A program made the translations under genes and the position numbers. Shown piece by piece: positions 1 to 64,000 of a DNA stretch of 64,000 nucleotides (position 1 is its first letter; each line of letters opens with the position of its first letter). This stretch comes from Tessaracoccus rhinocerotis (GTDB taxonomy: Bacteria > Actinomycetota > Actinomycetes > Propionibacteriales > Propionibacteriaceae), in NCBI RefSeq assembly GCF_007197885.1, contig NZ_VKKG01000002.1, positions 372,001 through 436,000 on the forward strand. Direction: 5' to 3'. Under the pieces are notes generated by a model, which saw nothing but the letters and a program-made list of their open reading frames with translations, did no database searches and was not told the origin of the DNA.

Positions 1-1380
1 CGCGGCCCCGGCCAGCTGGAGGTTGGCCTCGGCGAGCGCTTCACCGAGGGTCGGGTGTGGGTGGACGACGTCGCGCACGTCCTCCGGAGTGGCCCGCCAG
101 TTGACGAGCAGGGCGCCCTCGGTGATCAGTTCCGCCACGTCGTCGCCGATGGCATGCACCCCTACGATCTCGCCCCCCTTGCGGCGGATGATGCGAACCA
201 GGCCCGGTTCCCTCTCGCCCGGTGCGCGCAGGATGAGGGCGCGACCGTTGCCGCGCAGGTGGAAATCGGCGGTCTCGACCTCCCCGACGGAGCGCGCCTG
301 CTCCGTGGTCATTCCCACCGAGGCCACCTGGGGGGAGGAGTACGTGATGCGGGCGATGTCGCGATCCTTGGGCAGGACGGGAACACCGGGGAACCTGCCC
401 TCGAGCTGCGCGATCCGCTCCGCCACGAACATGCCGTGCGCGTAGCCGCGGTGCGCCAGCTGGGGCCCCTTGACCAGGTCACCGACGGCGAACACGCCGC
501 GCTGCGAGGTGGCGAGGAACTCGTCGACGGCGACGTGGGCCCCGTCCAGGCGCAGTTCCGTCTCGGCCACCGGTGCGACGTTGGGGCGTCGCCCGACGGC
601 CACCAGCACCAGGTCCGACGACAGCGCCTCGCCGCCGACGGTGACCTCGACGCCGTCGTCCGTGGCCCGGGCGCCCTCGACGGCCGCCCCGAGCCGGAGG
701 TCGATGCCGCGCCGCCCCAGTTGCCGGGCGAGGATCTCGCTGAGGTCGGGCTCCTCCGTCGGTAGGAGGCGGGGGAGGGCCTCGACGAGGGTGACCTCGA
801 CACCGAGGTCGTTCCACATGGACGCGAACTCGACTCCGATGACGCCGCCGCCGATGACGACTGCACGTCGCGGCAGCCGCTGCAGCCGGAGTGCGTGCTC
901 GCTGGTGATGATGCGTTCCCCGTCCACCGGCAGGCCGAGCGTGACCGGCTCGGCGCCGGTTGCCACCACGATGTTGCGGGCGCGCAGGATGGAGCCGTCG
1001 AGGTCGATCCCGGGCCCGAGCTCGTCCACGACAAGGCGCCCGTCGCCGGGGACCACCTCGACGTTCCGGGAACGCAGCAGTCCCTCGAGTCCCTTGTGCA
1101 GCCCTCCGACCACCTGCTCCGCGTACTCCCGGACCCGGGCCGCGTCGACGTCGCCGCCCTGCGCGCTGATTCCGAAGGAGGGGGCGGCCGCCACCGTCCG
1201 GCGGACGTCGGCGGCGTGCAGCCAGGCCTTGGTCGGGATGCAGCCACGGTGCAGGCAGGTGCCGCCCACCGGTCCGCGGTCCACCATCACCACGCCGAGT
1301 CCCAGTTGGGCGGCGCGCAGCGCGGTGGCGTATCCGGCCGAGCCGGCTCCCAGGATGGCGACGTCGTGGCGTTCAGTCAT
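1..1380 (-). CDS. lpd: Dihydrolipoamide dehydrogenase (E3), C-terminal end cut by window edge
   Basis: FAD-dependent NAD-linked disulfide oxidoreductase that reoxidises lipoyl groups of 2-oxo-acid dehydrogenase complexes in the cytoplasm. Seen: an FAD-binding GAGSAG at residues 11-16, the redox-active CLHRGC (C42 and C47), a second Rossmann GGGVIG segment, and near the window edge HPHPTLGEALAEAN, matching the family's C-terminal His-Pro active-site region. About 460 residues lie in the window with no stop, so only a few residues should be missing. The ATG at 1380 has CAGACT 6 nt upstream, so the message may be leaderless. Mycothione reductase and related flavoproteins share the fold; the CLHRGCIPTKA context favours E3. 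Confidence 0.88.
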   Translation of the reverse strand, partial: MTERHDVAILGAGSAGYATALRAAQLGLGVVMVDRGPVGGTCLHRGCIPTKAWLHAADVRRTVAAAPSFGISAQGGDVDAARVREYAEQVVGGLHKGLEGLLRSRNVEVVPGDGRLVVDELGPGIDLDGSILRARNIVVATGAEPVTLGLPVDGERIITSEHALRLQRLPRRAVVIGGGVIGVEFASMWNDLGVEVTLVEALPRLLPTEEPDLSEILARQLGRRGIDLRLGAAVEGARATDDGVEVTVGGEALSSDLVLVAVGRRPNVAPVAETELRLDGAHVAVDEFLATSQRGVFAVGDLVKGPQLAHRGYAHGMFVAERIAQLEGRFPGVPVLPKDRDIARITYSSPQVASVGMTTEQARSVGEVETADFHLRGNGRALILRAPGEREPGLVRIIRRKGGEIVGVHAIGDDVAELITEGALLVNWRATPEDVRDVVHPHPTLGEALAEANLQLAGAA

Positions 1381-1386
1381 GGGCCC

Positions 1387-1392
1387 AGTCTG
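1387..1392 (-). promoter_or_regulatory. Candidate -10 (CAGACT) for leaderless lpd
   Basis: On the minus strand CAGACT lies 6 nt before the lpd ATG, the spacing seen at many other starts in this window. The first base departs from TANNNT, so this is one of the weaker cases. Confidence 0.3.
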
Positions 1393-1485
1393 GCACGCGG
1401 TGCAGTCGTGGTGCCTCCGGTGACCTCCTGCCGTACTAGGATGCCCGGGCAGCGCCCTGCGTGGATGCGGATGGAGTTGATCGCC

Positions 1486-2367
1486 GTGAAGTCGTTCGTC
1501 GGAAGGCCGACTGTGCTGGCTCTCGTCACGGTCCTCGCCGCCTCGGCGTCCTTCGTGGGGGCCGTGCAGGTGGCCACCGCGGCCCCCGTGGTGGTCGAGC
1601 TCGCCGCCACGGAGATCCTGCCGGGCGGCGAGACCAGCATGACCATCAGTGGCTGTTCCGTCGGGGCCGAGCTGGTGGTCTTCGACGGCTCCGAGCAGGA
1701 GGGCCGCAGCATCGTCGTCGCCGACGAGACCCTCCCGATGACCGTGCCCGTCTTCCACGACTCCTTCCCGCTGGCTGCCGGAGGCCGGGGCGTCACGGTG
1801 CAGGTGGGTGCGGACTGCCTGCCGGCGGCGGGGTCGCAGGAGGCTCCGACGCAGTCCCGCCAGAACGTCTACGTCTACGGCAGCTGGCTCACCGCCGAGC
1901 CCGAGGAGTTCACCGTCGGCTCCCCGGTGACCTTCACGGCCGGGGACTTCCCCGCAAGCAGCCTGGTCTCGGTCGAGCTCTATGCCGCGGGGGGAGCCGA
2001 GCTCCTGTTCACCTCCCCGCTCGGGACCGCCCGCGAGGACCGCAGCGTCAGCGGGGTGGTCACCTTCCCCGCGGAACTGGAGTGCGGCACCTACGCGCTG
2101 GACGTGGTCTCGGGCGACTTGTTCGTCGCGGCCGAGCTCTACATCTGCGAGGAACCCGAGCCGACCCCGACCCCGACCCCGACGCCCAGCCCGAGCCCCA
2201 CGCCGACGCCGTCGGCCACGTCAGCGGCGACCTCGACCCCGGCAGCGGCTCCGGAGCCCAGCACCAGCCCGACCCGCACCGCCACGGCCACGCCGTCGGC
2301 CACCTCTGCGGCGACGCCGGCCGGTCAGCGACGTGCAATGCCGGGCCTTCCGCGCACCGGCAACTGA
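1486..2367 (+). CDS. Secreted protein with Pro/Thr/Ser-rich tail ending in a bare LPRTG motif
   Basis: The GTG start at 1486 is preceded by GGAG with 9-nt spacing and gives a basic n-region, a hydrophobic core and an Ala-rich signal-peptide cleavage region (about residues 1-33). A TAGGAT hexamer at 1437-1442 could be its -10. ATG codons at 1441, 1465 and 1471 are in frame but would add a poor N-terminal extension. The middle (about residues 35-225) looks like a beta-rich extracellular domain with a few Cys. About residues 225-285 are PTPTPSPTP-type linker. The last residues are GLPRTGN followed by the stop. LPxTG is the class A sortase motif, but the membrane segment and positive tail that normally follow are absent, and neither alternative frame downstream supplies them. 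Function is not recognised. Confidence 0.7.
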   Translation: MKSFVGRPTVLALVTVLAASASFVGAVQVATAAPVVVELAATEILPGGETSMTISGCSVGAELVVFDGSEQEGRSIVVADETLPMTVPVFHDSFPLAAGGRGVTVQVGADCLPAAGSQEAPTQSRQNVYVYGSWLTAEPEEFTVGSPVTFTAGDFPASSLVSVELYAAGGAELLFTSPLGTAREDRSVSGVVTFPAELECGTYALDVVSGDLFVAAELYICEEPEPTPTPTPTPSPSPTPTPSATSAATSTPAAAPEPSTSPTRTATATPSATSAATPAGQRRAMPGLPRTGN

Positions 2368-2376
2368 CCAGACGGG

Positions 2377-2382
2377 CATACT
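2377..2382 (+). promoter_or_regulatory. Candidate -10 (CATACT), leaderless
   Basis: CATACT ends 6 nt before the GTG at 2389. It overlaps the end of the upstream transcription unit. The same hexamer and spacing precede guaB1 on the minus strand. Confidence 0.35.
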
Positions 2383-2388
2383 GGCTGC

Positions 2389-2727
2389 GTGGGATGGTTC
2401 AGACGACGCAAACAGCAGGCACAGGCCGATCGGGAGTCCCGCGAGGTCCCCGACGGCCTGCGTGAGCACCTGTCCCAGTTCGTGAGGAGCCGCCGCGGCG
2501 TCGAGGCGTGGCTCGAGCAGCCCACCAGTTTCAACAAGCCGTCCATCCTGCTGGTGGCCGCCGACGGCGAGTCCACCCGACGGGCCATCCCGTCGGTGGA
2601 CTACGGCTACGAGTTCGCCGCGGACCACGACCTCCCGGCCTACGACGCGGGAGTCGTGCCGTACCCGCAGCGCATGCGCGACTACGGCGCGGACAAGCGC
2701 CGCGCCGCACGTCGCATCGTCTACTGA
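2389..2727 (+). CDS. Conserved hypothetical protein, 112 aa
   Basis: Small soluble protein with a basic N-terminus (GWFRRRKQQ), a helical middle and a C-terminal half containing the segments ILLVAADGE and VPYPQRMRDY. No signal peptide or membrane segment and no catalytic motif I recognise. The GTG start sits 6 nt after CATACT and is probably leaderless. The 3' end overlaps convergent pepA by 7 nt (ctactga), so both stop codons fall in the same stretch. It resembles short uncharacterised actinobacterial proteins, but I cannot name a family. Confidence 0.6.
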   Translation: MGWFRRRKQQAQADRESREVPDGLREHLSQFVRSRRGVEAWLEQPTSFNKPSILLVAADGESTRRAIPSVDYGYEFAADHDLPAYDAGVVPYPQRMRDYGADKRRAARRIVY

Positions 2728-4220
2728 GCCGCCAGCTGGGTGGCCAGCGCCACCAGCGTGCGCACCGCGACACCCGTGCCACCCTTGGGTGTGTATCCGT
2801 GGGGGGCGTCCTCGTTGTTCGCCGGCCCCGCGATGTCGAGGTGGGCCCAGGTCACGCCGTCGGGCACGAACCGCTGCAGGAAGGCCGCGGCGTGCAGCGC
2901 ACCGCCCCAGCGGTTCTTTCCCCCGGAACGGAAGTCGGCGATGTCCGACTTCAACTGCTCTCGCACGTCGTCGGTGATGGGCAGCTGCCAGAACTCCTCG
3001 CCGGCCGCCTCGGCCGCGTCCAGGACCCGGTCAGCGGTTTCGTCGTCGGAGGCCATCAACCCAGCGATCCGCATGCCCAGCGCCACCATGCACGCGCCGG
3101 TGAGGGTTGCGACGTCGACGATCATGTCGGGCTGGTCGAGTGCGGCCCGGCCGATGGCGTCGGCCATCACCAGCCGGCCCTCGGCGTCGGTGTTGTAGTT
3201 CTCCACGGTCTGGCCGTCGAACATCGTCAGGACGTCGCCGGAGCGGTAGGCGGACCCCGACGGCATGTTCTCCGCCATCGCCGCGTAGCCAGTGACCTTG
3301 ATCCTCAGCCCCAGCGCCGCGATCGCCTTGACCGCCGAGATGACGGCGGCCGCACCCGACATGTCGAACTTCATGCCGGCCATGCCGCCTGCGGGCTTGA
3401 TGTCGAGGCCGCCGGAGTCGAAGGTGATGCCCTTGCCCACCAGCGCCAGGTGGAACTTCGCGCCACGGGGGGAGTACTGCATCCGCACCAGCCTCGGCTT
3501 GCGGCTCGAGCCGCCACCCACCGCGAGGATGCCACCGTAGCCGCCCTTCTCCAGGGCCTTCTCGTCCAGCACCTCGACGGTGACGCGCTCGTCCCTGAAC
3601 GCCGTGCGGGCCTGCTCCGCGAAGGTCTCGGGGTACAGGACGTTCGGGGGGAGGTTCACCCAGTCGCGGGCGCGGTAGACCGCCTCCGAGACCACGGTGG
3701 CCGTGGAGATGGCCTGCTTGAGAGGGCCGGAGGAGGCGGCAACGAGGGTGATCGCCTCGACGGCTGCCTGCTGTTCGGACCTGCTGACCCGGGGCGCGGA
3801 GTAGGCGCCGAGCGCCGAGCCCTCAGCCGCAGCCTGGACCAGTTCCGGGTCCGCCAGCTCGAGGGAGACCGCCACGGAGAGCTGCTTGGCGCCGCTCAGG
3901 CCGGCGACGGTTCGGAGAGCGCAACCGGTGGCGCGGCGCAGCCGGTCCGGGGTGACGTCCACGTCACCCAGGCCCACCACGACGACCCGCCTCGGGCACG
4001 GGGGAAGCACGACGGTGCTGCCGAGCTTGGTGGTGGCGCCCAGCGAGAGGGCGAGGTCGAGCAGCTTCTCCGACAGCGCCTTGCGGGCGGCCCGCTCCAA
4101 CTCGGGCGTGGCGCCGACGAGTGTGGGCCTGCCGGAGGTCTCGGCGAGGCCGAGCACGACGACGTCGGCCGATGCCTCGATGGTGGCGGACAGTTTCAGG
4201 TCAGGCAGAGTTCGAGTCAC
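2721..4220 (-). CDS. pepA: Leucyl aminopeptidase (M17)
   Basis: Cytosolic two-metal exopeptidase that removes N-terminal residues. Seen: the metal-binding signature NTDAEGR at about residues 343-349 and the upstream GKGITFDSGG at about 263-272 carrying the conserved Lys and Asp. At 499 aa it is the normal M17 length with the usual N-terminal macro-like domain. I chose the GTG at 4220 because TAGGCT (4228-4233) lies exactly 7 nt upstream; an in-frame GTG at 4238 would add six residues and would contain that hexamer. It is divergent from the small membrane gene at 4277. Confidence 0.93.
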   Translation of the reverse strand: MTRTLPDLKLSATIEASADVVVLGLAETSGRPTLVGATPELERAARKALSEKLLDLALSLGATTKLGSTVVLPPCPRRVVVVGLGDVDVTPDRLRRATGCALRTVAGLSGAKQLSVAVSLELADPELVQAAAEGSALGAYSAPRVSRSEQQAAVEAITLVAASSGPLKQAISTATVVSEAVYRARDWVNLPPNVLYPETFAEQARTAFRDERVTVEVLDEKALEKGGYGGILAVGGGSSRKPRLVRMQYSPRGAKFHLALVGKGITFDSGGLDIKPAGGMAGMKFDMSGAAAVISAVKAIAALGLRIKVTGYAAMAENMPSGSAYRSGDVLTMFDGQTVENYNTDAEGRLVMADAIGRAALDQPDMIVDVATLTGACMVALGMRIAGLMASDDETADRVLDAAEAAGEEFWQLPITDDVREQLKSDIADFRSGGKNRWGGALHAAAFLQRFVPDGVTWAHLDIAGPANNEDAPHGYTPKGGTGVAVRTLVALATQLAAQ

Positions 4221-4227
4221 GTCGGCC

Positions 4228-4233
4228 AGCCTA
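4228..4233 (-). promoter_or_regulatory. Leaderless -10 (TAGGCT) of pepA
   Basis: TAGGCT on the minus strand is followed by 7 nt and then the GTG at 4220, the leaderless geometry that recurs in this window. It decides between two possible pepA starts. Confidence 0.5.
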
Positions 4234-4262
4234 CTCACTGGCCCGGCGCAGGGTGGGGCGGG

Positions 4263-4268
4263 TAGCCT
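4263..4268 (+). promoter_or_regulatory. Candidate -10 (TAGCCT) of the small membrane gene
   Basis: TAGCCT lies 8 nt before the GTG at 4277 and 11 nt before the ATG at 4280. It forms a divergent promoter pair with that of pepA, with -10 elements only about 30 nt apart. Confidence 0.4.
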
Positions 4269-4276
4269 TGCTCGAC

Positions 4277-4612
4277 GTGATGAGACGTCTTGGCCTGTGG
4301 GCCTTCGTGGTGGCAGGCCTGGCGCTGGTGGCGTGGGGAGTGGCCACCGTGGTCGCCCCGTCGGCGAGTTGCCGCGGCGTCGAGATGCATCCCGGTGACA
4401 CCTGCTCCTACTACGCCCGGGACGACACCAGCACCGAGCGCCTCCAGACCTACGACCAGCGCATCGCTGCCGCGCGCGAGCAGGGCCCGACCGTCATCGT
4501 CGTGGGTGCTCTCGCCGCGGCGTTCGGAGTGTTCGTGGCGCTGCGCCCCGCTGCCGGGGCCGCGCGTGAGGTGCCGGCGGAGGCTCAGTCGTCCAGCGAC
4601 ATCGGCCCGTAG
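4277..4612 (+). CDS. Small two-span membrane protein with a CRGVEMHPGDTC segment
   Basis: 111 aa from the GTG at 4277; the ATG at 4280 is the next codon and equally possible. Two hydrophobic segments (about residues 6-26 and 75-92) flank a roughly 45-residue loop with two Cys in CRGVEMHPGDTC, then a polar tail. The loop would lie outside the membrane if the basic N-terminus is inside, and the two Cys could form a disulfide. It resembles uncharacterised membrane proteins of actinobacteria. The 3' end overlaps the convergent 68-aa gene by 28 nt. Confidence 0.65.
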   Translation: MMRRLGLWAFVVAGLALVAWGVATVVAPSASCRGVEMHPGDTCSYYARDDTSTERLQTYDQRIAAAREQGPTVIVVGALAAAFGVFVALRPAAGAAREVPAEAQSSSDIGP

Positions 4613-4791
4613 ACGAGCCGGTCCTCCTCGAACAGGCTGACGTCGGCGACGCCGTGGCCCTGCAGGTCGGTGTGGAACAGGCCGAGCCACTCCTCGGCCC
4701 GGGCCTGGTCCTCGAACTTCGGCAGCAGCCCGCCGGCCGCGAGATCCGCGACGTCGTAGTCGCCCGAGATCGGCTCCCAGCGGTAGCTCAT
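4585..4791 (-). CDS. Small conserved hypothetical protein, 68 aa
   Basis: A short acidic soluble protein with segments such as WEPISGDYDVADL and RAEEWLGLF. It starts with ATG inside an ATGA overlap with the stop of the DUF3043 gene, so it is translationally coupled as the second cistron. There is no signal peptide or recognisable motif. Its 3' end runs 28 nt into the convergent membrane gene. Confidence 0.6.
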   Translation of the reverse strand: MSYRWEPISGDYDVADLAAGGLLPKFEDQARAEEWLGLFHTDLQGHGVADVSLFEEDRLVYGPMSLDD

Positions 4792-5444
4792 TCGAATCCG
4801 CCGCGGGGGATGGTCGGGGTGGGGCGGCGGAATCGGCGAATCATCAGCGCCCGGTTGAACATGTACATCAGCAGGCCGCGCTTCGGCGTGCCCGGGAGTC
4901 GCTCGTCCAGGATCTTCTTGAAGCTGCGCCACATGAAGAAGGTGTTGATCACCGCGGCACCCATCAGGACCCACAGGCCGAGGGCGATGGAGGAGCTCAG
5001 GGCAAGGTTGCTGGTGGTGAACATGACGGCAGCCATGATCACGATCATCGCGGGCAGCATGAACTCGTTGATGGTCCAGCGGGAGTCGACGAAGTTGCGC
5101 AGCAGGACCCGCTCAGGGGAGCGCTCCTGCCGGTCGAACGCCTCGGCCTGCGACTCGGCCCTGGCGGCCCTGTCCTTCTTGCGTTGCTCCTTGGGGGTCA
5201 GAGTGGGGTGAAGCCGCTCCATCCGCTCGGCCTCGGCCTGCTTGCGCGTGCGGGTGGGGGCTGCCTTCTTCTGCGGCTGCCGGGGGACGACGATCTTCTC
5301 GGGGCCGGCACCGGCACCCGCGGCGGGGGCATCGGCCCGCTCCGGCTCCTGCACCGGCTCTGTCCTCGGGGTCAGCGAGACCCGGTCCAGCCGCTTCGTG
5401 CTGGAAGTCTTGTCGGTGCGCTCATAAGGGCGGAACAGTCCCAC
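4788..5444 (-). CDS. DUF3043 membrane protein
   Basis: 218 aa. The GTG at 5444 is chosen because GGAGG lies 10 nt upstream; the frame is open further but has no better site. A long charged, Pro/Ala-rich cytoplasmic region (about residues 1-120, with KEQRKKDRAAR) is followed by two membrane spans (about 130-150 and 158-178) and a basic tail with TPKRGLLMYMFNRALMIRRFR. This layout is typical of the actinobacterial DUF3043 family, whose function is unknown. It overlaps the next small gene by ATGA and is divergent from pspA. Confidence 0.8.
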   Translation of the reverse strand: MGLFRPYERTDKTSSTKRLDRVSLTPRTEPVQEPERADAPAAGAGAGPEKIVVPRQPQKKAAPTRTRKQAEAERMERLHPTLTPKEQRKKDRAARAESQAEAFDRQERSPERVLLRNFVDSRWTINEFMLPAMIVIMAAVMFTTSNLALSSSIALGLWVLMGAAVINTFFMWRSFKKILDERLPGTPKRGLLMYMFNRALMIRRFRRPTPTIPRGGFE

Positions 5445-5475
5445 GATGAATTTTCCTCCGGTCCGTGAAAGGCAC

Positions 5476-5481
5476 AGTCTA
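5476..5481 (-). promoter_or_regulatory. Candidate -10 (TAGACT) of the DUF3043 operon
   Basis: TAGACT on the minus strand, about 31 nt before the GTG at 5444, which also has a Shine-Dalgarno site. I see no good -35. Confidence 0.35.
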
Positions 5482-5510
5482 GTTGACCGAACCCGGGTCG
5501 AATCAGGGTT

Positions 5511-5527
5511 GCACCCCTCGCGGGTGC
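5511..5527. promoter_or_regulatory. Inverted repeat in the divergent DUF3043/pspA spacer
   Basis: GCACCC, 5 nt, GGGTGC. It sits about 14 nt upstream of the likely pspA -10 (TAGCGT, 5541-5546), where a -35 would be expected. It could be an operator or simply a chance GC-rich palindrome. Confidence 0.35.
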
Positions 5528-5575
5528 GCTGTGCAGCGGGTAGCGTTGTCCGCACACCGCTCTGGAAGGAAAACT

Positions 5576-6391
5576 GTGGCAGGCATCTTTGAACGAATCG
5601 CCTTGATGTTCAAGACCAAGACGAACAAGGTACTTGACAAGTACGAGGACCCGAGGGAAACCCTGGACTACTCCTACCAGCGCCAGCTCGACCTGCTGCA
5701 GAACGTGCGCCGCGGCGTCGCGGACGTGGCCACCAGCCGAAAGCGCGTCGAGCTGCAGGCGCAGAAGATGAACCAGGAAGTCGAAAAGCTCACAGTGCAG
5801 GCCCAGCGTGCGCTTGAGGCCAACCGTGAGGACCTCGCCCGTGAGGCACTGACCCGCAAGAGCGGCCTCCAGACCCAGCTCGCGGACCTGCAGACGCAGC
5901 ACTCCGCGCTCCAGGGCGAGGAGGAGAAGCTCGTCCGGGCCAGTTCCCGCCTCCAGGCGAAGGTCGATGCGTTCCGCACCCGCAAGGAGACGATCAAGGC
6001 CACCTACTCCGCCGCGGAGGCGCAGACGCGGATCAACGAGGCCTTCACCGGCATCTCGGAGGAGATGGGCGACGTCGGGCTCGCCATCCAGCGGGCCGAG
6101 GACAAGACCCTGCAGCTGCAGGCGCGTGCCTCGGCCGTTGACGAGTTGCTGGCCTCCGGCGCCCTCGAGGACCCCACCGGCAGCACGCGTGACGACATCA
6201 CCCGCGAACTGGACGCGCTCGCCTCGGACGCCACCGTCGAGAACGAGCTCGCGGCCATGAAGGCCCAGCTCACCGGCGGCCCCGACCCCCGCGCCCAGAT
6301 CGACGCACCGTCGGCGCAGGCGACGCCGGGACGGGCCCCCCAGGGCCAGCAGGGCCACCCGCAGGCGGGACCGGCGGAGGGCCAGGCATGA
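5576..6391 (+). CDS. pspA: PspA/IM30 family membrane-stress protein
   Basis: 271 aa from a GTG preceded by GGAAGGA. The protein is an almost continuous set of amphipathic and coiled-coil helices: an N-terminal amphipathic helix (AGIFERIALMFKTKTNK), a conserved YEDPRETLDYSYQRQ segment, then long charged helices to about residue 225. This is the PspA/Vipp1 ESCRT-III-like architecture that binds and protects stressed inner membrane. A Pro/Ala/Gln-rich tail of about 45 residues is an actinobacterial extension. It overlaps pspAA by ATGA, so the two are co-translated. Confidence 0.88.
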   Translation: MAGIFERIALMFKTKTNKVLDKYEDPRETLDYSYQRQLDLLQNVRRGVADVATSRKRVELQAQKMNQEVEKLTVQAQRALEANREDLAREALTRKSGLQTQLADLQTQHSALQGEEEKLVRASSRLQAKVDAFRTRKETIKATYSAAEAQTRINEAFTGISEEMGDVGLAIQRAEDKTLQLQARASAVDELLASGALEDPTGSTRDDITRELDALASDATVENELAAMKAQLTGGPDPRAQIDAPSAQATPGRAPQGQQGHPQAGPAEGQA

Positions 6392-6756
6392 TCGTCAGGA
6401 TTCTGGGCCGCGGGCAGTGGGTGATGGAACCGGAGCAGTTGATCGCCCTCAACGAGATCGACGCCGCGGTGGAAAAGGCCGTGGCAGACGGTGATGCCGT
6501 GGCGCTCAAGGCGGCGCTCGAGGAACTGGTCGAAGGCGTGCACGCCCACGGCGTCGAGGTGCCGGATGAGGTGCTCGCCGAGTCGGACCTGGTCCTGCCA
6601 GACGTGGATTCCACCGTCGAGGAGGTCCGCGCCCTGCTGGACAGCCAGTCGGAGTACTACGGGCTGATTCCCGACGCGGAGAACTTCGAGGGCGAGGCGG
6701 ACGTCGTGCGTGCCGAGGGCGTCGAGCCCGGCACCGCCGAAGAGCCCAGCCCTTGA
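6388..6756 (+). CDS. pspAA: PspA-associated protein PspAA
   Basis: 122 aa, directly coupled to pspA by an ATGA overlap. The protein begins MIVRILGRGQW and continues as an acidic mixed alpha/beta protein (segments ALNEIDAAVEKAV, VPDEVLAESDLVLPD), as in PspAA, the small partner encoded after pspA in actinobacteria and archaea. The last 20 residues are acidic and low complexity. Its function is only known by association with PspA. Confidence 0.78.
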   Translation: MIVRILGRGQWVMEPEQLIALNEIDAAVEKAVADGDAVALKAALEELVEGVHAHGVEVPDEVLAESDLVLPDVDSTVEEVRALLDSQSEYYGLIPDAENFEGEADVVRAEGVEPGTAEEPSP

Positions 6757-7637
6757 GAGTCCTCGTAGCATCCGACGCCATGGCGGGCCTCGGTCCGAGG
6801 TCCGCCTCGGAGGTCATCGCAACCGCCTTCGCCGAGCAGGGTGCCCAGGTCGCCGTCATTCCTCTCGGGAGTGGCGGCGACGCCCTTGCCGACGCGCTCT
6901 CGACCATCGACTCGGCCGCCGAGCTCGTCGTCGCATCCGACATGGACGCGCTGCTGGGATCCCTCGTGGCGGGGGAGAGCCCGCTCTACCTGGACCTGAC
7001 CGGGCTGGCGCCCGTGCCGCTGGCGGAACTCGTGGCCGCGGCGACCCCTGAAGTGGTCGGGAGGCTGCGACGCGAAATCGGTGGGCGCCCCGTCGCGGCC
7101 GTCGTGCCCGACGACGGCGCGGACGCACCCCTCACGGGACTCTCCGGGATGCTCGCCGAACTGGGCCGCCGTCGCGGCGCCGAACTGTCCGAGACCATCT
7201 CCGAGGACACCCGCGCGGAGAAGTGGGCTGCCGCCATCGGGACGGACCCGCTCGCACCGGGAGCCGGAGCGCTCGGTGGGCTGGGAGCCATGGTCCAGGC
7301 CCTCGGCGGCACCGTGACCTCCGGCCTGGAGCTGTGTCTGTCGGCCTACCGGGCACCCGAGGTGATGGCCAGGGCCGACGTCGTCGTGACCGGCACCGCG
7401 CAACTGGACTTCCACGCAGTCGGCGGACCCGTGGTCAAGCGCCTGGCACAACTGGCCGAGGGTGCGCTGCGCCCCATCGTGGTCATCGCCGGACGAACGT
7501 TCGTGTCCGCTCGCGAGCTCAGGCTCGCGGGGATCGAGGCCGCTTACGCGGTGCTGCCGGGTGCCGGGGACGACGTGCCCTCCGTGGAGCAGCTCGCCGC
7601 CGCCGCGCAGCAGGTGGCCACCACTTGGCGTTGGTGA
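6753..7637 (+). CDS. Divergent, short glycerate kinase-like protein
   Basis: 294 aa. The TTG start overlaps the pspAA stop (TTGA), making a three-gene coupled operon. The N-terminus RVLVASDAMAGLGPRSASEVI resembles the glycerate kinase start (ASDSFKG-type followed by a helix), and GTAQLDFHAVGGPVVKRLAQLA matches the late family region that normally reads GEGxxDxQTxxGKxxxGVA. Glycerate 2-kinases are usually about 370-380 aa, so this copy is about 80 residues short, and the signature residues are partly replaced (T for E, H for T). Catalysis is doubtful; a structural or regulatory role next to pspA is possible. Confidence 0.65.
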   Translation: MRVLVASDAMAGLGPRSASEVIATAFAEQGAQVAVIPLGSGGDALADALSTIDSAAELVVASDMDALLGSLVAGESPLYLDLTGLAPVPLAELVAAATPEVVGRLRREIGGRPVAAVVPDDGADAPLTGLSGMLAELGRRRGAELSETISEDTRAEKWAAAIGTDPLAPGAGALGGLGAMVQALGGTVTSGLELCLSAYRAPEVMARADVVVTGTAQLDFHAVGGPVVKRLAQLAEGALRPIVVIAGRTFVSARELRLAGIEAAYAVLPGAGDDVPSVEQLAAAAQQVATTWRW

Positions 7638-7652
7638 CGCACCCGAGACCAG

Positions 7653-7681
7653 GGTTGCGTTTCCGATTGTGGGCGTACACT
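7653..7681 (+). promoter_or_regulatory. Candidate promoter of erpA
   Basis: TACACT (7676-7681) is a reasonable -10, with a weak GGTTGC at 7653-7658 and a 17-nt spacer. Transcription would start about 35 nt before the GTG, leaving room for the GGGAG site. Confidence 0.35.
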
Positions 7682-7722
7682 GTGGAGTCGTACCCGCTTC
7701 AACTTCTCTCCCGGGAGCAAAC

Positions 7723-8070
7723 GTGACAGACACCCAGACCGAAATCTCCGGCATCGTCCTCACCGACGTCGCCGTCAGCAAGATCCGCTCACTCCTGGAG
7801 GGTGAGGGCCGCGACGACCTGAGCCTGCGCATCGCGGTGCAGCCCGGTGGCTGCTCCGGGCTCCGGTACCAGCTGTACTTCGACGACCGCTCGCTCGACG
7901 GCGACGTGGCGAAGGACTACGACGGCGTCAAGGTCGTCACGGACAAGATGAGCGCTCCCTACCTCGGCGGCGCGAGCATCGACTTCGTCGACACGATCGA
8001 GAAGCAGGGCTTCACCATCGACAACCCGAACGCGACCGGTTCCTGCGCCTGTGGAGACTCCTTCCACTGA
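7723..8070 (+). CDS. erpA: Iron-sulfur cluster insertion protein ErpA (HesB/IscA family)
   Basis: 115-aa A-type Fe-S carrier that hands clusters to apo-enzymes. The three conserved Cys ligands are present: C44 in PGGCSGLRY and C108/C110 in the C-terminal SCACGDSF. Start GTG at 7723 with GGGAG 6 nt upstream. It stands alone between the psp operon and the cytochrome oxidase genes and ends at a strong terminator. In many actinobacteria it adjoins ctaC, which fits a role in supplying respiratory Fe-S proteins. Confidence 0.92.
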   Translation: MTDTQTEISGIVLTDVAVSKIRSLLEGEGRDDLSLRIAVQPGGCSGLRYQLYFDDRSLDGDVAKDYDGVKVVTDKMSAPYLGGASIDFVDTIEKQGFTIDNPNATGSCACGDSFH

Positions 8071-8107
8071 GGAATCCCCGGATCACGACACAGTCGTGTC
8101 CAACAAT

Positions 8108-8147
8108 GCCACCCCGCCCGGCACAACGGTGCCCCGGGGTGGCTTTT
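8108..8147 (+). terminator. Rho-independent terminator after erpA
   Basis: GCCACCCCG (8108-8116) pairs with CGGGGTGGC (8135-8143), with an inner GGCAC/GTGCC pair in the loop, followed by TTTTA. Confidence 0.85.
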
Positions 8148-8193
8148 ACGTTAGTGTGTGGGCAGTAGTGGCAAGCAGATGGGAAGACAACCT

Positions 8194-9060
8194 GTGACTG
8201 GGAAACTTGGGCGTGCCAGGGGCCGCTCCGGACGTCTCCTCCGACGAGTGGCAACGCTCGGTGGTGTCGGGGCGCTCGGGCTCTTGGCGGGATGCTCCGG
8301 GCAGGCGGCTCGTTTCGGCCTTCCGGAGGCTGCGTCGGCGCAGGCGCCGAACATGGCAAACCTGTGGGTCGGCGCTTGGATCGCGTCGCTGATCATCGGC
8401 GGACTCGTATGGGGTCTGATCGGTTGGTCCGTGATCCGGTACCGCCACAAGGAGGGCATCAACTCCGCCCCCCGCCAGACCAAGTACCACCTGCCGCTCG
8501 AGCTGCTCTACACGCTCGTGCCGTTCCTGATCGTCGGCGTCCTGTTCTTCTACACGGTGCGCGCCGACGACGCGATGAAGGCGCAGTCCCCGAACCCGGA
8601 CGTCGTGATCGACGTGATCGGTCAGAAGTGGTCATGGACCTTCAACTACAACGAGGCCGACAATCCGGCGATCGGCACGGACGCCCATGAGGTGGGCACC
8701 CTGGAGAAGATCCCGGACCTGTACCTACCCCTGAACAAGACCGTCCGGATCAACCTGAACTCCCCGGACGTCATCCACTCCTTCTGGGTCCCGTCGTTCT
8801 ACTACAAGCTCGACGTCGTCCCGGGTCACCCGAACTCGATGGACGTCACGCCCACCAAGCTCGGCGTCTTCGATGGCAAGTGTGCCGAGCTGTGCGGCAC
8901 CTACCACTCACTCATGCTCTTCGAGGTCCACATCGTGACCGAGGAGGAGTACAACGAATACGTGAAGGAACTTGCCGCCAGCGGCAACGCCGGCGTCAAG
9001 GAGCTTCCCACCAGCTCCGAGGACACCCTTCCCGAGTACGAGAACGAGGGGGAACATTGA
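8194..9060 (+). CDS. ctaC: Cytochrome c oxidase subunit II (lipoprotein)
   Basis: Subunit II of the aa3-type oxidase, carrying the CuA electron-entry site outside the membrane. From the GTG at 8194 (GGGAAG about 7 nt upstream) there is an Arg-rich n-region and a lipobox LLAGC with lipidated C34. In-frame starts at 8158 (GTG) and 8179 (ATG) are possible but add residues before the signal peptide. Two membrane helices follow (about residues 55-78 and 100-122), then a cupredoxin domain with the CuA motif [12 protein letters not shown] near residue 230. It is first in ctaC-ctaD-ctaF, coupled to ctaD by TTGA. Confidence 0.92.
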
Positions 9061-10799
9061 GCAGCATCGCAGCCCGGGCGACTTCCGCCGAGGAGCGCCC
9101 CGCCCAGCGTGCGGCAGAGTCCACGCAGGGCGCACACATCATGAAGTACCTGACGACCACCGACCACAAGGTGATCGGCAACATGTACTTCTTCACCACG
9201 ATGGTCTTCTTCGCCTTCGGCGGCCTCCTGGCGCTGGCCATCCGTGCGGAGCTCGCCAACCCGGGCATCCAGTTCCTGAACTACGAGACGTTCAACCAGT
9301 TCTTCACGATGCACGGCACGATCATGCTGCTGATGTTCGCGACGCCAATGTTCGCGGGCTTCGCGAACGCGATCCTGCCGCTTCAGCTCGGTGCACCCGA
9401 CGTCGCCTTCCCGCGCGTCAACGCATTCGCCTACTGGCTCTACCTGTTCGGGTCGCTGATCGCCTGCGCCGGCTTCCTGAGCCCGGGCGGCGCCGCCAGC
9501 TTCGGCTGGTTCGCCTACGCCCCGCTGTCGAACTCGATCCACTCGCCGGGCACGGGCGGTGACATGTGGCTGATGGGCCTCTACCTGCTCGGCTTCTCGT
9601 CGATCCTGGGTGCCGTCAACTTCATCACCACCATCATCTGCATGCGGGCACCGGGCATGACGATGTTCCGCATGCCGATCTTCAGCTGGAACATCCTGGT
9701 CACCTCGATCATGGTGCTGATGGTGTTCCCCGTGCTGGCCGCCGCGCTCCTGGTGCTCGGGTCCGACCGGATCCTGGGCAGCCACGTGTTCGACGCCGCC
9801 AACGGCGGACCGATCCTGTGGCAGCACCTGTTCTGGTTCTTCGGGCATCCCGAGGTCTACGTGATCGCGATCCCGTTCTTCGGCATCATCACCGAGGTCC
9901 TGAGCGCCTTCAGCCGCAAGCCCGTCTTCGGCTACTACGGCCTCGTGTTCGCCACCCTGGCGATCGGCACGCTCTCGGTGTCGGTCTGGGCCCACCACAT
10001 GTTCGTCACCGGCGCGGTGAACCTGCCGTTCTTCTCCTTCATGACGTTCCTGATCGCCATCCCGACCGGCGTGAAGTTCTTCAACTGGATCGGAACCATG
10101 TGGCGGGGCGCGATCACGCTCACGGCCTCGATGTTGTTCGCGATCGGCTTCCTGACCACGTTCCTGTTCGGTGGTCTCACCGGCGTCATCCTCGCCAGCC
10201 CGACCCTCGACTTCCAGGTCTCCGACACCTACTTCGTCGTCGCCCACTTCCACTACACGGTGTTCGGCACCGTCGTGTTCGCCACGTTCTCCGGGTTCTA
10301 CTACTGGTGGCCGAAGTTCACCGGCAAGATGCTCAACGAGACCTGGGGCAAGGTGCACTTCTGGCTCCTGTTCTTCGGGTTCCACACCACCTTCCTCGTC
10401 CAGCACTGGCTGGGTGTCGAGGGCATGCAGCGACGGATCGCCGATTACGGCGCCTGGGAGGGCTTCACGCTGCTCAACCAGGTCTCCACCTTCGGAGCCT
10501 TCCTGCTGGGCGTCTCGATGCTGCCGTTCATGTGGAACGTGTGGATCACCCGCAAGTCCCCGAAGGTCACCGTCAACGACCCGTGGGGCTGGGGCCGTTC
10601 GCTGGAGTGGGCCACCTCGTGCCCGCCGCCGCGCCACAACTTCCACTCGCTGCCGCGCGTGCGTTCCATGCACCCGGCGTTCGACCTTGCACACCCGGAG
10701 CTCGCCGAGGAGGACGAGGCGGAGTTCGCCGAGTTGCTCGGGCAGGAGTCCGAAGACGATGAGGAGCTCGAGCTCCTCGGGGGAGGTAAGCAGCAGTGA
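9057..10799 (+). CDS. ctaD: Cytochrome c oxidase subunit I
   Basis: 580-aa catalytic subunit holding heme a and the heme a3-CuB centre. Seen: MHGTIMLLM (heme a His), [15 protein letters not shown] (CuB His with the crosslinked Tyr), WAHHMFVTG (two CuB His) and [11 protein letters not shown] (heme a3 and heme a His). There are about twelve hydrophobic spans and an acidic C-terminal tail ([10 protein letters not shown]). The TTG start at 9057 overlaps the ctaC stop (TTGA) after GAGGGGGAACA; the first in-frame ATG is 9141 and would remove 28 residues. Confidence 0.95.
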
Positions 10800-11194
10800 G
10801 GGCCGAGAAGTGGACATTCTGGTTCATCGCGATCTACTTCGGCATCGTCGCTCCGGTCTACTGGATCGTCGCCCGTGAGATCGCAGGCACCTTCGCGCTC
10901 GGCTTCACCGCCCTGCTCGGGGTCATCATCGCCGCCTACCTGACGATCACCGCGCGCACCTTCGACCCCCGCCCGGAGGATCGCAAGGACGCCGAGGTGA
11001 TCGAGGGCGCCGGCGAGTACGGCTTCTTCGCCCCGTCGAGCATCTGGCCCTTCTGGGCCGCCGTCACCGCGGCACTGATCTTCCTGGGCCCGGGCACCGG
11101 CCAGTGGTGGATCAGCCTGCTCGGTCTGGGCATGGGCGTCTGGGCGCTGTCGGGCTGGCTCTTCCAGTTCTACCGCGGCGACTACAAGCACTGA
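10796..11194 (+). CDS. ctaF: Actinobacterial cytochrome c oxidase subunit IV
   Basis: 132 aa with four hydrophobic segments (roughly residues 5-25, 32-52, 80-97, 103-124) and the [23 protein letters not shown] loop typical of CtaF, an actinobacteria-specific small subunit of the aa3 oxidase. The GTG start overlaps the ctaD stop (GTGA). It ends the operon, just before a perfect 13-bp terminator. Confidence 0.9.
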
Positions 11195-11221
11195 CGAGAC
11201 GGACTCCGTCCGAACCGAGAA

Positions 11222-11253
11222 GGACCCGCACCCCGACCGGGGTGCGGGTCCTT
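11222..11253. terminator. Terminator shared by ctaF and the convergent ABC operon
   Basis: GGACCCGCACCCC pairs perfectly with GGGGTGCGGGTCC across a GACC loop (13-bp stem). It lies between converging genes and can serve both strands. Confidence 0.85.
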
Positions 11254-11265
11254 CTGCGTGCCGGC

Positions 11266-12429
11266 TCAGGAAGCCTTGGAGAACAACTCGCCGAGCTTCA
11301 GGATGCCGGAGGTCTTCATCAGGCCCCGGCGGTAGATCAGGGAGCCAAGCCTGATGCTGAAAACCATGAAGACCCCGCACAGCAGCAACGCGACCAGGGC
11401 GTCGAGCCAGCCAGCGGTGCCGTTCAGGAGCCGCTGGGGCATCACCACGCTGGAGACCACGGGAACATAGCTGAGGACGGTGGCGAGCGACCCACGGGCG
11501 AAGAAGCCGGCCAGGTAGACGACCATCAGGATCATCATGAGTGGCATCGTCGTGTTGTTGATGTCCTGCACCCTGGTGGCCATCGCACCAGTGGCGGCCC
11601 AGAGGGTGCTGAGCGCGGCGAAGCCGACGACGAAGAACAGGACGAACCAGCCGATGTTGGGCAGCAGCACCGGCAGGAAGGCGCCGAACTCGGTGATGGA
11701 GACCCCGATGGCGCCCATCGCGATGAACAGGAGCAGCTGACCCAGCGCCATGATGGTGTTCCCGAGGGCCTTGCCCACCAGCAGGTCGCGAGTGGGCACA
11801 GCGGCGCTGAGGATCTCCACCAGCCGGGACTCCTTCTCCTCCACGACGCTCTGGGCGATCTGCAGTCCGTAGAACATGGCGGACATGAAGAACAGGACGG
11901 AGAACACCATTCCCGTCACGAGGGCCACCACTGCGTCGTCGGCGACCTGCTCGCCGGCGAGCCGGACCTCCACCTGCGAGCCGACCTCCAGTTCCGCGGG
12001 GTCGATCCCGAGGGCCTCCGCGTTGGTGGCGGTCACGTACTTCGTGATGGCGCTCTGGATCGCGCCGGTGCTGGTCTCGATGCTCTCCACGACGAGGTCC
12101 CAGCCATCGTCGGTCCGGCTGATCCCGGCGTCGATGGACCCGGCCTCGATCGCCGAGTCGAACTCGTCGGCGGGCATCTCGACCACGTCGATGGGCTGCT
12201 CCGACTCCGCCACGGCTATGGCCACCACCTCGCGGCCTGCCTCGTCAGTCACACCGACGGTCATGTTGCCCTGTGCGGAGGCGAACAGGAAGCTTGCCCC
12301 GAGGCCGAGCCCGATCAGTGCCACCACCACGGCCGTGGAGATCCAGAAACCCTTGTCGGCGAGTTTCGCCATGATCTCGCGCCTCGCGACGATCCACCAG
12401 GGGAACCTCGGCTTGGTGTAGGTCTTCAT
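11266..12429 (-). CDS. ABC-2 type permease (NatB-like)
   Basis: 387-aa membrane subunit. One N-terminal span (about residues 27-48) is followed by a roughly 150-residue extracytoplasmic domain and then five or six spans from about residue 215, which is the layout of NatB/YhaP ABC-2 exporters. ATG at 12429 overlaps the stop of the ATPase gene (ATGA), so the pair is one transporter. The substrate cannot be read from the sequence; NatAB family members export Na+ or confer resistance to membrane-active compounds. Confidence 0.82.
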   Translation of the reverse strand: MKTYTKPRFPWWIVARREIMAKLADKGFWISTAVVVALIGLGLGASFLFASAQGNMTVGVTDEAGREVVAIAVAESEQPIDVVEMPADEFDSAIEAGSIDAGISRTDDGWDLVVESIETSTGAIQSAITKYVTATNAEALGIDPAELEVGSQVEVRLAGEQVADDAVVALVTGMVFSVLFFMSAMFYGLQIAQSVVEEKESRLVEILSAAVPTRDLLVGKALGNTIMALGQLLLFIAMGAIGVSITEFGAFLPVLLPNIGWFVLFFVVGFAALSTLWAATGAMATRVQDINNTTMPLMMILMVVYLAGFFARGSLATVLSYVPVVSSVVMPQRLLNGTAGWLDALVALLLCGVFMVFSIRLGSLIYRRGLMKTSGILKLGELFSKAS

Positions 12430-13307
12430 CGGGTCACCTCTCGGTAGATCTCGCTCAGTGGGCGGACGGTGGGGCCGAAGGCGCGCACGGCACCCCGGCT
12501 GATGGCCTCGTGGAGCACCGCCTGCTCGGAGGCGACGTCGGTGAACGCCACGTGGGCCTCGCGACCGTCCAGGTCCAGGACCTGGACGCCGGGGAAACCG
12601 CGCAACCAGCCCAGGTCGACCTCGCTGCGGATCCGGTGCTGCGACTGCCCGGCCTCGCGCAGCTGCTCGACCGAGCCGTTCGCCACCACCCTGCCCTTGG
12701 CGAGGATGATGATGTCGTCGCACAGCCGCTCCACCAGGTCCAGCTGGTGGGAGGAGAACAGCACCGGGACGCCGCGGGCGGTGAACTCGCTGAGCACGGT
12801 GAACATCTCGTCCACGGCGTCCGGGTCGAGACCGCTGAACGGCTCGTCGAGGATCAGGCACTTGGGGTTCGCCATGACCGCGGCGGCGATCTGGACGCGC
12901 TGCTGGTTGCCGAGGGACAGCTTCTCGAGCTTGTCGCGCATCCGCTCCCCGAGGCCGAACCGCCGCAGCAGGTGCTCGGCCGCCTCACGTGCCTCGCGGT
13001 GCGGCATGCCGTGGAGCTCGCCCAGGTACACGAGCTGGTTGCGCACCGGTTGCTTGGGATAGAGACCACGCTCCTCGGGCATGTAACCGAACTGTGCGCG
13101 GTCGGCTGCCGTCACGGGCGCTCCGTGCCACAGCACTTCTCCCGAATTCGGCTGCAGCAGCCCCATCACCAGACGCATGGTGGTGGTCTTGCCGGCGCCG
13201 TTGCCACCGACGAAGCCCGTGAACTTGCCCGGATCCACCTCGAACGACACATCGTCGACCGCGGTCAGGTCTCCGAAGCGTCGGGTCAGGTTCTTGATCT
13301 CCAACAT
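12426..13307 (-). CDS. ABC transporter ATP-binding protein (NatA-like)
   Basis: 293 aa with all ABC motifs: Walker A GGNGAGKTT, a signature LSLGNQQRVQ, Walker B CLILDEPFSGLD, and switch His in FSSHQLD. The C-terminal about 80 residues (after ANGSVEQLREAG) form the regulatory extension common in this family. ATG at 13307 has AAGGGAG 6-7 nt upstream. It powers the permease encoded next. An adjacent two-component operon on the same strand ends about 90 nt upstream and could control it. Confidence 0.9.
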   Translation of the reverse strand: MLEIKNLTRRFGDLTAVDDVSFEVDPGKFTGFVGGNGAGKTTTMRLVMGLLQPNSGEVLWHGAPVTAADRAQFGYMPEERGLYPKQPVRNQLVYLGELHGMPHREAREAAEHLLRRFGLGERMRDKLEKLSLGNQQRVQIAAAVMANPKCLILDEPFSGLDPDAVDEMFTVLSEFTARGVPVLFSSHQLDLVERLCDDIIILAKGRVVANGSVEQLREAGQSQHRIRSEVDLGWLRGFPGVQVLDLDGREAHVAFTDVASEQAVLHEAISRGAVRAFGPTVRPLSEIYREVTR

Positions 13308-13396
13308 ATGTGCTCCCTTCCACCGACAACGATGGCAGCCGGGCGGCGCACCGGGCATCGGGCAGCCGGGTGAGATGTGGAGACAACGCCTCCTCC

Positions 13397-14047
13397 TCAG
13401 GAGGGAGAGACGAGTCCGTTCTCGTAGGCGTGGATGACTGCCTGGACCCGGTCGCGGACGCCGAGCTTGGCCAGACAGGCGGACACGTGGGTCTTCACGG
13501 TGGCCTCGCCGACGAACAACTCCTCGGCGATCTCGGCGTTGGACAGGCCCCGGGCGACGAGCACCAGCACGTCCCGCTCCCGGCCGGTGAGGCGCTCGAG
13601 TTGAGGGCTGGTGGCGGGCGGGCGGCGTCGGCCCGCGACCGCCTCCACGATCACGCGGCGTGTCACCTCGGGGGCCAGCAGCGCCCCGCCGTCGGCGACC
13701 GTGCGGATGCTCTCGACCAACCGCTCCGGCTCGGCGTTCTTCAGCAGGAAGCCCGCGGCGCCGGCCCTGAGCGCCTCGAACAGGTAGTCGTCGCGGTCGA
13801 AGGTGGTCAGGACGATGACCTCGGGACCGTCGGTCGAGGTGATCCGTCGGGTTGCCTCGATGCCGTCCATGACGGGCATCTCGATGTCCATCAGGACGAT
13901 GTCGGACTGGGTGGCGGCGGCGAGCTCGACGGCCTCGGCTCCCGTGCCGCACTCGCCGACGAGCTCGATGTCGTCCTCCACGCTGAGCATCAGCGCGAAC
14001 GCCCGGCGCACGAGGACCTGGTCGTCCACGAGGATGATCCGGATCAC
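13397..14047 (-). CDS. NarL/LuxR-type response regulator
   Basis: 216 aa. Receiver domain (about residues 1-120) with acidic pair DD, phospho-acceptor D54 (LMDIEMP), T in VIVLTTFD and K in GFLLKNAE; LuxR helix-turn-helix about residues 150-212 ([25 protein letters not shown]). The GTG start overlaps the kinase stop (GTGA). Together with the kinase it forms a DesK/NarL-class two-component system; the neighbouring ABC exporter is a plausible target. Confidence 0.9.
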
Positions 14048-15303
14048 CGGGCGCCCCCGACAGCCAGGGGGAGCCGGGCGCGCACGCGGTAGCCGCGTGT
14101 CTGCCGGGGTCCGATCTCCGTGGAGCCGCCGAGCGCCTGCACCCGTTCGCGCATTCCCACCTGGCCCAGCCCGCCGCCGGCCGTTCCCGTACGTGGGAGC
14201 CCGTCGTCGAGCACCTCCACCTCCACCATGTCGGGCTCGAGGCGCAGCACCACTCGGGCGCTGGTGGCCGTGGAGTGCTTGCGCACGTTGGTCAGGGCCT
14301 CCTGCACGACCCGGTAGAGGGTCGCCGACTGGGACACGGTCAACCGGTCGACGAGCTCCTGCTCGCCGACCAGGTCGTGCTCGACGCCCAGGCCGAGGGT
14401 GGCGACCTCCTCGAACAGCCCGGGCAGCTGGCCGAGGCTGGGCCGGGGGCCGCTCGGGTCCTCGTCGGGGTTGCGCAGGGAGCCCAGGACGGAGCGGAGC
14501 TCCGAGACCGTCTGGCGGGCGGAGTCCTCGACGGTGCGCAGTGCCTGGGCGGCCGCCTCCGGCCTCCTCTCCATGGCGCGGCGGGCGGCCGCAGCCTGGA
14601 CCCCGATGAGGGCGACGTGGTGCGCCACCGAGTCGTGCAGCTCGCGTGCGATCCGCAGGCGCTCCCCGACGATGGCCTGGCGGGCCAGCTGGCCGGCCTG
14701 CTGCTCGACGAGCTGCTCCGACTCCGCCAGCTCGTGGTCGGAGCGGGCCCTCAGCCAGGCGTTGCGACCCAGCCAGGTGGCGCCCCCGAAGTAGGCGATG
14801 TTGACCAGCACCTGCGAGACCACGAGCGGGATCGGGACGTCCTCGTCGGTGGCGCGCAGCGACGCGATGCCGCCGGCGATGTCGATTCCCACCCAGGCTG
14901 CCATGCCGAGGAGCACGGCGAGCGTGGCGAGCATCAATGCCTCGCGGTTCCTGGCCCATGCCATGGCGGAGTAGAGGCCGAGGAAGTAGAGCACCTGCAT
15001 GCCCGGCTGGATGACGACCAGTGGCATGAGCAGGCCCACGACGAGGAAGTGGACTCCGGTGGCCAGCAGCAGCACCAGGACGGGGAACCGCCTGCGGAAC
15101 GCGATCAGCACGCCCGCGAGACCGATGGCAAGCAGGGACCAGGGCAGCTTGGCCTCGTCCTCGTAGCCGGGCAGCGAACTGGTGCCCAGCTGGCCGGTGA
15201 CCGACAGCACCATCAGGGCGAGCGCCACGACGACGTCCTTTCGGACACCGCCCGTCGGCATCGGGCGGACGAACGAGTCGTCCAGCCCGAAGAAGTCTCT
15301 CAC
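14044..15303 (-). CDS. Sensor histidine kinase (HisKA_3 type)
   Basis: 419 aa. About five to six membrane spans (residues 22-175), a short coiled linker, then a dimerisation helix with H223 in [11 protein letters not shown], and a C-terminal HATPase domain with NVRKHS (N-box), DDGLPRTG and GQVGMRERV. The sensor lies in the membrane with almost no extracellular loop, as in kinases that sense membrane state. The GTG start overlaps the guaB1 stop, an uncommon coupling between a purine enzyme and a kinase. Confidence 0.88.
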
Positions 15304-16754
15304 CAGCTCTTCTCCACGGGCCGTCCCTCCTCGAACCCGGAGCCGGACTGGACACCCACCACGGCGCGCTCGGCGAACTCGGTCAGGTTGCGGGCACCCG
15401 CGTAGGTGGCCGACGAGCGCACGCCGGAGGTGATCCAGTCGAGCAGGTCCTCGATGCCGGGGCGGGCCGGGTCGAGGTACATCCGCGAGGATGAGATGCC
15501 CTCCTCGAAGAGGGCCGCCCGGGCCCGGTCGTAGGCCGACTGCTCACGCGTGCGCTGCCGCACGGCGCGGGCCGAGGCCATGCCGAAGGATTCCTTGTAC
15601 GCGCGGCCCTCGTGGTCGAACAACTGGTCGCCGGTGGACTCGTGCGTCCCGGCGAACCAGGACCCGATCATCACCGAGCCCGCGCCCGCCGCCAGGGCCA
15701 GGGCGACGTCGCGGGGGAACTTGACCCCGCCGTCGGCCCAGACGGACTTGCCGAGCTCGGCAGCCGCGCCCGCCGCCTCCAGCACCGCCGAGAACTGGGG
15801 GCGGCCGACGCCGGTCTGCATGCGCGTGGTGCACATGGCACCGGGGCCGACGCCGACCTTGATGATGTCCGCACCGGCCTCCACCAGGTCCACCGTGCCC
15901 TGTGCGGTGACAACGTTGCCGGCGACCACCAGGACGTGGCGTCCCGTCTCGCCCGCGTAGGCGTCGCGCACGTCCCGCGCCACGCGCAGGGCCCCGATCA
16001 TCTTCTCCTGGTGCCCGTGCGCGGTGTCCATCACCAGCACGTCAGCACCGGCCTCGAGGGCGGCGCGGGCCTTGGCGGCCACGTCGCCGTTGATCCCGAC
16101 GGCGACGCCGGCCCGGAGCCGGCCCTGCTCGTCCAGGGCGGGGGAGTAGATGTTGGATCGCAGTGCGCCCTTGCTGTTCATGATGCCGACCAGGCGCCCG
16201 CCGTCGACCACGACGGCGACCTTCTGGTGCTGCTCGGAGAGCTTGTTGAACACGTCCTCGGGGCTGGCGCCGACGTCCATCAGGCTGACGTCGGTGGTCA
16301 GCACGTCCTTGGCCTGCGCGAAGCGGTCCGCGCTCCTGGCGTCCGACGCGCTGACCAGGCCGAGCACCTCGTCGCGCTGCACCACGACGGCGACGCCGTG
16401 GGAGCGCTTGCCGATGAGGGTGAGGGTCTCGCCCACGGTCGTGTCGGGGGCGACGGTGATGGGGGTGTCGAACACCGGGTGCGCGGCCTTGACCTTGGAG
16501 ATGGAGCGGGCCACCACGTCGGCCGGAATGTCCTGCGGGAAGATCGCCAGCCCGCCGCGCCGCGCCATCGTCTCGGCCATCCGGCGCCCGGAGACGGCCG
16601 TCATGTTGGCGGCCACCAGGGGCAGTGGCGTGGCGAGGCCGTCGGTGGAGGTGAGGTCCACGTCCAGGCGGGAGGTGACGTCGGATCGGCCCGGGACCAT
16701 GAACACGTCGGAGTAGGTCAGGTCGTGGGCCGGGGTCTCGTTCAGGAATCGCAC
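15300..16754 (-). CDS. guaB1: GuaB1-family IMP dehydrogenase-related protein (GMP reductase type)
   Basis: 484 aa with the IMPDH/GMPR barrel: active-site loop [12 protein letters not shown] with catalytic C308, [17 protein letters not shown] phosphate-binding region, and two CBS modules inserted at about residues 90-205. Mycobacterial GuaB1 proteins act as GMP reductases rather than IMP dehydrogenases, so conversion of GMP to IMP with NADPH is the likely reaction. The GTG start at 16754 lies 6 nt after CATACT and has no SD, suggesting a leaderless mRNA. It is followed by the kinase and regulator with GTGA overlaps. Confidence 0.85.
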
Positions 16755-16760
16755 GGGCCA

Positions 16761-16766
16761 AGTATG
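16761..16766 (-). promoter_or_regulatory. Candidate -10 (CATACT) of guaB1, leaderless
   Basis: CATACT on the minus strand, 6 nt before the GTG; TTGACA partly overlaps it and is too close to be its -35. Confidence 0.4.
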
Positions 16767-16792
16767 TCAACTCCCGGTCCGGAAGACGAAGC

Positions 16793-16818
16793 AGGCCCGC
16801 CCCACGTGGGGCGGGCCT
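16793..16818 (-). terminator. Terminator of the ctaE-qcrCAB operon
   Basis: AGGCCCGCCCC and GGGGCGGGCCT around ACGT form an 11-bp stem 25 nt past the qcrB stop; the leftward tail is moderately T-rich. Confidence 0.75.
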
Positions 16819-16842
16819 CCTCGGCCGGGTACTGGGCCCGGG

Positions 16843-18570
16843 TCAGTCGTTGGCGGGTTCGGGCTGACGGTCCTCGAGTGCCTGGTGCTCCGCCTGGCCC
16901 TCGAGTTCGTGGCCGTCCTCGCCGTGGTGGTCGGCCTCGGCGATCTCCGCGGCCGTGGGCTTGGGGACGTCGTGGCCGAGGTACCAGCGCGACAGGCGGG
17001 CACGCGTGCTGGAGACCTCCTGCGAGATCCGCACGCCGTTCTCGTCGGTGTCCGGGGACACCTCGAGGGGTTGGCGCTGGACGTGCTGGGTCAACAGGAA
17101 CTTCTCGTTCTCGTGGATCGGCAGGTGCGGCTCGGAGTAGCCGCCGCCGGGGGAGCGCTGGATGATGCCGGTCTCGGAGCCGTGCAGCACCCGTTCGCGG
17201 TCCTTGCGCTGCAGCCCGAGGCAGATCCGCTTCGTGACGATGAACGCGATGACAGGACCGAGGAACACCAGGACCCGCAGCGCGACCGTGATCGCGTTCA
17301 GGCTGAGGCCGAACCGGGTGGCGACGATGTCGTTGCCACCGGCGATCAGGAACAGCGCGAAGCAGACCATGCCGGCAACGCCGAACGCGGTGCGCGTGGG
17401 GGCGTTGCGCGGACGCTGCAGCAGGTGGTGCTCGCGGGTGTCGCCGGTCAGCCAACGCTCCACGAACGGCCACAGCCCCAGCAGGGTGAACAGCAGGCCC
17501 ATCAACCCGACACCGGGCAGGAACACGTTCCAGGACCAGGTGGTGCCCAGCACGTGGGTCTCCCAGCCGGGCATGATGCGCACGGCGCCCTCGAGCCAGC
17601 CCATGTACCAGTCCGGCTGGGAACCGGCGGTCACCTTGGCGGGGTCGTAGGGCCCGTAGAGCCAGACCGGGTTGATCTGGACCAGGCCGCCCAGCAGGAC
17701 GCTGAACCCGAACACGACGAAGAAGAAGCCGCCGGCCTTGGCCGCGTAGACGGGGAAGACGGGGTATCCGACGACGTTGTTCTCGGTGCGGCCGGCGCCG
17801 GGGAACTGGGTGTGCTTGTGGTAGACCACGAGCGCCAGGTGCAGCGAGACCAGGCCGAGCAGCAGGCCGGGGACCAGCAGGATGTGCACCATGTAGAGGC
17901 GCGCGATGATCAACTCGCCCGGGAACTCACCACCGAAGACGAAGAACTCCGCCCAGGTGCCGATGATCGGGATGGATCGGATCAGGCCGTCGGCGAACCG
18001 CAGGCCGGTGCCGGAGAGCAGGTCGTCGGGCAGCGAGTAGCCGGCGAACCCGGCGATGGTGGACAGTGCCATCAGGCCGATGCCGACCAGCCAGTTCACC
18101 TCGCGCGGCTTGCGGTAGGCGCCCGTGAAGAACACGCGAAGCATGTGCACGAACGCGGCGGCGACGAACAGCAGGGCGGCCCAGTGGTGGATCTGGCGGA
18201 CCAGGAGGCCACCGCGCACGTCGAAGCTGATGTGCAGCGTGGAGGCGAACGCCTCGGAGACCGGGATGCCCTTCAGGAGCTGGTAGGTGCCGTCGTACTC
18301 GATCTCGGCCATCGACGGCTTGAACCAGATGGTCAGGAACACGCCGGTCAGCAGCAGGATGATGAACGAGTACAGGGCGATCTCGCCCAGCAGGAAGCTC
18401 CAGTGGTCGGGGAACACCTTGCGCAGGGCGAATCGGCTGATCTTGCCCAACCCGACTCGGTCGTCGCCCCACTTCAGTGCTGGGGCGGCAGGGTTCCGCT
18501 TGGTGGTGGGAGCCACGGCGGGCTCGATGACGGGGGAGGCGTCACCGATCGTGGTTGGCCTTGCCATCAC
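16843..18570 (-). CDS. qcrB: Cytochrome bc1 complex cytochrome b subunit
   Basis: 575 aa. Eight-helix cytochrome b with paired heme-ligand His (WAALLFVAAAFVHMLRVF in the second helix; HILLVPGLLLGLVSLHLALV in the fourth) and a quinone-site PEWY-type motif here read as PDWYMG, as is usual in actinobacteria. The C-terminal about 130 residues are a charged cytoplasmic extension found in actinobacterial QcrB. The GTG at 18570 overlaps the qcrA stop; the ATG at 18567 is the next codon. It accepts electrons from menaquinol in the bcc-aa3 supercomplex. Confidence 0.95.
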   Translation of the reverse strand: MMARPTTIGDASPVIEPAVAPTTKRNPAAPALKWGDDRVGLGKISRFALRKVFPDHWSFLLGEIALYSFIILLLTGVFLTIWFKPSMAEIEYDGTYQLLKGIPVSEAFASTLHISFDVRGGLLVRQIHHWAALLFVAAAFVHMLRVFFTGAYRKPREVNWLVGIGLMALSTIAGFAGYSLPDDLLSGTGLRFADGLIRSIPIIGTWAEFFVFGGEFPGELIIARLYMVHILLVPGLLLGLVSLHLALVVYHKHTQFPGAGRTENNVVGYPVFPVYAAKAGGFFFVVFGFSVLLGGLVQINPVWLYGPYDPAKVTAGSQPDWYMGWLEGAVRIMPGWETHVLGTTWSWNVFLPGVGLMGLLFTLLGLWPFVERWLTGDTREHHLLQRPRNAPTRTAFGVAGMVCFALFLIAGGNDIVATRFGLSLNAITVALRVLVFLGPVIAFIVTKRICLGLQRKDRERVLHGSETGIIQRSPGGGYSEPHLPIHENEKFLLTQHVQRQPLEVSPDTDENGVRISQEVSSTRARLSRWYLGHDVPKPTAAEIAEADHHGEDGHELEGQAEHQALEDRQPEPAND

Positions 18571-19646
18571 TGGTCACCGTCCTTGAAGTCTTCACTCGAG
18601 TCGCGCTCGAAGTAGCTGGGGCCCACGGGCACCGTGAAGTCGCTCTGCGCGACGAGGTAGCCGTCGCTGCTGACCTTGATCGGCAGCTGGGGCAGGGAGC
18701 GGGCCGCGGGGCCGAATACCACCACGCCGGAGTTGCCGAGGTCGAACGTCGACTGGTGGCACGGGCACAGCAGGTGGTGGGTCTGGCGCTCCCACAGGCT
18801 GATGGGGCAGCCGACGTGGGTGCAGATCTTGGAGTAGGCGAGGATGCCGCTGACGTGCCAGTCCTTGCGGGAGTCCGGGATCTTGATCGACTCCGGGTCC
18901 ATCCGGACGATGACGAGGGAGGACTTGGCCTTCTCGACCTGGAACGCGGAGCCGTGGAACTGCTTCAGGTTCTCGGGCTGCGCGTTGACGAGCTGCCCGA
19001 TCTCGAGGTGCTCGGGACGGATGGGCCGCCACGTCTCGTCGTTGACGAGCTTGACGCCCTCGGCCCAGATGGTGCGCTCGATGGTCTCGGCGCGCTTGCT
19101 GCGGGTGGGCCACGGGCCCATGTCGGCCAGCAGGACGACGGCCGGGAGCACCGCGAACCCGAGGGCGCCGGCGAGGGCGCCGCCGATGAGCTTGCGACGG
19201 CCGAGTCCGGACTGCTTGGCGCCGGCCTCCCACTCCTCGACGAAGACCGCACGGTCCTCCTCGCTCGAGGCGGCGGAGTGGCGCATCTCAACGCTCTCCT
19301 CGTCGCCCATGATCACGCGGGCCCACTGGATCAGCGCGAGCCCGATCAGCAGCACCGCGAGGCCGGAGGTGAGACCGAGCCAGAAGTTCTGTGCGTTGGC
19401 GGTGAGGAAGTGCACCTCGCCGAAGCGGACGTCCAGCAGCAGGTCGTTCGGGACGGCGAAGTAGACCACCAGGAACGCGATGGCCAGCAGCGGGACTGCG
19501 GCCAGCATGCCGACGACGGCGGCGTAGGCGCGGTTGCCCGCGGCCTCGTTGGCGTCGGTGTAGCGCTCGACGTGCTCCTCCAGTCCGGGGTTCGGCACCG
19601 AGTGGCCCAGGTCGGGGTCCTTGACGGGCAGGTTGTCGTGGCTCAT
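18567..19646 (-). CDS. qcrA: Rieske iron-sulfur subunit of the bc1 complex
   Basis: 359 aa. Three membrane helices (about residues 41-63, 91-112, 155-175), the actinobacterial pattern rather than the usual one, then the Rieske domain with CTHVGC (C275, H277, disulfide C280) and CPCH (C294, disulfide C296, H297). The ATG overlaps the qcrC stop (ATGA). It passes electrons from menaquinol to the diheme cytochrome QcrC. Confidence 0.95.
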   Translation of the reverse strand: MSHDNLPVKDPDLGHSVPNPGLEEHVERYTDANEAAGNRAYAAVVGMLAAVPLLAIAFLVVYFAVPNDLLLDVRFGEVHFLTANAQNFWLGLTSGLAVLLIGLALIQWARVIMGDEESVEMRHSAASSEEDRAVFVEEWEAGAKQSGLGRRKLIGGALAGALGFAVLPAVVLLADMGPWPTRSKRAETIERTIWAEGVKLVNDETWRPIRPEHLEIGQLVNAQPENLKQFHGSAFQVEKAKSSLVIVRMDPESIKIPDSRKDWHVSGILAYSKICTHVGCPISLWERQTHHLLCPCHQSTFDLGNSGVVVFGPAARSLPQLPIKVSSDGYLVAQSDFTVPVGPSYFERDSSEDFKDGDQ

Positions 19647-20443
19647 CGGGCTCGGGCCCCCTTCTTGGCGATCCAGCCGCCGACGATGATCAGGCCGCCG
19701 ATGCCGACGATGAAGATCCAGAATCCCTCGGAGACCGGGCCGTTGCTGCCGATGGGCTGGCCGCCGTATGTGGGGGCGTCCTGCTGGGCGTCGATGAACC
19801 CGATGATCTTGCGGACGTCCTCGTCGTGCAGCACGTCCTTGGAGAACACGGGCATCTGCTGGGGCCCGGTGCGCATGGCCTCCCAGATGTGCACGTCCTC
19901 GGTCTCGAAGAGCGAGGGTGCGTACTTGCCGTTCGGCAGGGCGCCGCCGCCGCCGACGATGCCGTGGCAGGCGGAGCAGTTGGCGCGGAACAGGGCGCCG
20001 CCCTGGGCGACCTCCTCAGCGGTGAGGCCCTCGGGGGAGTACTGGTCCTCCTGCGGGACCTCCGGTCCGGTGCCCAGCGAGGCGACGTAGGCGGCCACGG
20101 CGTCGATCTGCTCCTGGGAGTAGATGACGGGGCGTGCGGGGATCTGGACCTCGGGGCGGGCGGCGGGCATGCGTCCGGTGCCCATCTGGAAGTCGACGGA
20201 CGCCGCGCCCACGCCGATCAGGCTGGGGCCCTGGGTGGTGCCCTCGCCGTTGAGGCCGTGGCAGGAGGAGCAGCTGACGTCGAAGAGGGCCTTGCCCTCC
20301 TCGATCTGCTGGGTCATCTCCGTCTCGGCGGAGGTCTGCTGGGGGGCGACGAACGAGTAGCCGAGCCCGACGGCCAGTAGCGCCAGCACGAGCAGCAGCG
20401 GCTTCGCCGCCGAGTGCTTGCGTCGCTTGGACAAAAACTTCAC
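19643..20443 (-). CDS. qcrC: Diheme cytochrome c subunit of the bc1 complex
   Basis: 266 aa. An N-terminal signal anchor, two cytochrome c domains each with a CxxCH heme site (CSSCH 58-62, CSACH 156-160) and a C-terminal membrane span followed by KKGARAR. The GTG start at 20443 has AGGAGAACATC before it. The covalent diheme subunit replaces a soluble cytochrome c and delivers electrons directly to the oxidase. Confidence 0.95.
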   Translation of the reverse strand: MKFLSKRRKHSAAKPLLLVLALLAVGLGYSFVAPQQTSAETEMTQQIEEGKALFDVSCSSCHGLNGEGTTQGPSLIGVGAASVDFQMGTGRMPAARPEVQIPARPVIYSQEQIDAVAAYVASLGTGPEVPQEDQYSPEGLTAEEVAQGGALFRANCSACHGIVGGGGALPNGKYAPSLFETEDVHIWEAMRTGPQQMPVFSKDVLHDEDVRKIIGFIDAQQDAPTYGGQPIGSNGPVSEGFWIFIVGIGGLIIVGGWIAKKGARAR

Positions 20444-20469
20444 GATGTTCTCCTGGTTGTCTCTCGGGC

Positions 20470-21177
20470 TCAGCGGAGGAAGTAGAGGACGCCGAACAGG
20501 ACGATCCAGACCACGTCGACGAAGTGCCAGTAGTAGCTGACGACGTGTGCGGAGACGGTCTGCTCGTGGGTGTGGGTCCGCGTCATGTACGAACGTGCCA
20601 GAACGAAGAGGAAGGCGATCAGGCCGCCGATGACATGGAGGCCGTGGAAACCGGTGGCGAGGAAGAAGATGGACCAGTAGACGTTGGTCGAGATGAAGAA
20701 GCCCTCGCTGAACAGCGTGAAGTACTCCCACACCTGGCCCGCGACGAACGCGGAGCCCAGGACGAAGGTGATGGTGAACGCCTGCCGCATCCCCCACTTG
20801 AGCGGGTTCAGCCAGGGGCCGTTCACGCGGCCGCGCTCGGCGGCGTTCGCGCCGATCTGGCAGGTGAACGAGCTGAGCACCAGGATCGCGGTGTTGATGC
20901 TGCCGAAGGGCACGTCGAGGTGCGTGGTCATCGAGTCCCACAGGCTGACGCCGTCGCCGGCCTGCTGCGTCGTGACGTTGCGGATCCAGAAGTAGGCCGC
21001 GAACAGGGCGGCGAAGAACATGAGTTCACTGGCGAGCCAGATCATGACGCCGACGCTCAAGGTGTCGGGGCGCCCCTTGGGCTTGTTGAGGCGGGACGGT
21101 GCGATGGGGTGGATCGCGTCCGTCGGGACCTCAATGGGTGTTGTCAAAGTCTCATGTTTGCTGGCCACGCGCCCCAT
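20470..21177 (-). CDS. ctaE: Cytochrome c oxidase subunit III
   Basis: 235 aa with about five membrane spans and conserved subunit III features: the carboxylate in WLASELMFFAALFAAYF, the GFHGLHVIGG segment and HFVDVVWIVLFGVLYF at the C-terminus. It heads ctaE-qcrC-qcrA-qcrB, so the oxidase subunit is co-expressed with the bcc complex. The start is uncertain: ATG at 21177 has no clear SD, and a GTG at 21168 is in frame three codons later. Confidence 0.92.
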   Translation of the reverse strand: MGRVASKHETLTTPIEVPTDAIHPIAPSRLNKPKGRPDTLSVGVMIWLASELMFFAALFAAYFWIRNVTTQQAGDGVSLWDSMTTHLDVPFGSINTAILVLSSFTCQIGANAAERGRVNGPWLNPLKWGMRQAFTITFVLGSAFVAGQVWEYFTLFSEGFFISTNVYWSIFFLATGFHGLHVIGGLIAFLFVLARSYMTRTHTHEQTVSAHVVSYYWHFVDVVWIVLFGVLYFLR

Positions 21178-21351
21178 TATGGCCGCAAACGCCCCGGTAT
21201 GCACAAGGTAGAACGGTTGTGTCCGTACACCACCTGTGGTACCGGGTGCCGACCGGGGTGCCCTAAGGCCTCTCGTGGCCCCATGGCACGAGGTTGGCTA
21301 CGATTCGTTCCAGGTGCAAAGGTAGCGATACCGCGGATCGCGGTGGCGAGG

Positions 21352-21777
21352 ATGGCGAAAGACATGAGTGACGACCGAGACACCCTGAAGGTGCTCCTGT
21401 TCTCCGACGACCGGACGGTTCGTGAGGACATCCGACTCACGCTCGGACGCAAGGTGGCCCGGGACCTCCCCGAGATCGAGGTGTTCGAGGTCGCGACCGG
21501 ACCCGCGCTGCTGCGCACCCTGGACGCGGGCGGCACCGACTACTCGCTGATCATCATGGACGGCGACGCGCAGCCCGAGGGTGGCTACGGCCTGGCGCAC
21601 CAGGTGAAGAACGAGTACGTGGACTGCCCGCCCGTCCTGCTCCTGATCCGCCGCGTCGCCGACGCCTGGCTCGGGACCTGGACCCAGGCCGAGGCGCTCT
21701 CCCCGTTCCCCGTGGACCCGATGCGCCTCCCCGAGCAGGTTGCCGAGCTGCTGCGCGGCAAGGTCGTCGCCCCGTGA
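21352..21777 (+). CDS. Stand-alone degenerate receiver-domain protein
   Basis: About 141 aa. The fold pattern is a CheY-like receiver: acidic pair in LLFSDDRTVRED and an Asp in LIIMDGDAQP at the phospho-acceptor position. The conserved Thr/Ser (here VLLLIRR) and the Lys before Pro-Phe (here LSPFPVDP) are missing, and there is no output domain. Possible starts: ATG 21352, ATG 21364, GTG 21343. TACGAT at 21299-21304 could be its -10. The stop overlaps the trpD start (GTGA), so it is co-expressed with tryptophan synthesis. Role unknown; phosphorylation is not assured. Confidence 0.7.
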   Translation: MAKDMSDDRDTLKVLLFSDDRTVREDIRLTLGRKVARDLPEIEVFEVATGPALLRTLDAGGTDYSLIIMDGDAQPEGGYGLAHQVKNEYVDCPPVLLLIRRVADAWLGTWTQAEALSPFPVDPMRLPEQVAELLRGKVVAP

Positions 21778-22808
21778 GTTTCTCGTGGCCCGACATCCTC
21801 ACCGGACTCGTCCGGAGCGAGGGGCTCGAGGCCGAGGCCGCCGAGTGGGCGCTGAACGAGATCTTCAACGGCCGTGCCAGTGAGGTCCAACTCGCGGCCC
21901 TGCTCGTCGCGCTGCGCGCCAAGGGCGAGACCGAGGACGAGATCTCGGGCCTGTCCGCCGCGATGCTCGCCAACGCCACACCGATCCTCCTCGACGACGA
22001 GGCCGTGGACGTCGTCGGCACCGGCGGGGACCGTGCAAACACCGTGAACATCTCGACCATGTCCGCGATCGTCGCCGCCGCGGCGGGCGCGAAGGTGGTC
22101 AAGCACGGCAGCCGCGCCGCGTCGTCGCAGGCCGGGACCGCCGACACCCTCGAGGCACTCGGGGTCAACATCATGCTCGAGCCCTCCCGCCAGGCCGCGG
22201 TGCTCGACGAGGCCGGCATCGTGTTCCTGTTCGCGCAGCTCTACCACCCGGCGATGAAGAACGTCTCCGGCGTGCGCAAGCAACTGGCGATCCAGACCAC
22301 CTTCAACTTCCTGGGCCCCCTGTCCAACCCGGCCCGTCCCAGGGCCATGGCGCTCGGGGTTGCCAATGACGACATCGCCCCCGTGATCGCACGGGTGCTC
22401 GCCGGCCGCGGTGTGCGCGGCCTCGTGTTCCGCGGCTTCGACGGACTGGACGAGCTGACCACCACGTCGCCCTCCGACGTGTGGCTGGTCACCGACGGAC
22501 GCGTCCACCGCACCACGCTCGATCCGCTCGACCTGGGCCTGCAGCCCTCCGCGCCGGCGGACCTGACCGGCGGCCCGGCCGAGCACAACGCCCAGGTGGT
22601 CCGTGATCTCGTGGCAGGCAAGTCGGGCCCGGTGCGGGACATCGTTGTGCTGAACGCGGCCGCCGCGCTGCTGGCCTACCGCGGGGTGAGCCCCGTACTG
22701 GACCTGGTGGAGCAGCTGCGCGAGACCATGACCGACGTCCGGAGCGCTATCGACTCGGGTGCCGCCGAGGCGCTGCTGGGCAAGTGGGTGGAGATCACCA
22801 ACCGCTGA
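21774..22808 (+). CDS. trpD: Anthranilate phosphoribosyltransferase
   Basis: 344 aa, normal length. The PRPP-binding GTGGD (82-86), the NISTMSAIVAAAAGAKVVKHG segment and the SSQAGTADTLEALG region are all present. It joins anthranilate to PRPP in tryptophan synthesis. The GTG start overlaps the stop of the degenerate receiver gene. No other trp gene is in the window, so trpD is separated from any trp operon, as is common in actinobacteria. Its tail overlaps the convergent prepilin peptidase gene by 14 nt. Confidence 0.95.
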   Translation: MSFSWPDILTGLVRSEGLEAEAAEWALNEIFNGRASEVQLAALLVALRAKGETEDEISGLSAAMLANATPILLDDEAVDVVGTGGDRANTVNISTMSAIVAAAAGAKVVKHGSRAASSQAGTADTLEALGVNIMLEPSRQAAVLDEAGIVFLFAQLYHPAMKNVSGVRKQLAIQTTFNFLGPLSNPARPRAMALGVANDDIAPVIARVLAGRGVRGLVFRGFDGLDELTTTSPSDVWLVTDGRVHRTTLDPLDLGLQPSAPADLTGGPAEHNAQVVRDLVAGKSGPVRDIVVLNAAAALLAYRGVSPVLDLVEQLRETMTDVRSAIDSGAAEALLGKWVEITNR

Positions 22809-23451
22809 GCCACGTCGCCAGCACGGGGCCGAGCCACAGCGCAGGCCCGTACGGGAAGTGCGCCGGGCCACCGCGGCGACGGTTGCCGACGGTGTGGGCC
22901 ACAGCCCACAGGGCTCCCACCGAAGTGCCTGCCAGGATGCTGGTGAGCCAGTGCTGCGGACCCGACGAACCGGCGACGACGCCCACGATGGCCGCCAGCC
23001 GCACGTCCCCATAGCCGAACCCGGTGCCGAGCCGCCACACCATGTGGAACAGCCCGAGTGCCGCGAGTCCGCCCGCCAGCCCGGCGAGCGCGGCGCGCCA
23101 GTCCGTGGTCCCGAGCGCGATCAGCCCGAGGAGTACCTGCGCCAGGCACAACTGGTTCAGCCTGCGGGGCAGCCAAGTGGTGCGCAGGTCCACCCACACC
23201 AGCGCTGCGCCGGCGCCCAGGTAGGCGGTCCACAAGAGCAGGCGCGGCTCGCCGGCGCCGGGCAGCACCAAAGTCGCGGCGAGGAGGGCGAGGACAGCGG
23301 CTCCGAGCACGTCGCGCGCGCCGGCCAGGGCGCCGTAGTCGGGGGCAGTCTCGCCCTCGTCGAGATGCGGCGCGGGGAGCCTTGGGACCACGAACCGCTG
23401 GTGCAGGGCGGCGGAGGCCGTCGCGGCGGCTGCGGCCAGGACCCAGATCAT
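22795..23451 (-). CDS. A24 prepilin peptidase-like protein without methylase domain
   Basis: 218 aa, about six membrane spans. The two aspartates of A24 peptidases are visible: D in ALVWVDLRTTWLPRRLN and the GxGD-type GFGYGDVRLA. The N-terminal cytosolic methyltransferase domain of full PilD is absent, as in TadV/CpaA-type and other short actinobacterial homologues. No pilin or Tad gene is nearby, so its substrate is unknown. ATG at 23451 follows TAGCCT by 6 nt. Confidence 0.8.
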   Translation of the reverse strand: MIWVLAAAAATASAALHQRFVVPRLPAPHLDEGETAPDYGALAGARDVLGAAVLALLAATLVLPGAGEPRLLLWTAYLGAGAALVWVDLRTTWLPRRLNQLCLAQVLLGLIALGTTDWRAALAGLAGGLAALGLFHMVWRLGTGFGYGDVRLAAIVGVVAGSSGPQHWLTSILAGTSVGALWAVAHTVGNRRRGGPAHFPYGPALWLGPVLATWLSGW

Positions 23452-23457
23452 GGCGCG

Positions 23458-23463
23458 AGGCTA
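23458..23463 (-). promoter_or_regulatory. Leaderless -10 (TAGCCT) of the prepilin peptidase gene
   Basis: TAGCCT on the minus strand, 6 nt before the ATG at 23451; no SD is present. Confidence 0.45.
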
Positions 23464-23523
23464 TCGGCGCACCGGTCCGCTGCGCAGCGGTGGCCGGCTG
23501 CCTGTGGAAAAGTGCAGGGAATG

Positions 23524-23561
23524 CCAGAGGCGCCCACCGGGATCTCGGTGGGCGCCTCTGG
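23524..23561 (-). terminator. Terminator after the sunset-domain gene
   Basis: CCAGAGGCGCCCACCG and CGGTGGGCGCCTCTGG form a perfect 16-bp stem with a 6-nt loop, 10 nt past the stop at 23571. There is no long T run. Confidence 0.75.
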
Positions 23562-23570
23562 CGGAATGGG

Positions 23571-24506
23571 TCAGCGCTGGGCCTTGGTGAAACCGGCGGC
23601 CTGGGCTGCCTCCTCGGAGTTGAACCAGACCTCGGCGATGGTGCGCTCGTACCCGCCGGAGCCGGCGAGGTGGTACTTCTTGGAGCGCTCGTTGCCCTTG
23701 ATGGCGAAGCCCTCGGGCGGGTTGCTCCCGACGTAGGCGCCCTCACCGTACTCGGGAGTGGCAGTCGCGTCGGTCGACTCCGTGGTGGGAGCGTCCTCTG
23801 CGGCGGTGGCCGTCTCGTCGACGGCTTCCGTGGCGGTCTCCTCGTCGACGGGCGAGCCGTCGGTGGGGGCGTCGGTGGCCGTGCTCGGAGTGGCCTCCTC
23901 GTCGCGCATGCGCGCGGCCGTCGCGAAGCTGTCGTTGTTGTTCACGTAGGCCTTGGAGGGCTCGTGGGCGGTCCAGCCGTCGTCCTTGGGGGTCAGGAAG
24001 TGACGGACGGCGGCCACCGCGCCCGCGACGATGGCGCCGATGGCGACGACCTTCCCGAATGCCTTGAGCTTTCCGCCCTTCTTCTTCGGCTCGAGTTCGC
24101 CCTTGAGGGCAAGGGCCGCGGCCTCGCCGCGCTTGCCGGCCTCGACGAGGGCGGGGTGTTCGGCGACGTCGTGCAGCATCGTCTGCAGGCGGGGGAGCAG
24201 GTCGTCGGAGACCTTGTCCTTGGCGGCCTCGACTGCCGGCGCGACCTTGTCCAGGGCGTCGCGGATGTGCGGCTCCCAGGAGTCCAGCCTCTTCGAGGCG
24301 TAGTCGGCGGCGCGGACCCCAGCGTCCCTGGCGGCCGGGACGGCCCGCTTCTGGGCCTCGTCGATGATGCCCGCAGCAACCTTCTGGGCCTCGCCCAGGA
24401 ACTCGGATGCGCGCGCGATTCCATCGTCGAGGACCTTCTGGCCGGCGTCGGCGGTGGTGGCGGCGGCTTCTGCGGCGGCCTTCTTGAGCTCTCGTGTCTT
24501 GTTCAC
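23571..24506 (-). CDS. Helical protein with C-terminal sunset domain
   Basis: 311 aa. GTG at 24506 with GGAGG upstream. Residues 1-145 are Ala/Lys/Asp-rich amphipathic helices ([22 protein letters not shown]) resembling LEA-like or phasin-like proteins. A short hydrophobic segment follows ([19 protein letters not shown], about 150-170), then an acidic, Thr/Ala/Glu-rich linker. The last about 45 residues ([21 protein letters not shown]...[15 protein letters not shown]) match the sunset domain, a small module with a YHxxGxxxYxxTxAExWF pattern. Probably membrane-associated; the function of the whole is unknown. Confidence 0.72.
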
Positions 24507-24634
24507 GATTTCCTCCAATTGGTTTGGCTCGTGGTCGAGCGTCTACCACGCTACCGCGTCGTGGGTTCCCGACATGGCAATTTGGGCCGCACCCAGTAGG
24601 TTGGCCGGACAAGACCTCCAACGAAAGGACGAGA

Positions 24635-25144
24635 ATGAGCACCGCGACCCTCCACACCACCGTGGGCGACATCGTCATGGAACTGTTCGACGACCAGGCG
24701 CCCGTCACCGTCGCCAACTTCACCGGACTGGCAGGCGGCACCAAGGAGTACCGCGACGCCGAGACCGGTGAGACCAAGACCGGGAACTTCTACGACGGAA
24801 TCAAGTTCCACCGTGTCATCGACGGCTTCATGGTGCAGACCGGCTGCCCGCTCGGCACCGGTACCGGCAACCCCGGCTACCAGTTCGCCGACGAGTTCCA
24901 CCCCGAGCTGAGCTACGACCGCCCGTACCTGCTCGGGATGGCCAACGCCGGCCCCGGCACCAACGGTTCGCAGTTCTTCATCACAGTCGTCCCCACCCCG
25001 CACCTGAACCGTCGCCACACCATCTTCGGTGAGGTCAAGGACGAGGAGAGCCGCAAGGTGGTGGATGCGATCGCCGAGACCGAGACCGACTTCCGTGACC
25101 GTCCCACCACTGACATTGTGATCAAGTCCGTCACCCTGTCCTGA
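24635..25144 (+). CDS. ppiA: Cyclophilin-type peptidyl-prolyl cis-trans isomerase
   Basis: 169 aa, a bare cyclophilin domain with [15 protein letters not shown] (catalytic Arg and Phe/Met/Gln region), GSQFFIT and HTIFGEV. There is no signal peptide, so it acts in the cytoplasm as a folding helper. ATG at 24635 follows AAAGGACGAGA. TAGGTT at 24597-24602 may be the -10. It overlaps the tail of the convergent exonuclease gene by 14 nt. Confidence 0.95.
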
Positions 25145-26924
25145 CCCTGTGCCGACGGCGGCCGGCCCGGTGGTCGTCCGCCAGTTCGGGCGGGAACGCC
25201 AGGTCCAGCGCCGGGGCCCTCCTGCCGATCAACTCTGCGGTGAGGGCCTCGGGCTCCAGGCCCGCGTGCAGGGGCCAGGACCACTCGCCGTCGACGGACA
25301 GCAGCCGCACGCCGTCGGATTCCAGCCAGGCCGCGATCCGCTCCGCCTCCTCGACGCTGCCTGCGGGGATTCCCCCGTCCGGTTGCAGCACGGTCTCGGA
25401 GACCCCCGCCAGTTCCCGTGCGACCTCCCGGACCTCGCTGGTGGTGGCCGTGGCCGCGCCGGCCAGCTTCCCGAACCGGATGACATGGATGGCCCAGCCC
25501 GTGCCCTCCCGGGCCGTGGCCACGATCTCCCGGCAGGCCGCCAGCGAGCGGAGCCGGTGGTGGCGCACCGAGGTCCGGTAGAAGGCCTTCAACCGCTCGG
25601 TGACCGCGGCGGCCTCCTCGAAGCGCTCCTCCTGCGTGAGCCTGCCGAGCCGTTCCCTGACCGAGCGGAGCACGGGCCGCACGTCGAGCGCCCACGCGCG
25701 GCGCACCTCCTCCACCACCGCTGCGTAGCGCTGCGCGCCGTCGCCCAGCTCGCACGGTGCCAGGCACCTGCCCATCTCCGCCAGCGCGCAGGACTGGGAG
25801 GGCCTCGTTGCCGAGAGCCGACCCCCACACTGCCGCAGCGGGTACGCCTCGTGGATGGCCATGGCCGCCTCCTGGGCGGCCTCGGTGGAGCTGAAGGGCC
25901 CCCAGAACGTCCCCTTCCCGGTCACCTTGCGCACCACCGACAGGCGGGGGAAGGCCTCGTCGGTCAGTTTCAGCCACTGGAGCTTCTTCTGGTTCCTGGA
26001 GCGCCGGTTGTAGCGCGGTGCATGCGCGGCGATCATCCGCAGCTCCCGCACCTCGGCCTCCAGGTGCGTCGAGCAGCGCAGGAACCGTAGCCCGGTGGCG
26101 ACGCGCACCATCTCGTGGATGCGTCCGCGCTGCTCGGAGGCAGAGAAGTAGCTGCGGACCCGGGCGCGCAGGTTGTTCGACTTGCCCACGTAGAGCACCT
26201 CCGAGCGCCGCGTGCCGTCGGCGTCGGGCCCGTCGTGCAGGAACCAGTAGACGCCGGGCCCTTCGGGGGCCTCCTTCGCCCACACGCGCTTCGCCCTGCG
26301 GTCCGGCGACACCCGGGCGGTGAGCTCACCGAGGTCCTCGAGGGTGTGCACACCCAGGTTCCCGACCCGCTCGAGCAGCCCGTGGAGCACGTCGACGGTG
26401 GCGCGCGCGTCGCTGAGTGCCCGGTGGTTGGGCACCGTGGTGGCGTTGAAGTGTGCGGCCAGCGTGGCGAGCTTGCAGTTGCGGACCTCCTCCTTGAGCA
26501 GTACCTGACGGGCGAGCGTCACGGTGTCAACCACCGTCGGACGTCGCCATGGCATGCCGAGCTCCTGGTGGGCGCGCTGGATGAATCCGACGTCGAACGG
26601 GGCGTTGTGGGCCACCAGCACGCAGCCGGCCGCGAACTCGGCAAAGGGAGGCATGGCCTGCGACAGGCGCGGCGCGTCGGCCACCATCAGGTCCGTGATG
26701 CCGGTCAGGACCTGGATCATGGGCGGGATGGGGCCGTGCGGGCGCACCAGGGTCTGGAACTCCCCGACGATCTCCCCGCCGCGGACCTTGACGGCGCCGA
26801 TCTCCGTGATGGCGGAGTCCTTCCCGCCCCCCGTGGTCTCGAGGTCCACGACGCAGAACGTCACCTGGGACAGGTGCGTGCCAAGTTCCTCGAACGACGG
26901 CTGCTGCGGCTGGGAGTCATGCAT
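25131..26924 (-). CDS. DEDDh exonuclease fused to a UvrC-like GIY-YIG region
   Basis: 597 aa. Residues about 20-185 form a DnaQ-type 3'-5' exonuclease: VVDLETTGG (Asp/Glu), HNAPFDVGF (Asp), [15 protein letters not shown] (His/Asp). From about 210 there is a GIY-YIG nuclease domain ([10 protein letters not shown] ... [19 protein letters not shown]) followed by the UvrC/Cho-like Cys-containing part ([16 protein letters not shown]) and a UVR-like segment. This is the known actinobacterial DEDD exonuclease/UvrC fusion, distinct from the excinuclease UvrC. A repair role is inferred. ATG at 26924 is set by TAGGGT 7 nt upstream. Confidence 0.85.
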
Positions 26925-26931
26925 GCCAGGG

Positions 26932-26937
26932 ACCCTA
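26932..26937 (-). promoter_or_regulatory. Leaderless -10 (TAGGGT) of the exonuclease fusion
   Basis: TAGGGT on the minus strand ends exactly 7 nt before the ATG at 26924. Confidence 0.5.
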
Positions 26938-26992
26938 TGCACGCCCACTGACAATGCCGGCCGGGGATGCCCGGCGTCTTGTGCGCCACCCA

Positions 26993-27021
26993 TTTACGTG
27001 GGAGGACTTCGGACGTAACGT
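26993..27021 (+). promoter_or_regulatory. Sigma-70-type promoter of the ScyD/E-like gene
   Basis: TTTACG (26993-26998), 17-nt spacer, TAACGT (27016-27021). Three ACGT tetramers fall in this stretch and could be part of a regulator site. Confidence 0.45.
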
Positions 27022-27074
27022 GATCAGGTGCGACGGGGCACAGGGCCCCGGCGCCGGAGAACACAGGGGGAACC

Positions 27075-28190
27075 ATGCAACGAAGCACTGCGTCCACCGC
27101 CATCGCACTGATGGCCCTCGTCCTCACATCCGCAGCCGCCCTACCCGCAGCCGGCAACGGCGGCGATGACCCGCCCGCCGTCGAGGTGGTTGCGTCCGGG
27201 CTCGACAGCCCACGAAAGCTCTCGTTCGCGCCGAACGGCGACCTGTACGTCGCGGAGTCCGGCGCACCGTCCGACGCCCCGGGCGCCTGCTTCGAGCACC
27301 CCCAGTTCGGGGAGGTGTGCGTCCACCACACCGGCGCCGTCACCAAGATCTCGAAGAAGGGCGCTCAGACCCGCGTCGTCGAGGGACTGCCGTCCGCGGT
27401 GAGCGCCCAGGAGGCGAACGGTCCCTTCGACGTGCTCGTCAAGGGCAACACCCTCACCATCGCCATGGGCATGGGGGGAAGCCTGGAGCACCGCAACCAG
27501 TTGGGAGCCGACGGCTCCCTCCTCGGAACGATCGTGGACGCGCGGCTCAAGGGCAAGGACGTCCAGCCCTCCGTGCGCGCCGACCTTCTCGCCTTCGAGG
27601 CGGCCAACGACCCCGACGGCCAGGGCATCGACTCCAACCCGGTCGATCTGCTCAGTGTCGGCAAGGAGATGATCGCCGTTGACGCCGGCGGCAACGACGT
27701 GCTCCTGCTCGGCGGCGGGGACGACGGAGTTCGCGGAGCAATCGCCGTGCTGGACCCGGTCATGGTCTCACCAGCACCCTTCCCGGGGGCGCCAGACCCG
27801 TTCCCGGCCCAGCCGGTGCCCACCGTGGCCACCGTCGGACCCGATGGGCTGCTCTACATCGGCCAGTTGACCGGATTCCCGTTCCAGTCGGGGGCTGCCA
27901 GCATCTTCCGGTACGGTCCCGACGGTCTCGAGGTCTATGCCACCGGCCTCACGAACGTGACAGACATGGCCTTCGCCGGTGACACGCTCTACGCGGTGCA
28001 GATCTCTGACGAGGGGATCCAGAGCGGACTCACCGGCTCGCTCGTCGAGGTCGACCCGGGCGGTGACCACACCACGGTGGTCGGGGACCTGTTCGCTCCC
28101 TACGGGCTCGCCATCCGCGGTGACGACGCCTACGTCACCACCGGATCGGTCGCCCCTGGCGGACAGGTCATCAGGGTGTCCCTGCGCTGA
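27075..28190 (+). CDS. Secreted ScyD/ScyE-family beta-propeller protein
   Basis: 371 aa. Signal peptide (residues 1-27, cleavage after an Ala-rich stretch), then repeated propeller blades with GLDSPRKLSFAPNGDLYVAESG, GPDGLLYIGQLTGFPF and GDTLYAVQISDEG. These are characteristic of the ScyD/ScyE family, named after cyanobacterial scytonemin genes but widespread in actinobacteria with no defined activity. AGGGGGAACC precedes the ATG. Monocistronic. Confidence 0.82.
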   Translation: MQRSTASTAIALMALVLTSAAALPAAGNGGDDPPAVEVVASGLDSPRKLSFAPNGDLYVAESGAPSDAPGACFEHPQFGEVCVHHTGAVTKISKKGAQTRVVEGLPSAVSAQEANGPFDVLVKGNTLTIAMGMGGSLEHRNQLGADGSLLGTIVDARLKGKDVQPSVRADLLAFEAANDPDGQGIDSNPVDLLSVGKEMIAVDAGGNDVLLLGGGDDGVRGAIAVLDPVMVSPAPFPGAPDPFPAQPVPTVATVGPDGLLYIGQLTGFPFQSGAASIFRYGPDGLEVYATGLTNVTDMAFAGDTLYAVQISDEGIQSGLTGSLVEVDPGGDHTTVVGDLFAPYGLAIRGDDAYVTTGSVAPGGQVIRVSLR

Positions 28191-28255
28191 GGCGCGACGC
28201 CGCACGCCCGGCCCACCGGGGCGAGTTGTCAGTCCCCGGGTGCAGGCTGTCGGAC

Positions 28256-28492
28256 ATGGCTACTTTGCATGTTGATTGCGACGGCTGCACGATGCGTGGG
28301 CCGGCGTGCGGTGACTGTGTCATGTCCGTTCTCCTGGGCCCGCCCGGGAGCACGGCTGATTTCGTCGAGGAGGAGCAGGAGGCCCTCGACGTGCTGGCCC
28401 GGGCGGGCCTCGTGCCACCACTTCGGATGGTGTCGGGAACGGGCCCGGACCGAGGCGTGGAACCGTTTGAGGATAGGCTGAGGGTCGTCTAA
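28256..28492 (+). CDS. Small Cys-rich protein, 78 aa
   Basis: The N-terminal half has paired cysteines, CDGC and, after MRGPA, CGDC, which could hold a zinc ion. The C-terminal half is helical (EEEQEALDVLARAGLVPPLRM). Small proteins of this type lie next to NlpC/P60 genes in other actinobacteria. There is no strong SD before ATG 28256, so the start is uncertain. The promoter of the next gene overlaps its 3' end. Confidence 0.6.
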   Translation: MATLHVDCDGCTMRGPACGDCVMSVLLGPPGSTADFVEEEQEALDVLARAGLVPPLRMVSGTGPDRGVEPFEDRLRVV

Positions 28493-28495
28493 GAT
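28467..28495 (+). promoter_or_regulatory. Promoter of the NlpC/P60 gene
   Basis: TTGAGG (28467-28472), 17-nt spacer, TAAGAT (28490-28495). The leader is about 35 nt and carries GGAG before the TTG start. Confidence 0.5.
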
Positions 28496-28536
28496 TCTCT
28501 CAGCTTGTACTTTCCTCCGATCACTGGAGTTCCACC

Positions 28537-29625
28537 TTGAAGAAGTTCCGTCTGGCTCTCGTGGGCCTGCTCAGCGCAGCCACCGTGATGGGTTTCGTCG
28601 GCCAGGCCGCCGCAGACCCGGAGGCCGTCGCCCAGGCGAAGGCGGACCTCGACCGGATCCAGCAGGAGTCCTCGGCGATCGACCAGCAGATCATCGAGGC
28701 GATCGTCAGGGCCGAGGAGTCCGAGGAGAAGCTGGCCCGGGTCAAGGCTGACCTCGGTGCCAAGGAGGCCCAGGTCGACGCCATGGCCGCAGATCTCGGT
28801 GCACTTGCGGTGATCCAGTTCCAGTCAGGCGGTTTCGACCTGACTGCGCAACTGCTGACGAGCGACTCGGAGAGCAGCTTCCTGTCGAGCCTCGCCACCA
28901 TCCAGAACGAGACGGACCGCAGCAACGCGGACCTCCAGGCCCTGCAGGTGGGCCAGTCCGAGGTCGAGAAGCTTCGTTCCGAGGCAGAGCGGACCGACGC
29001 GGCCCTCCGGGCGGACCTGGCGGCCCAGCAGCAGCTGGCAGCCGAGTACGACCAGAAGGAGGCCGAGGCGGAGGCCGTCTACAAGCGGCTCGACGCCGAG
29101 GAGAAGGAGCGCCTGCGCCAACTGGAGCTCGAGCGCCAGCGCCAGCAGGAGGAGGCCGACCGGCGTGCAGCAGCCGCCGCCGCCCAGGCATCGCGCGACC
29201 GTGGCACCCAAGCCGCCGCCGGCGGCCAGCAGGCTCCAGCCAGCGCAGCCGCCCCCGTCGCCGCCGGGAACGCCAGTTCACGTGCGCTGGGCGCCGTGGC
29301 AGCGGCCAAGGCCCAGGTGGGCAAGAGCTACCGCTGGGGAACCTCGGGACCCAACACCTTCGACTGCTCGGGACTCACCAGTTATGCCTACCGTCAGGTG
29401 GGGATCAACCTCACCCGCTCGTCGCGTGGCCAGGCAGGTCTGGGCACCAAGGTCGCCAAGAGCGACCTGCAGCCCGGTGACCTCGTCTTCTACTACAGCC
29501 CCATCAGCCACGTGGGCATCTACATCGGCAACGGCAAGATCGTGGATGCGGCCAACCCCCGCTCGGGCGTTCGCATCACCTCGCTGAACTCGATGCCGTA
29601 CGTCACGGCGCGACGCGTCGCCTGA
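28537..29625 (+). CDS. Secreted NlpC/P60 peptidoglycan endopeptidase
   Basis: 362 aa, TTG start with GGAG 7-8 nt upstream. Signal peptide residues 1-26; a long coiled coil (about 30-212, Glu/Gln/Ala-rich) as in RipA/CwlO-type hydrolases regulated by FtsX-like partners; an Ala/Gln linker; catalytic NlpC/P60 domain 250-362 with C277 (FDCSGL) and H325 (SHVGIYIG). It would cut D-Glu to diamino-acid bonds during cell separation. Genuine RipA controls are not visible here. Confidence 0.9.
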   Translation: MKKFRLALVGLLSAATVMGFVGQAAADPEAVAQAKADLDRIQQESSAIDQQIIEAIVRAEESEEKLARVKADLGAKEAQVDAMAADLGALAVIQFQSGGFDLTAQLLTSDSESSFLSSLATIQNETDRSNADLQALQVGQSEVEKLRSEAERTDAALRADLAAQQQLAAEYDQKEAEAEAVYKRLDAEEKERLRQLELERQRQQEEADRRAAAAAAQASRDRGTQAAAGGQQAPASAAAPVAAGNASSRALGAVAAAKAQVGKSYRWGTSGPNTFDCSGLTSYAYRQVGINLTRSSRGQAGLGTKVAKSDLQPGDLVFYYSPISHVGIYIGNGKIVDAANPRSGVRITSLNSMPYVTARRVA

Positions 29626-29641
29626 ACCGGCCCGTCGCCCC

Positions 29642-29647
29642 TAGGCT
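29642..29647 (+). promoter_or_regulatory. Leaderless -10 (TAGGCT)
   Basis: TAGGCT ends 7 nt before the ATG at 29655. Confidence 0.5.
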
Positions 29648-29654
29648 GGCCGTC

Positions 29655-30395
29655 ATGCACGAGATCTGGCCGGAGGCCCAAACCCTCCACATCGGCGACG
29701 GCGACATCGGAGTGGTGGTCAGCCACGGGTTCACCGGCTCCGTCCAGTCCGTGGCCGGCTGGGGCGCCGCCATCGCAAGGGACGTCCCGGCCAAGGTGAT
29801 CGTCCCCAGGCTCACCGGTCACGGCACCCGCTGGGACGACATGCACGACGTGGCGTGGACGCAGTGGCTGGAGGACGTGGACGCCGCCTACAGGGAGCTG
29901 GCCGCCACCTGCAGCCAGGTCTTCGTCGCCGGGCTCTCCATGGGCGGTGCGTTGGCGCTGCGGCTGGCGCAGACCCGCGACGTGGCCGGGGTGCTGCTCG
30001 TGAATCCCGGCATCTCCTCGCGCAACGTGCTGCTCGAGCTCAGCGGAGTGCTGCAACACGTCATCAGGAGGCAGCCGGGCATCGCCTCGGACATCGCGAA
30101 GTCGGGAGTGGCCGAGAGCGGGTACCAGTCGGTCAGCGTCCCCGCCGTCTGGACGATGACCAGGCTGTGGGCCCGTGTCAGGGCCGATCTCGAACGCGTC
30201 ACGGCGCCGGTGATCCTGTTCCGCTCCGACGTTGACCACGTCGTCGACGACTCCAGCCACCGCAGGATCCTCGCGAAGCTGCCGCGGACGAGGCTGGTGC
30301 CGCTGCCGAACAGCTACCACGTGGCCACCCTGGACCACGACGCCCCTCTCATCGAGCGGGAATCGGTGGAGTTCATCCGTCGCCACGCCCACTAG
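29655..30395 (+). CDS. Alpha/beta-hydrolase, Est30/monoacylglycerol-lipase type
   Basis: 246 aa. Nucleophile S95 in GLSMGG, acid D194 in RSDVDHVVD, and H222 in SYHVATLD complete the triad; HGFTGS supplies the oxyanion loop. The GLSMGG and SYHVATLD contexts match carboxylesterase Est30 and bacterial monoacylglycerol lipases. No signal peptide. It precedes an acyltransferase gene by about 36 nt, so a role in membrane lipid turnover is plausible. Leaderless start. Confidence 0.83.
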   Translation: MHEIWPEAQTLHIGDGDIGVVVSHGFTGSVQSVAGWGAAIARDVPAKVIVPRLTGHGTRWDDMHDVAWTQWLEDVDAAYRELAATCSQVFVAGLSMGGALALRLAQTRDVAGVLLVNPGISSRNVLLELSGVLQHVIRRQPGIASDIAKSGVAESGYQSVSVPAVWTMTRLWARVRADLERVTAPVILFRSDVDHVVDDSSHRRILAKLPRTRLVPLPNSYHVATLDHDAPLIERESVEFIRRHAH

Positions 30396-30431
30396 AGTGG
30401 GCGCCTGAGCGAGAGATTGGAGCCTGGAACG

Positions 30432-31196
30432 GTGTGGTACGGATTCTTCAAGGCGGCCCTCTTCGGACCCCTCGTGAAGTACGGGTTCAGGGCACGCATC
30501 GTGGGTGCCGAGAACGTGCCCGTGGGCGGGGGAGCGATCCTCGCCAGCAACCACCTCGGCGCCATGGACTCCATCGTGGTACCGGCCATGCTTCCCCGGC
30601 ACCTGACGTTCCCTGCCAAGGCGGAGCTGTTCACCGGTGAGCACGGGCTGGGATCCAAGATCGTCGCCTGGTTCCTCAAGGCCATCAAGATGGTGCCGAT
30701 GGACCGTGGTGGCGGTCGGGCCAGTGCGGAGTCCCTGGGGGCCATCGCGAAGGTGCTCGCAGAGGGCGAGGTCGTGGCGATCTACCCCGAGGGCACCCGC
30801 TCGCCCGACGGCCGGCTGTACAAGGGCAAGACCGGGATGGCCCGCATGGTGCTGGCCAACGACGTTCCCGTGATCCCGGTGGGGGTGGTCGGGACCCAGA
30901 AGGTCAAGGGACTGTTCGGCATTCCCTGGATCCGGCGCCCGCTGGTCATCGTGGGCGAGCCGCTGCGCTTCAGCCAGTACGCCAACCAGCCGGGTGACAC
31001 CCGCACACTGCGCTGGGTCACCGACGAGACGTTGTACGCCATCCAGCAGCTGACCGGCCAGGAGTACGCCGACGTCTACGCCAGCCGCGTGAAGGTGGGT
31101 GACCTGAAGGACAAGGGCTCGGACGCCTTCGTGCTGCCCCGGCCCGGGGGTGGGGAAGCGCCCCCGGTGCAGTCCCCGGTCGTGGACCGTGGGTGA
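30432..31196 (+). CDS. plsC: 1-acyl-sn-glycerol-3-phosphate acyltransferase-like protein
   Basis: 254 aa with the PlsC signatures NHLGAMD (H41, D46; HX4D) and PEGTRS (119-124). It uses acyl donors to make phosphatidic acid or acylate a related acceptor at the membrane; which acceptor cannot be told. GTG at 30432 is chosen; a TTG at 30417 is in frame. The C-terminal Pro/Gly-rich 20 residues are non-conserved. It overlaps the kinase gene by 8 nt. Confidence 0.85.
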   Translation: MWYGFFKAALFGPLVKYGFRARIVGAENVPVGGGAILASNHLGAMDSIVVPAMLPRHLTFPAKAELFTGEHGLGSKIVAWFLKAIKMVPMDRGGGRASAESLGAIAKVLAEGEVVAIYPEGTRSPDGRLYKGKTGMARMVLANDVPVIPVGVVGTQKVKGLFGIPWIRRPLVIVGEPLRFSQYANQPGDTRTLRWVTDETLYAIQQLTGQEYADVYASRVKVGDLKDKGSDAFVLPRPGGGEAPPVQSPVVDRG

Positions 31197-32376
31197 GCAG
31201 TCCACCCGGGTGAGCTGGCTGAAGGCGACCAGCTCCTGGTTCCGGCACGGCTACGACCTGCTCGGAAGATCGCTGAACGTGCTCCTCCTCGTCCGGGGGG
31301 TGCTCGCCCTGCACGCGGTCGTGCAGAACCTCGTCCTCGTGATGCCGCAGGCCGCGAACCCCCTCGCCGTCGCACTCGTGACCGCGGTGGTCGTCGGCTG
31401 GACCGCGTTCGTGTCCTGGCGGTTCCGCAAACCCTCGGGCCGCACCGTCGGGATGTTCCTGGCCGACCTGGCCGTGACGCTCGCCGTCGTCGCGAGCACC
31501 GCGTTCGTCGTCGGCGAGGACTCCACGACGATGCCGCTGGCCGCCCTGTGGATGGTGGGCTCCTCGCTCTACGTCGCCGTGCTGTCCAGCCGCCGGTGGG
31601 CGTTCGCCAGCGCGTTGGCCGTGAGCGCCGTCTACCTGCTCGCGTTCCGCGAGATCACCCTCGGGCACGTCAACATGGTCCTGATCACCCTGATCTCCAC
31701 CTACACGCTGGGTGAGCTGATGAGCCAGTTCAAGGCGTCGATCACCGAGCAGGAGCGCGAACGGATCCGGACTGTCGCCCTCGCCGAGCGGGAGCGGTTG
31801 TCCCGGATCGTCCACGACGGCGCCCTCCAGGTGCTGGCGCTCGTGGAACGCGAAGGGCCCTCCCTGGGCCCCAGGGGCATCCGGCTCGCCGCGCTCGCCC
31901 GTGAGTCCGAGTCGCAGCTGCGGAACCTGCTGCGGGACCGCGAGATCGTCGACGACGAGCAGGCTGAGGAGGCGCTGGTGGACCTCGCCGCAGCCCTCGA
32001 CAAGTACCAGAGCGCCAGGGTCACGGTCTCCACCATGGCCGGCCAGGTGATGGTTCCCCGCCTGGTTGTGGACGAGGTGGAGGCTACGCTGTTGGAGGCG
32101 CTGAAGAACGTCGAGAAGCACGCCGGGAAGGATGCCGAGGCATGGGTGCTCCTGGACCAGGAGACCGATGACGAGGTGATTCTCTGGGTTCGTGACAACG
32201 GCGTCGGGATGTCGGCGGACCAGGTGACCGATGCATCCATCCGGGGTCGGATGGGCATCAAGGACTCGATCGTCGGCCGGATGTCGGCGCTGGGCGGGTC
32301 GGCGATGCTGAAGTCGTCACCCGGTCTTGGGACGGAATGGGAGCTGCGGTTCCCAGTGGACATGGGAGAGTTGTGA
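31189..32376 (+). CDS. MacS-like sensor histidine kinase
   Basis: 395 aa. An N-terminal segment RHGYDLLGRSLNVLLLVRG, about five spans to residue 175, a coiled linker, H209 in RLSRIVHDGALQ, then HATPase with NVEKHAGK, DNGVGM and GRMGIKDSI. The arrangement and N-terminal sequence resemble the MacS kinase of streptomycetes (MacRS, morphogenesis and antibiotic control). GTG at 31189 is inside the end of plsC and couples the genes. The regulator follows with a GTGA overlap. Confidence 0.83.
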   Translation: MGEQSTRVSWLKATSSWFRHGYDLLGRSLNVLLLVRGVLALHAVVQNLVLVMPQAANPLAVALVTAVVVGWTAFVSWRFRKPSGRTVGMFLADLAVTLAVVASTAFVVGEDSTTMPLAALWMVGSSLYVAVLSSRRWAFASALAVSAVYLLAFREITLGHVNMVLITLISTYTLGELMSQFKASITEQERERIRTVALAERERLSRIVHDGALQVLALVEREGPSLGPRGIRLAALARESESQLRNLLRDREIVDDEQAEEALVDLAAALDKYQSARVTVSTMAGQVMVPRLVVDEVEATLLEALKNVEKHAGKDAEAWVLLDQETDDEVILWVRDNGVGMSADQVTDASIRGRMGIKDSIVGRMSALGGSAMLKSSPGLGTEWELRFPVDMGEL

Positions 32377-33041
32377 CCGTGGAGGGACGCAAGCGAGTGA
32401 TGCTCGTCGATGACCACCCGATGTGGATCGACGCGCTCAGCGAAGACCTGACCGAGGTCGGCTTCGAGATCGTCGCCGTAGCGAAGAACGGGACGGAGTG
32501 CCTGCAGCGGGCTCGCGCAACGAAGCCCGAGGTGGTGGTCATGGACCTCCAGATCCCGGATCCCGACGGCGCCTCCTGCACGGAGATCCTGCTCGGGGAG
32601 TTCCCCGACCTCCACGTCCTGGTGATGTCCGCCTCCGGGGAGCGCGACGACGTCCTGCGCGCCATGAAGGCCGGTGCGAAGGGCTACCTGGTGAAGTCTG
32701 CCTCCAAGGCCGAGTTGATCGAGGGCGTGCAGCGCACCGCCGTCGGTGACGCTGTGTTCACCCCCGGCCTGGCCGGTCTGGTGCTCGGCGAGTTCCGTCG
32801 CATGGTCAACGTCGCACGGGCCCACAACGAGGAGGGACCGGTGCTGACCACCCGGGAGATCGACGTGCTGCGGCGCGTCGCCAAGGGGCTGGCGTACCGG
32901 GAGATCGCCGAGGAACTGTTCGTCTCGCACCGCACCGTGCAGAACCACGTGCAGAACGTGCTGCGCAAGCTGCAGCTCCACAACCGCGTCGAGCTCACGC
33001 TCTACGCCATCGACCAGGGGCTGCACGACCCCAACGAATGA
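32373..33041 (+). CDS. MacR-like response regulator
   Basis: 222 aa. Receiver with DD pair (LVDDHPMW), D58 (VVMDLQIPDP), S in VMSASGE and K in GYLVKSAS; LuxR helix-turn-helix at about 155-215 (LTTREIDVLRRVAKGLAYREIAEEL). GGGAG precedes the GTG. Partner of the preceding kinase. In Streptomyces the equivalent pair controls membrane-protein genes; targets here are unknown. Confidence 0.85.
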   Translation: MTVEGRKRVMLVDDHPMWIDALSEDLTEVGFEIVAVAKNGTECLQRARATKPEVVVMDLQIPDPDGASCTEILLGEFPDLHVLVMSASGERDDVLRAMKAGAKGYLVKSASKAELIEGVQRTAVGDAVFTPGLAGLVLGEFRRMVNVARAHNEEGPVLTTREIDVLRRVAKGLAYREIAEELFVSHRTVQNHVQNVLRKLQLHNRVELTLYAIDQGLHDPNE

Positions 33042-33089
33042 TCCGTTCCACGCCTGCCGGAGCGGTCGGGGACCGTTCTGGTTGTGCTG

Positions 33090-33095
33090 TAGCCT
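33090..33095 (+). promoter_or_regulatory. Leaderless -10 (TAGCCT) of the DAHP synthase gene
   Basis: TAGCCT ends 7 nt before the ATG at 33103; no SD. Confidence 0.5.
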
Positions 33096-33102
33096 GACCG
33101 GC

Positions 33103-34488
33103 ATGCCCACCAATATGTCCCGGGAAGAGATGCGCTCGCTGCCGATGCTCCAGCAGCCGACCTATCCCGACCTCAACGCGGTGGACCGCGTCGTCGACCA
33201 GATCGAGACCCTGCCGCCGCTGGTCTTCGCCGGTGAGGCCGACGACCTGCGCGAGAAGCTCGCGGACGTCGCCCGCGGGCGCGCCTTCCTGCTGCAGGGC
33301 GGTGACTGTGCCGAGTCCTTCGAGACCGTCACGGCCGACAACATCAAGGGCAAGCTGATGGTTCAGCTGTCCATGGCCGTCGTGCTCACCTACGCGGCCC
33401 AGGTCCCCGTCGTGAAGGTCGGTCGGATCGCCGGGCAGTACGCCAAGCCGCGCAGCAAGGACACCGAGACACGCGGGGACGTGACGTTGCCCTCCTACCG
33501 TGGCGACGCCATCAACGGCTTCGCCTTCGACGCGGAGGCCCGCGTCCACGACCCCAGCCGACTGGTGCGCATCTACAACGCGTCGGCCGCGACGCTCAAC
33601 CTCGTGCGTGCGTTCGTCAAGGGCGGGTTCGCCGACCTGCGCGGCGTCCACACCTGGAACCGCGACTTCGTCGGCAACTCCCAGGTGGAGCAGGAGTACG
33701 AGGAACTGGCTGCGGAGATCGATCGCGCCCTCGCCTTCATGGTGGCCTGCGGCGTCGACGACCGCGCCCTCTCGGAGATCGACTTCTACGCGAGCCACGA
33801 GGCCCTGCTGCTGGAGTACGAGCGGGCGCTGACCCGCGTCGACTCGCGCTCCCAGAAGCTGTACGGCACCTCGGGGCACATGCTGTGGATCGGGGAGCGG
33901 ACGCGCCAGCTCGACGGCGCCCACGTCGAGCTGCTGAGCCGGGTCCAGAACCCGCTCGGCATCAAGCTCGGCCCCACCACCACGCCCGAGCAGGCGATCG
34001 CGCTGGCGGACAAGCTGGACCCGGACCACGTCCCGGGCCGGATCACCTTCATCACCCGCATGGGTGCCGGCAAGGTGCGCGACGTCCTGCCGGACGTCGT
34101 CTCCGGCGTCGAGGCCACTGGCCGCAAGGTCGCCTGGGTCTGCGACCCCATGCACGGCAACACCTTCGAGGCCGTCAACGGCTACAAGACGCGTGCGTTC
34201 GTCGACGTCGTCGAGGAGGTCAATGGCTTCTTCGACGTCCACGACCAGCTCGGCACGTGGCCCGGTGGCATCCACGTGGAACTCACGGGCGACGACGTCA
34301 CCGAGTGCGTCGGCGGGGCCACCCAGCTCTCCGAGTCGGACCTGGCCACCCGCTACGAGACGGTGTGCGACCCGCGCCTCAACCGCAACCAGTCCCTGGA
34401 ACTGGCATTCACCGTCGCCACCCGGCTCCGTGAGGGCCGCCTTCGGCGCGAGAACCCCGTGCAGGCCTTCCAGGCACGCGACCTGTGA
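33103..34488 (+). CDS. aroG: Class II 3-deoxy-7-phosphoheptulonate synthase (DAHP synthase)
   Basis: 461 aa, the plant/actinobacterial class II size. LLQGGDCAESF (metal and PEP site Cys), KVGRIAGQYAKPRS, GDAINGFAFD, the KLGPTTTPEQA segment and DPMHGNT are all present. First step of the shikimate pathway. ATG at 33103 is fixed by the upstream TAGCCT; a second ATG at 33115 is in frame. Co-transcribed with threonine aldolase through a GTGA overlap. Confidence 0.95.
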   Translation: MPTNMSREEMRSLPMLQQPTYPDLNAVDRVVDQIETLPPLVFAGEADDLREKLADVARGRAFLLQGGDCAESFETVTADNIKGKLMVQLSMAVVLTYAAQVPVVKVGRIAGQYAKPRSKDTETRGDVTLPSYRGDAINGFAFDAEARVHDPSRLVRIYNASAATLNLVRAFVKGGFADLRGVHTWNRDFVGNSQVEQEYEELAAEIDRALAFMVACGVDDRALSEIDFYASHEALLLEYERALTRVDSRSQKLYGTSGHMLWIGERTRQLDGAHVELLSRVQNPLGIKLGPTTTPEQAIALADKLDPDHVPGRITFITRMGAGKVRDVLPDVVSGVEATGRKVAWVCDPMHGNTFEAVNGYKTRAFVDVVEEVNGFFDVHDQLGTWPGGIHVELTGDDVTECVGGATQLSESDLATRYETVCDPRLNRNQSLELAFTVATRLREGRLRRENPVQAFQARDL

Positions 34489-35507
34489 TAGACCTCCGCA
34501 GCGACACGGTCACCCGGCCGTCCGCCGCGATGCTCGAGGCCATGGTCTCGGCGGCCGTCGGCGACGACGTCTACGGTGAGGACCCCACCGTTCGCGAGCT
34601 CGAGGCCCGCACTGCGGAACTGCTCGGGCACGAGGCCGGGCTGTTCTGCCCGACCGGCTCCATGGCCAACCTGCTCGGCGTCTGGCTCCACGTCCCCGTC
34701 GGTAGCGAGGTGCTCTGCGACTCGGTGGCCCACGTCGCGCGCGCCGAGATGGGAGCGCACGGGGCGCTGCACGGGGTCACGATGCGCACCTGGACCTCCG
34801 AGCGGGGGCGGGTGGTGGCCGACGACGTGCTCGCCATGCTGGCGATTGACTGCGGCCCCTACCTGGTGGAGACCGCCTGCGTGGCGGTGGAGGACACCAG
34901 CAACTTCGGCGGCGGCACCGTCCAGGACTTCGGCGAGGTCTCAAGGCTCAGCGCGGAGCTCGCACGCGTGGGCGTTCGTCGCCACCTCGACGGCGCCCGC
35001 CTCGCCAACGCGGCAGCGGCCACCGGCCGCCGGCTGGCCGAGTACGGGGCACTGTTCGACACGGTCAGCATCTGCCTGTCCAAGGGGTTGGGGGCGCCGG
35101 TGGGCAGCGTGCTGGTGGGCAGCTCCGCCGACGTCGCCGGTGCCCGAGTGCAGCGCAAGCGGCTTGGCGGCGGCTGGCGCCAGGCCGGTGTGCTCGCGGC
35201 CGCGGGCCTCTGGGCGCTGGAGCACAACCTGCCGCGGATCGGCGAGGACCACGCTGCGGCCCGCGCATTCGCCGACGCGGTCGCCACCAGGGCTCCCCAT
35301 GCCGTCGACGTCGACTCAGTGGAGACCAACATCGTGCTGCTGCGGGCACCGGGCGCCCGGACCGTCGCAGCCGCCTGTGAGGAACGGGGCGTCCGGTTGA
35401 GCGTGTTGGGCCCCGAGAGCCTCAGGGCCGTCACCCACCTCGACGTGTCCCTCGAGGACTGCGCCGAGGCGGGGCGCGTCGTCGGGGAGCTCCTCAGCCC
35501 TCGCTGA
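34485..35507 (+). CDS. ltaE: Low-specificity L-threonine aldolase
   Basis: 340 aa fold-type I PLP enzyme: [10 protein letters not shown] at the N-terminus, the PLP lysine K200 in [20 protein letters not shown] for the PLP-binding Asp, and [11 protein letters not shown]. It splits threonine or allo-threonine to glycine and acetaldehyde. GTG overlaps the DAHP synthase stop. Its 3' end overlaps the convergent propeller gene by 14 nt (tca-N8-tga). Confidence 0.9.
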
Positions 35508-37275
35508 CCAGCCGGTAGGAGATGATCCGGTCGTTGCCGCCTCCGTTGGACGTCAGCACCCAGATGGTCCCGTCTGGGGCCGCTACGATGTCGCGCAGCC
35601 TCCCCGGACCGTTCTGCAGCACAGCCGTCCTGCTGGTGTCGGGGCTGTCGTCCAGCATCACCCACATCCGTTCACCCCGGAGTGCTGCCAGGTAGAGGTT
35701 GTCGGCCAGCCACAGCAGACCGCTCGGGCTGGCCACGTCGGGGCTCCAGACCGAAACCGGGTTGACGTAGGCCGGGTCGTCCTCGTCGCCCTCGACGACG
35801 GGCCAGCCGTAGTTGGCGCCGGGAGTGATGATGTTCAGCTCGTCCCAGGTGCTCTGCCCCAGCTCCGAGGCCCACATGGTGCCGTCGTCGGACCAGGCGA
35901 GCCCCTGCACGTTGCGGTGCCCGTAGCTCCAGACCCGGGTCTCGTACGGGTTCCCCGGCGCGGGGCTGCCATCGGAGGGCTCCACCCGGAGGATCTTGCC
36001 GGCCAGGGATCCCAGGTCCTGTGAGTTCGAGGTCTCGCCGGCGTCCCCCGTGGCGATGTAGAGGTATCCGTCGGGGCCGAAGGCGATCCTGCCGCCGTTG
36101 TGGTTGCTGGCCTTGGGGATGCCGGTGACCAGCGGGGTCTGGTCGGTGAGGGTGAAGTCGTCACCGTCGCGCGAGAGCGTGAAACTGACCACCCGGTTGT
36201 CGTTGACGGAGGTGTAGTAGGCGAACAGCCGGTCTGGGATCTCCGGGCTGTGCGCGAGTCCCAGCAGCCCGCCCTCGTTGTCGGCATCCACCCCCGCGAC
36301 GTCCGCGACGGTCACCACACTGCCGTCGATGATCGTGCTGATGGTGCCCGCATTGCGCTGGCTGAACAGCGGCCGTCCGTCGACGAAGACCAGCGACCAC
36401 GGGATCTGGAGGCCTTGGGCGATCACCGTCCCGGGCGCCTGCGGGAGCATCAGCGTGGGTTCCGTCGGCGTGGGGGTCGGTGTGGGTGTTGGTGTGGCGC
36501 TCGGTGTGGGTGTGGGTGTTGGTGTGGCGCTCGGTGTGGGTGTGGGTGTTGGTGTGGCGCTCGGTGTGGGTGTGGGTGTCGGTGTGGCGCTTGGTGTGGG
36601 TGTCCGCGTGGGCGTCGGGGTCGCGCTGGCAGTGGGTGTTGGGGTGGCGCTCGGTGTGCGGGTTGGCGTGGCGCTCGGTGTGGGTGTCGCGCTCGGTGTG
36701 GGGGTCGGTCCGGGGGTGATTGTCGGCTCTGGGCCCGGGGACAAGGTGGGGCTCGGCGTCGGGTCACCGGGGCGCGCGGGAGTTGTGAAGCGCACCAGGT
36801 TGTTGAGCACCCAGGACTTGACCCACCGGTGGTTGCGGTGGCCGTCGCGGTCCAGGTAGGAGCGGATCACGGCTGACCGGACGTAGGTGCGACAGCCGTT
36901 GCGGCCGGTCTCCGGGGTGTCGCAGACGTTGCGCCACAACCGACCGTCCGCAGCGGTCCATTCACCGTCAGAGGCCAGAGGGTTGTCGGCCCAGAGACTG
37001 CGGGGCGAGGTCTTGTAGGTGAGTGAGTTGAACACCCAGCCGTGGCGCTGCTCGTACCCGCTGCCGGTCTGGACCACAGTGGTGGCCCAGATCAGCGTGG
37101 TGCAGCGCTCGGTCTGCGAGTAGGGCTCACAGGTGGTCCGCCATTCGCGCCCGTTGACCGTGTGGCGGCCCTCGGTGGTGTAGACGTCCACCTCGGCACG
37201 GGCCGGCGTGGTCTGGGCCAGCGGCAGCAGCGCCGCCACCAGAGCGATGACCACTGCGATTCGTGTGGATTTCAC
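35494..37275 (-). CDS. Secreted glucose/sorbosone dehydrogenase-like propeller with four-Cys N-terminal module (paralogue 1)
   Basis: 593 aa, GTG start with GGGGGAAAT upstream. Signal peptide 1-27; four-Cys module 28-166 (C49, C58, C118, C128), itself an internal duplication with WVFNSLTYK and WVLNNLVRF ends; a Pro/Thr/Ser linker of about 90 residues; C-terminal six-blade glucose/sorbosone dehydrogenase propeller with [32 protein letters not shown] and [11 protein letters not shown]. Such propellers bind PQQ and oxidise aldoses or act as lectin-like binders. Active PQQ chemistry is not proven by sequence. It is the last gene of a three-paralogue array. Confidence 0.82.
36481..36600. repeat. 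30-bp tandem repeat in the linker of paralogue 1
   Basis: Four 30-bp units encode the decapeptide [10 protein letters not shown]. The first three are identical and the fourth has two substitutions. More degenerate units continue to about 36710. Near-identity at DNA level suggests recent expansion and possible length variation. Confidence 0.9.
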
Positions 37276-37339
37276 TGGATTTCCCCCGTCGTCATGAAAT
37301 CTGGCGGCAGGCACTCGGGCGCGCCCGCCGTGGTGGTGC

Positions 37340-38821
37340 TCAACTGGTCAGCGTGTACCTGATGATCTCGTCGTTGGAGTTGTTCGATGTCAGCACCCAG
37401 ATCGAGCCGTCGGGGGCCGCCACGACGTCGCGCAGCCGGCCCGGGGACCCGCGCAGGGTGGTGGTCATCGTGCCTGCCGGGTCGTGGTCCAGCATCACCC
37501 ACATCCGTTGGCCCTGAAGAGCCGCCATGTAGAGGTTCTTGTCCTTCCACAGCAGACCGCTCGGGCTCGCCTCATCAGGATTCCAAGTGGCAACTGGGTT
37601 GATGAACTCGGAGCGGTTGCTCGCGCCCTCGACCGTGGGCCAGCCGTAGTTGCCGCCCTTGGTGATGCGGTTCAGCTCGTCGTAGTCGTTCTGGCCCAGT
37701 TCGGAGGCCCACATGGTGCCGTCGGCGCCCCACGCCAGTCCCTGGACGTTTCGGTGGCCGTAGCTCCAGACCAAGTTGCCGAACGGGTTGTCCGACGGCC
37801 TGGTGCCGTTGGCGTTGACCCGCAGGATCTTGCCGGCCAGCCTGGACCTGTCCTGCGGTTGGTCGCGCAGGTTGGCGTCGCCCGTCGCGATGTATAACTT
37901 GCCGTCGGGGCCGAACGCGATCCGTCCGCCGTTGTGCGCCCGGGCCCTCGGGATCCCACTGACCAGCACGTGCGGGTTCGTGAGCCTGAGCGCGGTCCCG
38001 GTTCCGGAGATGTCGTAGCTGACCACCCGGTTGTCGCTGGTGGTTGTGTAGTAGACGAAGAGCTTGTCGCGTTCCGTCGGGCTGTGGGCCAGGCCGAGGA
38101 GTCCGCCCTCCGCCTCGGCGTGCACGGCGCTGATGGTCAGCACTGTGGAGACCCGACCGCCGACGATGGTGCTGATGGTCTTGCGGTCCCGCTGCGTGAA
38201 CAACGGCTGCGAGCCGACGAACACCAGCGACCACGGGTTGTCCAGCCCGTCCGCGAGCACCGTGCCCCCGGTGGGCAGCCGCAGCGTGCCCGGCGTGGTC
38301 GGGGAGCCGGGAGTCCCGGGCTGCAGGGCGCCGAACCGCACGATGTTGTTGAACACCCACTTCGTGGTCCAGCGATGGGCCCGGTTCCCTGAAGGGGCCA
38401 GGTAGCTCTCGACCACGCGGGAGCGGGTGTAGCTGCGGCAGCCGTTGCCGCCGGTGATGGCCGTGTCGCATTCCGTGCGCCAACTGCGCCCGTCGCTGGC
38501 CGTCCAGCTTCCCGGTCGCCCGAGGGGGTTGTTCGCCCACAGGCTGCGCGGCGAGGGCTTGTAGGTGAGGTTGTTGAACACCCAGGCGTTGCGCTGCACG
38601 AACCGGGAACCCGACTGCACCACCGTCGTCGCCCAGATCCGGGTCGTGCACCGCTCGGTCTGCGAGTAGGGCACGCAACTCGTCTGCCACTGGCGGCCGT
38701 TGACATTGTGGGTGCCCGGGGTGGTGTAGACGTCCACCTCCGCCCGGGCCGGGAGCGGCTGTGCCAGCGGCAGCAGGGCCACCGCGAGGACGGCGAAAAG
38801 CAGGGCACGAACGGACTTCAC
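37340..38821 (-). CDS. Secreted glucose/sorbosone dehydrogenase-like propeller with four-Cys N-terminal module (paralogue 2)
   Basis: 493 aa, GTG at 38821 with GGGGGAAAT 5 nt upstream. Signal peptide 1-27, four-Cys module 28-165 with cysteines at the same positions as paralogue 1 (C49, C58, C118, C128), only a short PGSPTTPGT linker, then the same propeller ([44 protein letters not shown]). The protein lacks the long PT repeats of paralogue 1, so linker growth happened after duplication or was lost here. Likely cell-surface or secreted. Confidence 0.82.
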
Positions 38822-38912
38822 ATTTCCCCCATGTGATCGTTTTCGTTTGGGCATCAGCGCCCAAGCCGTTCCTTAGGCTATGTCACGGTCTGGCAAAAGT
38901 CGATGGATACGT

Positions 38913-40826
38913 TCACGATTCCAGCGGCGGCGTCCGGCCGGAGATCGATGAGACGGGGGAGTAGTACTTCTCGTCCCCGATGAGTCGGTAGGCCCTCACC
39001 TCGAACGTGTACGCGGTGTCCGGCTGGAGGTTCTGGAACTTGAACCCGGGGTCGGGGTCGTCGCACGGGGCGGTGGGGAAGGTGCCGTGCAGGTGCCAGT
39101 CCGCGAACTCGCCGCCGCGCATCTCGTAGAAGATGTCCGGCTGGCAGATCCCGAACGACTCCTCCACGCGGTAGATCACGATACTGATCGATGTCTCGGT
39201 CTGGTTGACGGGCCCACGAAGTCTGGGTGCCGACAGGACCTTGGGGTCGAACGTCGCGGACGGCTCCGGGGTCGGCTCCAGTGGGGGCGTGTGCGTCGGG
39301 CTCGTCGTGGGCGTCGCGGTTGGACTCTGGGTTGCGGTCGGTGTGGCGCTCGGGCTGGTCGTGGGCGTCGGGGTGGCGGTGGGTGTCTCACCCGTCGTGC
39401 TGCCCATGGCGGTGATCGCGGCCGAGAAGGACTTCGTGCCGTCGATGGTGAGCACGGCACGGACCCCGAGTTCGTACTGGGTCCCCGGTACGAGGCCGTC
39501 GAACTTGTAGCCGACCCGCTCGCGCTCACAAGCGGCATCGAAGCCGCCGGCGTCGGCCCAGCCGCCCGCGTCGACCCGGACCTGGTAGGTGATCCGGGGC
39601 GAGCACACCCCGTCGGAGTCGATAGGACGCAGGAAACCGACACTGATGCTCGTGTCCGTCTGGTTGGTCACCCCGATGTTCCTCGGCGCGGTGGTGTCGG
39701 TCGGGGTCGAGGTCTCGGACGCCGATGCCGTGGCGCTGGGGCTGGGCGTGTTCGAGGGCGTGGCGCTCGGGGTTGGCGACGCGGGCGCGGTCGGCGGCGT
39801 CCCTGTGGTGCTGGCTGTTGTCTGGGCAGACTCTGAGTAGGTCCTCGTCCCTGCCTCCTCGCGCACCGCGCGGATCTCGAGGACGTACTCCGTGCCCGGG
39901 GTCAGTGCCTCGAACTTGTAGCCGATCGTTCTCCGGTCGCAGGCCGCGTCGAAGTTGCCGACGTCGTGCCAGGCCCCGGCGTCCACGCGGACCTGGTAGG
40001 TGAGCCCGGGTGAGCAGCCCAGGTCGTCTGCGGACCGGGTGAAGCGGAAGCTGATCGAGGTGTCACTGCGACCCGAGATCCCCTCGAACGAGGGGGCGGC
40101 CAGGCCAGTTCCGGGTGTGGCCGACTCGGTCGGCTCGGGGGTGGCTGTCGCCGTCGCCGTCACGCTTGGGGTCGGGGTCGCGGTTGTGCTCGCCGCCGTG
40201 GCGCTCGCGGTCACCGTCGCCGTCGCGACCGGGGTCGTGGGCGTCGTCGGCGGAAGCAGGGTCTTGGTCGCAGAGGGCGTGGTGCGGGCGGTCCGGGTGG
40301 GCGTGGGAGCCGTCGGGGTGAAGTGCACGATGTTGTTGAACACCCATTTGTTTACCCAGTGGAAGGTGCGGTTGCCACGGCGATCGAGTCGGGACTCGAT
40401 GACACTGGACCGGGTGTAGGCGCGGCAGGCGCCGTTGCCGGTGGCGGCGGTGTCACACTCCACGCGCCAGCCGCGGCCGTCCGTGGCAGTCCAGCCGAAC
40501 GCGGCCCCCGGTTCGCCGTAGCCGCCCAACGGGTTGTCTTCCCACACGGAGCGGGGCGAGGGCTTGTACGTCAGGTTGTTGAACACCCAGTCCGTTGACT
40601 GGACGAATCGCCCACCAACCTGCTCCACCTGGGTGGCGAGGATCTCGGTGCGGCAACGGTCCACATTGGAGGAGTACCGGGTGCAGGCCGTCCGCCACTC
40701 CCGACCGTTGACCTGGTGCAGACCCTCCTCTGTGTACACGTCCGTGGCCGTGGCGCCTTCCGACGAGACGCCGGTGACCAGCGCGATCGCCGGTAGCACG
40801 ATGCTGAGCAGCCGCAACAGTTTCAC
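38913..40826 (-). CDS. Secreted protein: four-Cys module plus three Fn3-like modules (paralogue 3)
   Basis: 637 aa; GTG at 40826 with CGGGGGACATC upstream. Signal peptide about 1-25, the same N-terminal module (C48, C58, C124, C134; a 6-residue insert), then three Fn3-like modules (about 245-330, 385-480, 535-637) separated by Thr/Pro/Ala linkers. Each Fn3-like unit has one Cys early (CSPxxTYQVR) and one later (DAAC), suggesting an internal disulfide; the third is most divergent. There is no enzyme domain, so a binding or scaffold role on the surface is likely. Confidence 0.75.
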   Translation of the reverse strand: MKLLRLLSIVLPAIALVTGVSSEGATATDVYTEEGLHQVNGREWRTACTRYSSNVDRCRTEILATQVEQVGGRFVQSTDWVFNNLTYKPSPRSVWEDNPLGGYGEPGAAFGWTATDGRGWRVECDTAATGNGACRAYTRSSVIESRLDRRGNRTFHWVNKWVFNNIVHFTPTAPTPTRTARTTPSATKTLLPPTTPTTPVATATVTASATAASTTATPTPSVTATATATPEPTESATPGTGLAAPSFEGISGRSDTSISFRFTRSADDLGCSPGLTYQVRVDAGAWHDVGNFDAACDRRTIGYKFEALTPGTEYVLEIRAVREEAGTRTYSESAQTTASTTGTPPTAPASPTPSATPSNTPSPSATASASETSTPTDTTAPRNIGVTNQTDTSISVGFLRPIDSDGVCSPRITYQVRVDAGGWADAGGFDAACERERVGYKFDGLVPGTQYELGVRAVLTIDGTKSFSAAITAMGSTTGETPTATPTPTTSPSATPTATQSPTATPTTSPTHTPPLEPTPEPSATFDPKVLSAPRLRGPVNQTETSISIVIYRVEESFGICQPDIFYEMRGGEFADWHLHGTFPTAPCDDPDPGFKFQNLQPDTAYTFEVRAYRLIGDEKYYSPVSSISGRTPPLES

Positions 40827-40934
40827 GATGTCCCCCGACCTCGTACACCCCCAGTGGACCCGCAGCGGGCTCACGGCAGCAGGTCAGCAGCCTGGAAACA
40901 CGGTCGTTCCCAGTCGGTGAAGAGTTCTCTCAGT

Positions 40935-42179
40935 TCAGCGGTTGTAGTCCTCGACCTCCGTGATGGGCCGCGGCCAGGCGCCGAGCTCCTTCCAGGTGAA
41001 GTCCGGGACGCGGGCGAAGAAGCCGCGCAGGAAGTCGGAGAACCAGGCCAGTTCCTGCGGGTTCCAGTCGCGACGCTCCACGAGGATCCGGCCGTTGCCC
41101 TCGATGCTGAACGGGACCGGACGGGCCCGCAGGAAGTACTCCATCTGCCGGGGATGCACCACGTCGTGGGCGAAGCGTGCCGACGGGCTGCGGACCTTGA
41201 ACGCGTCGTTGAAGGCGGTGGACTCGAAGCTCAGCTTCTTGCCGAACAGGCCCCAGTTGAACGAGATCTCGTGGAAGCCGAAGGTGGTCTGGAACTCGCA
41301 GATGACCTCCGAGTGGTGCTCGGTGCGGGTGGTGGTGTTGCCCTTGGAGTCCGTCGAGGTGTGGGTGGTCTCCCAGTGGTGGGTGAGCCGGATGAAGGGC
41401 AGCCCGAAGTTGCTGGACGTGACGATGTCCTCCGCGCGGTGGTTGCGGCCACCGCGGGTGTGGTTGACCAGCCCCAGCATGCTGTCGTCGCGGGGCACGT
41501 AGGACCAGTGCGGCAGCCCGTGGAAGGACAGGTGCTGCGGCGCCGGGGGACCGCTGAACTGGACCGCGGGGGAGGCGACGATGGCTGCGTGCACGCCGGC
41601 CAGCCACTCGACGGCGGTCGCGAGCTCGTCGACGTCACGCGGGACGTGCAGCATCACCAGTTGGTCGTGGTCGATGGACAGGTCGACGCGCATGGGTTTG
41701 CCGTCGGCGTCCGTCGGCGGCCGGCTGGTGGCGCCCGCCACCGCCGAGAACACGGTCCGCCCGAAGTCGGGGTCCGGGGCCACCGCCTGCAGCGGTCCCG
41801 GGTTCACGACCTGCCCGGTGATCGCCTCCCGCGGGGAGGACTGCTCGAACAGGTAGAACTCGGGCAACGACCTGGGCAGGCGCATGGTGAGGACGTAGCC
41901 GTCACTGCGGAAGAACTGGCTCCGGTAGCGGAAGGCCTGGAAGCCGGTGCCGCCCTGCGAGGCACCCAGCACCTGGTCGTCGACGCTTCGCGAGAACCCC
42001 AGACCGAACGGCGGGACGTTGAGTCCGACGATGATCGCGATGCCCGGGCTCTCCACCCAGGTCCAGCCCTTCGCACGGATCGCCTTGACGTATCTGTGCT
42101 TGCGGACGACGAAGAAGACCCCGATCCCGATCCCCACCGCCAGTACGGCGAGCAGGATCCAGAGCAACGGCGATTCCAT
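40935..42179 (-). CDS. Membrane-anchored conserved protein of unknown function
   Basis: 414 aa, ATG at 42179 with AGGGGGAG upstream. One N-terminal span (about residues 5-25, LLWILLAVLAVGIGIGVFFVV) and then a cytoplasmic about 385-residue domain with no catalytic motif I recognise. Segments such as HHWETTHTSTDSKGNTTTRTEHHSEV and RPVPFSIEGNGRILVERRDW are distinctive; the first resembles a DUF3137-like region only loosely. It lies between the kinase and the secreted array, on the same strand. Confidence 0.6.
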   Translation of the reverse strand: MESPLLWILLAVLAVGIGIGVFFVVRKHRYVKAIRAKGWTWVESPGIAIIVGLNVPPFGLGFSRSVDDQVLGASQGGTGFQAFRYRSQFFRSDGYVLTMRLPRSLPEFYLFEQSSPREAITGQVVNPGPLQAVAPDPDFGRTVFSAVAGATSRPPTDADGKPMRVDLSIDHDQLVMLHVPRDVDELATAVEWLAGVHAAIVASPAVQFSGPPAPQHLSFHGLPHWSYVPRDDSMLGLVNHTRGGRNHRAEDIVTSSNFGLPFIRLTHHWETTHTSTDSKGNTTTRTEHHSEVICEFQTTFGFHEISFNWGLFGKKLSFESTAFNDAFKVRSPSARFAHDVVHPRQMEYFLRARPVPFSIEGNGRILVERRDWNPQELAWFSDFLRGFFARVPDFTWKELGAWPRPITEVEDYNR

Positions 42180-42234
42180 GGCAGCTCCCCCTGAAGAAAT
42201 GACACTGCCTCGAGTGTAGGGAACCGTCGCGTCA

Positions 42235-44373
42235 CTAGGAGACGAGCAGGACCACCGTGCTGCCCTCGGCAACCGACGAACCTCGCCCGGGCTCGGTGCC
42301 CGAGGCGATCTCCAGGGCGAGGGGGAAGTCGGTGACGTAGCGCTTGTCCACCTTGAGGCCGAGGTCCTCGAGGATCTGCGTGGCGTCGTCGGTGCTCTTG
42401 TAGCGGACGTCCGGGATCTCGACCATCACCGGTCCGAGTGACTTCACGATGGCGATGTCGTCGCCCCTGAATCCGGTGCCCGAGTTCGGGGTCTGGGAGA
42501 TGACGAGGCCGGCCCCCACCGAGGCGTTGTGCTCCTCGGTCACGGACACGTCGAAGCCCGCGTCCTCCAGGGCCTTCTTCGCGGCCGCGGCGTCGCGTCC
42601 GGTGTGGTCGGCGACGTCGATCGGCTGTGGGCCCTTGGAGACGGTGAGGTCGACCACGGTGTCTCGCTTCAGGGCGGCGCCCACCTCCTGGGAGGCCGCG
42701 GTTACGATCCCGGCCGCCACCGATTCGGACCAGGACTCCGTGACCGTTCCCACGAGCAGGTTCTGCGCGGCCAGCAGGGAGCGGGCCTCGTCGACGCCCT
42801 TGCCCACCACTTCCGGCATGCCGTAGCGCTCCGGCCCCTGCGACACCGTGATTGTGACGGTGTCCCCGCGCAGCAGGCGGGAACCGGCCCCCGGGTCTGT
42901 GGAGACCACCATGCCGGCGGCAACGTCCTCGGAGTAGTCGGTGAGCGTCTCTGCACGCAGGTCGTTGGCGGCCACCGCCGCCAGTGCCTCCGCCTCGGTC
43001 GCGGCCACCATCGTCGGGACGACCGTGAACCTCCCTGACATCCACCACCAGGAACCGATCCCCGCCCCCGCGGTCAGCAGCAGCACCAGGACCAGCGCGA
43101 CGATGCCCCGTCGGCGACGGTGCACGGGGGAGTGGGACAGGTGCACGTTGGGGAACACGGGCGTGCGGCTGAGGCGTGGCTGCCTACCCGAGTCCTCGCC
43201 CCTCGGCGAGACCGGGGAACGACGCTCCAGGGGTGACTCCACCCGCCCGCTCGGGCGGGGCCGCACCGGTTCCCAGGCCGGGGCCGGGTGCCGCGTCAGG
43301 ACTCCGGTGGCGGCCGTCGAGGCGTGGTTCGGCAGCTGAGCCGACGCGTGGCTGCGGGGGTGGCCCGAGGCCGTGGCGCCGACAGCCGCTGCGATCGGGC
43401 GCGGCCGCGGCGTGGGGCGGGGCGCGATCGCCTGGGTCAGGTCACCGTCGCGGGCCACCACGGGCTGCAGGCTGCGCGCCAGTTCGGGGTTGTCGGCCTG
43501 CGGGTCCTTGAGCAGCGCCGCCCGGACCTCGCGCAGCCGCCTGAGCATGGCCCTGCCGTCGGCCAGGCGGTTCTCGGGATCCCTGGCAGTGCAGGCCGCG
43601 ACGAAGGCGTCCACGTGGTCGGGGATCCGCCACCCCTTGTGCCCCTGGGCGGCGAACCGCTCCGACGGGGCGGTCACGTCGACGTTCACGTGCCGGTATG
43701 CGATCTGGTAGTTGTTCTCGCCGGTGTGGGGCTTGGTGCCGGTGAGCATCTCGAACGCGACGATGCCCGCGGAGTAGATGTCGCTGCGGGTGTCGGGGCG
43801 CGAGTGCGTGACCAGCTCCGGCGGCAGGTAGCTCGCCGTGCCGACAAGCACCCCGGTGGCCGTCATCTGCGGTGAGGTCATCAGGCGGGCCAACCCGAAG
43901 TCGGCCACCTTGACCTGGCCACGGGTGGAGATCAGCACGTTCTCCGGCTTGATGTCACGGTGCACGAGCCCGGACTCGTGTGCGCAGGCGAGCGCGGAGA
44001 CGATCGGCTCCAGCAGGTCCAGTGCGTCGACGGGTGACAGGGGTGCCTCGCGGCTGATCACGCGGCGCAGCGTCTCGCCCTCGACGAACTCCATAACGAT
44101 GTACGGGCGACCCAGTGCCGTGCCCTGGTCGAAGACGCCCACGACGGCGGGATGGTTGAGGGTGGCGGCGGCGCGGGCCTCCCTGTCGAACTTGGCGGCG
44201 AACTCGTCGTCCTCGCCCAGGTCGGTGCGCATGACCTTGACGGCGACCGTGCGAGTGAGTCGCTGGTCGCGTGCGCGATAGACCGTTGCCATTCCGCCCC
44301 GTGCAAGCTTCGCCAAAATCTCGTAGCGATCGTCCAACACGGTGCCAACCAACGGGTCGTAAGTGCTGCTCAT
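42235..44373 (-). CDS. PASTA-domain Ser/Thr protein kinase
   Basis: 712 aa. Kinase domain about 15-280: glycine loop ARGGMATVY, K46 in AVKV, HRDIKPEN (138-145) and DFG (158-160), activation loop with TATGVLVGTASYLPPE. A juxtamembrane Pro/Arg/Ser-rich region (300-420), a membrane span (424-444) and four extracellular PASTA repeats (about 450-712). This is PknB/StkP architecture: it senses muropeptide or lipid II and controls wall growth. The usual actinobacterial pknA/pbpA/rodA neighbours are absent, so this is probably an additional family member. ATG at 44373 has GGAG about 10 nt upstream. Confidence 0.92.
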   Translation of the reverse strand: MSSTYDPLVGTVLDDRYEILAKLARGGMATVYRARDQRLTRTVAVKVMRTDLGEDDEFAAKFDREARAAATLNHPAVVGVFDQGTALGRPYIVMEFVEGETLRRVISREAPLSPVDALDLLEPIVSALACAHESGLVHRDIKPENVLISTRGQVKVADFGLARLMTSPQMTATGVLVGTASYLPPELVTHSRPDTRSDIYSAGIVAFEMLTGTKPHTGENNYQIAYRHVNVDVTAPSERFAAQGHKGWRIPDHVDAFVAACTARDPENRLADGRAMLRRLREVRAALLKDPQADNPELARSLQPVVARDGDLTQAIAPRPTPRPRPIAAAVGATASGHPRSHASAQLPNHASTAATGVLTRHPAPAWEPVRPRPSGRVESPLERRSPVSPRGEDSGRQPRLSRTPVFPNVHLSHSPVHRRRRGIVALVLVLLLTAGAGIGSWWWMSGRFTVVPTMVAATEAEALAAVAANDLRAETLTDYSEDVAAGMVVSTDPGAGSRLLRGDTVTITVSQGPERYGMPEVVGKGVDEARSLLAAQNLLVGTVTESWSESVAAGIVTAASQEVGAALKRDTVVDLTVSKGPQPIDVADHTGRDAAAAKKALEDAGFDVSVTEEHNASVGAGLVISQTPNSGTGFRGDDIAIVKSLGPVMVEIPDVRYKSTDDATQILEDLGLKVDKRYVTDFPLALEIASGTEPGRGSSVAEGSTVVLLVS

Positions 44374-44428
44374 CAAGAACTGCTCCAAACACGGTCGGGG
44401 AAGGAGGCCGTGTCAGCCCGTGGGGATG

Positions 44429-44469
44429 ATTCTAGGCACCGGCAGCGAAAGGCGCGCGTTAGGCGCGCC
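44429..44469 (-). promoter_or_regulatory. Kinase promoter with overlapping inverted repeat
   Basis: Minus-strand TAGAAT (44429-44434) is a good -10. A GGCGCGC/GCGCGCC repeat with a 5-nt centre (44451-44469) lies where the -35 would be, and no -35 consensus is seen. Possible operator. Confidence 0.35.
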
Positions 44470-44542
44470 GGGCGGAAGTATCGCACGGGCCACCGACAAA
44501 CACAGAAATCCGCATCGCCGCCCCGACCGGGGGTCCGCCGGT

Positions 44543-44548
44543 TACGCT
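44543..44548 (+). promoter_or_regulatory. Leaderless -10 (TACGCT)
   Basis: TACGCT ends 6 nt before the GTG at 44555. Confidence 0.45.
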
Positions 44549-44554
44549 GGGGAC

Positions 44555-45232
44555 GTGACTGCACTGATGAGTCTTGGCTCGCGACTGGCGCTCGCACGCG
44601 TTGCGCTGCACGCCCGCTCCGACCAGTCCGACATCGACCGGCTCGCCCCCGTGATCCGGGCGGGAGTGGACCTGCTGGTGCTCGAGGCCAGCGGCGACGA
44701 CTCCCGAGACGCGGACACTCTGGGAGCCTTCCGCGAGGTGTACGCCCACGTGCCGCTGCTGCTGGCAACCACCAACGGCGACTGCGCTGAGGACGCTTCG
44801 GCCGACGTCGTGCACCTGGAGAGGCCGGGCTGGAAGCTTTGGGGGTCCTACCCCAGAGGGCACCAGTGGAGCCTGCTGGGTCGCAACGCCTGCGACGCGC
44901 GGACCGTCAGGCGGCCGGGTGACGAATGGCAGTACCTCTTCGTCGGGCCGCTCACTGCCGACGACACTGACTCCCCGCCCTTCGTGGAGGCCGTGTCCCG
45001 GCAGCGGCCCTTCAGCAGCGAGGCGCTGCCCTGGTTCGTCCTCGGCGACTTCAGCGCGCAGTCAGTGGCCCCGTTCCTTGCGGCCGGTGCCCGTCGGGTG
45101 GCGCTGACCGACGCGGTGCTCGACGACCCGGATGCCGTGGCTCGCGTCGGCGCCGTCAGGGCGGCCGTGGAGCACGCCTGGAGCAGCGACGCCGACGCCA
45201 AGGCCTACCGGTTGGCGGCCGCCGGCCTCTGA
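44555..45232 (+). CDS. ThiE/TenI-like TIM-barrel protein
   Basis: 225 aa, alternating beta/alpha pattern with segments such as [25 protein letters not shown] and [16 protein letters not shown] that resemble thiamine-phosphate synthase-like barrels. Key ThiE residues are not clearly conserved, so catalytic activity is doubtful. The GTG is placed by TACGCT 6 nt upstream; ATG 44567 is in frame. It overlaps the convergent P-type ATPase gene by 28 nt. No other thiamine gene is near. Confidence 0.5.
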
Positions 45233-47583
45233 GGCAGGACACGGGGGCGGTCCCCGCGGATCATTGCGGTGACCCACCAGGTCAGTTCCACCGCACCCAT
45301 CCCGGCCAGGCCCGCCACGAGGCCCGCACCCATCGCTGCGGTGTTGGAGATGTCCAGGTGGAAGAAGGTGGCCGCGGGCTCCCACAGGAAGATCGCGGCG
45401 TAGAAGGCGTAGCCGAACCCCACCAGCGCCAGCCGCCACACGAACCATGGGCGCGATACCACCGCGAGCACCCAGGAGGCCGTCATGATCAGCGCGGCGA
45501 GGGTGGCGGTGGAGGCCTGCACCTGCAGGGCGTCCGAGACGTCCCCCAGGCCCCGGGTCACCAAGTAGGTGACGAAGGAGACGGTCGCGATGATGAGGCC
45601 GAACGGAATCCCCGCGGCGAGCGTCCGCCGGACGAACCCGGGGCGGGCCCGCTCCCGGTTCGGGGCGAGGCTGAGGAGGAACGCCGGGATCCCGATGGTG
45701 AACCATCCCACGATCGTCATGTGCAGCGGCAGGAACGGGCTTGGCAGCCCCATGACCCCCACCAGCAGGGCCAGGGTGGCGGCGTAGACGGTCTTGGTCA
45801 GGAACAGCTTCGCGACCCGCTCGATGTTCCCGATGACGCGGCGGCCCTCCGCCACCACGTGCGGCAGGGTCGCGAACCGGTCGTCAAGGAGCACGATCTG
45901 GGCGACCGAACGCGTCGCCGGGGAACCGGAACCCATCGCGACCCCGAGGTCCGCGTCCTTGAGGGCGAGGACGTCGTTGACGCCGTCGCCGGTCATCGCG
46001 ACGGCGTGGCCCTCGGACTGCAGGGCATCCACCATGCGGCGCTTCTGTTGCGGGGTGACGCGCCCGAAGACGCTGCCGCCGTTCACCGCCGCCCGGAACG
46101 CGGTGTCGTCGTCGGGGAGGCCCCGGGCGTCGACCGCGTCCTCCGTCGACACGCCCAACTGGCGCGTGACGGCACCCACGGAGGCCGCGTTGTCGCCGGA
46201 GATGACCTTGACGGCGACGTCCTGGCCCCGGAAGTACTCGAGGGTCTCGCCGGCGTCGGGCCGCAGCAGCTGCTCCAGCACCAGCAGTGCCATCGGTGAC
46301 AGGTCGCCCGGCGAGTCGGGCGCGTCGACGACCGCCGAAGCCTCCGCCAGCAGCAGTACCCGGCGTCCCGTCGCGCCGATCTCCTCCGCGCGCCGCGCCA
46401 CCGCGCCACCTGCCAGGACGTCCGGCGCGCCCAGCACCCAGTTGCCGTGACCGGCGAAGGACGCCCCGGACCACTTCTTGGCGGAGGTGAACGGCGCCCT
46501 GCCGATGACCTGCCACCGGTCCCGCGCCGGGGCGACGTCCCCCGCGATGGCCTGCATGGAGGCGTTCGGGGTGGGGTCCGCCGCCACGAGCTGCGAGAGG
46601 ACCTCGCGGATCTGCTCCTGGTCGGCCCCGTCGACCTGGACGATCTCGCCCAGGGTCATTGCGTTCTGGGTGAGGGTTCCCGTCTTGTCCGCGCAGACCA
46701 CGCTCACCCTGGCCAGGCCCTCGATCGCCGGCAACTCCTGCACCAGGGCGTTGCGGCGACCCAGCCGGATGACGCCCAGCGCGAAGGCCATCGACGTGAG
46801 CAGCACCAGGCCCTCGGGCACCATCGGCACGAGCGCACCGGTCATGCGCAGCACCATCTCCCGCCAGGTGGTGTCGTCCTGGTTGAACTGCACCCAGATG
46901 GTCAGCAGGCCCACCGGCACGAGGATGAAGCTGATGAACTTCAGGATGGCGTCGATGCCCTGCCGAAGCTCGGAGCGCACGAGTGTGAACCTGGCGGCCT
47001 GGGCCGTGATCTGGGCGGCGTAGGCGTCGGCCCCGACCTTCCGTGCGCGGTAGTAGCCGGTGCCGGAGACCACGAAGGCGCCACTGAGGACCTCGTCACC
47101 CATGACCTTCGGCTCGGGGTCCGCCTCGCCGGTGAGCATGGACTCGTCCAGTTCGAGGTAATCGGCCCAGACCACCTCGCCGTCGACCACCACCTGGTCG
47201 CCCGGGCCGACGACGATCAGGTCGTCCAGGACCACCTCGTCGCGGCTGATGGTGTGGCGCAGCCCGTCCCGGATCACCGTGGGGTGGGCCTCGCCCACCA
47301 CGGCCAGCCTGTCCAGGGTCCGCTTCGCCCGCAGCTCCTGGATGATGCCGATGATGGAGTTTGCGATGATCAGGGTGCCGAACAGGCCCTGCGTGACCTG
47401 GCCCGTCGCCATCACCAGCACGAACAGGATGAACAGCATCACGTTCACACGGGTGAACACGTTGGCCCGGACGATCTGGCCGGTGCTCCGGCCGGACCGG
47501 GCCGGGAGGATGTTGACCTTTCCCTCGGAGACCCGCTGCGCGACCTCGTCGCTGGTCAGGCCCCCGTGCGGGTCATCGGTCAC
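45205..47583 (-). CDS. ctpE: P-type cation-transporting ATPase (CtpE-like)
   Basis: 792 aa. D299 in CADKTGTLT is phosphorylated, TGEA in the actuator, [22 protein letters not shown] in the hinge, and a PEGL motif (P256-L259) in the fourth span. Ten likely spans, with six after the catalytic domain. No heavy-metal-binding CxxC at the N-terminus. The [10 protein letters not shown] context matches mycobacterial CtpE, a calcium-linked transporter, so Ca2+ is the best guess. The GTG start lies inside the end of the polyprenyl synthase gene (11-nt overlap). Confidence 0.85.
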
Positions 47584-48664
47584 GCTTCACGCTCAGCTCG
47601 GCGAGCCGGGTGAGCGCGGTGCGGCCCTCGGGAGTCATCTCCGCGGACCCCAGCGCGGCGAGCGCGTCGGCGGTTCCCCGTGCGATGAGCTCCTCGACGT
47701 GGCCGTGGGCGCCGGTGGCCTCGATGACGTCCCGGGCGGTGGCGACCTGCTCGTCGGTCAGTTCCTGGTGGCCGAGCATCGCCTCCAAGGTGCGCCGTTG
47801 GGTGGCGTCGCCGCGGTCCAGCGCGGTGAGGACCAGGATGGTGCGCTTGCCCTCACGCAGGTCGCCGCCGGTGGGCTTGCCGGTGGCCGCCTCGTCGCCG
47901 TAGACGCCGAGCACGTCGTCGCGCAGTTGGAAGGCGGCGCCCAGCGCGGAGCCGAACTCCCCGAGGGCGGCCTGCAGGCGTGGGTCGTCGCCGCCGAGCG
48001 CGGCACCCGCCTGCGCGGGGCGGCGCACGGAGTAGCTGGCGGTCTTGTACTCCAGGATGCGGCGGGCGTCGGCGAGTTCCTCGGCAGGGGTGGCCGACCC
48101 GGTGACTCCGTGGGCAGCGCTGACGTCGAGGAACTGCCCGGCGGTCACCTCGGTGCGCATCGACGCCAGCTTCGTGCGTGCCCGCGCCGTGGCCTCGGCC
48201 GGCATCCCGGAGTTCTCGAACAGCTCGAGGCTCCACACCAGCAGCAGGTCCCCGAGCAGGATCGCGGCCGCGGTGCCGTAGTCGTCGGCGTCGCCCCGTC
48301 CGCCGGCCGCGCGATGGTGGGCGGCGAACTGGCGGTGCGCGGAAGGGATCCCGCGCCGGGTGTCGGAGGCGTCGATCAGGTCGTCGTGGACCAGCGCCGA
48401 GACGTGCAGCAGGTCCAGGGATGCGGAGGCCCGAAGCAGCGCCGTCGCGTCCTCGGGATGGCCGGCCGCGGCGACGTGCGACCAATAGCAGAACGCCGGG
48501 CGCAGCCGTTTGCCGCCGGCGCTGAAGGTGCGCGCCAGTTCCAGCATCGGGGTGCCGCCGATCTCGGCGACGACGTCTGCCTGACCGTCGAGGAAGTCGG
48601 AGATGGCGCCGCCGATTCCGTTCAGGAACTCGGGGCCGAGGGGGTTCGAGGGATCTGGCTGCAC
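47573..48664 (-). CDS. idsA: Polyprenyl (geranylgeranyl-type) diphosphate synthase
   Basis: 363 aa trans-isoprenyl synthase. GGKRLRP (50-56), the first Asp-rich motif DDLID (94-98) and the second [10 protein letters not shown] (DDxxD form) are present. It condenses isopentenyl diphosphate with allylic primers; chain length cannot be read with confidence. The GTG at 48664 is fixed by TAGACT 7 nt upstream; an in-frame ATG at 48700 is less likely because it would place the hexamer inside the gene. Confidence 0.88.
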
Positions 48665-48671
48665 GGTTCCG

Positions 48672-48677
48672 AGTCTA
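48672..48677 (-). promoter_or_regulatory. Leaderless -10 (TAGACT) of the polyprenyl synthase gene
   Basis: TAGACT on the minus strand ends exactly 7 nt before the GTG at 48664 and decides between two starts. Confidence 0.5.
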
Positions 48678-48723
48678 TTGGTAGGGACAATCGGGGACAT
48701 CACCCATCCCCGGGTGGTTGAGT

Positions 48724-49521
48724 ATGGACATGCGCATCGCACTCGCCCAGATCACGGCCTCGACGGATCCGCAGGCCAACTTGGAACTGGTCGGCGACCT
48801 GTGCCGCCGCGCCGCCGCCGCCGGAGCGGAACTGGTGGTGTTCCCGGAGGCCACGATGTGCTCCTTCACCGGTTCGCCCGCGGAGGTGGCCGAGCCCCTC
48901 GACGGTTCGTGGGCCACCACGGTGCGGGAGCTGGCCACCAGGCTGGGGATCACGGTGGTGGCGGGGATGTTCACCCTCGCCGCCGACGGGCGCGTACACA
49001 ACACCCTCCTGGTGACCGGGGCCGTGGAGGCGAGCTACGACAAGATCCACCTCTTCGACGCCCTTGGCCACCGCGAGTCCGATGACGTCGCGCCCGGCTC
49101 CGAGCCCGTGGTCGTCGAGATCGGTGGCGTCGGCGTGGGCTTGGCAACCTGTTACGACGTGCGCTTCCCGGCGCTGTTCACCACCCTCGCGGAACGCGGC
49201 GCGGAGGTGGTCCTGGTACCCGCCGCGTGGGCGCCCGGCCCCGGCAAGGTCCACCAGTGGCGCACGCTCACCACGGCCAGGGCGCTCGACTGCACCTCGA
49301 TCGTCGTGGCCGTCGACCAGGCGGGCGTCGACGACGTCGAGGTGAGCGGCCCTCCCACGGGCGTGGGGACGTCGATGGTGGTCGCCGCCGACGGCGCGGT
49401 GCTGCACGAGCTCGGCTCCGGCCCGGAACTCGTGGTGGTGGACGTCGACCCGAGTACCGTCGGCGAGGTCCGCGAACAGTTGCCGGTGCTTCGCAACGCG
49501 GCGGTGCTCAGCGCAGGCTGA
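48724..49521 (+). CDS. Nitrilase-superfamily amidase (Nit/deaminated glutathione amidase type)
   Basis: 265 aa. Catalytic triad E42 (FPEATM), K107 (SYDKIHLFD) and C143 (ATCYDVRFP). The length and KIHLFD/CYDVRFP motifs match the Nit branch that hydrolyses deaminated glutathione and related omega-amides. Starts at TTG 48718, ATG 48724 and ATG 48730 are possible. It is convergent with an aminotransferase that could act in the same omega-amide pathway, overlapping it by 14 nt. Confidence 0.85.
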   Translation: MDMRIALAQITASTDPQANLELVGDLCRRAAAAGAELVVFPEATMCSFTGSPAEVAEPLDGSWATTVRELATRLGITVVAGMFTLAADGRVHNTLLVTGAVEASYDKIHLFDALGHRESDDVAPGSEPVVVEIGGVGVGLATCYDVRFPALFTTLAERGAEVVLVPAAWAPGPGKVHQWRTLTTARALDCTSIVVAVDQAGVDDVEVSGPPTGVGTSMVVAADGAVLHELGSGPELVVVDVDPSTVGEVREQLPVLRNAAVLSAG

Positions 49522-50677
49522 GGCGGCGCACGCCCTCGTCCAGGACGGCGTCCTGCTTGCTGAAGGCGAACCGCACCGTGGTGCGCCACTGCTGCGGGTG
49601 GTCGCTGAACACCGGCACGGGGATGGCGGCCACGCCGCGCTCGGTCGGCAGCCGGCGGCAGAACTCGACGGCGTCGTCGGCCCCGATGCCGCGGACGTCC
49701 GCGCACACGAAGTACGTGCCGTCGCTGGCGGCCGGGGTCAGGCCCATCGCCTCGAGTGCAGCACTGAGCCGGTCCCGCTTGCCCCGCAGCGAGTCGCGCA
49801 ACCGCGCCACCCACGCCTGCTCATGGCGCAACGCGTGGGCCACCGCCGGCTGGAACGGTCCGGCGCCGACGTAGGTGAGGAACTGTTTGGCCGTGAGCAC
49901 GGCGTCGAGCAGTGGTTTGGGTGCCAGGGCCCATCCGGTCTTCCAGCCGGTGACGTTGAACGTCTTGGCGGCGCTGGAGACGCTCACGGTGCGCTCCCTC
50001 ATGCCGGGCAGTGTCCCGATCGGGATGTGGGGCGGTCCGAAGGTGAGGTGCTCGTACACCTCGTCGGCGAGCACGAGGATGTCGTGCTCCACCGCGAGTT
50101 CGGCGATGCCGCGCAGCTCCGCGTAGGTGAACACCGTGCCGGTGGGGTTGTGGGGGGAGTTCACCACCAGCATCGCCGTGGCGGGGGTGATGGCGCGGCG
50201 CAGCGCGTCCAGGTCGACGCCGAACCGGTGGCCGTCGCGTGCCAGCGGAACGCTCACACGCCTCGCGCCCGCCAGCGCAACCGCGGCGGCGTAGGAGTCG
50301 TAGTAGGGGTCGAGGAGGATCACCTCGCTGCCCGGCTCCACCAACCCCAGCACGCCGGCCGCGATCGCCTCGGTGGCGCCGACGGTGACGAGGACCTCCT
50401 CGTCGGGGTCGAACGTGCCCGCGCCCCGCGAGTGCCTGTCGTGGGCGACGGCGTGCCGCAGCTCGGCGAACCCCCGGCCAGGCGGGTACTGGTTGTTGCC
50501 GGCGGCGATCTGCTCGCGGGCGATCTCCAGCATCCGTGCAGGGCCGTCCCAGTCCGGGAATCCCTGGCCGAGGTTGACGGCGTCGTGGACACGTGCCAGT
50601 TCGGACATCTCGGCGAAGATCGTGCCCTGGAAGGCAGCGAGACGGGAGACTGTTCGTGGGCGGTCGGCTGCAGGCAT
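49508..50677 (-). CDS. Class I/II PLP aminotransferase
   Basis: 389 aa, fold type I: NLGQGFPDWDGP, NSPHNPTGT, ADEVYEHL and PLP lysine K238 in SSAAKTFNVTGWK. It most resembles the kynurenine/methionine/glutamine transaminase or DapC-type branch; transamination coupled to an omega-amidase (next gene, Nit) would fit. The ATG at 50677 is fixed by TAGGAT 7 nt upstream; an ATG at 50695 also exists in frame. Confidence 0.83.
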   Translation of the reverse strand: MPAADRPRTVSRLAAFQGTIFAEMSELARVHDAVNLGQGFPDWDGPARMLEIAREQIAAGNNQYPPGRGFAELRHAVAHDRHSRGAGTFDPDEEVLVTVGATEAIAAGVLGLVEPGSEVILLDPYYDSYAAAVALAGARRVSVPLARDGHRFGVDLDALRRAITPATAMLVVNSPHNPTGTVFTYAELRGIAELAVEHDILVLADEVYEHLTFGPPHIPIGTLPGMRERTVSVSSAAKTFNVTGWKTGWALAPKPLLDAVLTAKQFLTYVGAGPFQPAVAHALRHEQAWVARLRDSLRGKRDRLSAALEAMGLTPAASDGTYFVCADVRGIGADDAVEFCRRLPTERGVAAIPVPVFSDHPQQWRTTVRFAFSKQDAVLDEGVRRLSLR

Positions 50678-50684
50678 GACGTCG

Positions 50685-50690
50685 ATCCTA
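50685..50690 (-). promoter_or_regulatory. Leaderless -10 (TAGGAT) of the aminotransferase
   Basis: TAGGAT on the minus strand, 7 nt before the ATG at 50677. The metF promoter diverges about 50 nt away. Confidence 0.5.
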
Positions 50691-50738
50691 CGCATCTCAT
50701 GCTCGGCCGGGCGGTCCGTCGGCGGGAGCGGCTTCTCC

Positions 50739-50744
50739 TATCCT
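50739..50744 (+). promoter_or_regulatory. Leaderless -10 (TATCCT) of metF
   Basis: TATCCT ends 7 nt before the ATG at 50752. A leaderless mRNA would leave no room for a riboswitch. Confidence 0.55.
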
Positions 50745-50751
50745 TGGCCGC

Positions 50752-51651
50752 ATGTCCACCGCCCCCCACGACCCGAGGACCGTCGCCCAACTGCTCGCCG
50801 CGGCCGACTCGCCACTGCTGAGCTACGAGTTCTTCCCGCCCCGTAGGAGCGAGGAGGAGCAGAAGTTCTGGACGACGGTTGAGAAGCTGGAGCAGCTGGA
50901 GCCGGACTTCATGTCGGTCACCTACGGGGCGAGCGGGTCCACCAGGGACCGCACGATCGAGGCCACGCGCCTGCTGGCCGCCCGTGGCACGCTCACGGTG
51001 GGTCACCTCACGTGCGTATCGCAGTCCCGCGAGGACACGGCCCGCACCCTCGGTGCCTTCGAGGACGCCGGCGTGCACAACATCCTGGCGATCCGCGGTG
51101 ACATGCCCGGTGGGCCGCACGTGCCGTGGGAGCAGCACCCCGAAGGCATCGCCACCGCCACCGAGATGGTGGAGTTCATCAAGTCCCGCGGCGAGTTCTG
51201 CGTGGGAGTGGCGGCGTTCCCGAACGTCCACCAGCCGGACAACGACCCGGAGCTCGACGCCCGGATCGTCGTCGAGAAGGCGGCGGCCGGGGCCGACTAC
51301 GCCATCACGCAACTGTTCTTCGAGGGGCACCGCTACGTCGAGCTCGTGGACCGGGTCCGTTCTCGCGGGTGCGACATCCCGATCATCCCGGGCATCGCCC
51401 CGCTGACGGTGATCACCCAGGTCGAGCGCTTCGCGCAGCTCGCCGACTGCGAACTGCCCGCCGACTTCGTCGCCCAGCTGAACGCCGCCGGGGACCCGGC
51501 GGAGGTGCGCCGGATCGGGATCCAGCGGGCCGTCGACGTGTGCCTCGAGGTCCTCGAGGCGGGCGCGCCCGGCCTGCAGTTCTTCACGCAGAACCGCTGG
51601 ATGGCTACGACAGAAGTGATCGCCAGGCTGCCGGGGTACCGGGCTCGGTGA
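50752..51651 (+). CDS. metF: 5,10-methylenetetrahydrofolate reductase
   Basis: 299 aa FAD barrel: LSYEFFPPR at the N-terminus with the catalytic Glu, SVTYGASGSTRDRTIE, HNILAIRGDMP and AITQLFFEGHRYVELV. It makes 5-methyl-THF for methionine synthesis. Its tail overlaps the convergent HelD-like gene by 47 nt, the longest such overlap here. Confidence 0.95.
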   Translation: MSTAPHDPRTVAQLLAAADSPLLSYEFFPPRRSEEEQKFWTTVEKLEQLEPDFMSVTYGASGSTRDRTIEATRLLAARGTLTVGHLTCVSQSREDTARTLGAFEDAGVHNILAIRGDMPGGPHVPWEQHPEGIATATEMVEFIKSRGEFCVGVAAFPNVHQPDNDPELDARIVVEKAAAGADYAITQLFFEGHRYVELVDRVRSRGCDIPIIPGIAPLTVITQVERFAQLADCELPADFVAQLNAAGDPAEVRRIGIQRAVDVCLEVLEAGAPGLQFFTQNRWMATTEVIARLPGYRAR

Positions 51652-53821
51652 CGTCCAGCGTCGTCATCCGCTGGGTGGCGCGGGTGAGGGCGACGTAGAG
51701 CACGCGCTCGGCGCCGGGGGCCTGCGCGACGATCTCGTCCGGAGAGAGCACCAGGACGCCGTCGTACTCCAAGCCCTTGGCCTGCAGGGCGGTGACCACG
51801 ACCAGGCGCGCCTCCAGGGCGGCCAGTTTCGGGTCGGACATGGTGAGCTTCGTCACCGCAGTGAGGCGGGAGGCGGGGACGACGACGCCGACGGTGCCGC
51901 TGACCTGGCCGGCCAGCTCCCGCACGTGGCGCAGCAGGTCCGCGTCGAGGTCCGCCGGGGTGGTGGTGGCCAGCTTGGGCTCCACGCCGGTGGAGCGCAC
52001 GGCCCGGGGGAGGTCCGCCTCGGGGAACACCTTGACGATCACCTTGGCCGCGAGGTCGAAGACCTCCTGCGGGGAGCGGTAGTTGGTGCTCAGCGTGAAC
52101 GTGCGGCGCGGGCCGCGGCCGACGATCTCGTCCAGCGACCTGGCCGTCTCGTCCTGGTGGGGGTAGGAGCTCTGCGCCGGGTCCCCGACGATCGTCCAGG
52201 AGGACTGGGGCCCGCGACGGCGCAGCAGGCGCCACTGCATCGGCGTGATGTCCTGGCCCTCGTCCACGAGGATGTGCGCGAAGGTGCGCTGCGGGTCGGC
52301 GTCCGGGTCCTCGACGCGCTCGGAGCGCAGCACGTCGGCCGTGGTGACCAGCTCGTTGACCGCGTCCAACCCGACGAACAAGGGCTCGTCGGAGTCGTCG
52401 GGGTCCACCGGTGCGGGGCCGAGGATGTCGAGCAGCTCGTCCAGCAGCGCCATGTCCGCCACTGACCAACCCGTGATCTCGGAGTCCTCGCCGTCGTGCT
52501 GCAGCCAGGTGTAGCTCTCCACGAGGTCAGCGCGCTCCTCGGGGGTGAGTCTCGGCGCCACCTGCTCGACGATGCGGGGGTCGGCCAGGCGTGCGAGCAC
52601 CTGTGGGGTGCTGAGCGCGGGCCACCAGGCGTTCATGAACATCTGCAGGCTCGCCTGCTCACGGATCAGCGACTCGACCTCGTCGTCCCCGAGCTCGACG
52701 TCGTCGGACAGCTTGCGGGCCAGCGCGGCCACCACCTGGTCCAGGGCCTGGCCCCGGCCGCGGTTCAGCTTGGTGTGTGACAGGACGTTGTCACGGATCC
52801 GGTTCAGCTCGTCCTCGTGGAGCATCAGCACCTCGCCCTTGACCGTCACGCGTACGCGCAGGGTCTCCGGGCCGGAGATCAGCGGCAGCCGCACCAGTCG
52901 GCGCAGCACGTCGAGCATCCGGAGGCTGCCCTTGAGGGTTGCGGCCGAGGCACGGTCCACCCGCTCGCTGGCCATGCCGAGGACGTCGCTGGCCACGGAA
53001 CCGATCGCCTTGAGGGTGACGGAGTCCTCGCCGAGGCTCGGCAGCACGCGCTCGATGTAGTTCATGAACACGTTCGAGGGGCCCACCACCAGCACGCCGC
53101 CCTTCTCGAGGCGGGCGCGATTGGAGTAGAGGAGGTACGCGGCGCGGTGCAGTGCCACGACCGTCTTGCCGGTGCCGGGGCCGCCGGCGATGACCGTCAC
53201 GCCCTGGTACGGCGCGCGGATGGCCTCGTCCTGCTCCGCCTGGATGGTGGCGACGATGTCCTTCATGGTGCGTCCGCGGGCGCGGGTCAAGGACGCCATC
53301 AGTGCACCCTCGCCGAGGATGGGCAGGTCGGTCTCGGCGTCGGTGTCCAGCAGGTCGTCCTCGAGACCGACCACCTTGTCGTCGCGGCAGCGCAGCACGC
53401 GACGCCGGACCACGCCCATGGGGTCGGTCTGGGTGGCCCGGTAGAACGGCTCGGCGGCCGGGGCGCGCCAGTCGATCACCAGCGGCTCGTACTCCTGGTC
53501 GCGCACGCCCAGGCGGCCGATGTGGCGGACCTCGTCGGCGGGCTCCGACATGTCCAGCCGACCGAAGACCAGTCCCTCGTGCTCCGCGTCCAGCACCGCC
53601 AACCGCCTGGCCGCCTGGTAGGCGAAGGCGTCGCGTTCGAACAGCGCGGTGCCGTCCTCCTCGCGCATCCAGTTGGTACGGTCCGACAAGAAGATCTCGC
53701 GGCCCTGGCGGGCCACCTGCTTCGCGCTCGCCGTCGCGTTCGCGAGGTTGGCGTAGACCTTGTCGACGTGGGCCTGTTCCAGAGCGATTTCTCGGTCCAG
53801 GTCATGGCGTGAAGTGGTCAA
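51605..53821 (-). CDS. HelD-like RNA polymerase recycling ATPase
   Basis: 738 aa, superfamily 1 helicase fold with Walker A GGPGTGKTVVALHRAAYL, VDEGQDITPMQWRLL (motif II) and YVALTRATQRMT (motif VI). The long N-terminal coiled region (EIALEQAHVDKVYANL) and the RLGVRDQEYEPLVIDWRAPAAEPFY segment are typical of actinobacterial HelD (class II) and HelR, which pull stalled RNA polymerase off DNA and can protect it from rifamycins. The TTG start at 53821 has GAGGA about 12 nt upstream. I see no rifamycin-associated-element consensus upstream. Confidence 0.87.
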   Translation of the reverse strand: MTTSRHDLDREIALEQAHVDKVYANLANATASAKQVARQGREIFLSDRTNWMREEDGTALFERDAFAYQAARRLAVLDAEHEGLVFGRLDMSEPADEVRHIGRLGVRDQEYEPLVIDWRAPAAEPFYRATQTDPMGVVRRRVLRCRDDKVVGLEDDLLDTDAETDLPILGEGALMASLTRARGRTMKDIVATIQAEQDEAIRAPYQGVTVIAGGPGTGKTVVALHRAAYLLYSNRARLEKGGVLVVGPSNVFMNYIERVLPSLGEDSVTLKAIGSVASDVLGMASERVDRASAATLKGSLRMLDVLRRLVRLPLISGPETLRVRVTVKGEVLMLHEDELNRIRDNVLSHTKLNRGRGQALDQVVAALARKLSDDVELGDDEVESLIREQASLQMFMNAWWPALSTPQVLARLADPRIVEQVAPRLTPEERADLVESYTWLQHDGEDSEITGWSVADMALLDELLDILGPAPVDPDDSDEPLFVGLDAVNELVTTADVLRSERVEDPDADPQRTFAHILVDEGQDITPMQWRLLRRRGPQSSWTIVGDPAQSSYPHQDETARSLDEIVGRGPRRTFTLSTNYRSPQEVFDLAAKVIVKVFPEADLPRAVRSTGVEPKLATTTPADLDADLLRHVRELAGQVSGTVGVVVPASRLTAVTKLTMSDPKLAALEARLVVVTALQAKGLEYDGVLVLSPDEIVAQAPGAERVLYVALTRATQRMTTLDVTEPGTPAAWRSLLS

Positions 53822-53882
53822 AAGATTGCATCCTCAACTAGAGACTGACGTACAAGCTTACCCCGCCGCGCCACCGGGTCCG

Positions 53883-54437
53883 TCAGGAGTCGTACCGGTT
53901 GGGATCGGGCAGCTGGTCGCTGCCACCGTGGCCGGGGTGCCGGTCGCGGGTGCGCCGCAGGGCGAAGACCCCGAGCAGCGGGACCACTCCCAGCAACCCG
54001 AAGGGGATGTGCCCGAGCACCACGAACGCCGTCACCGCCACGACGACCAGCATGGGAAGGCCGTAGGCGAGCACCCTGTTCCTGCTCCGGTCGGGGAGTC
54101 CCGGGCCGGTGCGGACGGCCAGCTCCCTGCGGTGCCACCCCGTCGCGCCGGGGGCGGGCTCGTCCTTGCGGCGGAAACGGCTGGGCCGGGCACCGGGTGA
54201 CGCGGGGGCCGGAACGACGAGGTCGGAGATGATGGGGACCAGGTCCCCGAGGTGGTCGGCGCCCAGTGCCGCGTCGAGGCGCTCGGAGTGCTCCTCGGCG
54301 CGCAGGCGCCCCTCGGCGTAGGCGTTCGCGAGGATCGAGGCGGCGTGGTCGCGGTCCCTGTCCGAGGCGCGCAACCGGCGGCCGGCGCGCCCACGGGGGT
54401 CGGTGCTGAAACCGGCCCAGGGGCTCTGCGTGCTCAT
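53883..54437 (-). CDS. DUF1707 domain membrane protein
   Basis: 184 aa. An N-terminal SHOCT-like DUF1707 helical domain (LRASDRDRDHAASILANAYAEGRL ... EHSERLDAALGADHLGDLV), then a charged linker and two hydrophobic spans (about 122-140, 144-160) and a polar tail. DUF1707 is common in actinobacteria and of unknown function. ATG overlaps the stop of the oxidoreductase gene (ATGA), yet TAGGCT lies 6 nt upstream, so it may also be transcribed alone. Confidence 0.82.
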   Translation of the reverse strand: MSTQSPWAGFSTDPRGRAGRRLRASDRDRDHAASILANAYAEGRLRAEEHSERLDAALGADHLGDLVPIISDLVVPAPASPGARPSRFRRKDEPAPGATGWHRRELAVRTGPGLPDRSRNRVLAYGLPMLVVVAVTAFVVLGHIPFGLLGVVPLLGVFALRRTRDRHPGHGGSDQLPDPNRYDS

Positions 54438-55615
54438 CGTCCAAGCCTACCGGGGCGGAAGTCCTTGTTCGTGGGCCGGGGGTCCTCGCCGGTGAGGCGC
54501 TCGTGCAGTTCGTAGACCGCCAGTGCAGCGCTGCCCAGCTCGGCCCACGGCTCCGCACCGGCGGGCGACGAGGCGGAGGCCCGCAGCACGTCCGAGACCA
54601 CCGGCGGGCGCCGCAGCCAGTGCCGGGCGCTGCGGGTCTCGAGCCCCCAGGCCGGATCCCTGGTGGGGGCGTTGTGGTCGTGGACAGTGGCGAGGACGCC
54701 TCCCGGGGCGGGGCGCAGCCAAGTGGTGACGGGCCGCCGGCCGCTGTGGTCCACCGTCTCCGCGCCGCCCTCGACGGTTCCCTCCCGGAGCTCGTGCACC
54801 ACCTGCGGTGCCGGCGCGGGTCCGGGGCCGCGGGCGGGGACCAGCGACGTCCGGGCGCGGGCGGGACGGCAGTCGACGTCCGGGGTGGAGGTGCCCCGTT
54901 CCACCACCTCGACGCCGCGCTCCGCGAGCCGGGCCGCCAGCAGGTCCACCAGGACGGACGGCCGTTGCGGGACACCGTCGGCGTCCACGAGCTGCCAGCG
55001 CCCGAAGAGCTGCTCCACGTGCAGGCGGACGGCGAGCAGGCCCGGGGAGCCGGGCGAGTCCCCGAGGTCCGTGACGACGCGGCCGAGGGGTGCCGGCAGG
55101 TCTGCGGCCAGGTCCCCGAGGCTGCGGTCCAGCCACAGGCTGCGGCGCTGCTCGCGGGTGGTGACGGGAGCCACGCCTTCCAGCGCGTGCCGGCGGTAGG
55201 CGAGCCAGAGCCCGTCGAGCCCGTCCACCAGGTTCCGCCACCGGGCTGCTGCCCCGGCGCCGAAGGCGGTCGCCACGGCCCGGTGCTGTGCCCCCCGGCC
55301 GGTGGGCAGGGTGACGACGGTGCCGTCGGCGAAGCGGTGCACGGCGGCGGGCGCCTCGGCCCACCCCAGGCGGGCCCGGTTGAGCTCGGCCTGCAGGTGG
55401 CCGCCGGACTTCTTGAACAGGTCCCGCCAAGTGGCCGGGAGGGAGATGACCTGCGGCAGCGCGTCGACGAGGTGGCCGCCCGGCCCCGGGGCGGCGGCCC
55501 AGCGGGTGCCGAGCGCCTCGCCGTCGGTCACGAGGCGGACCCGGTGGCCCAGCCGCGCCAACCTTGCCGCTGCGGCCATCCCTGCGATCGAGGGGCCGCG
55601 CACAGTCAGGGTCAT
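54434..55615 (-). CDS. FAD/NAD-binding oxidoreductase-like protein
   Basis: 393 aa. The N-terminus TVRGPSIAGMAAAARLARLGHRV is a Rossmann-like GxxxxGxxxA stretch without the strict GxGxxG, and LVTDGEALGTRWAAAPG follows; overall it resembles phytoene-desaturase/squalene-associated FAD oxidoreductases of actinobacteria. Central Arg/Ala/Pro-rich regions are hard to align. The ATG is fixed by TATCCT 7 nt upstream. Substrate unknown. Confidence 0.65.
   Translation of the reverse strand: MTLTVRGPSIAGMAAAARLARLGHRVRLVTDGEALGTRWAAAPGPGGHLVDALPQVISLPATWRDLFKKSGGHLQAELNRARLGWAEAPAAVHRFADGTVVTLPTGRGAQHRAVATAFGAGAAARWRNLVDGLDGLWLAYRRHALEGVAPVTTREQRRSLWLDRSLGDLAADLPAPLGRVVTDLGDSPGSPGLLAVRLHVEQLFGRWQLVDADGVPQRPSVLVDLLAARLAERGVEVVERGTSTPDVDCRPARARTSLVPARGPGPAPAPQVVHELREGTVEGGAETVDHSGRRPVTTWLRPAPGGVLATVHDHNAPTRDPAWGLETRSARHWLRRPPVVSDVLRASASSPAGAEPWAELGSAALAVYELHERLTGEDPRPTNKDFRPGRLGR
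54444..54449 (-). promoter_or_regulatory. Leaderless -10 (TAGGCT), internal promoter for the DUF1707 gene
   Basis: TAGGCT on the minus strand ends 6 nt before the ATG at 54437. It lies inside the end of the oxidoreductase gene. Confidence 0.4.
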
Positions 55616-55622
55616 GGGGCTG

Positions 55623-55628
55623 AGGATA
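55623..55628 (-). promoter_or_regulatory. Leaderless -10 (TATCCT) of the oxidoreductase gene
   Basis: TATCCT on the minus strand, 7 nt before the ATG at 55615. Confidence 0.5.
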
Positions 55629-55652
55629 GCGACAGCGTCCGGGGTGTCGGAC

Positions 55653-55922
55653 TCAGGCCCGGACCTCGAAGTGCTTCGCCCCGGTCGGGTCCAGCTCCGC
55701 GGTCCGGAAGTCGCGCACCCGGGCGCCGGGCGGGCCGTCGGCCATCCAGTCCAGCAGCTGCTCCACGGCGTCCTCCGGCCCCTCGAGTTCGGCCTCGACG
55801 GCGCCGTCGCCACGGTTGCGGACCCACCCGCCGAGACCGAGCCCCTCGGCCCGCAGCCGGGTGCTCCAGCGATACCCGACCCCCTGCACGGTCCCGGTCA
55901 CGATGACATGCACGCGTCTCAT
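55653..55922 (-). CDS. acyP: Acylphosphatase
   Basis: 89 aa, complete. Catalytic R18 (TVQGVGYR) and N36 (GGWVRNRGDG) are in place. It hydrolyses acyl phosphates in the cytosol. Divergent from the SOS operon. Confidence 0.93.
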   Translation of the reverse strand: MRRVHVIVTGTVQGVGYRWSTRLRAEGLGLGGWVRNRGDGAVEAELEGPEDAVEQLLDWMADGPPGARVRDFRTAELDPTGAKHFEVRA

Positions 55923-55942
55923 GTCCCCATCCTGCCCCGCCC

Positions 55943-55973
55943 TTGACCACCTGTCGGAGGGTGGGGTTATAGT
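55943..55973 (+). promoter_or_regulatory. SOS operon promoter
   Basis: TTGACC (55943-55948), a 19-nt spacer, and TATAGT (55968-55973). Predicted start of transcription is about 55980, next to the LexA box. Confidence 0.6.
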
Positions 55974-55983
55974 GGGACACGTA

Positions 55984-55999
55984 TCGAACAGTCGTTCGA
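55984..55999 (+). promoter_or_regulatory. LexA (SOS) box
   Basis: TCGAAC, AGTC, GTTCGA: a perfect palindromic half-site pair in the mycobacterial/actinobacterial SOS-box form, 10 nt after the -10. LexA here would block initiation. A further single half-site TCGAAC lies at 56028-56033. Confidence 0.9.
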
Positions 56000-56052
56000 A
56001 TCCGAGGGTCTTGGGGAAGGGCTCGGTTCGAACCGATCGATACACCTGGGCC

Positions 56053-56097
56053 GCTTCGGGTCCGGCGTGGACTCGACCCCTGCGCCGGACCCGAAGC
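56053..56097 (+). promoter_or_regulatory. 15-bp perfect hairpin in the SOS operon leader
   Basis: GCTTCGGGTCCGGCG (56053-56067) pairs with CGCCGGACCCGAAGC (56083-56097) across a 15-nt loop. It lies about 75 nt downstream of the LexA box and about 75 nt upstream of the first start codon. There is no long T run, so it is not a classic terminator. Possible attenuator or structured leader. Confidence 0.7.
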
Positions 56098-56130
56098 TTC
56101 CCGACGAGGGTCGAATCTCTGAAGCACATC

Positions 56131-56150
56131 CCGCCCGGAGCGCCGGGCGG
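56131..56150 (+). promoter_or_regulatory. Second leader hairpin next to the SD
   Basis: CCGCCCGG, AGCG loop, CCGGGCGG; it ends 11 nt before GGGAGG, the SD of the first gene. Its 3' arm region could pair alternatively with the 5' arm of the upstream hairpin. Confidence 0.5.
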
Positions 56151-56172
56151 ACACCGATCCCGGGAGGCCCAC

Positions 56173-56445
56173 ATGCGCAGCTACGAAGAACCGATACACG
56201 TGCTGTTCAGCGATCAACCCAGGCAGTTCATCTGGCGGGGGAGGCTGCTCCTGGTCAAGGAGGTCCAGGGCCGCTGGAGCCGCTCGACGGCGTGGTGGCG
56301 GCACCCGGAGCCCGGCACCGGCGACCTCACCAGGGAGCGCGAGGTCTGGCGCGTCGAGGCCGGCAACGGCTCCCACCGCGGCGTCTACGAACTGGCCCAC
56401 TCCGTGGGCGACGAGGACTGGGTGCTGCAGGCGGTGAGCGACTGA
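56173..56445 (+). CDS. DUF6504 family protein
   Basis: 90 aa, ATG after GGGAGG. Short beta-rich protein beginning RSYEEPIHV and containing FIWRGRLLLVKEV, WRVEAGNG and GVYELAHS. This is the DUF6504 pattern found upstream of dnaE2/dinB genes in actinobacteria. Function unknown; the neighbourhood implies a role in damage-induced synthesis. TGATG overlap with the next gene. Confidence 0.8.
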   Translation: MRSYEEPIHVLFSDQPRQFIWRGRLLLVKEVQGRWSRSTAWWRHPEPGTGDLTREREVWRVEAGNGSHRGVYELAHSVGDEDWVLQAVSD

Positions 56446-56777
56446 TGGCCACGACTGATCCGACGCCGCGCCCAGCGGACCGCTACGTCCACGCCCACCG
56501 GCAGGCCGAGCAGGTGGCGCTGAAGGTGATCTCGGCCTCGCCGCGACGGTTCCGGGGGCGCCACGACGTCTGGGAACTGTTGGGACTGGTCGCGCCCGAA
56601 CTGGGCGAGTGGGCCTCCTTCTTCGGCTACCTGTCGACGCGGGTCGAGGTGGCCGCCGCCGGCGAGCACGCCATCATCAGCGCACGCGAGGCCGACGACC
56701 TGGCCCGTGACCTCGAACGCTTCTGCGTCGACGCCGCCCGCCGCGTCAGACGGGTCGGGGAGAGGGGTGCCTCATGA
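56445..56777 (+). CDS. SAV_6107-family HEPN domain protein
   Basis: 110 aa, all alpha-helical. It matches the SAV_6107 HEPN family: RYVHAHRQAEQVAL near the N-terminus, HDVWELLGLVAPELGEWASFFGY in the middle, AREADDLARDLERFCVDAARR at the end. R13 and H18 make an RX4H motif, the catalytic pattern of HEPN RNases, though it is near the N-terminus here. Coupled to both neighbours (TGATG and ATGA), so it is made with the polymerases. It takes the place that imuA' often holds. Confidence 0.8.
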   Translation: MATTDPTPRPADRYVHAHRQAEQVALKVISASPRRFRGRHDVWELLGLVAPELGEWASFFGYLSTRVEVAAAGEHAIISAREADDLARDLERFCVDAARRVRRVGERGAS

Positions 56778-59700
56778 CGCCCTTCACCCACCTGAGGGTG
56801 GCCTCCGGCTACTCCTTCCAGTACGGCGCATCCCACCCGGGTGCACTGGTGGAGACCGCGGCGGAGCACGGCATGGACACCCTCGCGCTGACCGACAGGA
56901 ACGGGCTCTACGGGGCGGTCCGGTTCGCCAAGGCGTGCCTGAAGGCAGGCATCATGCCGGTGGTCGGGGTGGACCTCGCCATCGGTGCCGGTGGCACACC
57001 GGTGCGCCGCCCCACCGCGGCCCGCGGCGGCCAGTTGCGTGACGAGCGGCTCCCGCGCGCCGTCGTCCTCGCCCGCTCCCGCAGCGGCTGGGGGACGCTG
57101 TGCCAGCTCATCACCCGGGTCCACCTCTCCGGCGAGCGCTCCGACCCCGTGGCCACCGCCGAACTCGTCGGCGCCCAGTGCGCGGGCCGGGACGTCGTCG
57201 TGATGCTCGGCGCGGACTCGCGCCTCGGGGAGCTCGTCGCCGCCGGTGACCTCGACGGTGCCCGCGACGAGGCCGCCCGCTGGCGTGAACTGGTGGGGGA
57301 CTCCCTCGTGGTCGCCGCCACCAACCACCAGACCGGCGGCCGTGGCCCCACCTCGGCGCACCAGGCCGCAGGCATGGTCCACCTCGCCGAGGAGCTCGGC
57401 CTGCGCTCGGTGCTGACGAACATGGTGCGCATGGCCCGCCGCGAGCAGGCCGCCACCGCCGACGTCCTCGACGCCGCTCGCAGGCTGGTGCCGCTGGACC
57501 TGCGCAACGTGGATCGTCGCAACGCCGAGGGCCACCTGAAGTCCACGCCGGCGATGTCGGAGGCGGCCCGGGAGGTGGCCCGCCTGGCCGGGGTCGACGT
57601 CGAGGCCCTGCTCGGCCGCACCCGGGAACTCGGCGAGGAGTGCAGGCTGCACCCCATCGACGACATCGGGCTGGGGGAGATCCGGCTGCCCGAGTTCGAG
57701 ACCCTCGGCACCACTCCCGAGCAGGCCCCGGCGGTGTTGCGGGCTCGTTGCGAGTCGGGGATCGCCGAGCGATACGGCACCCCGGCGCGCGAGGTGCTGG
57801 ACCGCCTCGACGACGAACTCGCCGTGATCGGCAGGCTCGGGTTCGAGTCCTACTTCCTCACCGTCGCCGACGTGGTGGGCCTAATCGGCGACCTGGGCAT
57901 CCGGTGCGCGGCCCGTGGCTCGGGAGCAGGGAGCCTCGTGAACTACGCACTCGGGGTCTCCGGGGTGGACCCGATCCGGCACGGCCTCCTGATGGAGCGG
58001 TTCCTCTCGCCGCTGCGGGTGGCGCTGCCGGACATCGACCTCGACGTCGAGTCCCACCGTCGTACGGAGATCTACGAGCGGATCCTCGAAGTGTTCGGCG
58101 GGCAGCGGGTCTCCTGCGTCGCGATGCTGGAGACCTACCGCGTGCGCCACGCCGTCCGCGACGTCGGCGCCGCCCTCAGCCTGCCGCCGGTGGAGGTGGA
58201 CGCCATGGCCAAGGCGTTCCCCCACATCCGCGCCCGTGACGCCCGCGCGGCCCTGCGGGACCTCCCCGAGCTGCGGGCCGCCGGACTGGGCGAGAAGCGG
58301 CTCGAGGTGCTGTTCGAACTGGTGGAGTCCCTCGACGGACTGCCCAGGCACATCGCCCTCCATCCGTGCGGCGTGCTGCTGAGCGACTCCTCGCTGGGTC
58401 AGCGCACGCCCATGGAGGCCAGTTACGGCGGCTTCCCGATGAGCCAGTTCGACAAGGACGACGTCGAGGACCTCGGGCTGCTGAAGCTGGACGTCCTGGG
58501 CATCCGGATGCAGTCGGCCATGGCGCACGCGCTCGACGAGGTGGCACGTACCCCCGAGGCGGGTCCGGTGCCTGACATCGACGCCCTGGCGCCGTTCGAC
58601 GACGACGCCACCTACGAGATGATCCGCAACCGACAGACGCTCGGCTGCTTCCAGATCGAGTCCCCCGGGCAGCGGGAACTGGTGGGCAAGTTCGGCCCGG
58701 AGACCTTCGCCGACATCATCATCGACATCTCCCTGTTCCGGCCCGGCCCCGTGAAGTCCGACATGGTCACCCCGTTCCTGGAGGCGCGGCAGGGCTGGCG
58801 GGAACCTGACTACCTCCACCCCAGCTTCATCCCCGCCCTGGAGCAGACCGGTGGGGTGGTGGTGTTCCACGAACAGATCATCATGCTGATCAGCATCGCC
58901 ACCGGCTGCTCGCTCGCCCAGGGCGACGAGGTGCGCCGTGCGCTCGGGGACAAGGAGGGCCAGGAGCAGGTCCGCGAGTGGCTCTACCCGAGGGCCAGGG
59001 AACGTGGCTACGAGGAGGCCACCATCGACGAGCTGTGGTTCATCCTGGTCCAGTTCGCCTCCTTCGGATTCTGCAAGGCCCACGCCGCCGCGTTCGCGCT
59101 GCCCACCTACCAGTCGGCGTGGCTGAAGCGGCACCACCCGGCCCACTTCATCGCAGGCGTCCTCACGCACGACCCGGGGATGTACCCCAAGCGGCTGCTG
59201 CTGGAGGAGGCCCGCCGCATGGGGGTGGAGGTGCTCGGCCTGGACGTCAACCGCAGCCACGGCACCTACCGGGCCGAGCACCTGCCGCCCGACGGCTGGG
59301 GGATCCGCCTGTCGCTGGCGGACGTGAAGGGGATCAGCGGGACGGAGGTGGAGCGGATCGTCGCGGGCCAGCCCTACGCCTCGCTCAGCGACTTCTGGAA
59401 CCGGGCCAGGGTGGACGAGCCGGTGGCCCGCAACCTCGTCCTCGCCGGGGCGTTCGACTCCTGCTACGGCATCGGTGCCCGCGCCGGGGTGCAGTCCCGC
59501 ACCCGGATCACCAGACGGGACCTGCTGCTGGCGCTGGCGGACCTGCAGCGCCTGCGCCGCGCCGACAAACGCACCGCCACCAGGTCCCGGGGACGGCGTC
59601 GGACGCAGGTGGTCGCCGACGACCCGGGTTCGCTCGCCCGCGCCCAGAGCCGAGCCGCGGAGGTGGCCGAGCAGTTCGTGCAGGGCGCCCTGGACTTCGA

Positions 59701-60517
59701 CGACGGCGAGGCCGAGTGCGACCTCGTCGCCACCGGGCTGCCGGAGATGGACGACGACGAGCGACTCAAGGCCGAGCTGGAGATCCTCGGCCTGGACGCC
59801 AGCCACCACATCATGGAGCGCTACCTGCCGTTCCTGTCCGCCATCGGGGCCACCAGCTCGCGCACCCTCCTTGAGCGGCGCAACCGCTCCGAGGTGCTCG
59901 TGGCCGGGGTGAAGGTGGCCACGCAGACGCCGCCGGTGCGCTCCGGGCGGCGGGTGGTCTTCCTGACCCTGGACGACTCCACCGGACCCGTCGACGCCAC
60001 CTTCTTCGAGAACGTCCAGGGCCCGTACGCCGCGACGGTGTTCAACAGCTGGATGCTGCTGGTACGTGGCGTGATCCGCCGCACCGGACCGCGGGGCATC
60101 TCCATCCGCGCCACCGGGGCGTGGGACCTCGGGCACGTCCACGAGGCCTGGGCGAGTGCGGTCGAGGGCGGCGCGACGCCCGAGGAGGCCATGGGTGCGG
60201 TGACCGAGATCATCGAGGAGGTGCCCGAGGGCTACGGCATCGTCGGCGAGTGGATCCCCGACGAGTGGGGGGACGACGAGGAGCGCCGGGTCGCCCGGGC
60301 GAGGACGCTCGCCGGCGACGGTCAGGGGCAGGACGAGGAGCCGCCGCCGGATCCGCAGGACCACACCCGCGCGGGCGGGATGGGCCGGCGCCGGGTGCTG
60401 GTGCACGCCAGCGGGTTCAAGCAGTCGCCGTACGCCGACGTCAAGCCCGCCGGCACCGGCGCGGCCGAGGCGCCGCGCAAGCTGTGGCACTCCAGCCCGG
60501 GGAGCGCGGGACGATGA
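56774..60517 (+). CDS. dnaE2: Error-prone DNA polymerase III alpha subunit DnaE2
   Basis: 1247 aa, somewhat longer than many DnaE2. PHP domain at the N-terminus (HLRVASGYSFQYGASHPGALVE; LALTDRNGLYGAVRF); polymerase core with LPDIDLDVESHRR carrying catalytic aspartates at about residue 415; the finger region FQIESPGQREL; an HhH region and a C-terminal OB-like fold (VLVAGVKVATQTPPVRSGRRVVFLTL), then a charged tail with RVLVHASGFKQSPYADVKPAG. It copies damaged templates after SOS induction. ATGA overlaps both upstream and downstream genes. Confidence 0.93.
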   Translation: MTPFTHLRVASGYSFQYGASHPGALVETAAEHGMDTLALTDRNGLYGAVRFAKACLKAGIMPVVGVDLAIGAGGTPVRRPTAARGGQLRDERLPRAVVLARSRSGWGTLCQLITRVHLSGERSDPVATAELVGAQCAGRDVVVMLGADSRLGELVAAGDLDGARDEAARWRELVGDSLVVAATNHQTGGRGPTSAHQAAGMVHLAEELGLRSVLTNMVRMARREQAATADVLDAARRLVPLDLRNVDRRNAEGHLKSTPAMSEAAREVARLAGVDVEALLGRTRELGEECRLHPIDDIGLGEIRLPEFETLGTTPEQAPAVLRARCESGIAERYGTPAREVLDRLDDELAVIGRLGFESYFLTVADVVGLIGDLGIRCAARGSGAGSLVNYALGVSGVDPIRHGLLMERFLSPLRVALPDIDLDVESHRRTEIYERILEVFGGQRVSCVAMLETYRVRHAVRDVGAALSLPPVEVDAMAKAFPHIRARDARAALRDLPELRAAGLGEKRLEVLFELVESLDGLPRHIALHPCGVLLSDSSLGQRTPMEASYGGFPMSQFDKDDVEDLGLLKLDVLGIRMQSAMAHALDEVARTPEAGPVPDIDALAPFDDDATYEMIRNRQTLGCFQIESPGQRELVGKFGPETFADIIIDISLFRPGPVKSDMVTPFLEARQGWREPDYLHPSFIPALEQTGGVVVFHEQIIMLISIATGCSLAQGDEVRRALGDKEGQEQVREWLYPRARERGYEEATIDELWFILVQFASFGFCKAHAAAFALPTYQSAWLKRHHPAHFIAGVLTHDPGMYPKRLLLEEARRMGVEVLGLDVNRSHGTYRAEHLPPDGWGIRLSLADVKGISGTEVERIVAGQPYASLSDFWNRARVDEPVARNLVLAGAFDSCYGIGARAGVQSRTRITRRDLLLALADLQRLRRADKRTATRSRGRRRTQVVADDPGSLARAQSRAAEVAEQFVQGALDFDDGEAECDLVATGLPEMDDDERLKAELEILGLDASHHIMERYLPFLSAIGATSSRTLLERRNRSEVLVAGVKVATQTPPVRSGRRVVFLTLDDSTGPVDATFFENVQGPYAATVFNSWMLLVRGVIRRTGPRGISIRATGAWDLGHVHEAWASAVEGGATPEEAMGAVTEIIEEVPEGYGIVGEWIPDEWGDDEERRVARARTLAGDGQGQDEEPPPDPQDHTRAGGMGRRRVLVHASGFKQSPYADVKPAGTGAAEAPRKLWHSSPGSAGR

Positions 60518-61689
60518 GTGCACCGGTGGTCATGCACGTGGACATAGACGCGTTCTACGCCTCCGTGGAGATGGCCCGGCACCCGGAGTTGCGGACGGTG
60601 CCGATGTTCGTCGGCGGCTCCAGCCGCGGCGTGGTGCTCTCGGCGAACTACCCGGCCCGGGCCTGGGGCATCACGTCGGGAATGCCCTCCACCAGGGCCC
60701 GCAGACTGTGCCCGCAGGTGGCGGTCATCCACCCCGACTTCGACCGCTACGGCGCCGTCTCCGACGCCATCGAGGAGATTTTCTGTGCCATCACCAACCA
60801 GGTGGAGATGGTCTCCATCGACGAGGCGTTCATCGACGTCACCAGTGCCCTGCGACGGCTGGGCGGCGACCCGGTGGCGATCGCGGAGGGATTGCGCGCC
60901 CAGGTGATGGACGAGCAGGGCGTGGCGTGCTCCGTCGGCATCGGCCCCAGCAAGTTCATCGCCAAGCTCGCCTCCAAGGCCGCCAAACCCGACGGGCTGC
61001 GGCTGGTGCGTCCCGACGACGTCATCGAGTTCCTGCACCCGCTGCCGGTGGAGGCCATCTGGGGCGTCGGGGAGGTGACCGCCGAGAAGCTGCACAGGCT
61101 CGGCCTGAAGTCGGTGCGCGACGTGGCCAACACCCCGAGGACGACGCTGCAGCGGGCGCTCGGCGACGGCTTGGGTGCGCTGCTGTTCGACCTCTCCTGG
61201 GGCCGCGACGAGCGGTCCGTGATCGCACGCGAGCCGGCCGAGCACAGCATCGGTTCCCAGGAGACCTTCTCGCGCGACACCGACGACGTGGAGGTCGTCA
61301 CCACCGAGATCCTGCGGATGGCCGAGCGGACCGCCTCACGGATGCGGGCCCAGAAGATGGTCGGCCGGGTGGTGACGCTGTCGGTGCGGTTCGCGGACTT
61401 CACCACCATCACCCGCACCGGGACGCTGAAGGCTCCCACGGACCTGACGGGTGACGTCCACGCCGAGGCGATGCGGCTGTTCCGGCGCCTGAACCTGCAG
61501 CGCGCCAGGATCCGGCGGGTGGGGGTGCGGGTGGAGAAGTTGGTGCCGAAGGAGGAGACCTACCTGCAGCCTGCCCTGGACGAGCCGGAGGTGGGGTGGG
61601 CGCAGGCGGAGGCGGCGATGGACCGGGTGGTGCTGCGGTTCGGCCCGACGGCGGTGCGGCGGGCGAGGCTGACGCGGAAGGCGTCCTAG
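60514..61689 (+). CDS. dinB: DNA polymerase IV (DinB)
   Basis: 391 aa Y-family polymerase with intact active site: MHVDIDAFYASVE (metal-binding Asp, steric-gate region) and SIDEAFIDV (Asp, Glu). It therefore is not the catalytically dead ImuB usually paired with DnaE2. The little-finger domain follows from about residue 240. I see no obvious QLxLF clamp motif at the C-terminus. ATG overlaps the dnaE2 stop (ATGA). Confidence 0.92.
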   Translation: MSAPVVMHVDIDAFYASVEMARHPELRTVPMFVGGSSRGVVLSANYPARAWGITSGMPSTRARRLCPQVAVIHPDFDRYGAVSDAIEEIFCAITNQVEMVSIDEAFIDVTSALRRLGGDPVAIAEGLRAQVMDEQGVACSVGIGPSKFIAKLASKAAKPDGLRLVRPDDVIEFLHPLPVEAIWGVGEVTAEKLHRLGLKSVRDVANTPRTTLQRALGDGLGALLFDLSWGRDERSVIAREPAEHSIGSQETFSRDTDDVEVVTTEILRMAERTASRMRAQKMVGRVVTLSVRFADFTTITRTGTLKAPTDLTGDVHAEAMRLFRRLNLQRARIRRVGVRVEKLVPKEETYLQPALDEPEVGWAQAEAAMDRVVLRFGPTAVRRARLTRKAS

Positions 61690-61693
61690 CGGG

Positions 61694-62089
61694 TCAGTTG
61701 TCCCCGCCGTCCTGGCGACGGCGCCAGCGTTCCTCGAGCTTCTCCATGAAGTCCTGGTTGGACGGCTTCGGGCCGGAGCCGTCGTGCGGTGCGCTCTGGG
61801 ACTCGCCCTTGTCGTCCTCGCCGGCCACGCGCTGCCACGAGTTCACGCCGACGATGGCGGATACCAGCATCAGCACGAAGCCGAGGATGCTGACGACGGG
61901 GTGGACCTGGACGCCTGCGATCAGCACCACGATGCCCGCGATGAAGCCCAGTCCGGCGAGCGTCGCACGTCGTCGGTGCACCTTCACGGTGCCGGTTCCC
62001 CTGAGCGTCTCCGCCAACTTCGGGTCGTCGGCCATGAGCGACGCCTCAAGCTGCTCCAGCAGCTTGCGCTCCTGCTCTGACAAAGCCAT
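61694..62089 (-). CDS. DUF3040 membrane protein
   Basis: 131 aa with a conserved N-terminus LSEQERKLLEQLEASLMADDPKLAETL, two spans (about 43-60, 64-80) and a polar tail. DUF3040 genes accompany dinB and the mraZ/dcw region in actinobacteria. ATG at 62089 has AAGGAG 7 nt upstream. It ends 5 nt past the dinB stop, convergent without overlap. Confidence 0.85.
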   Translation of the reverse strand: MALSEQERKLLEQLEASLMADDPKLAETLRGTGTVKVHRRRATLAGLGFIAGIVVLIAGVQVHPVVSILGFVLMLVSAIVGVNSWQRVAGEDDKGESQSAPHDGSGPKPSNQDFMEKLEERWRRRQDGGDN

Positions 62090-62120
62090 CCCGAACTCCT
62101 TGCGTGTGGGCCGATGCCCC

Positions 62121-62149
62121 ATTGTATGTCTGCCCCGCACCGGGTTAAA
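62121..62149 (-). promoter_or_regulatory. Promoter of the DUF3040 gene
   Basis: Minus strand TTTAAC (62144-62149), 17-nt spacer, TACAAT (62121-62126): the best consensus promoter in the window. Confidence 0.65.
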
Positions 62150-62164
62150 GGGGGTGTCCCCAGA

Positions 62165-64000
62165 CTACGTCCCCGAGCGGGTCCGCAGGAGCGAAGCGGG
62201 CAGGAACATGGCACGTGCGTGCGACCCGCCGGGCTGCACGGCCACCAGGTCCTTGCGGAGGGTTCGCACCTGCTCCGCCAAGGTCGAGACGTCGGCGCCG
62301 TGGCGGGAGAACCGGGCACGTTCCACCGTCGAGGCGATGTCGGCCAGCACGGGAGCGCTGGACAGCGGCATGTCCTTGGTCATGCCGGCGGCGGCGAGCG
62401 TGGGGGTGTGGTCGTCCCACTCGATCCCGAGGTCGATGAACGTGGCCCTCACCTCGTCCCAGACGGCCTCCGCGGCCTCCGACGGCTCCTGCCCGGCCCG
62501 CAGGCGCCAGAAGCGCTGTCCCGTGCGCAGCAGGAACGGCAGCGCCGCCACCAGGGCCACTCCCAGCGCGATCCACAGGCCCGCGAGCGAGGTGGGCTCC
62601 TCGGCGTCGTCGCCCCGCCCGTCCTGGGTGGTGGGTGTCGGTGTGACCTCGGGCAGGTCTGTCTCGCCGGAGGTGGGTGACGGTGAGGGGCTGGGGGAGG
62701 CGGACGGCTCCGCAGTGGAGGCGACGTCGGGGTTGGTGTACTCCGGCGGCGAGGCGACGGACTTGGTGGGCTCGAACGGCACCCAGCCGAGACCCTCGAA
62801 GTAGAGTTCCGGCCAGGTGTGCATGTTGTGCGTGGTGACCGTGAAGCTGCCGTCCTCGTTGGCCTCGCCCGGGGTGAACCCGACCGCCATCCGGGCGGGG
62901 ATCCCGGAGATCCGGGCCATCGTCACCATGCCGGAGGCGAAGTGGATGCAGTAGCCGGCGTTGGTGTTCAGCAGGAACTCGCTGATGGTGTCCAGGCTGG
63001 TCGACTGCGGCGCCGTCAGCGTGTACTGGAACTGCTCCGAGCGCAGGTAGGACTGGATGGCCAGTGCCTTCGCGCCGTCGTCGGCTGCGCCCGCGACGAC
63101 CTCCTGGGTGAGCGTCGTGACGGCGGGGTCGATCCCCTCGGGGACCCGGAGCGTCTCGTTGCCGGCGGGGTCCGCGCCGGCCGCGGCTACGGAGACCTCC
63201 TCCAACGACGGGGTGGGCGCGACGGCGCGGGCGCGGTAGCCCAGGCCGACGGTCTGGTTGAGCCGGTCGTCGCCGGTCGCAACGACGGCGCGGGTGTTCG
63301 GGTCGTGGGCCCAGCGGCCGTCGGCCTGGAACGACTCGACGGCGAACGGTACCGGCAGGTACTCCGAACCGAAGTCCATCTCGACCTCGATCTCGATCTC
63401 CGTCCCCGGCGCGGAAATCTCGCCCAGGCCGCCGGTCTCCAACTGCATCGGCACCAGCTGCGCCCCGCTCGTGGTCAGGCGCGTGAGGGCGACGGTGCGC
63501 AGGTAGGTTGGCTCGCCGGTGCCGGTGCGGTAGGTCAGGACCTCGGTCTCCTGCGGCCGGTTCAGGTTCTGGTTCAACTCGATGGTGGGGTCCGACAGCT
63601 GGATCGGTGCGTCCTGGCCGGCCTCGAGCCACGGCTGCTTGGGGCCCATCGGCACCGACGGCGTCAGCAGCAGGGCCAGCAGTGCCGCGACCACCGCGAG
63701 CGCGACGCCGACCACCACCCGGGACGCCTGGAACTGACCCACCTGCGCGCGGGTGCCCGCCCGTCGGCCGCTGCCGAAACCGGTGGTGGCCAGGAGGATC
63801 GCGACGTAGCCCACGGCGACCAGGGCGAAGTGCCGCCAGCTCATCTCCCCGGGCAGTGCCAGGGCGCCGATCCCGTAGAGCACACTCAGCGGCGCCATCG
63901 CCCAGGCCGGTTGCTCGAGGCCGTTGACCAGGAGTTCCAGGGTGATGGTGACCAGCGCGAGGATCGCGGCTATCAGCCACAGCAGGCCGGTCTCGCTCGG
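62165..64000 (-). CDS. TgpA-like membrane transglutaminase, N-terminus beyond the window
   Basis: 611 residues in the window and open at the edge (the first codons continue past 64000). N-terminal membrane spans, then a periplasmic transglutaminase-like core: TNAGYCIHFASGMVTMARISG (catalytic Cys), TTHNMHTWPELYFEGLGW (catalytic His) and a Glu/Asp in WVPFEPT. A Pro/Ser linker, one more span (LAGLWIALGVALVAALPFLL) and a cytoplasmic DUF4129-like tail follow. In related genomes it adjoins DUF58 and MoxR genes and mraZ. Role unproved; possibly envelope processing. Confidence 0.85.
   Translation of the reverse strand, partial: PSETGLLWLIAAILALVTITLELLVNGLEQPAWAMAPLSVLYGIGALALPGEMSWRHFALVAVGYVAILLATTGFGSGRRAGTRAQVGQFQASRVVVGVALAVVAALLALLLTPSVPMGPKQPWLEAGQDAPIQLSDPTIELNQNLNRPQETEVLTYRTGTGEPTYLRTVALTRLTTSGAQLVPMQLETGGLGEISAPGTEIEIEVEMDFGSEYLPVPFAVESFQADGRWAHDPNTRAVVATGDDRLNQTVGLGYRARAVAPTPSLEEVSVAAAGADPAGNETLRVPEGIDPAVTTLTQEVVAGAADDGAKALAIQSYLRSEQFQYTLTAPQSTSLDTISEFLLNTNAGYCIHFASGMVTMARISGIPARMAVGFTPGEANEDGSFTVTTHNMHTWPELYFEGLGWVPFEPTKSVASPPEYTNPDVASTAEPSASPSPSPSPTSGETDLPEVTPTPTTQDGRGDDAEEPTSLAGLWIALGVALVAALPFLLRTGQRFWRLRAGQEPSEAAEAVWDEVRATFIDLGIEWDDHTPTLAAAGMTKDMPLSSAPVLADIASTVERARFSRHGADVSTLAEQVRTLRKDLVAVQPGGSHARAMFLPASLLRTRSGT

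Follow-up and report, generated by a model that had tools for sequence, protein, structure and literature searches.

The window analyzed here is a stretch of 64,000 nucleotides of the Tessaracoccus rhinocerotis genome, and all coordinates refer to it. An operon of four genes lies on its plus strand. The genes encode a DUF6504 protein (56173..56445, start ATG at 56173; Pfam PF20114, E 3.7e-14), a SAV_6107-like HEPN protein (56445..56777; Pfam PF18726, E 1.4e-16), a DnaE2-type error-prone DNA polymerase III alpha subunit (56774..60517; Pfam PF07733 and others), and a DinB-type Y-family polymerase, Pol IV (60514..61689; Pfam PF00817 and PF11799). The top NCBIfam match of the third product is an error-prone DNA polymerase, with a score under the cut-off of that model; the fourth product matches NCBIfam Pol IV, PRK02406, above its cut-off. 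ImuA' was absent from the Pfam and NCBIfam annotations of these four genes. An acylphosphatase gene (55653-55922) is divergent from the operon. In actinobacteria, damage-induced mutation is driven by error-prone DnaE2/DinB operons, whose control is usually described as transcriptional. The operon in the window is preceded by a leader of about 190 nt (55980-56172), to which the analysis below is devoted.

The LexA box consensus is TCGAACN4GTTCGA. A perfect actinobacterial LexA (SOS) box, TCGAACAGTCGTTCGA (TCGAAC-AGTC-GTTCGA, 55984..55999, plus strand), begins 10 nt past the -10 hexamer TATAGT (55968-55973, plus strand), about where transcription should start. The initial annotation had reported this box, correctly, and had paired the -10 with TTGACC (55943-55948, plus strand) across 19 nt. 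Both hexamers are present; however, the upstream element is more likely of the RecA-NDp/PafBC type, CTGTCGGAG-N8-TATAGT (55951..55973, plus strand). An excerpt of PMC5656591 gives the RecA-NDp consensus as tTGTCRgtg-8-TannnT. Against this consensus the window element agrees in seven of nine letters, including all five capitals, with exact spacing. Excerpts of PMC6789036 and PMC8223512 ascribe the motif to the activator PafBC, and the latter describes some genes that carry RecA-NDp and an SOS box together. Of 70 family regions, 48 contain TGTCR-N10..14-TANNNT within the upstream 400 nt, a count made without a chance control. The T. rhinocerotis genome itself has four WYL-domain matches, including an adjacent pair on contig C48 that resembles pafBC. 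The operon is probably under LexA repression and, judging from the promoter, putatively under PafBC activation. Work on RecA-NDp/PafBC promoters is mainly mycobacterial; the window shares with them the TGTCGG-N8-TATAGT geometry.

The leader (55970-56180) folds at -107.6 kcal/mol, compared to a mean of -88.0 for shuffled sequences (z = -4.45; none of 200 shuffles was as good). The minimum-energy fold has three hairpins 5' of the Shine-Dalgarno sequence, all on the plus strand. The 5' strand of the first, P1 (55981..56043), is the LexA box region; this hairpin had been missed in the initial annotation, which saw the other two. Its lower part, P1a, consists of an outer helix GTATCGA:TCGATAC and an inner helix GTTCGAA:TTCGAAC, identified from the fold and from pairing in relatives; the box doubles as part of its 5' strand. 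The apical hairpin P1b, CCGAG...CTCGG around CTTGGGGAAG (56010-56019), is predicted from single folds. The second hairpin, P2 (56053..56097), is the strong one noticed initially, and we count 18 bp in it including G-U pairs, with the loop ACTCGACCC (56071-56079). A small internal loop away lies the basal helix P2b (56048..56102), formed by GGG (56048-56050) and CCC (56100-56102). Just 3' of P2 are CTTCCCG (56097..56103), a candidate anti-Shine-Dalgarno segment predicted by the ensemble to pair with the Shine-Dalgarno region, and GGGTCGA (56108..56114), which complements TCGACCC in the P2 loop (56073-56079) and is the candidate strand of a pseudoknot, PK1. The Shine-Dalgarno region of the first gene is CGGGAGG (56161..56167), with GGGAGG at 56162-56167.

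The third hairpin (56131..56150) is present in the window and is not conserved. A hairpin of at least 7 contiguous pairs occurs at its place in six of 41 family leaders with the GGGTCGA strand, in unrelated sequences, and of 70 regions only two carry its own sequence pattern, the window and, imperfectly, L040 (genome G026). The alternative pairing GTCCGGCG:CGCCGGGC, proposed earlier between the second and third hairpins, is rejected for this reason, and has no comparative support. In Rfam 15 (4227 families), neither the window leader nor 20 diverse related loci had a match at the gathering score.

A DNA search matched 29 of 60 relatives. A DUF6504 protein search, with a single query sequence that diverged copies could escape, matched 78 of 198 Propionibacteriaceae genomes, and the upstream regions of 70 were examined (L039-L108, including L102, which has a weak DUF6504 match only). 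A strong hairpin with a UCGACCC loop was found in 45 of the 70 regions; GGG(G)AAG precedes it in 45 of 45 and GGGTCGA follows it in 40 of 45. In 18 of the 25 regions lacking the hairpin, an SOS half-site lies 13-39 nt from the start codon, leaving no room for a long leader. Among the matches listed and checked for the hairpin, carriers include Tessaracoccus coleopterorum, T. massiliensis, T. lapidicaptus, an uncultured Arachnia, Propioniferax innocua, and two Enemella species. TCGACCC was present in 48 of the 70 regions, and 39 of these formed a core set. Regions without GGGTCGA were left out of it, as were L054, L064, and L105, so that GGGGAAG and GGGTCGA are constant in the core set through our choice of leaders.

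Three side observations were made in genomes of the family. In L092 and L096 (genus g16), GGG(G)AAG and a P2-like stem are kept, and the UCGACCC loop and GGGTCGA are both absent, as if jointly lost. Four genomes of the window's own genus (G021, G033, G018, and G024) have the operon without the long leader and also have no HEPN_SAV_6107 match. Another genome contains, besides a normal copy, a second, degenerate copy of the leader 5' of a purD-like gene (L151, G013:C107:5088-5139).

RNAalifold on a mixed MAFFT alignment put the inner pairs of P2 wrongly, and P2 was therefore counted with the arms anchored on the loop. For 40 distinct family arms, from the core set and five added leaders (three of which also enter the class-wide count), 386 of 400 cells were paired, compared to a mean of 267.4 and a maximum of 305 with shuffled 3' arms; the loop length, 9 or 10, was chosen for each leader and not refitted in the shuffles. 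An earlier count with the loop fixed at 9, which disallowed 10-base loops, gave 310 of 396 cells against 248 shuffled. Two-sided changes occur in nine of ten P2 pairs across the 40 arms. In a MAFFT alignment of 16 genus sequences (A4), 94.5% of cells were paired compared to at most 51.9% when slid, and 15 pairs had two-sided changes compared to 5.7 in shuffles. P2b is GGG:CCC in all 16 rows of A4 and, being invariant, is uninformative; the adjoining pair varies between GC, AU, and GU. No two-sided change was seen for P1b in A4.

For P1a, the SOS-side strand was paired with its own 3' region or with those of other leaders. Over 39 family leaders, the own pairing averaged -20.2 kcal/mol and the swapped pairing -14.0 kcal/mol; the own region was better in 33 leaders, no better than the swapped mean in six, and a median of 10.5% of swapped regions paired as well. 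This advantage suggests that the LexA operator region is also selected at the RNA level. The initial annotation had named a lack of covariation in relatives as evidence against a functional leader; strong covariation was found for P2 and P1a. We regard the leader fold itself as near certain.

With an E limit of 0.1, model R1 had matches in 50 of 198 family genomes. Some of these are chance matches (those at L144, L150, and L152 looked like chance). Model R2, with a limit of 0.01, had matches in 28 of 394 class genomes. Of 391 genomes of the order, 30 contain a strict three-part pattern; 29 of these belong to the family, and the sole match beyond it, in G351, was taken as chance from its sequence. 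Looser patterns, an SOS box followed by TCGACCC, matched 150 and 161 genomes in two scans of 355 class genomes each; many of these matches are due to chance, and many look like ruvC starts or coding sequence. Among 120 loci listed from the pattern scans, 21 had the hairpin with an SOS signal and two the hairpin without one; none of the three viral loci among the 120 had a stem above 5. The class set contained 44 loci (L365-L408), of which L399-L401 had no candidate and L395, L402, L406, and L408 were dropped as weak or chance. The remaining 37, together with L296-L300, L302, and L303, provide 44 leaders from 12 further families; L304 was judged to be coding sequence. The ruvC-like starts (GTGCGCGTGCTCGGCGTCGACCC and variants), many of which lie shortly past an SOS-box-like site in class genomes, perhaps reflect a separate conserved SOS signal.

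When these 44 leaders were combined with 42 family leaders, 592 of 616 P2 cells were paired over 77 distinct arms from 13 actinobacterial families. The control, in which arms were swapped and the loop refitted, had a mean of 444 and a maximum of 467. All eight pairs have two-sided changes, in 10 to 37 rows each. The constancy of the UCGACCC loop beyond the family is partly by construction, most such leaders having been found through that motif.

Of 18 stretches checked, 15 encode DnaE2 and/or DinB downstream of the leader and on its strand, and in nine of the 18, from seven families (f3, f10, f12, f28, f31, f43, and f44), the order is DUF6504-HEPN-DnaE2-DinB as in the window. Others have HEPN-DnaE2-DinB (L418), HEPN-DinB (L416), DnaE2-DinB (L424), DUF6504-HEPN-DnaE2 (L431), DnaE2 (L425), or DinB (L429). 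The three stretches with neither polymerase have HEPN only (L423), DUF6504 and HEPN only (L427, 4 kb), or none of these genes (L430). The leader also stands before a methyltransferase-like gene followed by DinB in four loci of genus g23 (L140, L142, L146, and L148, named by eye; a DUF3040-like ORF is also seen by eye downstream in L146 and L148), and ahead of DinB alone in L143. As a side observation, L149 (g25) has a methyltransferase and a DUF3040-like ORF, by eye, with no DinB in view. Separately, L145 (G073:C3:4765-4886) is a complete-looking leader, with SOS box, GGGGAAG, P2, and GGTCGAG, located 5' of rplU/rpmA-like genes; none of the four operon genes occurs within its 5.3 kb stretch.

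The PK1 helix never varies in the genus alignment A4, which therefore carries no covariation information for it, and PK1 is a candidate on complementarity. Beyond the family, GGGTCGA occurs 3' of P2 in 13 of 44 leaders, mostly in f3 (six of 10) and f37 (six of seven), and is absent from 31, though the UCGACCC loop is present. The chance expectation, from shuffles of all 86 leaders, is 0.026 per leader, or about one in the 44; with six-base matches allowed, 21 of the 44 leaders match, compared to 7.0 expected. Among 12 leaders of families f10, f11, f14, f24, f31, and f43, P2 is followed by a GGGGAAG hairpin in 11 and by CTTCCC in 10. Consistent GGGGAAG:CUUCCC pairing could not be demonstrated within the Propionibacteriaceae, where exact CTTCCC occurs in 10 of 42 leaders. 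A leader peptide with GGGGAAG as its ribosome site was considered and dropped; no start codon was seen by eye at a constant place.

Some leaders carry additional elements. Two or more copies of GGGTCGA are found in four of the 44 leaders beyond the family. Three to five consecutive GGGTCGA-like copies past P2 were noticed in L299 and L405 (f37) and L369 (f3), and in L299 TCGACCC also lies directly 5' of the Shine-Dalgarno-like GGGAG. In L374-L376 (f28), two hairpins with UCGACCC loops appear, by eye, in tandem in one leader. An extra small hairpin with TCGCGGC in its loop is seen between the SOS box and P2 in f12, f37, f44, and a few others (for example in L297, L300, and L098); the string TCGCGGC is present in 15 of 86 leaders.

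The Shine-Dalgarno analyses covered 35 family leaders (ensembles) and 37 leaders (duplexes); those without a full-length start, a Shine-Dalgarno match, or the PK strand were skipped. In the full-leader ensembles, a predicted partner of the Shine-Dalgarno sequence lies 22-35 nt past the start of the loop, just 3' of P2, in 28 of 35. The mean unpaired probability of the Shine-Dalgarno sequence was 0.21 compared to 0.29 in shuffled leaders, a modest difference, and it was lower than in shuffles in 25 of 35; for the window leader the values are 0.02 and 0.26. In duplexes, the segment between P2 and PK paired with its own Shine-Dalgarno sequence at a mean of -16.95 and with those of other genera at -13.82, and the own sequence was better in 28 of 37, though 36.6% of other-genus sequences paired at least as well. 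The advantage holds in four of nine genus groups (own genus, g17, g16, and g20), whereas it is reversed in g9, g10, g13, g21, and g23. The complementarity covaries in part. In g17, the partners change together, from CUUCCCCAC:GUGGGGAG in four leaders to CUCUCC:GGAGAG in two. They also do so in g16 (Enemella), where the segment is GGCCGC.CCGGG with the Shine-Dalgarno partner CCGGGgaGCGGCC. Among all windows of a leader, the post-P2 segment is the best Shine-Dalgarno partner in 17 of 37 leaders and within the best 5% in 21. It falls outside the best 5% in 16, including the window leader, where 14% of leader windows are as good; in L040, the closest relative, 68% are.

This segment shares bases with the foot of P2 and with P2b, and for most of the genus it also runs into the start of GGGUCGA, so that pairing with the Shine-Dalgarno sequence and the folded domain should compete. 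The exclusion is less direct in the window, since a short spacer separates CTTCCCG from GGGTCGA there and the two do not overlap. The duplex energies are of like order, at -11.4 for PK1 and from -10.0 (window) to -16.0 (genus) for the Shine-Dalgarno pairing. The complementarity of the post-P2 segment to the Shine-Dalgarno sequence, together with its overlap with the P2 base and the PK strand, leads us to favor a translational on/off leader. The initial annotation had suggested that the leader may attenuate, delay, or gate translation; gating fits better because of this complementarity, and its general picture of a LexA-type error-prone polymerase operon with a structured, probably regulatory leader is supported.

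Comparison of related sequences establishes helices P1a and P2, as well as the recurring loops and the strand complementary to the P2 loop, and shows that the operon downstream is of the same kind. On balance, we lean toward the view that the leader is a cis-acting structured RNA acting as a translational on/off element of an SOS translesion-synthesis operon in many Actinomycetes. The predicted transcription start lies either immediately 5' of the LexA box region or among its first bases, which would place the operator in the transcript as the 5' strand of P1. P1b with its GGGGAAG loop and P2 with its UCGACCC loop would form next, after which two partners would compete for the segment 3' of P2. 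In the open fold, CUUCCC would close P2b or meet the GGGGAAG loop, GGGUCGA would pair with the P2 loop, and the Shine-Dalgarno sequence would be free. In the closed fold, the segment would pair with the Shine-Dalgarno sequence and shut translation of the first gene. PK1 formation, interconversion of the two folds, and the effect at translation are the steps that we infer. Since RNA polymerase reaches the Shine-Dalgarno sequence only after P1, P2, P2b, and the pseudoknot strand, new transcripts could start open and close later; alternatively, a factor could hold one of the states. A more specific proposal, which we put forward tentatively, is an RNA switch across Actinomycetes in which the LexA operator is the first strand of an aptamer-like domain and loop-strand pseudoknots decide whether the error-prone polymerases are translated.

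The conserved loops could instead be bound by a factor acting in trans, an RNA-binding protein or small RNA that controls stability or translation, with GGGUCGA only modulating access to the loop. The UCGACCC loops that lack GGGUCGA in 31 of the 44 leaders beyond the family, the apparent tandem hairpins in f28, and the multiple GGGTCGA copies in four leaders would suit such a factor. Candidates encoded in the operon are generally unlikely: among 10 leader-bearing genomes chosen as DUF6504-negative, eight are also without HEPN_SAV_6107. We consider this alternative unlikely overall, though worth keeping in mind.

Attenuation of transcription at P2 and release of a short RNA there, the latter proposed in the initial annotation, are improbable. 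A strong GC hairpin, P2 lies close to the 5' end, but it is followed by CTTCCCGA, which has no U-run, so that the usual features of an intrinsic terminator (GC hairpin and U-run) are not both present; no U-run was noticed after P2 in relatives by eye either. Neither attenuation by an intrinsic terminator nor a short RNA ending at this hairpin thus finds support in the sequence.

There is slightly less to be said for a mere mRNA-stabilizing 5' structure, or for an inverted or mobile DNA repeat without a regulatory role, and we consider both quite improbable. The leader is not essential, given that 18 of 70 family operons have a short one, which would agree with a dispensable structure. However, a stabilizer has no need for loops of constant sequence, and stems that are compensated while their loop stays constant, as in 13 families, are difficult to reconcile with a repeat. 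A repeat or mobile element was also rejected on the copy number: the leader DNA had 36 matches at E up to 10 in its own genome, just one of them full length.

Autogenous control by the DUF6504 or HEPN protein binding its own leader, suggested by their frequent position as the first genes downstream, is very improbable, and was rejected as a general answer because eight of the 10 chosen leader-bearing genomes match neither protein (the DUF6504 query being one sequence). The leader also precedes methyltransferase-DinB genes or DinB alone in genomes where neither was found, and SAV_6107 HEPN is marked 'No' in what we take to be the catalytic-motif column of a table excerpted from PMC3710099.

Like translational riboswitches and anti-Shine-Dalgarno leaders, the RNA has a conserved 5' domain, constant loops, covarying stems, and a segment that could pair internally or with the Shine-Dalgarno sequence. 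Unlike translational riboswitches, it belongs to an operon for DNA-damage polymerases, includes a LexA operator in its first helix, and has no match in Rfam 15. The 6C RNA of actinobacteria has C-rich hairpin loops; by comparison, the present RNA has a UCGACCC loop in an mRNA leader and no Rfam match at the gathering threshold. The ImuA'-ImuB-DnaE2 mutasome operons of mycobacteria and others, as described in excerpts of the published accounts, are likewise damage operons with an SOS box, DnaE2, and a Y-family protein. In contrast, the operon here is DUF6504-HEPN-DnaE2-DinB, with no ImuA' annotated and a structured leader of about 190 nt. One earlier survey reportedly lists 224 candidate RNAs. 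Judged from titles and the beginnings of abstracts, no paper on a structured leader of such operons was found, and a term search of PMC2864571 and PMC6429828 gave no passage on SOS, LexA, dnaE, or dinB motifs, not every term having been searched in both. Structured regulatory leaders are known as a kind; what appears to be new is the RNA family, its link to the operon, and the operator's double use.

For annotation, the leader adds an RNA family that appears to be new, and it exemplifies a DNA operator that seems to be selected at the RNA level as well. If the proposed switch is true, one set of bases signals DNA damage two times, first as DNA to LexA and then as RNA, and the operon has transcriptional and translational checkpoints against mutagenesis. 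A leader common to 13 families would add a post-transcriptional layer to the control of mutagenic polymerases, and how bacteria delay or limit these polymerases would become directly testable.
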